Source: Gloeopeniophorella convolvens (lineage: Eukaryota > Basidiomycota > Agaricomycetes > Russulales). Taken from it: a stretch of DNA of 64,000 bases. Each line of letters starts with the position of its first letter. The stretch's first letter is position 1. The translations under genes were made by a program, and so were the position numbers. The stretch covers positions 1 through 64,000 of the forward strand of contig WTXD01000098.1 in the NCBI GenBank assembly GCA_022496205.1. Reading direction: 5' to 3'. A model generated the notes under the pieces. It saw only the letters and a program-made list of their open reading frames with translations, was not told where the DNA came from and did not search any database. Below, in pieces: positions 1-64,000 of this stretch.

Positions 1-426
1 GAAGGCATTATCCTGCATACCAACTTCGCCAACCGGCATCACTTCACACTCAAGAAACTCGTCAAACCTTTCCCTGTTCGCAATGTCGATGGCACTGATA
101 ACGCCACCGGTTTGGTTCAACATACTACTATTCAACGCCTTGAAATCCCTACACCAGATGGCCACTCACACCAAGAATGGATTGAACTATATCTCACTGA
201 CATCGGTGACCATGACCTCATCTTAGGCACGGACTGGCTTAGACGACACAACCCTAGTATCAATTGGGAAAAGGACACAATTACCTTTGACCGTTGTCCC
301 CCTTCCTGCCAACTATCCGACTCCGCTATCTCTGCCACCGCGCTAGACAACATTCCTGTTGGCCTAATCCGTACATCACTGCATCAACCAATACCAATGA
401 AGATGGTATCCATGAAGCCGACGTGA
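1..426 (+). pseudogene. gypsy pol: C-terminal part of retropepsin-like protease
   Basis: The frame is open from base 1 and runs to a stop at 426. It contains the conserved protease C-terminal pattern HDLILGTDWLRRHNPSINW, where ILG.DWL is typical of Ty3/gypsy proteases. The catalytic D[ST]G triad would lie before base 1. The true frame leaves this ORF near 350-430 and continues in a different one (EMQTVLASCG region, 294-611), so the protease-RT linker is frameshifted. This is an internal segment of pol, not a separate gene. Confidence 0.8.
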
Positions 427-600
427 ACTTTGCCATAGAAATGCAAACGGTCCTTGCATCTTGTGGCCACATCGACTACACCCTTCAAGAACCATATCTC
501 CTTGACTCCGTCGACCTCACCACATCAGACGACTCTTCCAATCAGAATCAACGCACACCCAAGCAGTGGTCAATGATCCTGGTGTGCGTTTTACCAAGCA

Positions 601-1216
601 GTGGTCCATGATCCTGGAGCTCGTCCTGTAACACAACTAGAGTTACACCAGTCGATAGGATCTATATCTGTCCGCGCCAAAACGACTCATTCACAACAAT
701 TGGCCGAACAAAATGTCGCACCCAAGAAGACAATTGAAGACATTGTCCCTCCAGAATTCCTCAAGTACCGTAAAGTCTTTGAAGAATCAGCTGCCCAACG
801 ACTCCCTGCCGCAAACCTTGGGACCATGCTATCGACCTGAAACCGATGCCCAACTCCGTGACTGTAAAATCTACAGTCTCACCCCCGATGAACAGAAGGC
901 CCTTGACGAATTCCTCAAAGAACACCTTGCAAAAGGCTATATTCGCCCTTCGAAGTCACCTATGGCAAGCCCGTTCTTCTTCGTCAAGAAGAAAGATGGA
1001 AAATTACGTCCTGTACAAGACTATCGCGCCCTCAACAACATCACAATCAAGAACACTTACCCGCTTCCACTCATCCCTGAACTCATCGACAAACTCAAGA
1101 ACGCCCGCTACTTCACCAAATTTGACGTCCGCTGGGGCTACAACAATATTCGCATCAAAGAAGGCGATGAATGGAAAGCCGCCTTCAGACCAACCGTGGT
1201 CTATTCGAACCCCTAG
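601..1216 (+). pseudogene. gypsy pol: linker and N-terminal half of reverse transcriptase
   Basis: Two overlapping frames (601-840 and 713-1216) together carry the linker ([13 protein letters not shown]) and RT motifs 1-3: [32 protein letters not shown] and [20 protein letters not shown] one-base shift near 830 breaks the QRLP linker. A second break near 1200 separates this part from the YMDD-bearing half. The order and motifs are standard for Ty3/gypsy RT. These are remnants of one polyprotein. Confidence 0.88.
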
Positions 1217-2667
1217 TCATGTTCTTTGGACTTTGCAACTCACCCGGCACGTTCCAATCCTTTATGAACGAGAACTTCAAGGATATCATCGCAACCGGCT
1301 GTGTTGTTATCTACATGGATGACATCCTCATTTTCACCGACACTCTTGAAGAAAATTATGCCCTTGTTCATCGTGTCCTCCAGCGACTTCGCGAACTCGA
1401 CCTCTACCTCAAACCAGAGAAATGTTCCTTCTTCCAGACAACCATTGAATACCTTGGCCTTATCATTTCTGCCGGTCGCATTCGCATGGACCCTGCCAAA
1501 CTCAAAGCTATCATGGATTGGCCAACACCAAAAACACTCAAGCACGTTCAAGCGTTTCTCGGCTTTGGCAATTTCTACAGACGTTTCATCAAGGATTTCT
1601 CTAAGATTGCACGACCACTTCATGCCCTCACACGTAAAGATACTCCGTTCCAGTGGTCCTCAGCCTGTCAACAAGCGTTTGACAACCTCAAGCACGCATT
1701 CACCTCAGCCCCAGTACTCACACTCCCCGACCACACTCGCCCATTTCGTCTGATTACAGACGCCTCCGACTTTGCCATCGGCGCTGTGCTGGAGCAACCA
1801 GACGAAATTAATCGCTGGCACCCGGTCACATTCCTGTCTAAATCTATGACCGACGCAGAACGTAACTACGACATCCACGACAAAGAACTTCTTGCTATTA
1901 TCCGTTCCCTCGAAACCTATCGACACTATTTACAAGGGGCTCAACACCGTGTTGAAATCTGGACCGACCACAACAACCTGACATACTTCACCACAAAACA
2001 GAAACTCACTCGAAGACAAGCACGCTGGTCTCTTGAACTTTCCCAATACGACGTTCTTCTCCTTCATAAACCCGGCATTTACAACCGCGCCGATCATCTG
2101 TCCCGCCGTCCAGATCTTAAAGAGGGGATAATGACTGAAAACGACAACAAAATCCTCCTGGACACCAAGTTTTTCGCAATCCGAGCTACTCGCGCTGGCA
2201 CTACCACTACCATTGGAGACCAAAACCTACGACGACGCATCAGAGAATCTCAAGACAAAGACGAAGAAGTCACTAAAGCGTTAACAACAATCATGAAGAA
2301 TGGTCCACGTACGATAGCGAAAGGCTTAGAAGATTGGAACTATGAAGACGGTCTCATCTTACATCAAGGAAAGGTCTACATCCCCAAAGACACCAAATTA
2401 CGACGAGAAATTGTTCAACAATACCATGAGTCACTCGCCACCGGCCACCCAGGAAGATGGAAAACTTACGAACTAGTCTCTCGAGAGTACTGGTGGCCTG
2501 GAATATCCAAGTTCGTCAAAGAATATGTCGACGGCTGTGCCACTTGCCAAACCACTAAACGACAACACCCTAATCCCATTCCACTGCATCCGAACGAAAT
2601 CCCAAACCGTCCCTGGGAAGTCATCACCATGGACTTCATTACCGACCTCCCTATCTCAAAGGGATAG
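1171..2667 (+). pseudogene. gypsy pol: RT catalytic half, RNase H and integrase zinc domain
   Basis: This 498-codon open segment holds the RT fingers/palm continuation (MFFGLCNSPGTFQSFMN), the catalytic YMDDILIF box at about 1314, and the RT thumb (FLGFGNFYRRFIKDFSKIARPL). The RNase H begins with TDASDFAIGAVLEQ at about 1756 and ends near the DHLSRRPDL motif. The integrase HHCC zinc finger follows (H.....H then CATC at about 2540). The ORF stops at 2667 within the integrase core start (MDFITDLPISKG), where a frameshift moves the frame. No internal stop occurs before that, so this is the best preserved part of the element. Confidence 0.92.
2119..2133 (+). promoter_or_regulatory. Internal copy of the polypurine tract (candidate central PPT)
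   Basis: AAAGAGGGGATAATG at 2119-2133 is identical over 15 nt to the sequence that abuts the 3' LTR at 3729-3743. It lies at the RNase H-integrase junction. A second PPT in pol is known from lentiviruses and from Ty1, where it primes a second plus-strand start. That it works this way here is inferred from identity and position only. Confidence 0.5.
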
Positions 2668-4190
2668 ACTCACTCTACGTCGTAGTTGACCGCTTCACCA
2701 AAGCCACTATCATCGCTCCCTGTCATAAGACTATCACCTCAGAACAAACTGCCGACCTCTACATCAATTATGTCTGGAAGCGCACTGGACTTCCTAAACA
2801 AGTTATCTCCGACAGAGGACCGCAATTCGCATCGCAATTTATGCAAGAAGTCTGGAAACGACTTCAAGTAACTCTCACCCTCAGTACTGCATACCACCCT
2901 CAGACCGACGGCGAAACAGAACGAGTTAACCAAGAACTAGAACAATACCTACGAGTCTTCTGCAATTATCAACAAGACAACTGGGTTGACCTCATCCCGT
3001 TCATGGAGTTTGCACACAATAATCGCCAGCACTCAGCTACCCATATTGCACCCTTCCTAGCCTGGTATGGCTTCCTCCCCGAATTCATTCCACCACCACA
3101 ACTCGGTTCCCAAGTTGAATCTGCCGAACAACGTCTCATACTACTCGAGCAAATCCGCACCGAAATCAAAGCGAGCTTAGAAAACGCCGCAGAAATCATG
3201 AAACGCTCTAGACCGGACGGACCAGAACACAAATACAAAGAAGGAGATCTTGTCTGGCTAGAAGCAAAGAACCTTCGTACAACACATCCAAAGGCGAAGT
3301 TAGCACCCAAACGTTATGGACCATTTAAAGTCATCACCTCCTACGCGGTCACCAGTAAACTCAAACTACCCGACCATTGGCACATTCACCCTGTCTTTCA
3401 CAACTCACTCATTTCCCCATACAAAGAAACCACCGCTCACGGACCTAACTTTTCAACACCCCCACCTGAAATCATTGACGATGAAGAAGGACACTACGAG
3501 ATTGAAACAATTATCAAGAGCCGAACCACTAGAAACCGACGAGGCGTTCAATACCTTGTCAAGTGGAAAGGTTACCCTGACTCTGAAAATTCATGGGTCC
3601 CTTACTCGGAAATGAAACACGCCATGGAAACTGTTCACTCATTCCACCAACGACACCCCTCTATGCCGCAACCACCATCACTCGCTCATGACAGACTTAT
3701 CAGTGCGCTTCAGGCGCAGCGCAATCATAAAGAGGGGATAATGTCACGAACACTAAGGCCTCAAGGAGGTCGAACTGCTCAGAACACTAGAGCAAATCCA
3801 GCCCTACCAGTAAATACCCTACGCGTCGCTCACAATGCGACGCGTACCACTCACATTGCGACTACAAGTCGAAATGCATCACGTGACCCTTCACCCCCAT
3901 TCCTCGCCCTACTCCCTAATGGCCAATTAACCCTGGAATACCCCCAAGATCCCGGACTAGGGATCTCTCAGAATGGCCATATTACTCGTCCCAAAGTAAC
4001 CAGAACCTTGATCAAGGTGAAACACTTCATGCGTCCTCTTTGGGACTCTGATCATCAAGAACTCCATGGGGCCTCAAGCCCCACTCTGCGATGGAATCTA
4101 AGAAGCGTATCAGAGAGGAGAGGTTATGGGGAATCCCCTCTGGAATCCCCATCAGTAATTAGACCAGATTCGTCTGGGGGTCTCCAGTAG
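2668..4190 (+). pseudogene. gypsy pol: integrase core and chromodomain
   Basis: After the frameshift the integrase core continues (DRFTKATIIAPCHK; ISDRGPQFASQF; AYHPQTDGETERVNQELEQY), giving the D, D and E of the DDE triad with the first D just upstream in MDFITDLP. A C-terminal chromodomain follows at about 3490-3650 (YEIETIIKSRTTR...YLVKWKGYPDSENSWVP), which in chromoviruses targets integration to marked chromatin. The ORF from ATG 2841 does not stop at the end of the element but reads through the PPT and about 450 bp into the 3' LTR, to 4190. The reading frame and the LTR therefore overlap. Confidence 0.9.
3729..3741 (+). promoter_or_regulatory. 3' polypurine tract of the gypsy element
   Basis: The purine run AAAGAGGGGATAA sits directly upstream of the LTR 5' end (TGTCAC at 3742), the expected place for the plus-strand primer. 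Confidence 0.8.
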
Positions 4191-4392
4191 TATATAAGAC
4201 CCCCATGTATCGCCCAGTGGTCCTCAGACTGTCCATCTGTGGCACTCTCATCTGTACCTAGCACTGCAATAGCACTGTTAGTGTGTTCCCTCTCTGCTCC
4301 TGCATATCGCAGCTCATCTTCTGTCTATCCCCCTCGACGCTCTCCAAACTCTGCTATCCTCTCTGCGCGCACCCCGCGAGTGAGTCCTGACA
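3742..4392 (+). repeat. 3' LTR of the gypsy element (651 bp)
   Basis: The LTR begins TGTCA directly after the polypurine tract and ends TGACA, a perfect 5-bp terminal inverted repeat of the TG...CA type. A TATA-like TATATAAG lies at about 4191-4198 with pyrimidine-rich sequence after it. The 5' LTR is outside the window, so the target duplication (expected to be GCAGC, the five bases after 4392) cannot be checked. Confidence 0.85.
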
Positions 4393-4839
4393 GCAGCTGC
4401 AAGTAGCGCAGAACGCTGGGGTTCGCTTAGTCACTGGCGCGTTCAAGACCACGCCCGGTGAACCCCTACACATGCTCATGGGCATCCTTCCTATTGACAT
4501 CCGCCTTGAGTTCCTTGTGAATAACATGGCTCTCCGCCTTGCTAAACTCGATCCCCGTTCACAGCTCCTTATCCGCCTGGGCGACCCTTGGCCCAACCTT
4601 CAGATGACGACCCACCACTACCAGTTTTCTGTCCCTGCAATGGACACCTTCGCACACAACTCGACCTCCTCGCTGAACGCGTCCAGAACGAAGGAGAGCG
4701 ACTCAACCTCTATGCCGCCCCACCATGGGCACGCGGCAACCTTTGGGGAAGACGGTTGTCGATCGACACCAACACGCATGCCGGGACTTGCGCACACCCT
4801 ACATCCGACGCATCCGGGCTGAGTCCTCGGAGCCCCGCT

Positions 4840-5011
4840 CCTCCACACTCTTCATTTTCACTGACGGCTCTCGCAGGAACCCTGGAGAAGACTGGACGGA
4901 ACCACGTGCAGGTTTTGGCGTCGTCGTCTTCTATCAAGGAGCAGAGATTGCACAACAAGCCCGTGCACTAGGCGCCACCGCAAACATCTACGATGCTGAA
5001 ATGGCGGCCTT
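4840..5011 (+). pseudogene. LINE RNase H, first half
   Basis: The frame carries LFIFTDGSRRNPG (first catalytic Asp, at about 4853) and IYDAEMAA (catalytic Glu, at about 4990), both typical of RNase HI in LINEs. The ORF is cut at 5011 by a solo copia LTR; the second half resumes at 5491. The 5-bp duplication GCCTT flanks the insertion, and deleting the LTR plus one copy restores the frame. Confidence 0.85.
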
Positions 5012-5490
5012 TGTTGAGACAGACAGTGTCCTGGCGGCTCTGATTAGATTAGATATGGACCTAATGATCAAGGACTATCTTATCTTGTGTACATAATGTT
5101 CTAGACTTAAGGCTGTGCTCAGCCCCACATTCGTTTCCATGTTCTGGACTCTTCTAGGGCATTCCATGACCCACCTTGTACTCCAGTACCCACTCTTACT
5201 CCGTTTCATGTGGGTCTCCTAGGCTTTCTAAGCAGTGTTTATCACATGCTATCTGTCGATCCTTACAGTATATAAGGACTCCTTTCTTCGCCTTTGTAGC
5301 CTCAGTCTTTTGACCTTCCTTGACTGAGGCAAGTACACTTACGCTCTTTTCTACTTTCTTATACTTACACTACCTTACAGCGTCACTCTGTGTCCTTCAG
5401 GTATTTTGTAATCAAGTCTTTTGACCTTCCTTGACTGAGCGTCACTCTGTGTCCTTCAGTTGTCACTCCACCCTCTGCTGCGCTTCAACA
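5012..5490 (+). repeat. Solo copia LTR, family A (479 bp), inserted in LINE RNase H
   Basis: It runs from TGTTGAGAC to CTTCAACA and is flanked by GCCTT on both sides (5007-5011 and 5491-5495). It belongs to the same family as the LTRs at 31135, 48897 and 56632 but is more diverged. It contains the exon-like block E1 at 5304-5328, an intron-like GCAAGT...ACAG segment at 5329-5380 (52 nt), E2 at 5381-5400, and the joined copy E1'-E2' at 5415-5459. E1 and E1' share the family-variant CCTTGACTGAG. Confidence 0.93.
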
Positions 5491-6292
5491 GCCTTGGCTG
5501 CAGGCGCAACAATGGCACAGATGGCACTTGCATCAATCCCATCAATCCGATGCATCGTCTTCCTCACAGATTCAGTATCATCCATCTCCACCATCTACTC
5601 CGCCCGCCCACATGCTGCCCAACGTCATTCCCTCCACTTCAAGCAAACTGCCGACAACCTCCTCTCGCTCCATAGAGATCTGCACATTGAAATCAGATGG
5701 TGCCCCGGTCACGCCGGAATCCCTGGGAATGAACGAGCAGATGCACTCGCACGAACTGGCGCAGCCCTTCCTCTACACCCAAACCAGCGCGAACCACACA
5801 CGCTCACACAACAACAAATGGGAAACAAGGAAGCAGCCATCGCTGCGTGGCAACAACGCTGGCACACATCGACCCGCCGCAGCCAAGCCTACCTAGGCCT
5901 TGCCAACCCCCCGAATGGCAAGATAGCCCCGGCCATCGAAGCAATGCGGAAATGCAAAGCTCCCCGGTCCGTATTTTGCACCTTCATTCGTCTCCTCACT
6001 GGCCATGCGTTCACAGGTTCCTACACCGCCCGTTTCTTTCCTGCACCAGGCCGCCCCACGTCATGCATGTGTGGCTCACCATCAAACCCTCCCCCACCAA
6101 ACACCAGAGCACGTCATTTGCGAATGCCCGCTTTTCGAAATGGCGCGAGCCACTCACCTCCGGCCTATCGACCGAGACTACTCACTCGCAAAACTCTTCG
6201 GAACCGCAGAAGGCGGAGCCGCGATGCTCGCATTCATTCAAGCTACGCACTGCTGCATGGTTCCCCGGCCAGAACGGCCAGACCCCCCTTAA
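5491..6292 (+). pseudogene. LINE RNase H, second half, and C-terminal tail
   Basis: The segment has FLTDSVSSI (third catalytic Asp, about 5563) and RWCPGHAGIPGNERADALA (final Asp, about 5700-5745), completing the D-E-D-D set begun upstream of the LTR. A frameshift near 6080-6120 moves the tail into another frame, where EHVICECPLFEMARATHL gives the usual C..C/H finger-like ending of these LINE ORFs. All RNase H catalytic residues survive, but the gene is broken by the LTR and frameshifts. Confidence 0.8.
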
Positions 6293-6454
6293 TGACATCA
6301 TCATACCACGCGCAACCATTTCCCGGCACAGCACTCATATCTTATTCATACGTACACATCTAGATCATAACCTTACCTCCGACCTGTAATTGTCGTATAT
6401 ACTCGACGACCGCGTCTTAGTGTAGCATCACTTGCTGCGGTATACAAATGCAGA

Positions 6455-6487
<33 letters not shown>

Positions 6488-6659
6488 CCGTAACCGCGCG
6501 AGGGACCCTCACGGGGGTTCCGGGGCTCAGAGGTCTGCAGGGCCTTCCGGTAATGTTCAACTCTGTTTGACGAACCCCGGACTTCCGGTTCGTGGCAATG
6601 TCAGCTTTTCACATTTTCGTGAACTACTTATAAACGTTTGTGTAGGGGTTTAACGGGCT

Positions 6660-7850
6660 CTATCCTGGAACTACCGAAGGACAGCTCGACATCTGACTTG
6701 ATTCCGACTTCAACTCATCACCGTCATGCTTGCTGAGCAGACGCTCGAGGTGCAAGAACCTATCCGGCCATGATTCTTCTCGTGAAATCGCTATGTGATC
6801 GACTTTGACCCCTTCGTATTTGAGTTCCACGGCGGTCTTGAAAGCCGTCATCCCTTCGTCCCGCAGAGTGGGATGATAGAAGCAGACTCCCACAGTGGTC
6901 AATTTGGGCAACAACATGGGACCCGCTTGGTCTAACACGTCTATGAGAGCCGGAAGCACAGCATCATCCCCCCATAATACCTCAACAGCAGTGAATATAG
7001 ACTTGGAGAGGAAGGCGCGCCAGAACGTGGCATCAGCCACTTCCCCAGAGTAGCTCCCGTCATGTGTGCCAATGAGAGCCGAATCCCAGGGAGAGCGTGT
7101 GCGTTTCCCGCCGGAACAAAGGCTCCAAAGTGCGACTGATAACTTCGATAGCGAGCTCGAAGTCCACGCAGGCGCGGAAGTCGATGTCGAACTTCACGTC
7201 CTTGCTCGGCGGAAGCCCGACCTGTTAATAGCATTGTGGTCGTGATTCATTACATATGCTATGTGGTGCCTACTATCACAGAGGAACCGGGGAGAAACGG
7301 GGCGGTGGCCTCACGCGCGAGGCGTGGGGTGATTCCGGCGAGATCCTCGAAATGAGGGACACCTAATCTGCTGTTCACAACTTTCAGTTGTGAGCTAACC
7401 CCAGCGAACTCGGATGTGCGTAGTCGCGGGACTCGCCACCCATGGCCGTCCTCGATCGGTGAGTGCTCCAATCTGAATCTGAGATCTAGGCTAAGAGTGC
7501 CCAGCTTGTGCATGGAGCATACGGCCACGAGAAGGTCGTCGAACCAATTGGCATTACGAGAGACGCTTTCGTCGTGGTAAAAGTGAATCGCGAGATATTT
7601 AGCGAAGGGCGGGGGAGGAAGGATGTTGGTCAAGAAAGTTCGTGTAAGCAGGGGGCGCAGTTGTCGAGAAACGCGCTCGCGGAAGCCTCAGGTAAAGATC
7701 TCTTGATGCGAGTATGATGCACTTTGATACTGGAGCCCGACTGTTCATCACCACAACGTATGGAACCTTGAACTGGAACCCTGAATCCAGTGTGAGGGTT
7801 TTCCCTGGGCCTGACCGGGACCGGTAACTCACTAATGCCCCTTGCAAGTT
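6660..7850 (-). pseudogene. Remnant of an F-box/LRR-like gene (tentative)
   Basis: Several short minus-strand frames (7599-7847, 7259-7633, 6941-7234, 6660-7040) form a chain with leucine-rich, F-box-protein-like wording, for example MHKLGTLSLDLRFRLE and LLPKLTTVGVCFYHPTLRDEGM, ending like the C-terminal half of the F-box genes elsewhere in the window. No single frame is open, and no F-box motif was found. I read this as a frameshifted relic; a non-F-box identity is possible. Confidence 0.35.
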
Positions 7851-9014
7851 GTGCGGTGCATAGGTGGCGAACCCGCAGGCACGTTGTTTGCTTTGTGCAT
7901 GATCAAACCATATTTCAGAAGATGAACTGTCTCTGATTCCTTCCGAGGAGCGGTAAGGGCGATTATACAGAAGTGAATGAGAGGGGAAGCAGACAACAAA
8001 AGAGTGAGTCGGAGTCTTTCCGTAGAAAGCACGCTCCTGCTTACGTCATAACCGCACAATGCCGAGACAACAACAGGACAGCACCGCTCCGTTGCCAAAC
8101 CACAACGTTGAACAACTCTTTGTCAGGCCAACGAACGACAACGATCTACGCGTAGACGGATGCACATACTCCTCGAAGGGAAGCTGTCCGTCGAATAGGA
8201 CATCTCTGGGAAACTTCATGCCGGCAATTGCCCGCCCGCGTCGAGTCTCAGTGGCAGTATGGCCTCCTGCGCCGGCAAGGTGTGTCCCGGTCAGCTGTCC
8301 CCTTCGACCTGCGCTTGAATTTGTCGGATAGAAGTATCAAAAAATGGGCGTTGCGCAAACACATACCCACGATTTGACGGCCCCGCGGCGTTCTGGATCA
8401 TGGTCCATACGGGCCTGCCAGACTCCTGTGAACACTTGCGCACAATAACCACGGGATTCCCCGTTCATGATACCTCTCTACTCAGTTTGTCGACACAGTT
8501 GGCTGCGAATTAAGTGATGGCGCAGAGTGCCATCTGCTTCGATCCACGGCGCAGTTTCAATCTCCACCGCCGGGATCGTGAGCACGTCACGGTACCGCAT
8601 TATGTCCAGCCACGAAGCCAGTTAGATGCCATCTGATGCGTTCTTTCGCACCGTCTGGTATCTTATCTCTGCGCTCTGCATCACAATCACACTTCTCGTT
8701 CGACGCCTTCTGCCCGCGCAACAGTGCGTACTCCTCTCTTGATCATTCAATTCTGTTGCCAACCCTCAGACGCGCAGGAGATGACCGCAGATCTCAAGCA
8801 GGCAATTCACTTTTTCTGATCCTCATACGGACGGTGTGTTTCCCCTATACCTCCAGGCTCTCACTTCAGCGGCACAGGCACTGATTGATCGTTTTCAGAC
8901 CTTATCGACGTTGCTACCACTTGTCCCCTCATTCTCAATCTATAAGACATCATCTCTGCCGACCACGAGAACCTTGGACATCCTCCCGTTAACCCCCAGC
9001 CCGTCCAGCCCGTC
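7851..9014. other. No recognisable gene
   Basis: Only short ORFs without familiar motifs occur here. The last 300 bp form the upstream region of the 7-TM gene starting at 9015. Confidence 0.5.
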
Positions 9015-10254
9015 ATGTCCAACCGTCCCGATGAGACATCTTTCGAGATCTTCACCGAGAGAGCGTGGCTACAAGGAGCCATCCTCGGCGCTGTGGCCTA
9101 CGGCAGCGCATTCACCTTGTTCGCAATATGCTTGAACATCCTCGTCAAGCAGACAAACCGAACAAACATCAAGATCAAGGGAGCTTTCATCGCCTACATT
9201 TCCATCCTGTTCATTCTGGGCACTATCTTCATGGCTGCTTCAGCGGAGTTCACCCAAATGGCGTTTATCGACAATCGTAATTATCCGGGAGGACCTGCTG
9301 CGTACGAGAATGCTATGTTTTCGATACCTGTGGATATGGCTGGGAACGTAGCCTTCGTTCTGACGGCCTGGGTTCGCGGACGCACTGCTCGTGAGTGGTG
9401 ACTCGTTGCGGGCCTGATCCGAATCTGAACCAGTCAACTTCTAGGTTTGGCGTTGCATGGTCATCTATAGGGATGCCGGCTCCCATTGTGGGCTATAATG
9501 GCATTCCCTTGTCTCATCTATACAGGATCAATAGGTGCGGCATATTGATTACCCGGAATATACCCGCAGGCGCCCATTGCTAACATCCGATCCAGTGACG
9601 GGAATCTTCTGGCTCAAGCCAACTCTCACATTCTCGCCTTATGGCTCAAGCGGCGTCAATTGGACGATTCCTTGTCTGAGCATCTCCCTTGCGCTTAACA
9701 TCCTTGTTTCGATCGCGATCGTACTCCGCCTTCTGGTTTACCGTCGCCGCATTGCCTCTGTGATGGGTCAGCACCACGGCTCGCAGTACACCAGTATCGC
9801 TGCCATGATCATCGAGTCTGCCTCGATCTACTCGGCGTTCTCGATTTTCTTCCTTGTGCCTTTCGGCATGAACAGTCCCGTCTCGGAAATCGTGTTGCAG
9901 TCGCTGAGTGAAATCCAGGTATGTCCGCTCCACATGTAGCGCACCGTCTGAGCTTTCTCTAATTTCCTTCGCAACTAGATCTGCACCACACTCCTCATCG
10001 TATTCCGCGTCGCGCAGGGCAAGGGATGGTCACAAGACACGACAACGCAGGTATTCAGCAAGCAGAAGCAGAATCAGGCTCGGATGACGGAAGTAGTATC
10101 CAGTCGGTTCCAGGCGGCCTCGAATCCCTCGAATCCTTCCAAGACTATCACTGTGGACTCGTTTCCTTCGCATGGCGTGACGGTTGGCCGCGATGTATTC
10201 ACGAGTACCGATGGAGCGAAAGAGCGTGGCGAGTCTGCTAGTGACATCGTGTGA
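9015..10254 (+). pseudogene. Seven-transmembrane-type membrane protein gene, probably broken
   Basis: Exon 1 (ATG 9015) encodes helices LQGAILGAVAYGSAFTLFAI and IKGAFIAYISILFILGTIFM and ends with a helix VAFVLTAW. Exon 2 carries VWRCMVIYRD, typical of agaricomycete 7-TM proteins of unknown ligand. Later exons give IPCLSISLALNILVSIAIVL and a soluble Ser/Thr-rich tail ending ESASDIV at 10254. Introns fit at 9391-9444 and 9919-9978 (GT...AG, 54 and 60 nt). An extra G at about 9371-9372 shifts TAW out of frame with the expected FADALLVWRC. Further shifts occur at about 9495, 9540 and 9590. It could be a recently dead copy or contain assembly errors. No enzyme activity is implied. Confidence 0.7.
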
Positions 10255-10973
10255 AAGTTTGCTTCGCCTTTGCTACGATCTCCCTTCACGGCCTCGACAA
10301 CTTCTTTTGGTGTCTCAATTATCCATTCAGAATCTGTGTTGTAATCTATTTTCCGCCTAGAGTACCGTGTTTGTATGGCTCCCGCCTGACCACTGGAGCA
10401 GCCGCAGGCACCTCCGAGCATTGTTTGTGTCTACCATATCTAATCGAGGACCCAGAACGAGCTCTATGTCCGCACGCAGAACGACTGGATGCCAAGTCGA
10501 CGACTGTGATGAAATGCTCCGGGCGCAGCGCGCGCCGGCAGCATCCAAATAGCGCGTTGCGTGTCCATAGTCTCGGAATCTTCCTGCAGGTATGTATACG
10601 GCGTTCAAATCTAGGTGGGAATGTGCGCAAGCCGTGTGATGGCATTTACCTCGGACCAAAGGTACAGCCACGGCCAGCTTCTCCAGCATCAGCATCATTC
10701 ACCTCAGTGCCTCCAGTTACGCAGTTCGATGGCTTTTCGATTGGTACGATTCGTCGTGTTCTGATCAGGGGCTGCCCAAAAGCATGCAGATCTGCTACGG
10801 TGATAATACGGTTGCAGAAAGGGATATCATACAGTCGATGGCACGCCAATAGATAGCGTGGAACGAACACACAGCAACACGGAGCATGAAATCACACTTC
10901 CCATATAGAAACGCCTCGCCGGACTCATAAGCGGCTACTTGAGCATTAGACAGGCACGCCAGTAACAGCCATC
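10255..10973. other. No recognisable gene
   Basis: Overlapping ORFs on both strands have no motif I recognise and look like chance frames in a GC-rich interval. Confidence 0.4.
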
Positions 10974-11866
10974 ATGCCGTCCGAAACCTCCGGATCCATC
11001 GACTTCACCTACGCAGGCGAAACCCACAAGACGTGGTACAGGGCCTTGCCTCGGGCGTCAAGCCCGTCGTCATTCTCCACGGCGTTCCGGCACCGGTCAG
11101 TTCAGCCATCTCAAGGACAAGCCGAAGGAGTTCTGGACAGTCGAGTTGTTTATGGACGAGCTCGACAACCTGCTCGCCAAGCTCGGCATCGCTGACAATT
11201 TCGGTCTCCTCGGACACTCATGGGGAGGTATGATCGCGGCTGACTACGTCGCGACGCGCCAGCCGCAGGGCCTCAAGCGCCTCGTCCTCGCGGACACGCC
11301 AGCGTCTATGCCTCTGAGAGAGGTCTGCATGGCGAAGCTACTGAGCCGCTTCCCTGAGGACTTCCAAGTGATGCTGAAGAAGTATGAGGAGGAGCCTGGA
11401 GGGCACGACGAGCGCCAAGGAGTACCAGGATGGAATGCACGTGTTCTATCAGAAGCATGTCTGCAAGCTGAGTCCGTGGCCGACGGATCTGCCCAAGTCG
11501 TTCACTGGGATGGCAGAGGATCCTACGGTGTACTTCACGATGTAAGTGAGGCACGGCGTCGTCATCCGAGCCTGGCACCTGACGTTCCCGCGCACCACCA
11601 GGCTCGGTCCTTCCGAATTCAGCATCTCGGGCTCGCTCAAGACGTGGAGCGTCCTGGATAAGATTGACAAGATTGGTTATCCGACTCTGTTGCTGAATGG
11701 AGCAGACGACGAGGCACAGGACGAATGCGTGTTGCTATTTTTTGAGAAGCTGCCCAAGGCGAAGTGGGTGCAGTTTGCGAACAGTAGTCATATGGCGTTC
11801 TTCGAGGAGAAGGACCGGTACCTGCAGGTCGTCAGCAATTTCTTGACCAAGCAAATGGTGCAATAA
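10974..11866 (+). pseudogene. Alpha/beta hydrolase of the proline iminopeptidase (S33) type, broken
   Basis: The start (ATG 10974) reads SGSIDFTYAGETHKTWY, followed by PVVILHG (oxyanion strand), FWTVELFMDELDNLLAKLGI, the nucleophile elbow GHSWGGM at about 11215, and near the end TLLLNGADDE (acid region, about 11690) and NSSHMAFFEE (catalytic His, about 11785). The family is the fungal prolyl aminopeptidase/L-amino-acid amidase group, cytosolic serine hydrolases. An intron fits at 11542-11601 (60 nt). Frameshifts lie near 11030 and 11400. About 30-35 residues normally found between the HGG loop and the HLKDKP segment (the YDQLG strand) are missing near 11090. The Ser, Asp and His are present but the fold is not. 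Confidence 0.75.
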
Positions 11867-12587
11867 TTCGTACTTGTGTGTTGCATTTATCTCGGACAGT
11901 CGCTTGAAGCTGTGCAGAATGTCAACGTCATGTTTGATTGAAGGAAAATGATTAAGATCGTACCGTTGCGCGGGCCACCGTCGGTGGCTTCCGAGCCAAC
12001 AACCCTTCCAGACGAAGATGCTGACAACATCCCTGGGATCCTACACAACGAATACTCAATTGACTCAGCCTGTGCTGGACACGCCGCCATCAGCCTATGT
12101 TTTTCCGGAGACGACGCCTTCAATGCTCTTATTGAAGGACCCGGTACGACGCCCTGTGTGCGGCTGGAAGTCCTCTTTCCCGCGGCTCTCCCAAACGTCA
12201 TACTCCGTCAAATGATAGGCATCCGTGGCATGCGGAATCCAGAGGAGGGAAATGCTTCTCTTGAGTATCAGTTCGTAGAACAGTCCATCAGACCAATCTT
12301 GTCCGAGTACTCGTGAGAGAGGCACGGAATCTACACAGATGCCAAGACCGGGGTCAGTACAACCCGTAACCCTGCTGGCAGATGGCAATAGATTCATGAA
12401 CCTTGGACAAATGTCTGTCGTATACAGAAGTTCCCAACTATGCGATACACGAACTTGCATAACATGGTATGCACTAGGAAGAAAAGTCCGGTGGGTTGTT
12501 CAGACGAGGAGGTTAAAAGGCGCACCATTCGTCCTCGACTCAGCAAGCACCGCTCGCGGACTTTTGCACCCACTCCCCATTCATACC
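11867..12587. other. No recognisable gene; upstream region of the small secreted protein gene
   Basis: Short overlapping frames only. A TATA-like TTAAAAGG at about 12513 lies roughly 75 bp before the ATG at 12588. Confidence 0.4.
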
Positions 12588-12828
12588 ATGTTTGCTTCGA
12601 AGTGTTTCGTCGTCGCTGTCACCCTCCTATTGGTCGCTGTGGCCAATGTTAAGGCTGGCCTTGCTGTTCGTCATGAGCCTAGTATAGTCTCTCCACCTCT
12701 AGGGTGTGTGAGGCATTGACCATTTTCCAGGTCCTGACTCCACGCCCGGCGCTGACACCGCGCCCGGCGCTGACACCGCGCCCGGTACTGAGGGCCCGGG
12801 CAGTGATCTGCTTACGTGCTGCTGGTAA
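12588..12828 (+). CDS. Small secreted protein, 63 residues, PGADTA repeats (predicted)
   Basis: ATG 12588 opens a clear signal peptide (MFASKCFVVAVTLLLVAVA). A 49-nt GT...AG intron fits at 12682-12730, and joining across it keeps the frame: the mature part reads EPSPDSTPGADTAPGADTAP and ends LLTCCW at 12828. Two copies of an 18-nt tandem unit encode PGADTA. A GTAAGT overlaps the stop codon, so a further intron is possible, but it would also lead to a stop. There is no CaaX box, so a mating pheromone precursor is not supported. I do not recognise the family. It is too short to appear as one open frame because of the intron. Confidence 0.5.
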
Positions 12829-13434
12829 GTACTTTCAGAACTCATCCGATTAATCACTCACTGAGTACTACTCAGAGATCAACGCGCGATCGAATGGCTG
12901 AAGAAGGATAGTGACGATAGTCGATATAGTTGGCGTGATGTTTTTCGAAGAGGGTGTATTTCAAGTGCAATTTGCTTGGGAAATGTAAAGCCCAGACCTG
13001 CAGTCACCCGTCGCGATTAGTAGCATGTGCCATGAGACAGCAATCCATCAGAAGCGCTTGAACTCGGGCCCAACTCTGATTGACATAGTGAGGTAAGAGT
13101 GCGTGTCCAACAAAAATCCAGGAGTTATTGGCTGTTTGATAGTGCAAGTCCAGTCGGATCGGGCCTGGTCTGAGTGTGGGCGTGATGACGGCACTCGGGT
13201 GTCGATGATGATGGCAACTTATAAGGAAGTGCTTGTTTGGATTAGATGCTCTCGCCAAACAATGCTTTTTGGGCGATCGCGTTCGTCGCGTCAAGTCGCG
13301 TCACCGGATCGTAACGACAAGCCTACGCCACACTCAAGGACTATACAGAACTTCCGTTGACTATCATACAACTCCGAGGAGCAGTCTGCTGACCCATCTG
13401 CTAGCCTCCACAGTCCCCCGGGAGTCGTCCGCTC
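12829..13434. other. No recognisable gene
   Basis: No motif seen on either strand. The last part is the downstream flank of the dienelactone hydrolase remnant on the minus strand. Confidence 0.4.
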
Positions 13435-14542
13435 TCAGAGCTGTTTCCTAAACCATTTCACGGTATTCTTGAACGCGCCTTCCATACCAGCCTTGACTTT
13501 CGGATCGGTCTGAGCTGTTTGTGAGCTCCGCTGCTCCAGAGCAGGCGTGGTTCAAAAAGCACCAAATCACCACGAACCTATTCATAGCCATTGTCAGCGT
13601 TATGCACTGAAAACTCTACCTGCAACTTTCCCAGTACGCTTGTTGGTAACCAGGGGCGATTCTGCCATCTCCGAACGGCTCATCCGCTCCTTCGCGCCGC
13701 TCCTTAAGGAACTGCTTATCGATATCGCAGCTGTCGATCACAAGAGATGCGCGGCTCTCGTCTCGGCGAAGTATTTCTTGCACTCTGTCAGTAGGCAGAG
13801 ACAGGAGGCGGCTCGCCTTCGTACCTCCAGGTCGCCATCTTGCAGAAGGGATGGATGAGCGACCGACGACGCGATGATCTCGTTAGTGAAGGCGAATTCA
13901 AAGCCGAGACGCCCTGGGCCAGTCCCGAGAACGCAGGCCGAGTTACTGAGGATCATGGAGCGTACCTCCGTAGCAGAAGCCGACGCCCGCAAACTTGATT
14001 ACGCCTTGCTCCCTAAGCGCCTCCATCACCTTGCGTACAATAGAAAGCGCGCGCTCTGGTGGGTGCTTCACGAGCCATTCCCGTATATTGAACTTCGTCG
14101 GCTGCGCAACAGGCTCATCAGAGATGGTCGTGGAATGGAGTTGGAACTCACATCGAGGAAGACCAACAAGTCGTTGGGCGCCGGATCGCCTTCGAAGATG
14201 TCAGGTGCGTAGTACGTACAGCTTGAGCCCATCCTGCGCAAGCTGTCAGTTTTCAGCTATGCGCACGGCAGCTATCAGTTATTATGAATATGGCCAAGGC
14301 GGAGCTGCGAGCATACTCACAGAGTTGCTCGGCAGTCCGGGCCCGAAGGCGTCCAGAGAGTAGAGGACAGCCTTGTCCTTAAGGTATTCCGCACATAATA
14401 TAGCTATAGAATTAGGACGCACGCGAAGAATATGTGTGGCTGGTAACCAAGCGACCGCCCTGGGCGAGACGGTGGCCGCGACAGAATCGGACAAGTTCGG
14501 GCCAGCGAGCGGTTGTTTAGACTCAAAGCTCTTGCCAAACAA
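13435..14542 (-). pseudogene. Dienelactone hydrolase family protein, broken
   Basis: Read on the minus strand from about 14420, the pieces are KAVLYSLDAFGPGLPSNS, an intron-like GTGAGTATG, then YYAPDIFEGDPAPNDLL. The nucleophile motif GVGFCYGGT follows at about 13980, then LGFEFAFTNEIIASSVAHPSL, and finally QTDPKVKAGMEGAFKNTVKW with the stop at 13435. These are the blocks of fungal dienelactone hydrolases (cytosolic alpha/beta hydrolases with a catalytic Cys) in the correct order. They lie in several frames with stops between them (for example near 14090 and 13960), so the gene is dead. The start is uncertain. Identification rests on motif order recalled from the family. Confidence 0.75.
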
Positions 14543-14599
14543 TTATGTAAGGTACGGCAAGCACCATCGGCCGCGTGGACCTGAGTGTCACCAGTTCAA

Positions 14600-16480
14600 G
14601 TAGGTTCAATGGTTGCCAGCGACAGTCACGGTCGCCGCGGCCACGGGGAAGAGTCCACTACTTTGCTATGGAGGTCTGTCAAACGCTTATTTACTCGTTC
14701 GAACAATGACCGCCTCACAATCTACAGGCTTCTTGCCTCGTATGTATCCACGAACCCTATAGGCGCTTTCCCTAGAGTAGTAAGCCTCTATAAGCCATGG
14801 CCTGGATGTTCGTGCCTTCGCGACACGCCAAGGTGTAAGCCTCCGGGTCGATTCTGAGAGGTAATCAAAGGCACTGCCTGAGATAGCACGTGTCTAGGCC
14901 GAACGATTACGCTTGGGTTGTCATACTACGTACTCTCCTGGGTTCCCGGATATGCCAGACATGGAGGCCAGAGAACGCTGTGTAGACGACGACATTTGGA
15001 TGACCTGATGACCATATGCCGTGGATGGAGATTCAAAAAGATATTCACGCGAGGTGGGACTATTAGCAATTTCTGTTGCTTGTGTGCCGTATTTCGACTT
15101 GAGATTCGCTTTAGGTTACGCGCCCACTGAAAAAATGACTTCAGTTCCCCGCGCAGCACGCATGCACATAAGTACTGCGACATCAAAGGCTATGACAGCG
15201 TAATCAGCCGGAACGCTGATTGATCTATTCGCGGACTCTCTTGAGATGGTATGTGCAGGCTGGGGTGGGTGATTGGTGAGCAAGGGGGCTTATGAAGCCG
15301 TTGCAAATGTCGCATGTACGGGTGAAAACGAGGGGGCAGTGGCAGGGTACCCCTTACTTCCAAGGCATTCACGTCCAACCGAATGGACCTTAGCTGACCC
15401 ATCAGCAAATACAAAGAGAACGGAAGCCAGAACGTACCAGAACAAGTGACAACAGCACGAAGACGCTGCAGCAGGACTCGCTGCAATTAGTCCGCGCGTG
15501 AGTTGGATGAACAGAGGATTTGTGATGAGTAAAGAGGAGCCATGTGCAAGCTTCATAACGAAGACGCCGAGTATGGACCATGTGCCAGGGAATAACGTTA
15601 CAATTTCATCCATGATCCGCATCATCGCTCATCGGACATCGACCTCTTGAGTGCCTCTTCGCTGCAAGGCGCTTGAAGTCCTGACGGGATCTGGAGTGAA
15701 TACTATCAAGCTCAGTGGTGTCGCATCAGGTCGTGCATAGGACTCGCCGTTGGAAGGCCCAGCGACCAGCAATACCGGCGGTGTCGAACTTCAACCGGGC
15801 GGGTGAGTTGACCGACCATGACGGTGACGGTGGTTGCGGTCGAACGCTGCCGAACTTTGACGCGGACTCACGGCCTGCAGGCGCCTGCTAAGCGTCCCCG
15901 CGGCGCGCGGAGTGTCCGGACCGAACCTCCCTGATCTGAGCGCCTCGCGGTCGAACAGGGTTGAACCGTCTCACCCACCACCTGCTCCTATTCCGTGACC
16001 GCTCTAGCTTACAGCGCCACAAATATCTGAAGCCCCAACTGCCTTCTTTCTGGGAACGAGGCAAAGACGCGTGATAAAAATTGCTTCATGAACGGTCATC
16101 CTTCCCCGTCGGCGGCCACATAATGCCATTCCTCTCTAATGATCAAGACACATCTGCCCCGCCGTCACTCAGTTAGCGCCTGCATCTTTGGACAGTTGAC
16201 CTACTAAAAATACGCTCTCTATATGACAAAGTTGATGGCGTTTACCTCTTTGCTGAATGCAAATGGCTACTTGACGCTCTATGGGCCTTTTGCGCCGTCT
16301 CGCCCTGTGCTGATTTACGGGCACCGAGCTCCACCTCAGAATTATCTGAGATCGCAGACCACGCGCTTTCCAGACAGTTCATTGACGCTCTACATGCAAG
16401 CCGACATTCTTGCCTTGCCTCGCACGGCCTCTCGTTGAACTCCGTCAATACTGCCCGCGACTCCTGCGCTTGGGGGGTTG
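14600..16480. other. No recognisable gene
   Basis: ORFs up to 111 codons (15290-15625 minus) have hydrophobic stretches but no motif I can name. The right end is the promoter side of the cerato-platanin gene. Confidence 0.4.
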
Positions 16481-16489
16481 GATCCTGCG

Positions 16490-16498
16490 TATATAAAA
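16490..16498 (+). promoter_or_regulatory. TATA box of the cerato-platanin gene
   Basis: TATATAAAA lies about 85 bp before the ATG at 16577, with a CT-rich leader between them. Confidence 0.6.
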
Positions 16499-16576
16499 GC
16501 CCCTGCCATGTGAGGCAGATTATTCTCAGCATCGCTCTCACTCAGTCAGCGTACCTCTTCAGCACACACATTCGCC

Positions 16577-16993
16577 ATGAAGTTCACTTCTGCCATTGTC
16601 GCCCTCGCCGCCTTCGTCTCCGCCGCGGCCGCCACGAACATTCGCTACGACGAAACCTACGACAACCCCAGTGGCTCGCTTGCCACGGTGTCATGCTCCA
16701 ACGGTGCCAATGGCCTTCTCACGAAGGGGTTCACCGATTTCCAGTCCCTTCCTTCCTTCCCCAACATTGGTGCTGCCCAGGCCATTGCCGGATTCAACTC
16801 TCCTGCCTGCGGGTCGTGCTGGCAGATCACTTACAAGGGGAAGAGCATCTTCGTTACCGCCATTGATCACGCCGGCGATGGCTTCAACTTGTCTCTTGAG
16901 GCGATGAACACCCTGACGGATGGTAACGCGGTGGAGTTGGGTGTCGTCGATGCTACTGCCAAGCAGGTCGCCGCGAGCAAATGCGGACTGTAG
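16577..16993 (+). CDS. Cerato-platanin family secreted protein
   Basis: This is an uninterrupted 138-codon frame with a signal peptide of about 18-20 residues (MKFTSAIVALAAFVSAAAA). The mature domain follows: IRYDETYDNPSGSLATVSC, FPNIGAAQAIAGFNSPACGSC, and the ending AKQVAASKCGL. The four conserved cysteines are present (VSC, ACGSC, SKC), enough for the two disulfides of the family. Length and ends match a complete cerato-platanin. Members are small secreted fungal proteins that bind chitin oligomers and loosen cell walls, and some elicit plant defences. No intron is needed. A TATA box and a short leader precede it, so it looks like an intact, expressed gene. Confidence 0.95.
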   Translation: MKFTSAIVALAAFVSAAAATNIRYDETYDNPSGSLATVSCSNGANGLLTKGFTDFQSLPSFPNIGAAQAIAGFNSPACGSCWQITYKGKSIFVTAIDHAGDGFNLSLEAMNTLTDGNAVELGVVDATAKQVAASKCGL

Positions 16994-17592
16994 GTCCCGG
17001 TATGTGAATAGTCTACATCATGCTTTCTGCGAAAGTTCTGACTAGGACCAGTGCCTTACAGTCATGTATAGCAGACAATGGACGCTGGTTTGGGGACTAC
17101 CATGGGCGCTTTGTACATCTTCGGTGTATGGACGTTTGTACTTGCTATGTTGCTAACCAGTATCGATGGACGGTCTTCTGTCGTTGTTCCATGGTACTGC
17201 CAATAACACTTGTTTTCGGAAAGAGAAAAATTACCCTGCGGTTAGGGGCCGTGTTGCAGACTTCCTGAGGCCTGATGCAGATGTCCGCGATTATATTGAA
17301 AAGCCGCCACGTGTCACCGCACATTTGATGATGAGTAGTGCACGTCTATCTCAGTGTCAGCTTTGTGAACGACCAGGCTGTCAACAGCGCTGCCACCGGG
17401 ATAATTTGGATAAAACATATGCTCCTGTGAACCGGACCTTCTTCCCAGTCGCCGCATCGTGGTTCCCTCATATCAGCCTGCTTTACGCCTTGCAATCACA
17501 CATAATCAATGAAGACGTTGAAGACGCTTCACAAATCCGGCCCGCGTTGAGTCCCGGGCGGACGGGACCGATACGCATCGCAGTGTAATTGC
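16994..17592. other. 3' flank of the cerato-platanin gene; no gene seen
   Basis: ORFs here are short and without motifs. Confidence 0.4.
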
Positions 17593-18491
17593 CTATTTCA
17601 TAAACGGTACACAGACGAATGCTTGAGAACCTCGCTCCACAGTAGACGCAAGCGCAAGCAGGGGCCTGCGCGCAAGCACAAAAACTCCTGTCAGCAAAGG
17701 CAGCACGCCGATAGCCGCCAATGACCGTCGTGTCATGTGCTCCGGGAGTTCCAGATTCGGCGCCCATGTTGACCACATGATTTTGGTTCCGTCAGCGGCA
17801 TGCAGTGCGACACCGAGAGCAAGTATGGAGTAGAGCATGGCGCTTCGGCCGGGCCGTTCTACGAGCGCATTGACGTACTCATAGTCGAACTCAGAGGGGC
17901 CGAGAGATGAAATCGGCGGTGCAGGGTCTGCCGGCGCAAGGCGATGCGTAATAAAGTGGGCCGGAAGGAAGAAAAAGGCGACGGCATATCCAGTCGCGGA
18001 GAGTGAGCTAGAGAGCGGGCGAGGAGACCGTGGAGAGAAAAGACGCTTGAGCAGGGCGCTTGTAGAGTGGATGAGCAAAGGCGCGAAGACGAGACAATGA
18101 TCCCTGGAGGCCGTCTAGTAGTGCTCTCGCCCAAGTAGTTAGTCGTGGGGTAATGTATAAGCAACTATCCAGGAAATAGGAAACGGGAGCGCACCATGGT
18201 CTGGGACGAGAGACAGGCACCGCCTAGATTCGCCACGGCGGGGGCCGAAAGGTGGATGAGCAGGAAAGTCGTGATGGACGGAGCGGAACCGTGTGCGAGA
18301 GTAGCCAGCGCCGATGATGCGCGTGTGCGCGAACCTGGTGCAGCGTTAGGCTTGTCCGTGCGTCCATGAGTAAATGTGTCGGGACTCGTCGAACTCCGCG
18401 TCCTGCGTCCACTGGAGTAATCCCCAGCCTGGGGTATGATTGTTGCAATCGGATCGCGCGCGCAGCGCGTGTGCGCCAGCTCTCCCCGCAC
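17593..18491 (-). CDS. Mcp1-like mitochondrial membrane protein (DUF1691-type), predicted
   Basis: Minus-strand exon 1 carries LAHGSAPSITTFLLIHLSAP followed by ANLGGACLSSQTM. An 80-nt intron fits at 18115-18194, and exon 2 continues in frame with CLVFAPLLIHSTSALLKRLF, SATGYAVAFFFLPAHFITHR, and AMLYSILALGVALHAADGTK, ending at 17593. The pattern of repeated short membrane segments with LHL/LIH and KR motifs is that of fungal Mcp1 proteins, mitochondrial outer-membrane proteins linked in yeast to lipid homeostasis. The first exon's start (18491) is a guess, and an upstream exon is possible. No break was seen in the two exons. Confidence 0.65.
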
Positions 18492-18659
18492 TCGCTCGGA
18501 AAGTCGGTGTCGTGCCCACGCAGTTTCAAGCTTGCACGGCAGTCAATCAATATAGTTTTATTATGGACTCTAAGTAGCATAAAAGCGATGTACTTACGAT
18601 GCGCAAACGCGCAGCGTTTGCCGAGAATCGACCGTATATTCAACAATGATCTATGAGAT

Positions 18660-21150
18660 GGAGCGCCCGCACAGCACTATCAGATCCTGAAGCCGACTCA
18701 CAAATGATGTCCTGGAGGTAGCTCCCCAACACAAGGTAGACCGGAGGGAGCAAGTGGGAGAGCAGTTGAAGTGCGTGGCCCGGAACCGGACCGCTTCGGT
18801 TTCGGGTCGCTTTGCTGTGTTTTGATCCGCCGCCGGCGAATGCACGTGGCAGCACCGTGCAAACGCGCTTGTGCCATGCTTCTCGCGGTCCCGAGCTCTG
18901 CTTCTACGGTGAGATCCCCGACACGTCTCACAGCGCGAGCCACTTGACGTCTTGACTCCCATGTCAGAAGTAGCGAGTGCCGTTGGCCGCCGTCGGTCGC
19001 ATGATCAAACAGAGTCGCCAGCTGGCGACTGTCGCCGCGACCATGACGAATCAGAGTCCTCTGGAAACACCAGACATCCCGCTCAGTTGAGCAGAAGCTC
19101 TGCAGAGGGACAGTGAGCGCGACATTCACGCCTTCGGGAACCTGGGAACGACCGAACACCGCATGGCGACTACGACGTTCTTTCAACTTCTCAAGGCCAG
19201 CAGTGGTCAGAGAACTCGGTTTCGAATTGACCACGACGAGTACTCATAACTGAGGTGCGTCGCAGCGCTCCTGGTCAACGCGTCGTTTGATCTAATAGTA
19301 GGTTCCGTCAGCTGCAATAGAATATGTCTACGTCTAGAACAACGCCTCTGTAGTGGTAGATGAGGTGCTCTCGCACCGATTTGGCCTTATTCCCCCGAAC
19401 GTCTGCCCTTCTCTCGAGGCGAAGGAAAGCACAAACGATCAAGCGACGGACCGGAACACGCTCTCTTCAAACTTCAAATAGTGCACAAGGAGCACTGCCG
19501 CGCCGGAAGATAGTGAAGATCCTGGAGTTCTCTACAAATTTTCAGATGTTCTCGCATGGCGTCTCAAATGGATACCGCAGGGCTAACAGGCGGAGATATT
19601 CGTCTCAAAATCCACAATCCCGGAGATAGTATTGGTGAAGCTGCGTCCTGGGTACTTAGGCTGTTGACATGGAAATGCACGCGGTCAAAGGCGCTGGGAG
19701 AGACCACACCGAGTTGGGTCCAGTCGGTACGTATTGTGCCTCCTCTAGCTTCACCCTCTTACCTGGAATCTTAGCAGCTACGGTATGTTACCAGCTATTA
19801 CTACACATCATCTCAGATGAATCAAACCCTGCCCCACACATCTTGTGGAACGCCCCCGGGATTGTTTCTCCCTGGTGTCATCAAGGTCGACCCGCGTATC
19901 AAGAAGGTCTCCGTTGACGAACGTGGAGAGCGTGGAGAGACCATGAATCGCAAGGTGCTCCGTCATCCCGACCCTCGCGGAGCACGTAAAACTCGCGCGT
20001 GTGCGAGACAACTTAATTCGTGCGTCTCCTTGTTCTATCCGAAAACGTGAGAACGCTGACTCTATCTGCCAGAAGTTTCAGTCGAGTCGGAGAGCCCGTA
20101 CAATCCACAACGCTTCCGCCGGAAGCTGTCCGAGTCATGAGGGGTTCAATATGGACGTTGAAGGCCGCCGCAGAAGTTACTCGCCAACAAAGAGTCGCCG
20201 ATGGGACGTTCAGATGGCAGATACGTAAAGTCGGCGTCTACCGGACCCCATGCGCCTTGACTTTTATCTACTGAGTCACTTTCCTCCAGAAAGTCCCAAC
20301 CCATATGCGTGACGGCTATGATCAGAAGTCCAACCGTTTGTGCCAGATGATGTGGAGGCCATGCTTGTCATATCCGTCAAATAAAAACCGTTTACCGGCG
20401 CCCTATCGAGCAGCCATGCAAAACCGACTTTTGGTGTACGTCACACTCCGAAATGTTACGCGTTCGTGGTCAAATGACAGCACATTCGTAATCTTGATGT
20501 CTACCCAAAGAACTGCTGCTAGCATGCTCAACCTACCGCGGTGCCGAGGTACGCCCGTCGCCTCTTCCAGCACGAGGGCCAGACTATGTACACCGAGGCT
20601 GGTAGTTATCTCCTCCCCATACGTCGGCGAAACCCACATTGTCTATACCCAGTCATTCCTGAGCAATGCAGGTTCGTGAGAAAGGTGAGTCAGAGCCTCA
20701 ACGTCGTAACAAGGCCTTCGCGACCGACACAAGCGTTGTCAGTGGCGCCGCCTGTGTAGGTCTACCGCGCTCGTCTCAGATCTCGGCGTCCAAGCCCTCG
20801 TAGCACTGCCGCGCATCAAATGAGGCCAAAACGAAGTCTCACAAGGCATCCATTGCTTGGTTTTCTCTGGCGCCTCAGAGATTTCTCGTTTGATGCGCGA
20901 CGCGTCGAGTCACGGGACCGTATTGGACGCGTCACTTCTAGCTCCATTCTTAACACGCGCCTACCCTGCTCGTGCACCACGCTCGCTGCTCGCCCTTCTT
21001 TGGCTCTCCTTACGCGGAACGTGTGTGTATCCATCCTGGACCTTTCTTGAATGACTCGGCACTTTACGTTTATCCCACATGGCTCACGGCGTTTTACCCC
21101 GTCTCCTCGGAATTGTCCTCAAGTGCTATACTTGAACCGAGATGTCCTCC
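18660..21150. other. No recognisable gene (2.5 kb)
   Basis: Both strands hold many frames of 60-180 codons, the longest at 18698-19234 minus, without motifs I can name. Frames around 19800-20640 on the minus strand (for example SERPIGDSLLASNFCGG) may be a heavily decayed gene but I cannot assign it. Confidence 0.35.
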
Positions 21151-21152
21151 GC

Positions 21153-21159
21153 TATAAAA
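21153..21159 (+). promoter_or_regulatory. TATA box of the LysM gene
   Basis: TATAAAA lies about 100 bp before the ATG at 21257. Confidence 0.6.
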
Positions 21160-21256
21160 GCAGGCCAGTTCAACTACTACACTCCATCGCTCCAGCTTCA
21201 CAGCAGATCTACAGCTCCCAGCTCTTTAGCACATCTCAACTCACCCCTCACACGAA

Positions 21257-21841
21257 ATGTCTATCACCAAGCAGCTCTTTGCTCTTGTCGCGCTTTCCGC
21301 GCTCTTCGCCGTCGCGTCGGCCCAGGCCCGCACTGGCTGCTCTCGCAACGGCACTGTCCAGGATAGCGATACTTGCGACATTCTGTCGGCTCGTGACAAT
21401 GTGTCGACGTAGGCCGTCTGACTGTGATGCCAAAGGCCACACGCTGATGACTCCTTCCCTCAGCTTCCAGCTCGCCAATGCCAACAAGGCGGCCATTGAC
21501 CCGCTCTGCGACAACATCTTCCCAGGCGAGGTATTTAATTCCAACTTCTATACGGCTTATGGATTCACTGATGACACGCACAGCTTCTCTGCTTGGGCCT
21601 CACTGGCCAAGACTGCGATACCATCACCGTCGTGAAAGAGGGCGACTCGTGCGCTACCCTCACCCAAGCCTCTGGCGTCCCACTCGCTACGATCCTTGCG
21701 AACAATCCGAACGTCAACTCTGACTGCAGTAACATCTATCCTGGCGAGGTAGTAACAGCATCTTGCCTATCGAAATTTCCTTAACTGAAGCACTCCTAGG
21801 TCCTGTGCACGTCAAGCCAGGTCATCAACTATAGCACTTAG
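21257..21841 (+). CDS. Secreted LysM-domain protein, 141 residues, 4 exons
   Basis: Exons 21257-21408, 21464-21530, 21584-21748 and 21800-21841 are separated by GT...AG introns of 55, 53 and 51 nt, and the joins keep one frame to a stop. The protein has a signal peptide (MSITKQLFALVALSALFAVASA). A first, degenerate LysM-like unit follows (DTCDILSARDNVSTFQLANAN, NIFPGE), then a clear LysM (TVVKEGDSCATLTQASGV, ILANNPNVNSDCSNIYPGE), ending VLCTSSQVINYST. LysM modules bind chitin or peptidoglycan. Short secreted LysM proteins in fungi shield hyphae or chitin fragments. Because of the introns the gene is not visible as one open frame. The gene looks intact. Confidence 0.88.
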
Positions 21842-22258
21842 GACGCCTCGATGTCCTCTGATTACTGAATCTAAAGAACGATTCTGTCGCATGTATCTAC
21901 TCTTCAGGGTCTTGTCCGCGATCCGTCGCTGTAGTGCCTTCAGCATCCGTGCTCAGAATAAAGTCCTGCCTTGAGTTGTCCAAAAACTGTGCCTTGAGAG
22001 GTTGGGGTTCCCATGGTTCATACATCGGATCAGTCCCATTTCGTGATACAAGTATACTTGAAGAAGGATGCCAAGAGAAGCCCGGTATCGGGTACATAAG
22101 ATCCATACACCGACGCCACAGCCGGAGAACCCCTTAAGATGGATCGCAGTAGCGCGTAGCGGCACCACCTCCAGCGCCGGCGTGCCAACGCTTGCTCGCA
22201 GCAGTATCGGGCCATCGCGATCCAGGCTCCCCATCCGAGGTCTCTTCAGATCTCAGTA
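21842..22258. other. No gene seen
   Basis: Short frames only, between the LysM gene and the MITE. Confidence 0.4.
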
Positions 22259-22377
22259 GGCTGTATCTGCTGGAGTAATTATTGGGATTCGTGATGATAA
22301 ATGCCAGCCAAGCCTGATGCAAAACACAGCTCCACTTTATCCCGAAAAACGTGATAATTATTGCAGCAGATGCAGTC
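22259..22377. mobile_element. Short TA-flanked inverted-repeat element (MITE), 119 bp
   Basis: The ends GGCTGTATCTGCTGGAGTAA and, read on the other strand, GACTGCATCTGCTGCAATAA form an inverted repeat of about 25 bp with few mismatches. TA occurs on both sides (22257-22258 and 22378-22379). Size and TA target fit a Tc1/mariner-class MITE. There is no coding capacity. Only one copy was seen in the window. Confidence 0.6.
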
Positions 22378-22993
22378 TAGTGATGACATCGTAAAACGCA
22401 CGCTATGGTCACTCCCTTCTGTGTCGTGCTGAGTCCACGTGCTGATCCTGCGCTCGTAGTTCGTTGGGATTTCAGTATTACCGATTACTGGCACCGAGGC
22501 AAGTCGCTGGCACCAGTGGCAGGTTGCTGGCAGGCGTGCAGAGACGATGCTTTGGAAGCTCGGTTTCGCGGTTGTTTGGATGATCCGACGCCCTTGCCAA
22601 ACATTACGTAATCTATGCGCCTCCAAACACCTGCTGGCAGACCGTCTTGTCGTGACGGCGCCAGCTTTGGTACCGACGTGATAATCTTGCCAGGCTTACG
22701 CTCACTCAATTAAACCCGTTTATCTTGCGTTTATCTATCGTTGAGCATTTCACTTTGTCTTCAGCAAGTCTGGCTCTTATCCATTCGCTCGTACACCCTC
22801 GAACCAGCTCTCTACTCCAGGCTGTCGCTCAGTAGGACCTTGGCGGCCAGTGGGACGCTTCAAGTTGCGAGTCGCACATCGGCTCTTTGGATTCGCTTCA
22901 CGCAATTTCTGCTAACTTCGGTATGCTCGCTCTCTGAGACAAAGTCGTCCCTCATCTTTCCCGCGCAGGTGGATCACATCATCAGTACCACCA
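22378..22993. other. Upstream region of the F-box gene; no gene seen
   Basis: A motif CTTGCCAAACA near 22578 also occurs near 14531, each preceded by GCGGTTGTTT, but I cannot say what it is. Confidence 0.35.
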
Positions 22994-24499
22994 ATGGCGA
23001 CCTCCGCTCATTCCTTTCCAGACAGCCTTCTCCTGGAAGTGTTCAAATTTTACCGCCTCGAGAAGGATCCAGAAAGCCGGCCCTCCGAACGCTACAGAAA
23101 GCTTCGACGCTTTCCAAACTCGGAAGGTTACGACTTTCATGATCCGGAAGCCCGACACTCCGGACTCCACCAGTGGTTTGAGCTCGTCCCTGCACACGTC
23201 TGCCGCAGATGGCGTCAAATCATCCTCGCCCACCCGAAATATCTGGATCTGCGAGTCGTGTTGTGCGACACCTCAGAGCACCTCCGACCTCATTCCGCAG
23301 CCGAGATTCTGCGTCATTCGCCACTGTTTCCAATCAAGGCTGTGTATACGAAGGCAAGCTCGCCCCCAAGTTTCAGAAACGACATGATCTCCATGCTGGG
23401 TCACCTCAACAGGGTCCGCGACCTGCGGTTGCTATTAGGAGTCAAAATATTAGGCACATTTCTCTCGAAGACCAAAGGAAGCACGCCAGAGCTCGAGAAG
23501 CTGGAGCTCAGCTGTCTTGATCTTCGGTCTCCACTGATCCTTCCTGTCACATTCTTTCTCAGCAATACCCCGCGGCTTTGTACGCTCAAGCTATCCTACG
23601 TCGACATCCCCGTGTTCATCTCCTCGAATGTCGTGGAATTGACCTTCAGGGTATATTCGGGAAAAAGGGACTGGCTTGAGAAATTTGTTCTGGCCCTTTG
23701 CTCTCTCTCGCGGCTAGAGATCCTCAGGCTCGATTCGCCCAGCCAAGTATCAAATTCCTCCGCTTACAACAGACCGTGGTCCCTGGCAAAGTTGCGCCAG
23801 CTCGAGTTCACTGGACACGGCTCCTATCTTGAAGCCGCCCTCGGCTCAGTTAATGCACCTCTCCTATCCCACCTTGTTGTAGAGTTCGGGCATACAGGTG
23901 TGCCGGTCATCCAGCGGCTCACTGACCATATGCTCCAGCACAGCACGACGGCTGCATATGTAGGAGTTCAGTCAAGCTCCGTAATTATTAGAGGCTGCCC
24001 TATGGACCCGTGCACAGGAAGAGAGAGGATGCTGTTCCAGGCCAAGTTTACTTTCGACACGGTGGCGTCTTTCGAACGCCTTCTTCCTGTCATGCAGCTT
24101 ATCTTCTCCCGCATCGAGACGCTCATTCTCGGTGTCGATGTCGGTGTCCGCTTCCCCAGCAGTTCCTTCCAAGCGATTGGTGTATACGACGCCCGGCTCT
24201 GGTGCGCGCTCCTCACCAAGGCCGCATTTAACGCAGCGACCTGCGTACGGATGGATAGCTATGTTATGCCCTCCGTTCTGTGGGCCCTGCAAATCTCGGA
24301 AGACTTCAGGTTTCCGCCCAACATGCACGAGGTCCGACTCGACCTCTCCGCGCGCTTCATAGAGAGGCCAGCATCAGCATGGGTCGAGCTCTTCAGAAAC
24401 TACTTCCACCCATCAGTTGACATATCCCATAACCTATATACAAAGGAAAACTGGGCGTATAGGCACAGCGATTGCGGAGCCCCCACCACCCAACAGTAG
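22994..24499 (+). CDS. F-box/LRR-like protein, 501 residues
   Basis: One uninterrupted frame. The N-terminus MATSAHSFPDSLLLEVFKFY is a divergent F-box start (LPDxLLLEVFxFY in the paralogues). It is followed by AHVCRRWRQIILAHPKYLDL, the second half of the F-box fold as found in agaricomycete F-box families. The rest is leucine-rich and irregular (LRLLLGVKILG, LEKLELSCLDLRSPLIL, LRQLEFTGHG), as in substrate-binding LRR-like arms of SCF ubiquitin ligases. Its paralogues lie at 27403, 50953, 53392 and 55501. No stop or frameshift was seen. The target is unknown. Confidence 0.85.
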   Translation: MATSAHSFPDSLLLEVFKFYRLEKDPESRPSERYRKLRRFPNSEGYDFHDPEARHSGLHQWFELVPAHVCRRWRQIILAHPKYLDLRVVLCDTSEHLRPHSAAEILRHSPLFPIKAVYTKASSPPSFRNDMISMLGHLNRVRDLRLLLGVKILGTFLSKTKGSTPELEKLELSCLDLRSPLILPVTFFLSNTPRLCTLKLSYVDIPVFISSNVVELTFRVYSGKRDWLEKFVLALCSLSRLEILRLDSPSQVSNSSAYNRPWSLAKLRQLEFTGHGSYLEAALGSVNAPLLSHLVVEFGHTGVPVIQRLTDHMLQHSTTAAYVGVQSSSVIIRGCPMDPCTGRERMLFQAKFTFDTVASFERLLPVMQLIFSRIETLILGVDVGVRFPSSSFQAIGVYDARLWCALLTKAAFNAATCVRMDSYVMPSVLWALQISEDFRFPPNMHEVRLDLSARFIERPASAWVELFRNYFHPSVDISHNLYTKENWAYRHSDCGAPTTQQ

Positions 24500-24820
24500 C
24501 TATGACATCTATGTGTCGATTCAACCACCTACGGTTTTACGAATGTGCTTATATCTGACTACGACAATTCTGTACTTATGTCGAATACTACACCGCTCGT
24601 TAGCATTTACGGGTGCGCATGCGCGCTGACTTTGCCACTCATATATCTCGATATTTAGCTTGGGTTTGTACTTTACACTGGTTATTCACACACCACTGGC
24701 CGTGCGCGCCAGATGTCGATGGGCTGTCCGACAATGACCACCAAAGATACATCCCAACATACAAACATCACGCCATGCCCACAGGCACCAACAAACTTCC
24801 GTCCATCTGCGCCCTACGCG
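24500..24820. other. Intergenic, convergent 3' ends
   Basis: This separates the F-box gene (+) from the phosphatase gene (-). No gene seen. Confidence 0.4.
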
Positions 24821-26745
24821 CTATCCGAGTCCGTCCCTTGCAGCAGCAGTCCCAGTCAACCCCAACACGAGCACAACAGTCAAACGGCCATCACGCACCT
24901 TCTCCCGCTTCTCCGCGAGCGGCGCACGCCGGCGCCGCCCGAGCGTGAGCGCGCCGAGCAGCGCGAGAACACCGAGCGCGGCGCCCCCCACGACGGGCGC
25001 GGGCCCCGCGCCGACCGGGCCGATCGGCTGGTGCCCGTGCGCGGCGGCGCGAGCGCTGGCGCCGTCCTGCCCCCGGGCGGTCGCGAGTGCGGCACACCCA
25101 CGATCCTGCGTGTTCGCGCAGACACTGCGCCACTGCGTCGTGCTATTCACGACGGAAGGCTGCGCGTAGGAGTGTGATAAAAATGAGGGAGAGGGAGAGG
25201 AAGAGGCGCACGGCGAGGGTGCTGATGAACGTCGCGGGCGGTACGTCGCTGGAGGCGCCGAGGAATGCATACAGGCGGAAGACGTTGTCCGTCCTGTTCT
25301 TGAAGTTGAAGCGCTGCATCGGCGCGTCACCCGCCACGGGCTAGCGCGCCCGCGTCGCGGCGTAATCGACTGCCCCGCAAGCCCGCGCGTTAGGTACAAA
25401 GCGTCAAACTGGGTAAGAAGAAGGGACGCACCGACGTCTGCGAGGCTCGTGTTGATGACCGTCGCGCTGGTCATGTTGAACAGCGAGAGGAAGGGCTTGT
25501 ACAAGATGGCGGACACCATGAGCGCGAGCAGGTCCGACGCGTTCACAATGCGCTGCATGCCATTGACGAGCGTCGGGAGGACCGTGCGCCCCGCAACTGG
25601 AAGGCGTTGTCAGCACAAGCGCCACGGGGAAGATGCACGACCCACTGTTCTCGATGCCGCCCAGCTGTGCAGATGTAAACGTATTGTACCTGCGCATTGT
25701 GGGTTAGAGTTCGTGTAGCCAAGGGAAAGCTGGGTACGCACTCGTGCCAGTTCGCGAGGTTGCGCGCCTGCGACGGGAACATGGGCGGGAGCGCGTCGTG
25801 GAACGACGCGTTGTAGATGGAGTTGACATTCATGAAGTCAAAGATCTGCGCTCGGCGGACGGGTAAGTGATCAGCCGCCACCGCCAACTTCGTTCAGACG
25901 TACAATCCACTGCGGAAAGGTGAGCCACGCGAGAAAAGAGGGGTGAGCGGGCGACGAACCATGTTCTGCAGCGTCACCGGTCACCCATCTAGGATGGCGG
26001 CAGACTATTGAGGAAGGGCTGGCTCTCGGTGGCCTTCTGCGCGAACTCAGACGAGTTGTAAAAGTCGGCTATCGATGCGATAAACGTCTAAGAGAGGTGA
26101 GGCGGCGCTGCGGCAAGGGAAGTTGATGTTTCGCATTGCAATCTGCGAATCCTTCAAGGGAGATGTCGTTGGACTCGACCGACTCGACTGCGCCCAATCA
26201 GCATGGATCGTGACACGGAACGCACGCCGGGACTTACTCGGGACATACTGCTACAGCCAAAGACCAGGCCAATGGATACACTGGGCAGCATTGGGCACAG
26301 CAGACGCACCTGGTAGCCACCCAGAGGGCCGACGACATTCGTTCCGTTCGCAAGTGTCATGTTATAGGCCGTTGAGTTCGGCCATAGCCCCTGCCAAGCG
26401 AGCGAAATGGCCAAGTCGTAGATGACGCCGCTCTCGTCGCCTGCATCTGCGCGGAAGAGCACCTGACTGCTGAACAAGCCCAGATTGGTGCGACGGATGT
26501 GCGATGCTGAAGCTGGGTCGAAGTACAGCTGACGCAGCTGCGAGCCGAGCAGGGATTCCTCCACCTGCGCATGAAAATCGTCAGGTTTATGAGGGAAAGC
26601 GAGAAGAGACAGAGCGCACATTCCCGAGGGGTGTAACAGCCGTATCGCTGCCTGTATACGTGTTTGGGTCCTGGTAGAAACTGGAGCGGTCGCCGTGGCG
26701 CACGAGCAGAACGACGCCAAACACGGTAATGTCTTGGGAAGCCAT
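24821..26745 (-). CDS. Histidine acid phosphatase family protein with C-terminal membrane anchor (multi-exon)
   Basis: The minus-strand start at 26745 reads MASQDITVFGVVLLVRHGDR, where RHGDR holds the catalytic His of the branch-2 histidine phosphatase superfamily. Further exons carry EESLLGSQLRQLYFDPASAS, VLFRADAGDESGVIYDLAIS, IFDFMNVNSIYNASFHDALP, VNGMQRIVNASDLLALMVSA and FRLYAFLGASSDVPPATFIS. The C-terminus has a Gly/Ala/Leu membrane span (VVGGAALGVLALLGALTLG) followed by RRRR. Several N-glycosylation sequons (NSTAY, NMTLANGT, NTSL) suggest an extracytoplasmic domain. Exon joins are only approximate; introns are about 50-80 nt. I saw no clear break but did not resolve every splice. Substrate is unknown. 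Confidence 0.75.
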
Positions 26746-27402
26746 GTTGATGCAGGGAAATGGTCGATCGAAAGGTTGAGAGGAACCATGGGTTATAGCT
26801 TCTAGCCCCGTGTGGCGAGAAAGGCAGCGCGAGTCATGCGGGGATCTTGCTCATCGTACCGAAAGCAGGAAGTTGGGTGTGGGGAAACGCATGGACATCG
26901 GCGGAGTGATGGGGCAGCGTTGTAGCATTTTGAGCTTGCGGACGGGATTAAGGCATGGGTTTTGTCAGAGGGGAAATTCGAATGCCAGTAGGATGATAAA
27001 AAGCAACGAAAACGAAGTGAGTCGCGCTCTGCAGCGCTGGCAACCGACTCCACCAACAGCCACCAACAGTCAGCACAACGTCGGCCCGACCGACCATGCC
27101 ACGGGTCCGAATCTTGCTCACCAACCAGCATCAAGTTTGCTAGCCACCAATAACACTGTCAGTGGTCGAGAGCATGGGTCCTGGCACAGGGAGAACATCA
27201 TGCGTTGAGCGATGTCCGGCAATTGTTCGCAGTTCACAAGGCCTTCGCGCTCGGCGGGGTGTTATGTACTTACGTATGCTTGACCGACAGTACATCGATA
27301 AGTAACTGTCTGCCTGTCTCTCATGAACCGTGACGTGGAACACGGTTGCATGCAAACATATATCCTGAACAAGTCATAGTTGCACAGCAATAGTACTTCG
27401 AC
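26746..27402. other. Divergent promoter interval between phosphatase and F-box genes
   Basis: No gene seen. Confidence 0.45.
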
Positions 27403-28995
27403 TTGCCCACGGTCCAACTCGGTGCGCAACAATACTCTGCCCTACTCCCTCTCTGCGCTGAATGTGACTGCAGTATTCGGGATCACCTTGGCACCATGGA
27501 CTGTCTCCCCGACGAGGTCCTGCTCGATGTATTCGACTGCTACCGGTTAGTGGTGCTGTACGATCCTAAGTACCACATGCGCTTGTACATGTGCTGGCCA
27601 TGGAAAACGCTCGCTCATGTGTGTCGTCATTGGCGGCTACTTGTCACTGCATCTCCCCGCCGCCTAGAGCTGCGACTCCTGCTCACTTATCATTCGCCCG
27701 TTGTCGACATCCTGGAATATTCACCTCCCCTGCCATTGGCACTCGCCTACCATGATTATCGCCTCTATGACTTTGATGACTCCGGATCCCTCCCATGGCC
27801 TCCATACAGAGTGAACAGCGTCATCCTTGCATTGGAGCATATCCATCGCATTCACGACATCACCCTATGGGCACCACGCAACGTGTGGTCCGAACTTCTC
27901 CCGGCAATGACCAGGCCAGCTCTGCACCTTGAGTCGCTAAACATATATTCGGATGACGCCATTCCGCTCCCGCCAGCCGGTTTTCTCAGTGGAAATGCTC
28001 CTTCCCTACGCACTGTCACTCTGAACAATATCTTTTGGGACAGTGCCATCTCCTCGTTCCCCCAGGCTTCCCATATCGTCAATTTCAATTTCTGGCTCGA
28101 TAAAGCCGACGGTGCAGATAATTTTTGGATAGGATCCCTAATCGAGGCTCTGTGCACGATGCCTCGCCTTGAGGAACTGTTCGTGGCTCTAGTCTCCGGT
28201 CCGCCTGGACCCAAGGCATGGCCACTTCCTAGCACGGCCCGGTCATCGCTCTCTGCACTTGCCTCCGTCACCTACAGAGGACCAAGCACTCATTTCGAGT
28301 TTCTCATACAGAGGATCGGCGCCCCCCAACTTGACACTCTCAGCATTACCTTCATCGATGCGACGCTGTCGAGCGCAGTTCCATCCTTCACCCAGTTCAT
28401 TTCTGGTGCACCCAAGCTGCTCGTGCCATCTGTCGCTCGAATGGGTCTTTCCCTTGACACATCATATCTACAGATCGTCTCGTCGGCCCAAAATTACGAA
28501 GCCATATCCCTCATGGCCTACCACTACATGCCAGTCGCTCTAGACATGACGCCGACAGCATCGCTCTATCGCTCCCTGGCACCTGTCCTCTCCCTCACAA
28601 CCTCACTCTCCATTAAGAACATCGGTGACGCCGACGAAACAACTTCCAATTGGTCCTGGCCGGACGGCGTAGGGGATCTGCATACCGTATTTGGAGCATT
28701 CAATCAAGTCACCAACCTCTACATTGACAACGCAAGCACCCCATATACGATTCAAGCCCTTCAGCGATCGGGCGCTCCTACGCTGTTGCCTTGCCTGCAG
28801 GAAGTGGAGCTCGTCTTCTACGATAATGACAGGTACAGCCCGTTCGACACTGTCGCGGAGCTCCAACCGTTCGTCGCTGCCCGCAAGGACGCCAATTACC
28901 CCGTAGAGGTACGATGCATGGTCCTTCCCCAGGGACGGAAGCATCCAGCTCTCAAGGACAGGTGCGACTTTATCTGGGACTCGGGTGCATTATGA
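27403..28995 (+). CDS. F-box/LRR-like protein, up to 530 residues
   Basis: The frame is open for 530 codons. The F-box is MDCLPDEVLLDVFDCYRL, so the ATG at 27496 gives a start exactly at the F-box and may be the real one; the upstream ATG at 27403 adds 31 residues of no clear character. The second F-box part is KTLAHVCRHWRLLVTASPRR. Irregular leucine-rich segments follow, and the C-terminus LLPCLQEVELVFYDNDRYSP with the ending LELQP-like motif is shared with the paralogues at 29490 and 53392. Predicted role: substrate receptor of an SCF ubiquitin ligase. Intact. Confidence 0.85.
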   Translation: MPTVQLGAQQYSALLPLCAECDCSIRDHLGTMDCLPDEVLLDVFDCYRLVVLYDPKYHMRLYMCWPWKTLAHVCRHWRLLVTASPRRLELRLLLTYHSPVVDILEYSPPLPLALAYHDYRLYDFDDSGSLPWPPYRVNSVILALEHIHRIHDITLWAPRNVWSELLPAMTRPALHLESLNIYSDDAIPLPPAGFLSGNAPSLRTVTLNNIFWDSAISSFPQASHIVNFNFWLDKADGADNFWIGSLIEALCTMPRLEELFVALVSGPPGPKAWPLPSTARSSLSALASVTYRGPSTHFEFLIQRIGAPQLDTLSITFIDATLSSAVPSFTQFISGAPKLLVPSVARMGLSLDTSYLQIVSSAQNYEAISLMAYHYMPVALDMTPTASLYRSLAPVLSLTTSLSIKNIGDADETTSNWSWPDGVGDLHTVFGAFNQVTNLYIDNASTPYTIQALQRSGAPTLLPCLQEVELVFYDNDRYSPFDTVAELQPFVAARKDANYPVEVRCMVLPQGRKHPALKDRCDFIWDSGAL

Positions 28996-29476
28996 AGTTG
29001 AAGATTGATTCTAACGTTCAAAGTTAGGGAGCGCAGCGCATCAGCTCGCTCGCGTGCGGTTTCTATTGGACGTGGCCGCTGGTTGTGGGATGATGTGATA
29101 CAGGCGGTGTTGTCTTTGTTTATAGAGAGCCGCACAGCGCGGCATATAAGTATTCGAATTGAAGGCATGATCACGGTGTTTACAGTCGACTGCAGGTTCG
29201 GGGAGTTCGGTCGGTATCCGAGACTGGGCACGCACTGAGGATGGTGAACAAATAGCACTATAACAACATGGCCAAACAACACCCTCACCATGACTGATTG
29301 GCACCAAACCTAACTGAACTCTGTTGAATTGACCCCGTGCTGATACCAGAATTCACGCCGACCAATGCCCATATCAGACGACTGCAGACGCTTGCCAGCT
29401 CTTGCCCAGACCCGCAACTCCGGCGGTCCCCTGCCCGAGGCTGCCTGACTGTTCCCTTTGCACTGGCACCATGTGT
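28996..29476. other. No gene seen
   Basis: 3' flank of the F-box gene. Confidence 0.4.
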
Positions 29477-29730
29477 GAACAGAGTACAGACATGCATCAT
29501 GTGGAAAACATACACGCCCTGGCTGTCTGCCGGACTCTGCAACAGCCAAGCGGGCACAAGCTCCTACCCAATCTGCGGGACCTCAAGGTCATCTTCTACA
29601 CTGACGATGCTCTGGGCCCGTCTGATGTCTCCGTGGAACTCGAACCCATCATTTTGGTACGCAACGCTGGGGTGGCTCAAAGCGTAAAAGTTTCCTACAA
29701 GGAGAACTGGGACTTGGACCAGCTTGCGGA
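29477..29730 (+). pseudogene. C-terminal fragment of an F-box/LRR-like gene
   Basis: The stretch LLPNLRDLKVIFYTDDALGP followed by SDVSVELEPIILVRNAG matches in pattern the C-terminal block of the neighbouring F-box gene (LLPCLQEVELVFYDND...AELQPFVAAR). No N-terminal part or F-box is present upstream, so it is a truncated duplicate. Confidence 0.6.
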
Positions 29731-30366
29731 CCAGCCTCCGTGGGTAAGAACTCTCAGGCTGTGTCAGCGGCAAAGACTACTGGGAGCCGTAGGGTCGACA
29801 TGAATGTAAGTGATCTCCACTGTTCCCAATGTGAAGTTCCATTGACAATGAGCGTCATGGGTTCATGGCGGTATTGAGAACCCAAGACGAAGTCGAGGCT
29901 GAAGCCCAACTTCGCGAAGTCAGGAATGACACTGTCCGCGAGAAGAATGCTAGGGCCGGAGCTCGCAGGTACCTTGTTGTATTGTTGTCCTGAGAAACAT
30001 GTCGTAGCTAGTCCTTCAAAGAGAGCGGAAGGCCTGGTGGGTGATAGAGTACCTAGTCTTGTCGTGGCAACAAGGTTTGCACCCTCAAAGCATGCAAGAC
30101 ACGCGTATGGGACGGCTAGCGCTCAATTGTATACGATACGCTATCAAGGGCAAGGGGAATAACGAGAGCTCAGAGAGAGGGTCCTGGGCCGCGGAGTGGC
30201 CAACGAACGAGCATGCCGCCATCTGGTAGGAATCCTGGATCGTCGAGGAACCTCTTGAACGTACTTCGGAACTTATGCTCATTTGGCGGCGTCCTATGCT
30301 GTCGGGCGGCCCGGGTCGACGTCGCAGGGGCCGCCGGGCTCCGCCGAGTCGCCGGCCGCCGGCTAT
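29731..30366. other. No recognisable gene
   Basis: Short frames only, up to the border of the TA-flanked element at 30369. Confidence 0.4.
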
Positions 30367-30368
30367 TA

Positions 30369-30438
30369 CAGCTGTTCCAGAAAAGCTTGGTAGTCGTGTC
30401 TTGTGGCGCGGAAAAAAATAAAATAAATCGGAAAAATC
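30369..30438 (+). repeat. Left terminal inverted repeat of the outer TA element
   Basis: 70 bp, 65/70 identical by eye to the reverse complement of 49845-49914. Confidence 0.8.
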
Positions 30439-31423
30439 CCAAAATGCGAAGGGAGAAGAACTTTGCGTTTGCCATCTATTCTATGAACCAAACCACATTG
30501 AAATTGCGAGAGATACTGTGTTTATATTGCCTTTCGTCCCATCGCACCATGCTAAACCGGAACATCGATGTTGACATCAAGGATTGTGAAAATTGAGCTA
30601 TTCCTGCAAAGCTGGGACTTAGAGCACATCCACGAAGCTTTGGGTGCTTGTCTGAGCATCTCTGTCACGAATCTTCGCTGATGGATTGAGCAGTATATAT
30701 AGGAGGAATGATTTGTTGGCTCCCAGTCGGGTGCTGTGCACAAGTTCTGCAGGTCCGAAAGTGTGCTGAGCATGCACACCTAGAGCACACGTGCTAGAAC
30801 TTGAGGATGCTACACAGGTACGTGTCGCCAGTGTGTCCTGTGCCCTGCAAGACGTTGTAGATGTGCTATCAACGTGGTGCTGTTGCTGATGGCACCGCAG
30901 GCTATGCCATCGCTGATGAGTGCCGCTATTGCTGACATCTTACATCGAGGTGTGCCACATGCTGTGGGGTGTACTGTGACTGCCAGTGTACTGCGCGCCC
31001 CTGCAGGACATTGACGGCTCTCACAAGATCGCTGTTGCTGATGTGCAGCAGGGCATGTCATTGGTGGCAGCATGTTCAATTGCGGGATCTGTCACAACTC
31101 ACCAATGGCCTCACATGCCCTACAACATGCCCCATGTTGAGACGGACAGTGTCCTGGCAGCTCTGATTAGATTAGATATGGACCTAATGATCAAGGACTA
31201 TCTTATCTTGTGTACATAATGTTCTAGACTTAAGGCTGTGTTCAGCCCCACATTCGCTTCCATGATTCTGGACTATTCTAGGGCATTCCATGACCCACCT
31301 TGTACTCTGGTACCCACTCTTACTCCGTTTCATGTGGGTCTCCTAGGCTTTCTAAGCAGTGTTTATCACATGCTATCTGTCGCTCCTTACTGTATATAAG
31401 GACCTCTTTCTTCGCCTTTGTAG

Positions 31424-31453
31424 CCTCAGTCTTTTGACCTTCTCTGACTGAGG
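31424..31453 (+). other. Conserved hairpin at the predicted transcript 5' end
   Basis: CCTCAGTC and GACTGAGG form a perfect 8-bp stem with a 14-nt loop, and the 3' arm ends on the first base of the GC-type splice site. The stem is identical in all five LTRs of the window, while the loop differs between families. Confidence 0.6.
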
Positions 31454-31506
31454 CAAGTACACTACCGCTCTTTTCACTTCTACCTTATGCTTACCTTACC
31501 TTGTAG
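31453..31506 (+). other. Candidate GC-AG intron in the LTR R/U5 region (54 nt)
   Basis: It starts GCAAGT, the consensus for GC-type 5' splice sites, has a pyrimidine-rich 3' half with TTAC branch-like motifs, and ends TTGTAG. Its length is typical of basidiomycete introns. The sequence on its two sides occurs joined, without the 54 nt, at 31545-31589. Splicing itself is inferred. Confidence 0.55.
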
Positions 31507-31620
31507 CGTCACTCTGTGTCCTTCAGGTATTGCACTAATGTATCAGTCTTTTGACCTTCTCTGACTGAGCATCACTCTGTGTCCTTCAGTTGTCACTCCA
31601 CCCTCTGCTGCGCTTCAACA

Positions 31621-32511
31621 GGTTATGGGCCCTGCCTAAATACCTTGCACTGAAGATCTACACAAGCTCCCTTGACAAGACACCGCATCTTTACTCCCAA
31701 CAAGGCGAGCCTCTGTTCCATTCTATCCTTCCTCCTTCCCTGGCTAGGCCATGGGATTGTGCATAGCACTTGGGTCTTAACCAGACTTCCTGCAAGCTGT
31801 GGGACGGAGCGTGGCGACGCAGAACCACAGTGAGCTTCCTCACCCCACAGTGCGCACTACAGTACTTTTACTATACACTACTGTACATGTTCCTGGGGAA
31901 ACCCACCAGCGTGCAGTAGTCAGCCGCTGTGTGTGGAGCCAGAAGAGCAGCCCTTATGGCCCCTTAGGCAAGCAGGGGGGAAGCCCCTTGTGATGCTTTT
32001 TGGCTAGTGAACGGTTGGCCGTCTGCCCTTAAGTGGGAGCGGTTTTGGTGTATAACAAGGCGGGGAACACCACCCTAGACCTTGCGCCTGTTACAACTGC
32101 GCTACCCTACTATACAGTAGTACATAGGGATGAGCCTCACAGTTCACCTCTGCATGAACCAGCGTCAGTACCAGGTCTTCTGACCATTGGGAAACAGAGC
32201 ACCATGCATGTAGAACAAATTGGACCCCCTTATCCACTGGCCCAATCATCTAGGCCTTAAGTAGAGACTCCCCCAAAGCGCATAGATGGGCTATTTCAAT
32301 GCCGTCTCTATGGTCGTGCCGGGTGGCTCATCTCTACAGTGGATTACTTTACAAAGTACATTACAAAGTCGCACATCATGGGCTCTGAGGACTGGTCATT
32401 ATGATCAGAGGTACAAGTTCACATGCGCAGGAGGCATCTACATCTTCTCTGCACCAGCACTGTTGCTGACTGCTTCTCGGCAACAGACCTTACCATCGCA
32501 CTTTTGACAAC
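31621..32511 (+). other. Copia leader with candidate primer binding site
   Basis: The 890-bp untranslated leader begins GGTTATGGGCCCTGCC directly after the LTR, the position of a primer binding site; I could not match it to a specific tRNA. ORFs here are short and have no motifs. Confidence 0.5.
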
Positions 32512-35019
32512 ATGTCGACACCTCCCTCTCCATCTGCTTTTCTCCCTGCGCAGTCGCCGCCACCAACTGCATCCCTTCCTGCCTCCACCTCGTCCTTGAA
32601 ACTTAACCTCAAGGACATGAAGCTCACACCTAATCCAGGCAACAAATTTGAGGGCTCCAACTGGAACGAGTGGTCTACCTCGTTCAAAGGCCTCCTCATG
32701 ATGGCCAACCTTGGTGGGCTCTTGGAGCTCAAAGAAATGCCGTCCCATGCCACCCAAGAAGACTGGGACACGGCCCAAGGCGTCATGAAGGGATACTTTA
32801 TGTCCCACATGGCCTACACCATCTGGAGCTCCATTGAGAGCGACGCCACTTACCCTACAGTGGCTCATAAGTGGGGCAAGCTTAGGGAAACCTATGCGGG
32901 CGTTGGGGCCACTACGGCTTTCAACAACTGGGTCAGCTTGACCCAAGCGCGGCTGGACGACTCCAAGCCAATGACACCTCAGCTCAATGAGCTGAACGCG
33001 CTGAGGAACAACCTCACCTCTGCGGGCATGGGGGTCTCTGACCTCCAGTTCTGCCTCATCCTCCTCCAGGCCATGCCGGCGTCATACGACACGGTGGCCT
33101 CCACCATCCTCGCTGCCAGCTTACCTTCAAAGCTGGAGCACGACAACATCGCGCAAACAATCCTCAATGAGGAAACGCGCCGTCAGTCCAATGGCTCTCT
33201 CAACGCGGCCAGGGCGCCCATCAAGGGCAAGGGTGACAAACCCGAGAAAAAGGATGTGACTTGCCACTACTGCAAGAAAAAAGGTCACATCCGCCCTGAT
33301 TGCCGCAAGCTGAAGAAGGACATTGAGGATGGAAAGGTGGATGCCAAGGGCAACAAGGTGGCGGACAGTAACAAGTCCGCCAATGCGCATGTACTAGTAC
33401 CTACCACCGCCACCATTCAGGAGGTGGACAATGAACTGCGCATTTCCCTTTATGCCTCTGTGCGATCCCGCTGGATGATGGACTCTGGCGCAACACACCA
33501 TATCACTCCCTACCGCTCCGACTTCACAGACTACTCCCTCACCAAAGGCAGTATAAGCCTGGGAGACAACTCTACAGTCGAGCAATGTGGTGTTGGCACC
33601 GTCGTCTTCAAAACAGGGCAGAACTCCGTGATAACCCTCAATAATGTGCTGCATATTCCAAATGTCAAGACACGCTTTATATCTACGCGTGCTCTAGCAC
33701 AGAAAGGGGCCACTGTCACGTTTGAGGAACGCTCCTTTAAAATCTCTGTCAACCAGAGTCATGTTGCAACGGGCTACTTAGAAGGCAACCTTTACTGGTT
33801 AGACGCCTCAGTACAGTCCCTCAATGCACATGTTGGGTCCACTGCCCTCACTTTGGACCTCTGGCATCAGCGCATAGGTCATGTATCATATGAAACCCTA
33901 AAGCGCTATGCAGACTCTGTCAAGGGTCTTGCACTTGATAGCTCAGTCGTGCCCTCTGCTCCTTGTCTGGCTTGTGAATTCGGCAAGAGCACACGACTTC
34001 CCTTCCCCCACTCCTCCAAAAAGGCCTCTCGCATTCTAGAAATCGTTCACAGCGATCTTGCGGGGCCTATGCAGAAGGACTCCATCCAAGGTGCCCGGTA
34101 CACAGCCACTTTCATAGACAACTACTCGCGTCATGCAGTCGTCTTTTACCTTAAAACCAAGGATCAGTTTGCTGCAGCCTTCAGGAAGTTCCTAGCATGG
34201 GCGGAAACACAAACCGCCCAACCGCTAAAGGCTCTGCATTCAGACCGAGGTGGCGAGTACCTGTCGGGCACTGTCAAGGAGATCCTCATGGAGAAGGGAA
34301 TTGAGCATCACACCACGATGCCAGGGTCGCCTCAGCAGAATGGAAAAGCCGAGCGGTTTAACCGCACCATTATGGATAAGGCACTGTCCATGCTACATCA
34401 TGCTGGACTGTCTTTCGGCTTCTGGGAATTAACGATAGGCGCTGCTGTGCACGTCTATAACCGTACCCCTACCAGAACGCTTGAGTGGCGCACACCCATT
34501 GAGCGCTGGAGTGCTGGTCACACTCCTGATGTCTCTTACTTTCGCGTCTTTGGATGCTTGGCATACAAACATGTGCCTAGTGACAAGCGTAGGAAACTCG
34601 ACGCTAAGGCGATTGAGACCACGTTTGTTGGGTACGAGTCGGGTTCTAAGGGCTACCGACTATGGAATGGACGTACTCACTCTATTGAAGTGTCCCGCGA
34701 TGTGACCTTTGATGAGAGCACATTCCCATCTAAGCAGAGGCTTGAGCCGTCCTCTACTGTTCTCCAACCAGCCCCAGTTGTCTTACCAGTGCCAACGGTA
34801 CAACTTGCTATCCCACTGGCGAATCCACTGCCTCCACCACCTCCTGTTCCCTCTCCTGCGCCGCCTAATCCGCCTGCAAAGGAAGAAAAACAGGAAGAAA
34901 ACCCCTTCATTGTACAGCGACCTGTCACCCTCAGTGAAAACGGCCAGTCGGCAGTAGTCGGCCCGGCTGCGGTGATAGTCGTAGCAGCGCCGATTGTAGT
35001 CAATCGTAGTCAACGCTAG
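32512..35019 (+). pseudogene. Copia gag-protease-integrase part, cut by the Plavaka insertion
   Basis: ATG 32512 opens the gag domain (KFEGSNWNEWSTSFKGLL; residues 1-240). A CCHC knuckle CHYCKKKGHIRPDC lies near residue 250 and the protease WMMDSGATHHITP near residue 322. The GAG-pre-integrase (LDLWHQRIGHVSYETLKRY) and the integrase core follow, with HSDLAGPM, FIDNYSRH, HSDRGGEYLSG and SPQQNGKAERFNRT (DDE residues present). Native sequence ends at 34930; the last 29 codons to 35019 are read into the transposon terminus. The reading frame continues exactly at 46998 if the insert and one target copy are ignored. No other break. Confidence 0.95.
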
Positions 35020-35420
35020 TTGGGCCCAGATGTGCGACTACTGGTGACTATCTGCTGACTAGTGCAGACTATTTGCAAGATTCGTGACCATGACTTGTCA
35101 ATATTTGACCTGATTGAGTCAACAAGCTATGCTTGCAGGTCAGTTCCAGTAGATTCTAGTCAGAGTTTTCCCGGCTACACTGGTAGATCACTGCCGATCG
35201 TTGGTCACCGCAAGTCCGTTGTATGCAGTTTGAAGTCAAATCATGTGCAAATTTATTCTTTCACATTCATCCTGGGTCAATCTGGGTCGCTGAACAGTGC
35301 CCGAAAGTCGATACAAGTCAATCCGCGTCGGGTTCACGTGGTTCGAAAGTCAACGCTGGTCATATTAGGGGGGTTGGCGGTCATTACAAGTCGTGTCTAA
35401 GTCGTATCGAAGTCATTCAG
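34931..35420. repeat. Left subterminal repeat region of the Plavaka element
   Basis: After the terminal repeat the sequence is dense in short AGTC(A/G) and GACTA motifs (for example GTAGTCAATCGTAGTCAACG), roughly every 10-20 bp. In the CACTA group such subterminal repeats bind the element's own accessory protein. Confidence 0.65.
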
Positions 35421-35609
35421 GGTCACGAGAGATCATCAGAGGGCGTGCGTGTGGGAAATATGAAAGCATATATGCGGTATCGGCAGGGCGTCGCCGCATG
35501 GAACGGAAGAGTGAATGCGCTGTGTGTGCGTCGAAAGAGGAAACGCGATGGCGATCATGCATCCATAGCGATCAGCGAGCGATCGTGGATTTGGTGCTGC
35601 GTGTGCTAC

Positions 35610-38585
35610 ACCGCTACGCGCGAGCCTTGCCCTTTTTACTCTTGCGCTGGTAATGAGCGTGGTTGAACTTGGAGATGCGGTCAACAAAACGATGTACAAC
35701 GACGTACCGCTTCGACTATTTCGTCAATATCTTCTTGCGTCAGTTGCTTGGACCGCGGCGCGTTGAGAATCGCAGCGATCAGATCTATCCAGAGAGGTCA
35801 GCACACCATCCGACAGCTCAACTCCCCGGGCGATGGCCCGCGACGCACTGTCCTTTCGTTTGAGCTTCGGCGCCTCGATGTTGTGCTTGAAGACCCAGGC
35901 CACCAGATCCTGGACTTGGAGAACCTTCAGCGCGGTGGCATTGTTTACTGGCACCTATAGAACGCAGGTGATGTATGTTACTAGCCTAGTAAGTATATCA
36001 GATGAATTGACTCACCTTGTTCGGCACGGGAGACAGCTCCCTCTGCTCATGTTCACTTGAGGTATCGATGGGGTCGGTTGCGGTGAACTCTGGGCTGAAG
36101 GTGATCGGGGACACATTTCCTTGCTTCGTTGGTTGCGGTAATGGGAGGCGTGCCGGGGAGCCCATGATCACATCTGTGTCGCCCCGTTGTTTGGCAGGCG
36201 ACAGCAGGGCAGGCGTGGTAGAAGCCATGGCGATATCTTTCGAGATTTGGGGGTTAGCGGCGGGGGTCGGGGTGGCACAAGTACGAGCTGCGATTTCCTG
36301 ATAGATGTCAGGCCGTATGTCCAAGATGGCGCGAGAAGACTGGTACTCACCCCGCCGGCATCCAACCAACAGTCCCGCACGCGCTCAAGCAGAATCTCAA
36401 GGTAGGAGTCGCTGATGAAACCGGCATCTGATACTGATTTGCCTATGTTCCGGCACATGTTCCGGGCCTCCTTGCAAGTCTTGATGGCCGCCGCGATGAG
36501 CTCGAATGCTGTGGCTACATTACCTATATCCTGCCAGCTTGTCAGCGATGAGGTGATTGTCAGTCCGCCTCCCGCGAACTGATCATGTCCCCAGCTTGCT
36601 CCCATGTTGTCCTCGTTGATCTCTGGCGACTCTGGATCTGCGCGTTGGACACGCTCAAGGAGTGCGGCGACTCCGGCTGACGGAGATCCCTTGAACTTGG
36701 AGCGCCGCTGTTCCATAGAATGTATGAGATCGGAGGCACCAAGGATCGATGGGAACTCGGAATGAAGGATCGCTGATAGTATGTCATTAGCGCATTTGTA
36801 TAGTAGCCGGCACATGAGCGACTCACTAGAAATATTGTCTGCTGCAAATGGTCCGAAGCCATTCAGCAATGATCTTGCAGAAATGGAGGAGACATACCTG
36901 CAGGCTCGACCAGAACTGGAAGGCCGGTGCTATTTGTGGGCGCACGTGGGGGGCCCGTGGTTGTCCCACTGGTCGTCTTGACGTGAGCCATGAACGAAGG
37001 TGCTTTCTGGCGAGGTTGTTGGCGTTGGCCCTCTACAACGCGATTAGGAAGATGCGTTGCATGGGGGCGAAGGTGACTTACTTGGCCGTGCTACCGATGC
37101 ATCCACAGTGAGTTTGTCCATCAGATTACCCATTGTGTTGTTGTTCCTCCCGCGCTTGGAGGAGCGGACTACGGATGGTGACACAGCTGCTGAGTTAGGC
37201 TCCCTCGCGCGCTTTGCTGCCTGGGGCTTGTCTGAAGCTCGCTGTGCTGACCCCTTGACTGGCGTCACAGGGAAGCTGGGGACGGCGCTGATCCGTTGAT
37301 GGGCAATCGCTGCTAGGACGGGTTCGGGGGACTCGGGGATGCTGTCGAGCTGTGCTACTAGGGGAATGACAGCGGCGTTGGCGGCGATGTTGTTCTCCTA
37401 TTTCCTTCTGCGTTCGCGTTCATTGTAGAGAGACGAACCTAGCATATGTTCGGCCTTCCAGCGTGCGGCGCACAAACGCAGGCACCTGTGAGAGGCCTCA
37501 AGACGAGCGATAGCCTTGTCATAGTCTTCTTTGTGATAATCTACGAAGTACTTCTTGCCCTTGATGAGACCGGCAGCGAGCGGATTCGTGGTCCGAAGCT
37601 CAAGGAGTTGACGTGCACAGACGTCTGCCGTTCGACGAACCCGGTTATAGACAGCTTTGTCGACGGTGCTCCCGTCTGCACAGCGGAGCGCGACGATCAT
37701 GGCAGGGCGGTTGTTGTTCGGCGGCTTCATGTCGACTTTTGGGTCCGTCCTGCAGTCTTTAAATCTCCAAAGGACTTCTTGAGGGAGGAACGAGGGCCGG
37801 ACTTCGTCTTGTTCTCCTGCGTTGCCGTAAATGACGCTCAACCTGGTCTGTGCATCTGAGTCATGGATCGAGCTGTGTTGCTATGACACTGAATCGCTCG
37901 GGGCCAAAGATGGCGCGCGTGAGCTACCCCTTTTTGGCAGCTGTAGACCACCGACAGCTGGAGCTGCGCGTGCGTGATTGGTAAGGTCTTGTAGAAACAT
38001 GCGATAGCATCACGGTGACATACCTCCGTGAGGGTTCAAAGGCGGAGGGGGTGCGTATGGGTCACCGATAAGTCCATGGGATTCTGAGCGCCGCAACAAT
38101 TCTTGATGAAGAACTGGGAGAGCCATGGCATTGAGTTCATTACACCTCTGGTATAGGATTTGATACTCCGGGTTGTAGGAGAGAAGTTCGTTGGAAGTAA
38201 TGGATGCGATAACCTCTGGAGAAAGTCCGGAGCCTTGAGGCAGAGCTGGTAGTGGACGACCCTGGAGATGATGCAGAAGTGCTGCTAGGGTACTATTCGA
38301 CAAGGCTGTTGACGAGACTTGAGACGCGGAGATGTGATTACCGCCAAACAGTGACTGCAGGGGTGCAACCCCCACCCTGAAGCCTTCGGCAGGAACTTGC
38401 TGCAACCGCGTAAAGAATCCAGGGGGTTGTGGGCCCAACGCGGTATTGGGGCCACGGTGACTCTGGTGCCCGGCGCCTGCCAGCGTTGATGTAATTTGGC
38501 TGCCCCGCTCGCCGTTCTCGAGGGCATGGATGCTGTTTTCAGTGTCTGAGCCATCTAATATGTCGTCGGAGTCATAGGCAGACAT
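35610..38585 (-). pseudogene. Minus-strand accessory gene of the Plavaka element, unknown function
   Basis: The start is placed at 38585 (MSAYDSDDILDGSDTENSIH). Segments at 38010-38585, 37398-37841, about 37040-37390, 36168-36869, 35998-36300 and 35610-35954 read as a coherent low-complexity and helical protein. Examples are RTADVCARQLLELRTTNPLA, LMCRLLYKCANDILSAIL, TAFELIAAAIKTCKEARNMC and a basic tail HYQRKSKKGKARA. GT...AG joins are plausible between segments. Two in-frame TAG codons (near 37862 and 37396) sit where CAG would keep the frame open. It lies divergently from the transposase with about 200 bp between starts. By analogy with TnpA of En/Spm it could bind the subterminal repeats. 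I recognise no domain. Confidence 0.5.
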
Positions 38586-38791
38586 GAGCGGGAGTGCTGT
38601 AGTGTCGCGAGGATATGAGACTAAGTTGAGTGCGCGTGAAGATGGGATGTGCTGGCAAAGAGAAAAGAAAGTTGATAGGAGCCAGTTAAGGTGAGGGCCG
38701 CCTTCATGGCACGTGCAATGCACTAGTTTGTATTGAAGTCGGAGGCGCTCAGCGGGAAGGCTACCACCACGCTCGCACCATTAGCTATAGC

Positions 38792-41700
38792 ATGCCGCTA
38801 GCCAGTCAGACTTACCAGTGTCCGTGCTTCAAGTGCGAAAGTGCTTCAAAGAGACTCACAAAACGGACCATCGAGGCTCACCTTCGTCGAGATCAAGCTT
38901 TCCTAAGCACAATCCCCCCCGACAATCAAGAGCACATCGAGATCCTCCAGTCCCATGTGGATTGAACAATACAGCTGCTCATCAGCGTCTCAGCAGTCGC
39001 GAGGCCATCTAGAGCACATGTCAGTATTCCCGAGACTCCCCCAGGTCCAGATGGTGCGTAGGCCTACCAATCCAGAGCATAATCCACTGGTCGCTAATGC
39101 CAGGTATCCCGCAGCTACCAGAGATGAATTGGAGCAGGCCGAGCCCACGGGAGTGCTGTATGATGGATATAAAGGTGGCCACAGCGGAGATGACGAAGGT
39201 GCGCTCACCATTTCTGTGTCGTCATTCCCGCGATGGTACTCATGCAACCGCGGACCGATAAGATGCAGCAACCTCCAGGCCTCCACCGACTCCTGGCATT
39301 GCAGTTGACGACTCGACTATGGATGTGGATCTGCAGCTGTCCACCCTGCCAGGTACTCCGGCAGTGCGTTTGGGCGCTGGTGTTAATATCCATCATGACA
39401 ATCGGCACTCACCAACGCTTTCGGAGTCCAATCAAGATAATGCCGTCCCCAACAACCACTCGAACTTAGACTCTGCCAACCTCTCGGCCAGAGACTCGGA
39501 CTTGGACTCTGAGGACCTACAACCTGAGCTTGACTCGGATGCTGAGGATATCGATGATCACCCGGCCTTCTCTGCACTCCCGGATGAGCACATCCTAGTT
39601 GCTGATGCTGAGGCCCCAGGCGAGGAGGAGGAACTGGAGGAGGCTGAGGATGTTCATGACGCTCCGAACAGTGAGGCTGGTGCTGCCGGAAACCCCCCTA
39701 GTGCTGAGGGCGATGGGGGCGATGATGATGACAACGAGGCATTAGAGGCTGCTGAAGAAACTCCAGAAGCCGTCGTTAATCTTTTCCGGCAGCTTCTTTC
39801 GGGCTACATCATCCCTGTCAACCCTCCCATTCACGACAGTCAGAATCGTGCCCTTATGCCAACGGAGGTGCTTTCACTGAAGCACTACCTAAGATGGATG
39901 CAGTCTCGGGGTACTGTCAAGGCATACCGGCTTCATGCTCAATTGCTTTACGAGGCGACTGGAATTGAAATCCTCAGCTTGTACCTGGTACGAAAGCTGG
40001 CTACCGAGCTCACGGGAATATCGACGGAGCGTGTCGATATGTGTCCTAAGAGTTGTATGGCCTACACTGGTGAGTTCAAAGACCTTACAGCATGTATTCA
40101 TATTCGTGACAAGCACCCCGGACCCTGCGGAGAGCCACGGTTTAATGCCAAAGGAAAGCCAAGAGCTCAGATGGTCTATATTTCTATCACACCTATCATT
40201 CAGTCATATTATGCAAATCCAGAGACAGCACAGGCTATGCGGTACCGGCACGAATGTTTGGAAGATGCATTAAGAAACCAGGCACTTGGTGACAATGCAA
40301 AGCCTCAGTCATTCTCCGACTTTCCTAACTCCTCAAATCATATTTTCCACCGCCAGGGCCTAGATCTATTCACTCTTCCTACCGACACCGCCATTACTAT
40401 ATCTAGTGATGGTGCTCAGCTCACAACAAAGAAGCAATCTGATGTCTACATCTTTACTATCACTATTCTCAACCTCCCACCCGACAGACGGTACCGAGCA
40501 TCAAACATCATTATCCCTTTAATTATTCCTGGCCCATCTGCACCTGGAAATGTTGAGTCATTTGCCTATCCTTTATTTCAGGAGTTGGCAAAGACTAGTC
40601 AAGGTGTATGGGCCTGGGATGCTGTCGATCGGAAGCCTTTTATCCTTCGAATCTACCTTTGTGCAATCCTCGGGGATATGCTTAGCTCTGTCAAGCTCAG
40701 CAAAATGGCAGGACATATGGCACTCCATGGTGATCGCTTTAGTATGGTACAAGGTGCTTATTTATTTTATTTTATTTCAACATGTTAACATATACCTTGA
40801 GGTAGGTGCTCGTTCAAGTAAGGAGCATGGTGTAAAAGCACAGTACTATCCACTCTCACCACCTCAAAAAATGGAGTTTAACCCTAATCGGCCTATTGTC
40901 AATATCCTTCAACTTCCTATTAGGAGCTTAGATGGGTACTGGAAAGACATCAAGTGACTTGAAGCTGCTAAAGGTTACAAGACACGATATGCACGCATTG
41001 TCCGTGAAACTGGCATATCTGGACTCCCCATCTGTGCAACAAGCCCCACTTTCACTATCCCCTACTTCTTTCCCTTGGACCCCTTTCACCTATTCTACGA
41101 GAACTGTATGCCACATATGTGGGATCTATGGGTCAGCAACAGTTCTCCAGAAGAGAAGATTCATATGGGTGAGGACATAGCTTCCTTACTTGGTGAGGAG
41201 ATTGAGAAAGCTATGGCAACACTACCACCTTCATTTTGTGGACCAATCCGGAACCCCTATAAGAAGCGTCATAGCCAGTACAAAGCATTTGAATGGATGG
41301 CCCTCCTCCACTGGTATATTGTTCCTATTGCCTGGGAACTAGGCTTTGATCAAGAAGTTGTCAAGAACTTTGCCATTTTTTCTAACATAATTGAATATAC
41401 TATGACAACTGTCCCAAGAACAGTTATAGACCTAGGAAACCTCTTTGACAAGATTGTTCTCTTTCTACGGGGATTTGAAGACATCTATGTCAACAATGAT
41501 CCAACCAAGGTTTTCTATTGCCAGCTATGCATATTTCAGCTCATTCACATCCCTCACCACATTGAATTCAATGGTTCCATCAGGATTGGATCTCAAGCAA
41601 CAACTGAGAGAGCTATTGGTGAAGTAACCTATGACCTCAAGTCGCAGCAGTCACCATATGGCAATATAGTCACAAACATTACTGAGAAGTCAGTAGATGG

Positions 41701-42355
41701 GTGTCTATCCCGTTGTCGCCCCGAACTTGCCCCTCAAGCTCAGCTAAAGAAGCAAAAGAAGCATCTATTTGGCAAGATTCGCATCACCCGCATACAGATA
41801 CAGCGGCGCGACGTCCAGGTTCATCTACAACTCATTCGTGCTTACCTTGAATTGGATCCCGATGCCGAGCTAAAGGTTGAACGGTGGGGGAAGTGTCCCC
41901 TTCCTGCAAACGGAGCCACCTTAAATAGCAAGATCTTTGAGGCATCAAGAAAGAAGCAAGACGCACGCTCATCACGCCATTTCGAAGCCTGCGTTCTAGA
42001 AGCTCCACAAGAGGAACAACCTGTAGAGCAAGATGTCGATGAGACCCTGATAGACGTTGAGAAGACTAGACCTATCTTCGGCGAGGCACTTGTCTTCTAC
42101 ACGGTCGCGGAGACCGACATATCCTTTGTGGTCTATCATCCCTTGATTGAGGAGGGGAGGCTGTTCGGGAGGTGGCACGGAAGATGGTCGCCAGAGGTCC
42201 GTGTGCTGGAGACGTCGGCGTTGGTCGGCCTCGTTGGCACCTGGGTGTATGAAGATAGGGTCCATGTCTTGTGGAAACATCCAGGATTGGCTCACCTGGC
42301 GGCGGAGGATGCTGGTGAATTGCAGGGTGATGGCGGAGAGGAGGCAGAGTTGTAG
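38792..42355 (+). pseudogene. Plavaka/Tnp2-type transposase with one in-frame stop
   Basis: ATG 38792 opens a Cys-rich finger (TYQCPCFKCES, then HLRRDQ). After introns the main exon (39319 on) gives an acidic linker. Next comes the conserved transposase region: MCPKSCMAYTGEFKDLTACI, DKHPGPCGEPRF, AITISSDGAQLTTKKQSDVY, NIIIPLIIPGPSAPGNVESF and LCAILGDMLSSVKLSKMAGH. An intron fits at about 40757-40806. The frame then meets TGA at 40955-40957, after which it continues unbroken (GYKTRYARIVRETGISGLP, FPLDPFHLFYENCMPHMWDL, RPIFGEALVFYTVAE) to 42355. The protein should cut and join DNA at the TIRs with a DDE nuclease core. One nonsense codon is the only break I see. Confidence 0.85.
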
Positions 42356-42359
42356 GAGG

Positions 42360-42709
42360 ATAAGCACGATGGGTAGCGCAGTTGTGTACAGCTTGAAGAC
42401 AGCCCCCTCGCTGATACGACCAGTAACAAAGAACATCCGAAACGATGGCGGGGTTGGCTGCAAGCACGCAACATGCACTGACAATAAGTGCAGTGATGCC
42501 GACCTGGCCGAGACTGAACGAGGACCATATAGATGTTAGCAAGGGGTCAAACGTGGAAGTAAATGCTGCTCACCATAACACCAACAGCAATGCTATTGGT
42601 CATCGTGGTCTCCAAGGAAGACATGAACCGGGAGTGCTGCTGGAGTAGCCCAGCCATACTGCTTGCATTGCGGTTGACGGAAACAATCCCACTCGCGATG
42701 GTCCAGAGG
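42360..42709. other. Unassigned sequence between transposase and captured gene
   Basis: Minus-strand frames show hydrophobic stretches (GQVGITALIVSACCVLAANP; SSMAGLLQQHSRFMSSLETT) that could be exons of a membrane protein, so a second captured host fragment is possible. I cannot name it. Confidence 0.3.
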
Positions 42710-45510
42710 TCAGCCATCTGCCAAGCAGTAGCATCGATCCTCAAGTTCGGCAACCATGGCTGATGGCATCTTCCTCAACCTTGCGAGCCTCAACTTCCTC
42801 TTGGGGCTATGCTTGTTCGAAAGCGAGCCAGTCGCTGATCTACTTGCAGCGGAAAGAGATCTAGCACGCGTGATAGCCAGTGCTGAGGGTAAGGGATACA
42901 TGCTTGGACTGGACCTCGCGGGCGACGCTGAGAGCGCCACGACCGGGGGAAGAGATGGAGCAGCCAGCCTTGTCACTAAGAGGAATTGAGAATCCGTGAA
43001 CATTGAGTTCGGAAGAGTGCTTACATCAATGTTGAACTGAACGCTACAATGCCACGGATGAGACAACCAAGCTCGAGAGCAGTCTTGACGGTCATGACAA
43101 TGTGCACACCGACACCCTGGGACTCCATGAACTGGGATGGTCATGTCGGTGACACATATCTTCGGCACAAAATAAGACGCGTACCCCTGCACGAGTCGTC
43201 ATGATCGGGCGAGACATCTCTGTGGGCTCACGACCCATTGCGAACTCAGTCTTAGAGTTGCTCATTGCCTTCATGTTACCAAACTCGTACGAACCTTCCT
43301 CACACACATTGTTAACGTCACCAACAATCATGATCTTCGCCTTGCCAGACAAGATTATGTCCGGGGCAATCTCCATGGACCGGAGAGCGGTTGCGCTGCA
43401 CATAAAGTTGAACGAGGGCCCAGGAGGCGCGTGGTATGATTACTCAAGTACTCGCCGGCACCAAGCACCAACTGGGATCCCGACTGGTCTGCTTGAAGGC
43501 GTGAGCAGCAAGTTGATTCATCCTGCAGTAGTGTTGATGAAACTGTGCATCACGGCTTGTTATTCACAATCCAAAGAAGGTCAGTGTTGACTCACGTCTC
43601 CTGCATGATATCGCTCTGGACCTCCTTCTCGTCGCGGCGCTCCTTGAACATTTGCGATAGGCTGTGCATACCACCCATACTGGAGCCAAGACACATGCCG
43701 ACCTCAGAGGGGCGCATGTACTGGTATAGTTCATGAGCTCGATGATACCAGCGTTGAGGGCCTCCGCGGTGGCAACAAGAGAACAAAGAGAGACGTGGTC
43801 GGTGTGGGCGATGATACCATTGGGGATACCACTGCAAGCGGCGTTCCAGCCATTGGGAAGCTGACCAGCGATGAGGCAGTTGTAGGAAATCGCCTTGGGA
43901 ATATAGATGCGGGCACCCCTCCTCAGCTTGACGAACCACCGTCCGCCTTCGCTCGCCCAGATGTCGCACTTCTCGCCGTGCTCCTTCTTGAATTCCTCAG
44001 CGTCGGTGTCCGAGGCTTCCAAGGACTCAATGTCGTGAATGAGCTCGACCTCTAAGTTGAGGGTCTTATGCCTGGGGTCGTAGCCGCAGAGCAGTTCGGG
44101 CTCTGATAGCATTGTTAGTGGTGGTCATGTACGAAACCGCGCCTACTCACTAAAGAAGCAAACACCAGCGTGGTTCGAGATGTCCTTCTTGTACTTGCCG
44201 CGGATATCCTTGTCATCGACTGGCTCGCCAGTCTTCACGTCAACCCAGCCGATGAGAGAGCTATCCTTGAGGCGGTCGTCGAAATGCTTGATGTAACCCA
44301 CCATCCAAGCCATCTCAATGCATCCCTCGAGGGCCAGGCGACCCTTGGTCTCCATCTCCCAGCACGTACAGGACAAACCCCAAGGCCAGACCTCTCCAAA
44401 GCCTGAGATGATGATGATATTATCGAGATCGATGACGTTGCGGAGCCGTGACAACTGCTCAAAACCGGATACGTCAGGGAGCTTGGGGAAGTCGAAACAG
44501 AAGTTGGCGCAGGGGGTGATGTTCACGGTCTAAAGAACGTGCGAGGACTCGGCACCATTGAGGATCTTGAACTCGGCTGCATTATCACGGGCAATGGCGT
44601 GGCGGAGATCAACCTTGTTATTGATGCCAACGCGGATGCAAGTGGTCATTTCACCAAGGTCGGCGATGCAGTCGAAGCCACCCCTGAGGTCACCCCAAAC
44701 TGATTCCGCCTGGGTGATGCTGAACAGAATGGGGTGCATGAGACCAAGGATGTTGAAGGCCATCTCCTTCGCAAAGCACGTGCGAACGCCGTGCAACTCG
44801 ACCTCCTGTGCGACCATGTTCGACTGGTCCATGAGACCAGTACCACGCGTCCACCTACAGTGCATGTTAGTGAGAGATGAAAGAGCCCAACGAAAATACA
44901 TACCCAATGATGGCGCCGACAAGGCAGGCGTACTCGCTCCAGCTTTCGGACGACCAGCGGTTGAAGAGGGTCTCAAACGAGATCTTGACCTCGGAATAGA
45001 GACCGTCGTTACCAAAGAGACCGTGGTTGGGCGAGAGAGGGAGAACGACTTGCGTTAGGCAGGTCACGATCTGGCGGCTTGCCTTTTTAGTCTTGACAGC
45101 GTCGAGGAGGCGAAGGAGGTTGACCAACATGATGCAATGCACCAGCTAGGACTTGTCATCGAGATCATCGATTTCACGACCGTTCTCAGGGACAACGGCG
45201 AAAGGAATGATGTAGTCAAGGTTGAGGCCAAGAGTCGTATAGATGTAGTCGACGATTGCCTCCATATCCTGCTTTGAACCCTAATTGAAGGGCACGACAG
45301 TAAGAGTGGATCCACGGCTACCGAAGCGCTGGAAGATGCCCTGATAGTACTCGACGGTGGAACGGCTGTAGTGAAATGTAGCGGCCACGGCGACGTTCAC
45401 CGCAGCTGCGATCGCGGCGGGGTTGCTATCTAGCAGACTAAGAGTGCCTATGCAGCACAGGCAGCCGTACTCCAAGAGCACCCTGATGTTGATGACGACT
45501 ATCAAAACCC
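42710..45510 (-). pseudogene. Captured fragment of fatty acid synthase alpha subunit (fas2-like): KR and KS domains
   Basis: On the minus strand the order is: KR domain (TFHYSRSTVEYYQGIFQRFG; TVVPFN then an in-frame TAG, then [54 protein letters not shown]), linker (TCFAKEMAFNILGLMHPILF), and KS domain (FEQLSRLRNVIDLDNIIIIS; EGCIEMAWMVGYIKHFDDRL; TGEPVDDKDIRGKYKKDI; CLGSSMGGMHSLSQMFKERR; GYASYFVPKICVTDMTIPVH). This matches fungal type I FAS alpha, the cytosolic fatty acid megasynthase. Acyl carrier and phosphopantetheine transferase parts were not seen. Frameshifts and stops make it non-functional. A GT...AG intron (about 44104-44154) is still present, so capture was from genomic DNA. Confidence 0.85.
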
Positions 45511-45879
45511 ACTCGGAACCCTGGGGCTCCTAGATGGTCAATCACTCAGGGAGATGTTCCAGGATGGGGGAGCAGTCGTCCAGTTGGATGTCAGTGCACA
45601 ACATTCCATGCAGGACGACGAAGAGTTCGGGTGTGCGTGCATCGGGAGCTGAGCGGCGCGCTTGTGCTGCCGGTGACTGCACTGGCAGTACGGACTCGCG
45701 CGCCGTCTCGAAGGGGCGGATGGCAATCATGCTAGAACACAAGACGTTCAAAAACCCGAACCATAGCAGAATCAAGCGCTTACCGCTTGACGGAGTGGTA
45801 CACTCCGCGCAGCTCCTCGGCCCTCGTCTCGCGGCTGAGGAGTCCAAGGTGGTGGTGCAACTCGTCGTGTCCAGGCGTC

Positions 45880-46140
45880 GCTGACGCACCCTCGGCGTAC
45901 CAGTCACGCGCTATCCTGATAGCGCCGACGAGGCGGAGGAGATTGCCAGCACGATGTGGTGTGCGAGCCCGGCGTGTCGTCGAGACTATAGATCTCACGG
46001 CCATTCTTGGGGACAACAGCGAAGGGGGTGGTATAGTTGAGGTCAAGGCCGAGAGTGGTGCAGATATAGTTGACGAGCACCTCCGCGTCCTGACATCAGT
46101 GATGAGCACGTTCTCGTCCTTGCTGTCTTTGAAGGCGGTG
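45880..46140 (-). pseudogene. Second, diverged copy of the FAS alpha KR segment
   Basis: The frame [20 protein letters not shown] followed by [13 protein letters not shown] repeats the KR segment seen at about 45170-45260 ([33 protein letters not shown]) with many changes. It lies upstream of the first copy in the same orientation, so part of the captured gene was duplicated or captured twice. Confidence 0.65.
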
Positions 46141-46609
46141 CCAGGGTGGCGATCTCACGAAGGTCATCAGAACAGACGCCAGTGGGGTGGAGAAGACGAG
46201 TGGATGCAGCTGAATTCGGCCCGAGAGAGTCCAGTTGTAGTCGAGGTGCAGGCAGGATGAAACGTGGATGAGTCGTAGGGTCTGAATGATGCATAGTGCC
46301 TTGTTTGTGAAGACAAGTCGACTCTTGGTCAACTAAGATTGCTGGGGCGAAAGGAGTGAGGGATGTGGTGAAGATATATGGCTTATTTCCTCACCTGCGC
46401 GACGGCAGCCTCAGCAGCTAGGATACAAGCGCCTAAATGAACCGAACAGCAGCGAACACGAAGAGAAGTCCCCGAACAAATCAGATCAGCATGAACTTTA
46501 GATTGTGTTGGGCGTACCTCTAACAACATAGGACAGAAAATGAAGAGGCAGAAGAGATACTCTTGACGGTTCTATAGAAATTCGACCCAGGCGCGAGGGA
46601 GATTTGCGC

Positions 46610-46989
46610 TCCACAGTCGATTGACGGTAGCAGGAAGTCGCTGGCAGTCGTGGCGAGTCAGCAGGGAGTCGGGGAGCGGCGGGCCGTAGTCAACTCAGTG
46701 GCTCCCGCAGTCAAGCCCAGTCAAGCCCAGTCAGACGTAGTCGAACTCCGTCAATCAGACTCAGCCGTGTCCCCACTTGGACAAAGTTCTTTCAGAAACG
46801 GGAAATATCGGGCCGCACGGCCGGTCTATGAATCGATTCTGGATCTACGATCGCGTTCCACCGCATTGACTTGACCGGACTAGGCCGGACTACGGACAAG
46901 ATTTGTGACTATGACCGACTCAGACCTCCCCCGGCCCGACTCACAAGCGACGTCGCGCGACCGACTCCGACTTGATCGTTTTCACTGAG
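46610..46989. repeat. Right subterminal repeat region of the Plavaka element
   Basis: AGTC motifs recur at short spacing (GCAGTCAAGCCCAGTCAAGC and neighbours), then GACTC/GACTA motifs up to the terminal repeat. The density mirrors the left end. Confidence 0.65.
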
Positions 46990-46997
46990 TGTCACCC

Positions 46998-48874
46998 CTC
47001 CACCTCTATTCAGACAAACACCGGTCCCTCAGACCCCTCAAAGACGCACCACACGGCCAGTTCACCGGCCAGCCGTGGTATCTCCACATATGGAGAGACT
47101 GGAACCTATAATTCAGCCACCAGTAGTAGATCCACCCCGCCCAACTCCTGAGCAAATGCGGGGGAACGCCGAGCAGCGTAGCCGGCTACTTAGGGAAATG
47201 GATGAGGCTCGGCCTGTGCGGCGCACTGCGCGTCCGCATCGTCCTAACCCCAAGTACTACTCTGGAGATAACACTGAATTCCGGTCTGGACGTCTGGGAA
47301 TTGCAGAGCTACTTGCAGCTGCAATTGGTGAAGATCCTGCCACTTACAAAGAGGCAATGTGGTCTGAAAATGCAGAGGAATGGACTGAAGCGTGCCAATA
47401 TGAAATGGACGCACTTGCCAAGAATGGCACATGGGAGTTAATGGATCTCCCTGCAGGTCGCAAAGCTGTAAAATCCAAATGGGTTTTCAAGCTCAAAGCA
47501 GATGGACACTTTCGAGCTCAGTTGGTGGCAAAGGGCTTTACACAAGTCCCTGGGATAGACTACGACGAAACCTTCTCTCCAGTTGCCAGATTTGAGTCAC
47601 TACGACTCTTGCTAGCGTTAGCTGCGCTAGAGGATTGGGAAATCCACCAGATGGACGTCAAGTCGGCGTTCCTTCATGGCAACCTGGATGAAGAGATCTA
47701 TATGGAGCAACCACAAGGTTTCGCAGTACCAGGCCAGGAGAACAAGGTCTGCCGCCTTAAAAAGGCAATCTACGGTCTCAAACAAGCTTCACGCGCATGG
47801 AACTTGCAATTCCATGGAGTTCTTGAGGAACTCGGCTTCATGCGCACGGTCTCAGATGCTGGGATCTATGTGTATCTTCAACGTGGGGGGGATATAAAAA
47901 TCATCATTATTCTATACGTTGACGACATCACTTTGATGGGGAACTCCCTATCTGAGGTTACTCGCATCAAGACTGCTCTTAGTGCGTGCTATGAGATGAC
48001 GGATCTTGGAGAAATCCAGTCCTACCTCGGGGTTCGCATTACTCGCGATCGACCCTTACGCCGCCTAGAGATCGACCAGTCAGGATATATCCTCCACAAG
48101 CTGAAGCAATTCAAGCTGGATGGTGCCGATCCTAACCTCACCCCCCTTCCTGCTGGCGCCGAAGTGCACCTTGTCAAGTCAGATAAGGAGGCATCCGCTG
48201 AAGAGAGACAGTACTATCAATCTCTCATCGGAAGTTTGCTCTATGCAAACCTTGGCACTAGACCGGACATTTCCTTTGCTGTGGGACGCCTTGCCCAGTA
48301 CGCAGCAAATCCCTCACCAAAACATCTAAGCCTTGCAAAATATGTCCTCAAATACCTCAAGGGGACTATTAACTATCGCATTCGCTATGATGGGGCCAAT
48401 GGGGTCGGACTTTATGGTTACTCCGACTCAAGCTGGGGAGACAACCCAGACGACTATCGTTCCACCTCTGGCTACGTATTCCTTCTAGCAGAAGGCGCAA
48501 TCTCTTGGTCCTCGCGCAAGCAAAAGACCATTGCCCTCAGCACCACTGAAGCCGAGTACATGGCCTTAACCGACGCTGGCAATCAAGCCGCGTGGTACCA
48601 GAGCTTTTACTCTGAGCTAGGATACAATGTTGAAGATCCAATCCTGTTGCACGGCGACAATAAAGGTTCAGTCGACCTCGCCAGCAATCCAGTTACTGGC
48701 AGGAGATCCAAACATATCCAGCTAAAGCACCACAAGATCCGCGAGTACGTTCAAAACAACGTCGTAGATCTGGTTCGCACCAAGACAGAGGACATGGTAG
48801 CAGATGGCTTAACAAAGTCACTTGCCAAATCACGCCACTCCCTGCTCTCTGGGCAAATGGGTTTAGTAGGATGA
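46998..48874 (+). pseudogene. Copia RT and RNase H part, downstream of the Plavaka insertion
   Basis: The open frame (first ATG 47075) continues the same phase as the upstream part. It holds RT motifs AVKSKWVFKLKADG, QLVAKGFTQVPGIDYDETFS, the DVKSAFLHGNLDEEIYM box, LYVDDITLMG (catalytic Asp pair) and the RNase H block GYSDSSWGDNPDDYRSTSGY with ALSTTEAEYMAL. It stops at 48874, 22 bp before the 3' LTR. All catalytic residues appear intact. It is cut off from gag, so this copy cannot make a normal polyprotein, but its coding sequence is otherwise undamaged. Confidence 0.95.
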
Positions 48875-48885
48875 TGGATGTCTTG

Positions 48886-48896
48886 ATCATGGGGGA
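48886..48896 (+). promoter_or_regulatory. Copia 3' polypurine tract
   Basis: A purine run containing ATGGGGGA directly abuts the LTR start TGTTGA at 48897. Confidence 0.6.
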
Positions 48897-49382
48897 TGTT
48901 GAGATGGACAGTGTCCTGGTGGCTCTGATTAGATTAGATATGGACCTAATGATCAAGGACTATCTTATCTTGTGTACATAATGTTCTAGACTTAAGGCTG
49001 TGTTCAGCCCCACATTCGTTTCCATGATTCTGGACTATTCTAGGGCATTCTATGACCCACCTTGTACTCCGGTACCCACTCTTACTCCGTTTCATGTGGG
49101 TCTCCTAGGCTTTCTAAGCAGTGTTTATCACATGCTATCTGTCGCTCCTTACTGTATATAAGGACCTCTTTCTTCGCCTTTATAGCCTCAGTCTTTTGAC
49201 CTTCTCTGACTGAGGCAAGTACACTACCACTCTTTTCACTTCTACCTTATGCTTACCTTACCTTGTAGCGTCACTCTGTGTCCTTCAGGTATTGCACTAA
49301 TGTATAAGTCTTTTGACCTTCTCTGACTGAGCGTCACTCTGTGTCCTTCAGTTGTCACTCCACCCTCTGCTGCGCTTCAACA
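48897..49382 (+). repeat. 3' LTR of the copia element (family A)
   Basis: 486 bp, differing from the 5' LTR at about 10 sites. E1 49190-49214, intron-like segment 49215-49268, E2 49269-49288, joined copy E1'-E2' 49307-49351; here E2 and E2' are identical. Confidence 0.97.
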
Positions 49383-49844
49383 CCCCACTGCGAGACACAC
49401 CGCCAGTGCACACCATGGTAGTCTCTTCATCGCACCGCAAGTCGGACTTGCTGGAGATGTGCAAGATAACCAGTGACTGAGTGGGCCAAGCAGAGAGTTC
49501 CGGGTCCGCCGAGTCTGATTCGCAGGCGAGTGCGTGAGCGAGGGTTCTTCAACTCAGTCCTCTGTCCAGTTGCTCAGTGTGCCACTTACCAACGGTGCCA
49601 ATAAGGACTCTGGCTCGACTCGTGCACTGTCGATCACGTTGGGTGGAAGTTGACGCTCACTGTAGCCCACTAGCCACACTTTGGGCCAGCTGGACTGTGA
49701 TTCGGCTTGCTCTTACACAATATCACTCTTTTTTCGAACTCTAATGCATGCATGTACTCTCAGACCTTATAGCTTCATCATATATACACTTCTAGGGTTG
49801 AATCTGTGATGCAGAGTGTGCAGAACTTTGGTTTTCGATTTTTC

Positions 49845-49914
49845 GATTTTTCCGATTTATTTTATTTTTTTCCGCGCCGCGAGACGTGACTACCAAGCTT
49901 TTCCGGAACAGCTG
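49845..49914 (-). repeat. Right terminal inverted repeat of the outer TA element
   Basis: Inverted partner of 30369-30438; it ends GGAACAGCTG directly before TA. Confidence 0.8.
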
Positions 49915-49916
49915 TA

Positions 49917-50194
49917 CAGCAGTTTTCAAATTTCATGGCCCTTTGCATATAGGGCGGACATCGAATCCCGGGTTCGGCTTTCATTCCGGGGACCTTTCCC
50001 GTAGAAATATTGATTGTAGATAAATAAATAAAGTTCGTCTCACACCGAACAGTTTGTCGGTTAACCCAGAAAACCTGCAGTAACCTCATGATAAGTAATT
50101 CCCAGAAATCACACCATCGACTTATCTAAGTTCTCCGCTCCGAGTCGCCTGTGTGTCTACAGGTGACAGGGGCCATGAAATATGAAAACTGCTG
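49917..50194. mobile_element. TA-flanked MITE 1, 278 bp
   Basis: The ends CAGCAGTTTTCAAATTTCAT and (reversed) CAGCAGTTTTCATATTTCAT continue to GGCC, an inverted repeat of about 25 bp with one mismatch. TA is present at 49915-49916 and 50195-50196. There is no coding potential. The left TA is shared with the outer 70-bp-TIR element and the right TA with MITE 2. Confidence 0.8.
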
Positions 50195-50196
50195 TA

Positions 50197-50423
50197 AGGT
50201 AGCGGACACGAGGATTCAACTAGGTTTATGTCAGCATAAACCATAGTATTTCTTCAACTCTAGGTGTACGGTTTTGTTTTTCCAGAATCTGCTTCCAAAG
50301 AACTGTACATACAAGCAAAAGCTATGATAACTTGGAGCCAGAATAACCATATGTTGATGCATTGAGAAGTAGTTGCAGAATTTCTGCTGGGTGCACCTGG
50401 CTGGATTCTTGTGGCCGCTACCT
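50197..50423. mobile_element. TA-flanked MITE 2, 227 bp
   Basis: The left end AGGTAGCGGACACGAGGATT and (reversed) right end AGGTAGCGGCCACAAGAATC form an inverted repeat of about 28 bp with six mismatches, mostly transitions. TA lies at 50195-50196 and 50424-50425. It contains an 8-bp palindromic hairpin GGTTTATG/CATAAACC. Older than MITE 1 by the decay of its ends. Confidence 0.65.
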
Positions 50424-50425
50424 TA

Positions 50426-50952
50426 CTATAGTTGATTCTGTAAGACATGGTCGCCATCCCAGTCGCAGTTGAACGCACCAGGCTGCGTCCGTCCCACTCC
50501 CACTACCATTCAATCAGAACATACTCAATGACTGCCAGGCCCACCAACGCAAGGAATCCACAACTGAGATTTCTTTATGGCACGCCAACCTATCTCGGAT
50601 TTAGTTTCTGACCGGAGAATGGTCTGGACAGGGTCCGGCGATACCGGGTTCTAGTGATCGACGAGTGATGCAGTGATGCTCAACAATCTTCACGGGGCAC
50701 CGCTGCCAGCTGTCGCCCATCTTTACCCAACCTGCGTGACCTGAGCTTGCCTTTGTGGACACTGAAGAACGCAGGCTTCCCTCTTTCCCATTTTTTCTCG
50801 CCACTATCTAGAGGAGTTTCCCCAGCTGTCACCGGCCCACACTGTGTTGCTCTAGCTCGCGTCATGCCAGGCCATTCGTTTGATCGTGCCCAGATCCTGC
50901 GTCATGTCATCCTCCCATCCACCGGGCTCGCTGCTGGTCACGAATATAGTGG
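50426..50952. other. Upstream region of the F-box gene; no gene seen
   Basis: Short frames only. Confidence 0.4.
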
Positions 50953-52362
50953 GTGATAGCTACAAACCGTACGTGTCAGTCCGCTTCTTGTCTCTTCACA
51001 CCAGCTCACAATCCATCTATGGTCAGCGACCAGTCCGAGAGCACCCAGACAGATATATTGACAATGGGCTCTCTACCGGACGTCACATTGCTTGAGGTCT
51101 TTGATTTCTATCAACTGCTATTGAAGACCAGGCATAGCTGGGACTGGAAATGGCACGTGTTGGCGCAAGTCTGCCGCCGATGGCGTCAACTGATCCTCGC
51201 TTCACCCGAACACCTAAAAGTACGATGCTACCTCGCACCCGGCTTACCTATCGCCGAAATCCTGCGCTGTTCGCCACTCCTCCCACTCACCATCCGCTTT
51301 GTGAGCGCCAGATCTCAGGAAGAGCTTTCCATTGCACTCGAGCAATTCGACCGCATTCGCCTTCTCGCCTTACATAATGTCCTCTCCTTCAATATCCTTA
51401 CCCCTTGTCTCACTCATTTTGACTTCACTATCGGTCGAACCGACCAGACGCACGTGCCTCTCATTATCCAAGTTTTAGAGAGCGTATATTCCATGCACGA
51501 GCTAGAGGACCTCTGCCTTTCTTTCTGGCCTGCCCACGGCTTCTCCTTCGATGCTGACCAACAAGTCCAAGCCAAAACACCCACGTCTCACCCAGTGTTG
51601 TCGGAGATGTCTTTCCTCGGTACAAGCGCCCTCTTTGAATATTTCATATGCAAAGTCGATGCGCCTGCACTTGAAATCCTGTATGTCAATATCGTCGACC
51701 GGCCTCCCATCACGATTCCCTCCCTTTCCAGGTTCATAAACAACTTGGTGCCACGCGTCACTGGAAACGAAGCTCGTGTGAGGCTTACAGAGAGCTTACT
51801 CTGTGTTGAAACTCCACCCCTTGTCTTTGACGACGCTACATTCTTGACCATCCATGGCGATCACCCAAGGATACGCTTCTGCATCCATTACGACGATTGG
51901 ATACCCCACCTCCCAACGTTAATGGCCACCGTTCCAGCAATATGCAAACCCTTCACTCCGGCACTTTCACACGTGGAGTCTCTCTTCATTGAGTGCGGCG
52001 ATTTCATCAACCACGAGGAGCCTTGGGTAGAGGTTCCCTATGCGGAAGGATAGGACGTAGTTCTCGCACTTTTCCCTAGCACTACCACCCTGGACGTGGA
52101 CGTCGATGAAAGGCGGGACATCCTGCAAGCTCTGCAGAGATTGAGCGACGTCGTGCTCCTACCCAACTTGGAATCGATCACATTTCCTCACAGAACTCAC
52201 CTAAGAATGTACAACCCTCTCTCAGAGGTCCAGCTGCTGCTTGATTTGTGCAGTGCCGCTGGGCGCCACATCAAGGTCTATCACAGGTTCCATCCCCCTG
52301 ATGACTTCGACATAGCACTGGGCGCCACCCCCGGTCAGCCTCCCAACGTCCTTCTGAACTAA
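50953..52362 (+). pseudogene. F-box/LRR-like gene with in-frame amber codon
   Basis: The first open part (to 52053) has the F-box MGSLPDVTLLEVFDFYQLLL (its ATG at 51064 is a likely start) and WHVLAQVCRRWRQLILASPE, then leucine-rich segments. A TAG at 52051-52053 interrupts the frame, but the same frame stays open for another 103 codons (TLDVDVDERRDILQALQRL, VVLLPNLESITF, HIKVYHRFHPPDDF) to 52362. That stretch is the usual C-terminal block of these proteins. Either a single nonsense mutation has truncated it by about a quarter, or the TAG is read through. Confidence 0.75.
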
Positions 52363-53391
52363 CATTCGCAATTGGCATGGCTTCCCGCGATCGCTGGCGG
52401 ACAGGATGATCGTCTCCGTGGTGCCGAGGCTGCACAAGGCCCATCTGCTATCGATCGAGGTGTCTTTCTGCCTAGCCTTCATTCAATGGACTCGCTCGGA
52501 AGGGACCAATCCCATCGAACAGTAGGTGCGCCTTATCGTTCATTGACTCCCGTAAATCATGCTACCATCTCACCGGGTCTCATAGCAGGTCCTGAAGTGA
52601 AATATGCAAGACTCGTGCACGCAGTGTAAAGAGAGTAGTACTGTGCGATAGCCTAAGACTAGGATAATATAAGTGTTCAGTGGTCTAGCACCCAGCCTGT
52701 CATAGACGTCGAACGCACCCCATATGGTTCGCCCGAAAGGTTAGAGTGACTCACGTCTGAGGTGTAGGTGCGAGGTAGGTACCGCTCGATAGCGCGTAGC
52801 AGTCCACGCACACGCATGAGAAGGCGAGTCAACTCTCTCTTTGTCTGTGCGTGACCAGCTGCTATCGACGTCAATGCTATTTTCTTTAGACAGTTTGTCC
52901 AGGTACCAACTCCCGAAGGACTCCAGCCGATTCTCGCTGTGCGCAGTTCTGCCGATTAAATCGCAGCATAACGCGGCGAGCCAGTGAGGCCTCGGATTTG
53001 CTTTGGTGGACACACAGACTAGTCTGTACGCGGTCAAGCATTCGGCGATGGGTCCAATGATTCCAGTCCATTGGTTTCGTATATATCCCAGATGGCCTGC
53101 AATCCAGATTCTACTTATGGACCAGTGTGCGGCCCCGATTGGAGAGCAGCTCGTCAAAGTAAGCTCGGGCTCGGAATTGTGACGCGTGACAGCGCACCTC
53201 CGTCGCGAGGCGCATTGGCTATTCTATTTGGTTGTGTTTGGACCACCTCTGTGAAGTCGGGGCAAAGTCGGAGTGCGTCGATGAGCCGTGGCTGGCAGAT
53301 CTGACTCACACGGTACCCAGAGAGAGGCAACGACTGCAACAACTTGTTCCAAGACAAAAACTGTTATTCCTGAGCAGATATACCAAGACAA
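52363..53391. other. No recognisable gene (1 kb)
   Basis: The intergenic region between convergent F-box genes holds short frames only. Confidence 0.4.
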
Positions 53392-55152
53392 TCAAGGTAC
53401 GCCAATGACACCGGTTTGGAGTTCCGAGTGCCTTCCTGTACGGGGTATTGTTTTGCAGTATACTTCCAAATCGTGCTCACAGTTACTATGGACGGTAGTG
53501 TACGGTTCGAGCTCTAGGAGTACATCAGATGGATTATAACCGTCGGCACTGTAGAAGAGGAACCGAAGGTCATGTAGGTTGGGTGGTAAATGCACGTAGC
53601 GGCAGGGTTTGCCTAGGACCTCTGCGATGAGCACGGTGGGTCGGCCTAGAGCCCGAGCAATGGCCAGGGCGAAGGTGTTCTCTACCGCCATACGGCGGAC
53701 TCCAGTAAATGTCACAAGGAACATGTACCAGGCTGGCAGGTAGAGAGCCCATCGCTCCCCTATACCATCAAACCGAGGTTCACCACTGCGCCTGATGATG
53801 AGCGTCTCTACGGATGAGAGAACGGGCGCAATGCGGCGGCAAATCCACGCGACAGGACTCACTAGAGCGCCAGAGACCGTACGATGTCCGTCGACTTCCA
53901 TGACAAATTTCACATAGAAAGTTATGAGAGGCCTTGTAAGATCCTGAGGCAAATAAGCTTTAAATGAACCGCTATTGCCATGTGAGGGCGGCAAATGAGC
54001 CACCATTGCGGGCACACGAAGCTTTGCCCCATGGTGTATGAAGCCGGCCAAAGATGGGACCGCAAGAACAGACTGATCTTTAAAATGGACTTCAAGATCC
54101 TCGAGCATCGGCACCACTAGTCGGCAGGTAAATACCTCCAAATGGATGCTTAACCCGAAAAAGAAAAACCTGGATAGAGCGGGAAGTACTGTTGGTGGTC
54201 CAATGGGAGGTGACTGGTTATGCGCGCCAGTAGGAACGGAGCCATATGCCTCGCAGTAGAAGTGCAAGGTTTCGAGTTGAGACATTTGGCGTACATGCTC
54301 GACAACATTATCGAGAAAAGATGGTGGGTCCCTGGGAACTCCGTGTTCCAAACAGAACTCGAAATGCGTGATGTGAGGGGCGGAGGGTAAGGGAGGAAGG
54401 ACTCCAGTCAACTCGATTCTGCATAAAGCTGGAGTGCTCCCTTTGAGAAAGTCGTCCGGGAAAACTTGAAAGGGCCATGGCCAGTTGGTTGCATGGACCC
54501 TGAGCGACTCGAGTTGAGGAGTAGGCCCGGTCAGCGCTGCAAAAAGCTTGCGGAGATCGCTGCCGTGAGCGAGCAGGTTGATCTTGCGAATGCGTTTGGG
54601 GTGCTCTCGAAACGCAAGGGCGACGCCATCAAAGTCTTCAGGGGCCCATGTAATAAGCACCCCAGCAAGATCAGAGTCATTATCGTCCTCGTCCGAGTCA
54701 TCGTCACCATACACCTCATCGGAGAAATCGAATTTGAGCGCGAATTCGGGTGGCAGGCGTAGGATGGAGGCATAGGGAGCACCATAGGTGAGAAGGAAGT
54801 CCAGTCTGAGGCGCTTGGGAGACGAGAGGATGAGTTGTCGCCACCGCCGGCATACACGCACGAGCGAATGCCATGGCCAAGTCCAGCCTGCTCCTGCTCC
54901 TGCTGGAGAGGGTGCAGCCAATCGGTAGAAGTCAAATACATTTAGGAGTACATCGTCGGGAACGTGGTCGATCAGCCAAGTCTGGGAGCCTGCGGTGTCG
55001 CTGTGCACTGTTCTCCAAAGTGAGATGAGATGAGGGCAAAACACAAGATGATGCGTACCTTGACCACTCGCAGTAAGCCGTCGCAAGGCATGGGAAATAG
55101 CTCCTGTCATTCTATGGTATGTGGGTGTGGGGTCCCGAAACGGGACGGACAA
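53392..55152 (-). CDS. F-box/LRR-like protein, up to 586 residues
   Basis: One open minus-strand frame. The F-box is WLIDHVPDDVLLNVFDFYRL with WHSLVRVCRRWRQLILSSPK. About 75 residues precede it in the ORF and are of no clear character, so the real start may be further in, possibly after an intron. An acidic loop (DDDSDEDDNDSDL) follows, then leucine-rich segments and the C-terminal block LPPNLHDLRFLFYSADGYNP with LELEPYTTV. Its closest relative is the truncated copy directly upstream at 55501-56301. Probable SCF ubiquitin ligase receptor; target unknown. Confidence 0.8.
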   Translation of the reverse strand: MSVPFRDPTPTYHRMTGAISHALRRLTASGQGTHHLVFCPHLISLWRTVHSDTAGSQTWLIDHVPDDVLLNVFDFYRLAAPSPAGAGAGWTWPWHSLVRVCRRWRQLILSSPKRLRLDFLLTYGAPYASILRLPPEFALKFDFSDEVYGDDDSDEDDNDSDLAGVLITWAPEDFDGVALAFREHPKRIRKINLLAHGSDLRKLFAALTGPTPQLESLRVHATNWPWPFQVFPDDFLKGSTPALCRIELTGVLPPLPSAPHITHFEFCLEHGVPRDPPSFLDNVVEHVRQMSQLETLHFYCEAYGSVPTGAHNQSPPIGPPTVLPALSRFFFFGLSIHLEVFTCRLVVPMLEDLEVHFKDQSVLAVPSLAGFIHHGAKLRVPAMVAHLPPSHGNSGSFKAYLPQDLTRPLITFYVKFVMEVDGHRTVSGALVSPVAWICRRIAPVLSSVETLIIRRSGEPRFDGIGERWALYLPAWYMFLVTFTGVRRMAVENTFALAIARALGRPTVLIAEVLGKPCRYVHLPPNLHDLRFLFYSADGYNPSDVLLELEPYTTVHSNCEHDLEVYCKTIPRTGRHSELQTGVIGVP

Positions 55153-55500
55153 TTCAGTGCTTGTTAACCAACGTGTTGACCGTGACCGGGCTTGGCACTC
55201 CAGAGGATTCTGACCTGTTTGGCTCTCGTGGAAGCTGGGAACGTCAAATGGGCGATGTCAAGAAGATGTGTGGGCGAGGAGAGAGAAGGCAAAAGCTGGC
55301 GCGGAGGCATGGCCAGCTCTTGTGGGTCGTGGCCAGGAGGTTGCAGCATGTCCGGAGCTATCCGTAGACTCTGCGCGGTGCACGTCGCAAGGCTCTGTGT
55401 GTGTGTTTCGATCCACTGGCACCATTTAGCGTGATCATCATCACACCTGCCGGGAGAATCGTTGAATTGATAGCGGGCTTTGAGCGGGCTAGCATTATAT
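55153..55500. other. Spacer between tandem F-box copies
   Basis: No gene seen; it includes the promoter side of the 53392-55152 gene. Confidence 0.4.
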
Positions 55501-56301
55501 CTAAGTAGGTACACCAAACACATAAGGTACCTGAACAACGCCGGTCTTGAGTTCCGGATGCTCTCCTTTACGGGGTATAGTTTTGCAGAATACGTCTAAA
55601 GACTGCTGACAGCTACTATGTGCGGTAGTAGTGTAAGGTTCAAGTTCTACGAGTATGTTGGATGGATTATGGCCGTCAGTGCTATAGAAGAGGAATCGGA
55701 GGTCATGTAAATTAGGCAACAGATGGACCCCGCCAGGACGGCCTAAAGCCCCTGCAATGGCTAAAGCGAAGATGTTTTTGACCACCATATGGTGGACTCC
55801 AGTGAACACCGTGAGAAACATGTGCCACTCCGGTAGGTAGCTGGCCCATCGCGCTCCTGGATCGTCGAACTGGGGGTCGCCATAGTGCTTGATGATAAGC
55901 GTCTCCGCGCACGAGAGGACCGGAGCTATGTGATGGCAGAGCCACACAACGGAACTCACTGATGGGCTGAAAATCGACGGAGGGTTATCAACTTCCGTGA
56001 AGGTCCGCACACGGAAGGCTATGAGGGGTGTGGTGAGGTTCTGAGGCAAGGAGTAGGCTCTGAAATAGCCACCAAGCTCGTGAGAGAGCTCTAAAACGGC
56101 CACCATAGTGGGTACGCGCAACCGTGCTCCGCCGCCAATGAAGTTGGTCAAAGACGGAACCGCGAGCACCGAGTCATCACCAAGTTGGATGTCAAGGTGC
56201 TTGAGCGCCAGCGCCACTATTTGGTAGGTGAATACCTCCAAGTGGATACTCCATCCGTTGAAAATGAAGCTGTGCAGAGCGGGAAGTATAACCATCACCA
56301 A
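55501..56301 (-). pseudogene. Truncated tandem copy of the F-box gene (C-terminal half)
   Basis: The frame ILPALHSFIFNGWSIHLEVF through LLPNLHDLRFLFYSTDGHNP to LKTGVVQVPY aligns by eye to the second half of the 53392-55152 protein. The match includes WYMF/WHMF and the FALAIA.ALGRP block, with a deletion of about 12 residues after GRP. The F-box half is missing: similarity ends near 56300, about 330 bp before the solo LTR at 56632. It is a tandem duplication whose 5' half has been lost. Confidence 0.75.
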
Positions 56302-56631
56302 AACCGGATAGTTCTTGTGGACCCTTGCAGTCCGGAGGTGTTCCGGGTCCGGTTATAGCTCCCGGTAAGGCCGTGTATCCCTCAGATGCAGATTCCATCG
56401 ATATGCAACTGTACCTCCGGATTATAGATAAGACCTATGTTATTACTGGAGGTTGTAATTGAGCCGTGACTTGCCATGAAGCCTTGGCGATTGGTGACCG
56501 AATCTGACATCGACTTGTCGCCCCTTGAGATTATGACCCGGGATATCACACTGTCACACAATATCAACGAACCCTGCGAGGCCATGCAAGGTCCACACGA
56601 GCGAGCGTTGAGGGCCACCAGATGCCGCGGG
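56302..56631. other. No gene seen
   Basis: This holds several CCGGGT/GACCC motifs. It may contain the 3' terminus of the second Plavaka-type element, which I could not locate. Confidence 0.35.
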
Positions 56632-57117
56632 TGTTGAGATGGACAGTGTCCTGGCGGCTCTGATTAGATTAGATATGGACCTAATGATCAAGGACTATCT
56701 TATCTTGTGTACATAATGTTCTAGACTTAAGGCTGTGCTCAGCCCCACATTCGTTTCCATGATTCTGGACTATTCTAGGGCATTCTATGACCCACCTTGT
56801 ACTCCGGTACCCACTCTTACTCCGTTTCATGTGGGTCTCCTAGGCTTTCTAAGCAGTGTTTATCACATGCTATCTGTCGCTCCTTACTGTATATAAGGAC
56901 CTCTTTCTTCGCCTCTATAGCCTCAGTCTTTTGACCTTCTCTGACTGAGGCAAGTACACTACCGCTCCTTTCACTTCTACCTTATGCTTACCCTACCTTG
57001 TAGCGTCACTCTGTGTCCTTCAGGTATTGCACTAATGTATAAGTCTTTTGACCTTCTCTGACTGAGCGTCACTCTGTGTCCTTCAGTTGTCACTCCACCC
57101 TCTGCTGCGCTTCAACA
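56632..57117 (+). repeat. Solo copia LTR, family A (486 bp)
   Basis: TGTTGA...TCAACA with target duplication GCGGG on both sides (56627-56631 and 57118-57122). It is the same length as the LTRs of the complete element and carries the same exon-intron-exon plus joined-exon layout. Confidence 0.95.
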
Positions 57118-57406
57118 GCGGGATGCCGTGCCACCGCTAGCAGGGCCACCTTGACACTGGTGTGCGAGTGCGACAAGTGGAAGAGCAGCTTGCGAGGTCC
57201 CTATGCGCGCGCAGGCCAGAGAGTACGCCGGGGGATTGGTGAGGACAGGAAGGTAGATTCACATTGTAGTCGCGGTAGATGGTGTATGTATGATCGAATG
57301 GACCAACTCACCTTGACGTCTCAATTTAGTACGCACCGAGTCCCATGTGTTCGTATATGCCAACATCCTCGTCTTGCTCACCGTCTACACCCTCCTCTCC
57401 TGACTT

Positions 57407-57436
57407 GTCGCCATCACCGTCCTCGTCATTGTCATT

Positions 57437-57478
<42 letters not shown>

Positions 57479-57536
57479 ATCGTTGTCCTCATCCTCGTCC
57501 TCGTCCTCGTTGTCCTCATCATCTTCATTGTCCTCG
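57407..57536. repeat. TCCTCG-type simple repeat encoding the acidic tail of the transposase
   Basis: Imperfect tandem hexamers of the TCCTCG kind, read on the minus strand as Glu-Asp repeats. The repeat flanks the left side of the family B solo LTR and is resumed briefly after it. Confidence 0.85.
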
Positions 57537-58062
57537 TGTTGAGACAGACAGGACTCAGGACAGGAAGGACGTCTCTGATTAGATTAGATAAGGGACTCGG
57601 TGATCTGCGAGCTATCTGATCTACAATGTATATGACATCATTATATTCTAGCCCCTAAGGCTGTACCTACTTTCGTTCCTGTTCTAGATTCTTCCGGGCT
57701 CTTCCATGACCCACATGCAGTTCCGGGTTGACCCACCTGCAGTTCCGGTCGACCCACTTTAGTTCCGCTTTCACATGGGTCTCTGGTTATCACATGTTGG
57801 TGTTGTTTATCACATGCAAACCACACTCCTTTTGTGTATATAAAGGACACTGTTTTCGCCCTTGTAGCCTCAGTCTGTTGACTTCACTGACTGAGGCAAG
57901 TACTTTACTTCCGGAACTTCCGGACTTGCACTTACCTAGTTACTTTAGCTTTGCTCTTGCTTGCCTAGGTATTGCGCCAATGACATTTAGTCTGTTGACT
58001 TCACTGACTGAGCTTTGCTCTTGCTTGCCTAGTTGGCACCCTGTTTCTGCTGCGCTTCAACA
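57537..58062 (+). repeat. Solo copia LTR, family B (526 bp)
   Basis: TGTTGAGACAG...CTTCAACA with target duplication CCTCG on both sides (57532-57536 and 58063-58067). It shares ends, the TGATTAGATTAGATA block and the hairpin with family A but is otherwise diverged. E1 57872-57895, intron-like GCAAGT...TTAG 57896-57948 (53 nt), E2 CTTTGCTCTTGCTTGCCTAG 57949-57968, joined copy E1' 57989-58012 with E2' 58013-58032; both pairs are identical. Confidence 0.93.
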
Positions 58063-61000
58063 CCTCGTTGGCCCCATCATCATTCTCGTTGTGAGTATTG
58101 ACGAGCCAATCTGCTTCCGCGTGATGCTCCGCCTCAAGATCCAAGTCGAATGTCCGCGTCACCAGATGGCCAACGCCTCCTCCACGGAAGCGCATGAATA
58201 AGTCTCGATTGACGAAACTGTCAGCGAGTGAGTGTGGCTTGAATGACGATAGGAGCATCCATTGGGACGTACATATTGACCCATAGATAGTTCCAGTCCA
58301 TATTATCTTCCTCCAAGTCCCAACGCCGGGCGATTGACTCGCCCTAGAGACTGGCGTCCGATCGCGCGGACGCAAACGTTGGGATGACATGCACCCCACG
58401 AATGATATAGTCAGGGTAGATGATGGCAAACACGCCGGGGTCCTCTGCCGGGATGTAAGAAACGCTCGGCAAGCACTTCTTTATCCAGCTCCCCTTCATA
58501 TCTTTGTTGACTCCTAGCCATCTCACGAGAACGAAGTCGAGCCTGCACCATGGTTTGGGCGACGCGCGCACCTTGACATTGATGTGGCCCACGAGAATGG
58601 CTCTACCAAACCAGTACGGAAAGGTCATGCCCTCGCATGGCGCGTCGGGGTTAATGTCCGCAAGTGCCATGAAAAAGGGCTGCGTGCGTGGGCTGATGGT
58701 GTCCTGCTGGCGCTGGAGGTCGTACGTAGTATAATTCAGCTGCACTGCGGGATGAAAAAACACCCTGTCTTTTCGTATGAGAACCTGGGCCCGGTCTTCG
58801 TCAGAGAACTCTGGCGGCTCCTGTCCATTGGTGTCAATTCCTCGGAGCTTTGTCAAGGCGTAGTCTTGCAGCTCCTTGGTCCAATCCTGTGTGTCTATTA
58901 GTATGTATCGTCCACGGCGAGCACACCTTACCTTGAGAGCTGGGTCATTCTCATGCTCGTTCACCCATTCCCACACATTGGCGTAGTCTGCAGATTTCTG
59001 CGCGATGTGGTAATGGTGCTCCGCGTCGCAGAACGCAGGCAGGACGTCACCGTCGGCCGGCAACCTCTCCATGTTCTTGTCCAGACGCCCCTCTATGACC
59101 TTGAGAACCTCCTCGCGAGCGTCGTGTGTCGTTAGCTGGGCGATAAAATTAATCTTGTTGGTTCGCCCATATTTACGTTTTGATAAACGGTGAAGGAGCT
59201 CTTGCTGCAAGCAATATCAGTAACCGTGTAGCGCACCAGTAAGAACACCACACCATTTGCGTTGACGTGTTGTCCGTGGGGCCGATCTGTTCGATTGACG
59301 CCGGATAGTCCCCCATCGCCGACCACTTTGGAGTGTGCATGTTGAAGATCTTTTTTTTGCGGGCCTTCTTCTTTGAGGTGTCATCCGCTCTAGACATTGC
59401 TGGCTTTACTCGCCCACGAGCTGAAAACTCGTGGGCCAGATCAGTCGTGAAGTATGCCTTGCATGTCACTCGTTTGAACTTGCGGGCTGATTCGCCGAGA
59501 GCAACGGTTGCTTCTTTGAAGAACGCGAGAGTGCTATCGGTATGCATATGCAGTTTCGCGTACGCGTGCCATACTGCCATGTCCCAGATAAGGGCGTGCG
59601 CGATAGAATTGTGGGGCTCTAGCAATAGCCCGTCAAATGCAGGGATGGCACACTGAATGTCCGTCAGTATGCTCTCGAACATTTATTGCTTTTGCTAACC
59701 TGTAACAGATCTTCGAAGTCTCATGCCGCGAGCTTCTTCATCGATGCGGCGTTGGTCGTAAATCGGCATATGGTGCCTCTCCCAAAAGTGGGCATGCTTC
59801 GATAACTGATCACGTGATGAGAAGGGGATCTCTCGAGATTTGTCTCACTCACCGCTTGTTTAATTCTTGTATGGCTGTACCCCCGACAGCCACCAAGGCG
59901 CATATGAGATGTGTGAATGTTGCCTTCCACGTACCAACCTTGCACTCGTGCAACAAGTCGACGTCCAGCATTGAGTGAAAGTCAAATCCTTCATCTACCA
60001 GGGCATCGGAGAAAGCGTTCTGGGAAAAGAGTTTAACCTTATCTATTATCGGTAGTGAGTACTTACAATTGTGGGCGCGAGAGATTCATCTTGAAGCCAT
60101 TGTTGGACTGCCTTGCCTTTGATTGAGAGACCTCTATGAAACATTCTAACGCGGGCTTGACGGATCGCGTTTCTTTGCCGGACCGAATCCCTCCTGGCCC
60201 ACGTCCTGCGCCGGAGCATGTCCGATTTCATTCCCAGGCGGTGTATGTACTTTTTGGGTATCACATTCCGCGGCGAGGGATATGTGGAGTTGTTCTTGAT
60301 GCTGCTAAGAATGACCCTGCTTCCTACATTCAGCGCCACTCAGAGCGAGCTTGATGAGTACATACTTTTCGGGGTAGTCCGTAGAGTAATTCAGGATGCG
60401 GGGGAAGATTCGTCGTCGGATGCCATCGGCGCAGCGTACCATGATGCCTTCTCGGTATGCCCTGCGGAATTGCTCGTCCAAAAGTAGGAGCCAGCATTCG
60501 TGAACGAGCTCTCTCTTGCAATGGGTGATCGTCTCCTCGCTTGCTTGGATCCCGTTCGTATGCCTGACATATTGTTCCTGAAGGTCCTCCGGCAGCTGAA
60601 CTTGTCATCAGGCGAACACACTCACACAAAGATAGCAGTGACTTATGGATGGCATGTATCCTAGATGCTCACACGCTCCGACGGATGGACGGCACCTCCT
60701 GTACTTTGATTGCCCGGCCCATAATAGATAGATTGGCCATAGCGATGCCGAGCCAAAGTTGGCGAGGTGTGTCGCGTCGGAGCCGAGGAGAATGCCAGCG
60801 CACACCCTCTCGAGATCCTTAGAGTCCTCAGGGAGCACGAGGCTATCAATTTCCTCTTGAGCTTTGCGTAGCGCGTTCGAGTCTTGTACCTCACAGTAAA
60901 CCTTTTGCCGAGGGCGACCTTCCCCTGGATCCCAGAGGAGGTCGTATGACGTTAGATGCAGATCAGGGAGCGTCTCGTAGGCTTTGATTATGACGTCCAC

Positions 61001-62085
61001 CAGGTCTTTGTGATAAAAGTTGGGCACCTCGAGCCGCGGCGCGTCATCTTCACTCCACTTCAACCGCTCACAAACGAGGTGGACTTTGACAGTGGACTTC
61101 TTCCAGCCTCCGCGAAGGCGGCCGCTGCTTTGTGCGTCTTTGATGTACTTGTCCAGCTTCGTGAGCTCGCGTTTCATGGAGAACGCCCCCATATCCGCTT
61201 TTTGATCGTCGCCAGGAGTTTCTGCAAGCATCCTTGCGAGTCGGTCCATCTCCTCATTCGATTTGGTGGCCGTCTTAGTGGATGCTGCCCATGCGACGAG
61301 GCATGCTGCGGCGGGGCTGGTGAACGGTTCGAACATATCTATGGGTTCCTCACCCGCTCCCTCCGGCGTCGGCGTGCTGTTATCTGGCACAGCAGGCGAT
61401 TTGCGGGCCTCAGGGCTGCGTCGCGCGCCGAAGTCCTCGCCGTCTTCGTTTGACTCCTCGGCCAGGGGCATGCGGTTAGGATCATATGTCGGCCGACGCG
61501 TGAATCGCTTGAATAGCCCAAAGATATTCTTCCGCGAATAACAAGGGGGCGCGGGCGGAGTTGGAGGTGGTGGTGTAGGTGCGGGAGGAGTAGGAGGGGA
61601 GGGGACGTCCAATGGGGTTTCGGCCTGAGAGTGCCGCCTGCTTCCTGCGGGCACTCTTGTTGGTATGTGCGCGAGAGGAGTTGCAGAGGTTGCGACATAG
61701 TCCACGAATTGGCGTGGGAAGCGAACTTTTCGGGAAGAGCGCATGGTCGTCGTGGGGGGCGTTGGCTCACGAGGGGGCGGTGAAGGTGGTGGAGGTGGGG
61801 GCGGTGTTGGAGAATGGCGGGGAGACGTATTGTCAACAGGCTCAGGGCAAGTTAGTTCTGTATCTGTACTGTGGACACACGGGTGCTTACCTGGTGTAGG
61901 TGGGAATCCAACTGTACCCTCTTAGCGTGTAACATGCCTTCTGGGTCGCCTACTTCCACGGCGCGCTTGTTCTGTCGGGAGGATTGCTCGGGGGCCTGAA
62001 GCATCTCTTGCCACGGCGCGCACTTGTGCTTGTGCCAGACAAGCTTCATCGCGACGTGACTCGTGTAGCCGCAAAGGCAGGACAT

Positions 62086-62954
62086 GTCTGGACGACGTAT
62101 AGACGATGTATGGCATCAGTAGAGGACCCTTCAAAAAAAATTATACCTCTGATCTTTTCCGCTGTTAGGGTTCAGCGGTCTCTACGCTCGGAAACCTCGG
62201 ATCTGGGTATTTTGCCCTGCGAAGCGATCGGGTTGAGCTGGGTAGCGAAGGATGTGACCCCAGACTGCCCTTGAGCGCAGATGCGAGCCTGTACGTTTGT
62301 ATATTGCGGTTCCCGTTACTTCCTTTTCCTTCCTGGTTCCTTTACACTTTCGGGTCGCAGGAAACCCTTGTACCTACCGGATTTGGCTTCGGGTTCCCAC
62401 GTAGTCAGTAGTACTGCATCCTGTAGTGTTTTGGATCAAAAAGCTTCCTTTCCCCGGTGCTCCCATCTCATTTCGGGTCTGTGTCGCGTTCAGAGACTCT
62501 CCCTCACTCTCTGGAGGGCCTGAGGCCTTCCAGGACCTTCGGGTCAGCTTCAGGTTGTGTTCCTGCGAGTTCGGGTCCTTTCCTTGCGTTTCCGAGCGGA
62601 TCCTTGCAGTCACTAGCTCATCCTATTGCTCATCCAACCACCCAATCCTCATCCCATCACCCCTGGCGACTATAGCAACTCCCCTCGGTCCACATCTCTA
62701 GCTGGACTCAGGATATCACCGCGATCCCGACTCTCCGGGCCAGTTCACGGGTGCCTGCCGATTCAGATCTTAGCATGATGACTTCCCTCGCACATAAACT
62801 GGACACACGCACGTTACGATTCTGCATGCACATGGAATTCATTACTCTAAAGCTTAACTAACGCGTGGTAAATCAGGGAGCATGGAGGGGTTTGACAACC
62901 AGGGAAAGCACGCCCAGCACGACTGGGAAGTCGCTCAGTAGCAGGCCACCTCGA
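62086..62954. other. Upstream flank of the second transposase gene; TTCGGGT repeats
   Basis: No gene seen. TTCGGGT(C/T) occurs at least five times between 62348 and 62580 (for example near 62349, 62389, 62473, 62537 and 62571). This is the kind of spaced short repeat expected in the subterminal region of a CACTA/Plavaka element. Confidence 0.45.
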
Positions 62955-64000
62955 CTAGATGTCCTTCTCACCTGATAGTTCTTCCTCCTCCAAGTTCACG
63001 CGTTTTCTCAAAGCCCCCCACTTCTTCTTGAGAACGCTTCCATTTCACGCATTCCACGCGGGGTCCTTGAGTGCTCCCCAGTCAATGTCCCGCTCACTGG
63101 AGGCGTGGAGGGAGGCAATTCTGCATGAATCAGTCCGAATGATAAAGTGCGCCGCACATTAGCACTCACTTTCGCACAAGGATGTAGTCGTCTCCTGGGG
63201 CCCAATATCGCTTTTGCCCCCCATTGAGCATTGCAGGTTTGAGTTGCGACTCCCTGAATTGGTTCAGCGCGGGCGCGGGCATGGTTTCGGCAGACACGCA
63301 CCACTTTATCCTGCATTGCCTGGCATTGCGGCTATGATCCATGCGATCCGCGATGGTAGGTCAAAACCGCTGAGACGTCTCAGAGCGCCCCTCCGCGCCG
63401 AGATCTTGGATAATTTCTACGAGTTGTGCCTCTTCCTCGCGCGTCCAGTGACCTACATTGACATGCATCATATCGATTCACTATAGCGACCTTGACATAC
63501 CTCTTTGCTCGGAGTCCCTATGCTCCAAAGACGAAAACTGGATCCGACAGTCCTCAGCCATTCTCCCAAGTCCATCCGACACCTTGTCCCAGCAGCGCCC
63601 GTATTTCTGCACGGCTCTGTGCATGGCTGTGTTAGAGAGATGAATGGACTTTGTTGTGCATACCTCTTCAATTTGGCATTGTCCATCTGGGTCCACTCTC
63701 CTCCTCGTGCATTTGAGTCGCGGGCCCGCCGCACGTAACTGTATATGGACCCGAGGGGTCGCAAGGGAACTGCACGAGCTTGTATTCGGTCAGAATCACT
63801 CCAGGCGCGCAGAACGGTGCGACGTACCTATGGTAGGCCAGAAAATTCCATGTCCCTCTTCAGAAATATAAGCTCATGGATTTCGTCATCGTCAAGACTA
63901 TGCTCCTGAGTTCGGGGTCAGCACATTCCCCTCGGCAGCTCCAAGGGACTCACGCGCTGATACCTCTCGATCGCGGCATTAATCCGGGACATTTCCTCTT
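62955..64000 (-). pseudogene. Myb/SANT-domain protein, 3' part (gene continues beyond the window)
   Basis: Read on the minus strand from 64000: EEMSRINAAIERYQR, then HSLDDDEIHELIFLKRDMEF. A Myb-like repeat follows (GEWTQMDNAKLKR... YGRCWDKVSDGLGRMAEDCR), a second (WTREEEAQLVEIIQDLG), and a C-terminal part WGALKDPAW and LKKKWGALRKRVNLEEEEL, with a stop at 62955. Spaced tryptophans and the W-x-R-E-E/D-x-x-L pattern indicate tandem SANT/Myb DNA-binding repeats as in Reb1-like regulators. An in-frame TGA occurs near 63062, and the internal joins need introns I could only partly place. It may be intact if the TGA lies in an unrecognised intron. Confidence 0.55.

Follow-up and report, generated by a model that had tools for sequence, protein, structure and literature searches.

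Penelope-like elements are retroelements that retain introns. They are not LTR elements of the copia kind, and we know of no landing site in them such as the one proposed below. First-strand transfer errors in retroviruses and Ty1 give extra bases at the RNA 5′ end, whereas the one-base scar of the family considered here is internal to the LTR and precedes a second copy of the exons. In foamy viruses only the splice donor lies in R and the acceptors are outside the LTR; the present family, in contrast, has whole putative introns inside the LTR together with a landing copy. The foamy virus donor within the R region is described in PMC3185757, and non-templated addition by MMLV-type enzymes in PMC6885630. 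Among the open PMC papers searched, none turned up that describes an LTR, of the copia kind or another, holding introns beside a pre-spliced copy of its own exons, and we regard the novelty of the layout as provisional.

The DNA analysed here (the window) is a stretch of 64,000 nucleotides from the basidiomycete Gloeopeniophorella convolvens (assembly GCA_022496205.1, contig WTXD01000098.1, positions 1 to 64,000). Its features are collected in Table 1. The initial annotation had described an LTR in which a first exon (E1), an intron (I1), a second exon (E2) and an 18-nt spacer are followed by E1 joined directly to E2. Its coordinates held on direct reading and in a repeat search, which returned direct repeats of 27 and 22 nt lying 117 and 63 nt apart, respectively. 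The joined copy had also been called precise: the 54 nt of I1 are indeed absent, but the copy is not exact throughout, matching E1 plus E2 at 44 of 45 nt with a sole mismatch, an A in place of G at CpG position 31571. AG ends both the intron and E1, so that the E1/E2 join could equally sit 1 or 2 nt further left; the splice-like placement is one of three.

Table 1. Features of the element and of related LTRs in the window (positions in the window)
Feature	Position	Strand	Basis or remark
5′ LTR, TGTTGA...TCAACA, 486 bp	31135..31620	+	Boundaries are the limits of matches to other copies
TATATAA box, 35 nt upstream of predicted RNA start	31393..31399	+	Sequence
E1, 25 nt; A31428 is the predicted RNA start	31428..31452	+	Second copy begins at the same A, behind the scar base
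I1, putative GC-AG intron, 54 nt, GCAAGT...TTGTAG	31453..31506	+	Conserved splice signals, diverged remainder
E2, 20 nt, pyrimidine-rich, CAG end	31507..31526	+	YAG end in 129/129
Spacer, 18 nt	31527..31544		Between E2 and joined copy
I2, proposed second intron, 63 nt, GTATTG...CTTCAG, encloses joined copy	31527..31589	+	Putative; GTATT and YAG, 129/129 each
J, scar base preceding second E1	31544	+	Variability highest of all columns in subfamilies A and D, but not in F
E1′E2′, joined (pre-spliced) copy, proposed landing site of first-strand transfer	31545..31589	+	
E3/U5, LTR end	31590..31620	+	
Primer binding site (PBS) GGTTATGGGCCCTG, 14 bases	31621..31634	+	Identical behind the 5′ LTR in 24 pairs
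Copia gag-integrase reading frame, 849 aa	32470..35019	+	ORF; Pfam domains
3′ LTR, same insertion, same layout, scar base A	48897..49382	+	PPT-like purine run on left; target duplication CCCCA
Solo LTR, subfamily F, same layout, scar base A	5012..5490	+	Target duplication GCCTT, by eye
Solo LTR, subfamily A, same layout, scar base A	56632..57117	+	Target duplication GCGGG, by eye
Solo LTR, diverged subfamily D, same layout, scar base T	57537..58062	+	Target duplication CCTCG, by eye

The element shares with Ty1/copia (Pseudoviridae) its TG...CA LTR ends, 5-bp target duplication, copia gag and integrase domains, PBS adjoining the LTR and polypurine tract. The reading frame matches Pfam Retrotran_gag_2, gag_pre-integrs and rve, all above cut-off; the PBS resembles the initiator-tRNA half-molecule site of Drosophila copia; and a purine run like GATCACGGGGGGA precedes 17 of the 18 3′ LTRs shown. 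The target duplication lies at 31130-31134 and 49383-49387, and the two LTRs differ at 10 of 486 positions. Start to start they are 17.8 kb apart, whereas the distance is 5.6-5.8 kb in 18 of 24 LTR pairs read that carry a PBS; the excess of about 12 kb appears to be other DNA inserted inside the element. All four other LTRs found in the window (starting at 5012, 48897, 56632 and 57537) have the layout. A scan of both strands with 10-base seeds recovered these four and two other stretches, of which one is a plus-strand match at 57364 and the other lies on the minus strand; that it missed the LTR at 31135 is probably due to the mismatch at 31571.

A pattern running from the promoter into E1 matched 343 times in the 36.7-Mb assembly (up to 3 mismatches). 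The 178 distinct LTR places that we read came from three sources (the closest matches to the window LTR, the first 100 of the 343 places, and chosen intronless forms and pairs), and the proportions among them are not those of a random sample. The full layout (A form) was present in 129 (81 of subfamily A, 35 of D and 13 of F), E1E2 occurred once with no introns (B form) in 40, I1 was kept with no second copy (C form) in 2, and 7 had no recognised LTR end, being at a contig end, at a fetch end or disrupted. The layout is thus not a product of chance: it sits in the LTR and is the same in 129 of the 178 places and in three subfamilies. Genome-wide, two B-type patterns gave 37 and 9 matches, one on each list (C357:145486 and C38:2509) not adjoining the usual U3 sequence, and a C-type pattern for the A/F type gave 3. 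A single pattern searched against viral contigs had no match. Both flanks were readable in 20 of the 24 PBS-bearing pairs; 8 of these had an exact 5-bp duplication (one being TTTTT) and 12 did not. Among the pairs without one, C370, C376 and C404 share the left flank ACTATGCC. The missing duplications and the shared flank point to element exchange, nested repeats or assembly joins.

The signals expected of an intron are kept in I1. Among the 129 A-form LTRs, 128 have the GCAAGT start, and all have a CTTAC in the later part, which we read as a candidate branch site, and a YAG end; outside these signals I1 diverges (38/59 identity between the window's subfamily A and D LTRs). The spacer begins with GTATT in 129 of 129, and E2 and its copy end in YAG in 129 of 129, followed by E3. 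Joining E2 to E3 would require removal of I2, with the end of E2′ as its 3′ splice site. An E1-E2-E3 order would thus need a second intron, 31527-31589, to be removed besides the one first annotated. The YAG end of E2, which splicing of I2 would need, is present in all three subfamilies, which is in favour of the model. The conservation suggests that both I1 and I2 are spliced.

The two exon copies evolve in concert. Within single LTRs, E1 and E2 differ from their second copies at 29 of 5,772 aligned nt (129 LTRs), and 14 of the 29 differences fall at one CpG at the start of E2. Between the window's subfamily A and D LTRs, identity is 22/25 in E1, 12/21 in E2, 38/59 in I1 and 229/347 in U3, and the two E2 copies of each LTR agree with one another at 19/20 and 20/20, respectively. 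At E2 position 8, 11 LTRs have T in both copies, 69 have C in both and none is mixed (80 subfamily A LTRs with a 20-nt E2 in both copies; Fisher p ~1e-13, relatedness ignored). The CACTT variant of E2 is found in both copies, as are an extra T in the E1 of one LTR and CACCATTG in the E2 of another. A route with one splice only, from E1 to the end of E1′ (117 nt), was rejected, E2 being homogenised too. The LTR at C157:402119 (L129) is of F type with an A-type second E1, whose variant matches the first copy in C2:490388 and C399:66696; the break in this chimera lies at the scar base or in the first half of E1′. Such a chimera would be expected if the cDNA of one RNA landed on another. The variants AGTCTCTTG and CCTTTAG are confined to copy 2, and each is common to two places. 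Unless these are duplicates or parallel changes, they are not predicted by the model and count against it.

The best explanation of these sequences, and in our judgement probably the right one, is that the LTR has leader introns and a pre-spliced landing copy that is rewritten from spliced RNA. Transcription would start at A31428, with two introns just downstream. At the 5′ end of the RNA, I1 and I2 would be spliced out to give E1-E2-E3. Reverse transcriptase, primed at the PBS, would proceed through E3, E2 and E1 as far as the cap, and one base would often be added or miscopied. The cDNA would then move to the 3′ LTR of an RNA that still has its introns and anneal to the contiguous E1′E2′E3, because only that stretch matches in full. 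Extension would copy the spacer, E2, I1, E1 and U3. The new LTR would thereby take I1 and E2 from the unspliced 3′ end, E1′E2′ from the spliced 5′ end, and the extra base as the scar J. In effect, the joined copy would act as a landing pad that preserves the introns across reverse transcription. The initial annotation had suggested that a reverse transcript of spliced element RNA became joined next to the unspliced form. The concerted copies, the scar at the predicted 5′ end and the kept intron signals support a process of this kind, but not as a single past event: the joined copy looks renewed over replication cycles.

The base before the second E1 is variable in subfamilies A and D. In hand counts with exact context it is A at 39, C at 41, T at 31 and G at 4 of 115 subfamily A sites, and C at 39, A at 19 and T at 18 of 76 subfamily D sites; in subfamily F it is almost fixed (12 A, 1 C), which counts against the model. 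J has 1.73 bits in A (193 columns, next 0.96) and 1.51 bits in D (191 columns, next 0.42). It takes 18 parsimony steps in A (54 LTRs; column mean 0.42) and 5 in D (16 LTRs; mean 0.07). Among near-identical pairs, defined by at most 4 other differences and including LTRs of the same insertion, 37 of 82 in A and 25 of 40 in D are discordant at J. Before the first E1, in comparison, 127 of the 129 A-form LTRs have C and 2 have T, and genome-wide the only non-C bases in A/F-type context are 6 Ts. Such variation at J would be expected of a cDNA that terminates where the RNA begins, bears an untemplated or miscopied base there and then resumes synthesis on the second copy. C addition of the MMLV type would predict a sense-strand G, whereas G is the rarest letter here. 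From the position of J we place the RNA start at A31428, 35 nt past the start of the TATA box. Scarring at the second E1 suggests that transfer occurs there, not at the first copy, and in consequence that a spliced 5′ end is what gets copied. A U3 C/T site (LTR alignment column 107, about 31241 in the window) takes 14 parsimony steps in A, far above columns other than J, which perhaps reflects recombination among copies; recombination would inflate parsimony counts of this kind.

If J were set during reverse transcription, both LTRs of one insertion should share it. Among six A/A pairs bracketed by a target duplication, J agrees in four (C24, C257 (TTTTT), C341 and C371) and is discordant in C335 and in the window insertion (C/A). 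This discordance counts against the landing-copy model, and it is what would be seen if J were a post-insertion DNA mutation hot spot unrelated to reverse transcription, an idea compatible with splicing. Nine further A/A pairs have a PBS but no exact target duplication: seven agree at J, C404 differs, and in one C157 pair the base is missing from one LTR. Element exchange, if frequent, may account for the discordant pairs. We consider a hot spot improbable, since J varies both after TAT in A and after ATT in D, which are unlike contexts, takes all four letters in A, sits exactly where the copied block starts, and contrasts with copy 1, where departures were found only from C to T.

A tandem duplication of E1E2, with a 54-nt insert in the first copy and DNA gene conversion between the two, would need no splicing, and exchange between LTRs does look common, to judge by the lack of an exact target duplication in 12 of 20 testable pairs. 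Conversion should sometimes move or delete I1, yet we found no E1E2-spacer form genome-wide with up to 3 mismatches (the single match reads into E3), and the 171 places whose LTR end was recognised include, as judged by length, neither a second copy containing I1 nor a triple form. It would also leave the one-base hot spot and the kept splice signals unaccounted for, and we give it little credence. Slightly less likely still, in our estimate, is a single ancient accident in which spliced cDNA was once joined to the unspliced form and the layout inherited passively. The layout is common to all three subfamilies and the A and D spacers are related, as this would predict, yet passive copies should diverge, whereas these match within an LTR and differ between subfamilies; the absence of mixed LTRs at E2 position 8 disfavours it, and J keeps changing in A and D. 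Finally, a start of the RNA at the second E1 (31545), with the first E1-I1-E2 as mere promoter, would put the scar at something like an ordinary U3/R border, but it is hardly credible, as the first E1 has a TATA box 35 nt ahead of it, none was seen about 30 nt ahead of the second, and the two copies would not stay alike.

The landing-copy model supposes that the 3′ copy escapes splicing. We considered a position-dependent splice switch, in which a hairpin would cause this, and rejected it. GCCTCAGTC and GACTGAGGC can form a 9-bp stem (31423-31454) over the predicted start site and the GC donor, letter-intact in 124 of 129 A-form LTRs, and in short folds of three window LTRs the stem is favoured only with U3 (-17.7 versus -5.2 kcal/mol in A). 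With 20 nt of U3, computed donor accessibility changes in the predicted direction only in D, where it falls from 0.31 to 0.15; it rises from 0.22 to 0.31 in A and from 0.27 to 0.29 in F. In folds of the whole LTR it is 0.22/0.13 in A, 0.12/0.11 in D (12 LTRs each) and 0.22/0.24 in F (2 LTRs) for 3′ versus 5′ context. Neither the accessibilities nor the longer folds support the switch.

Each of the three types (A, F and D) includes intronless B forms. A tree built from the U3 of 98 LTRs shows 18 changes of form label, against a mean of 23.3 and a minimum of 19 in 500 shuffles; the B forms cluster beyond chance. The nearest neighbour listed is an A form for 15 of 25 B forms and a B form for 9, of which 4 are mates in one insertion. 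In C342 and C373, both bracketed by target duplications, the two ends of the insertion are B, so that loss preceded insertion at least there. The C form is seen in another insertion, flanked by the target duplication CCTTC, which has LTRs at C399:61014 and 66696, the 5′ one being of A form and the 3′ one of C form. The excess of B over C among the read places (40 versus 2), despite E2 repeats (22 nt, 63 apart) that lie closer together than the somewhat longer E1 repeats (27 nt, 117 apart), weakly contradicts plain slippage as the only source of loss. The base C is kept before E1 in 39 of the 40 B forms. This disfavours terminal transfer onto the first E1 as their origin, and it also counts against the landing-copy model, which would not predict it if scarring transfer acts there. 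Being almost scar-free, the B forms presumably seldom replicate; they arose repeatedly and look like dead ends. Taken with these forms, we think it likely that the LTR keeps its own introns through reverse transcription by means of a pre-spliced landing pad, renewed in replication with a one-base scar, and that B forms are mis-landings or repeat jumps.

Reverse transcription of spliced RNA should erase introns, and the layout, if the landing-copy model is true, would be a natural way to keep them. The family would then hold a genomic record of first-strand transfers, readable in natural copies, in which the RNA start and the transfer site are marked to the base. It would also make it possible to test how far a retrotransposon depends on its leader introns, as intronless copies are common and show little sign of spread.
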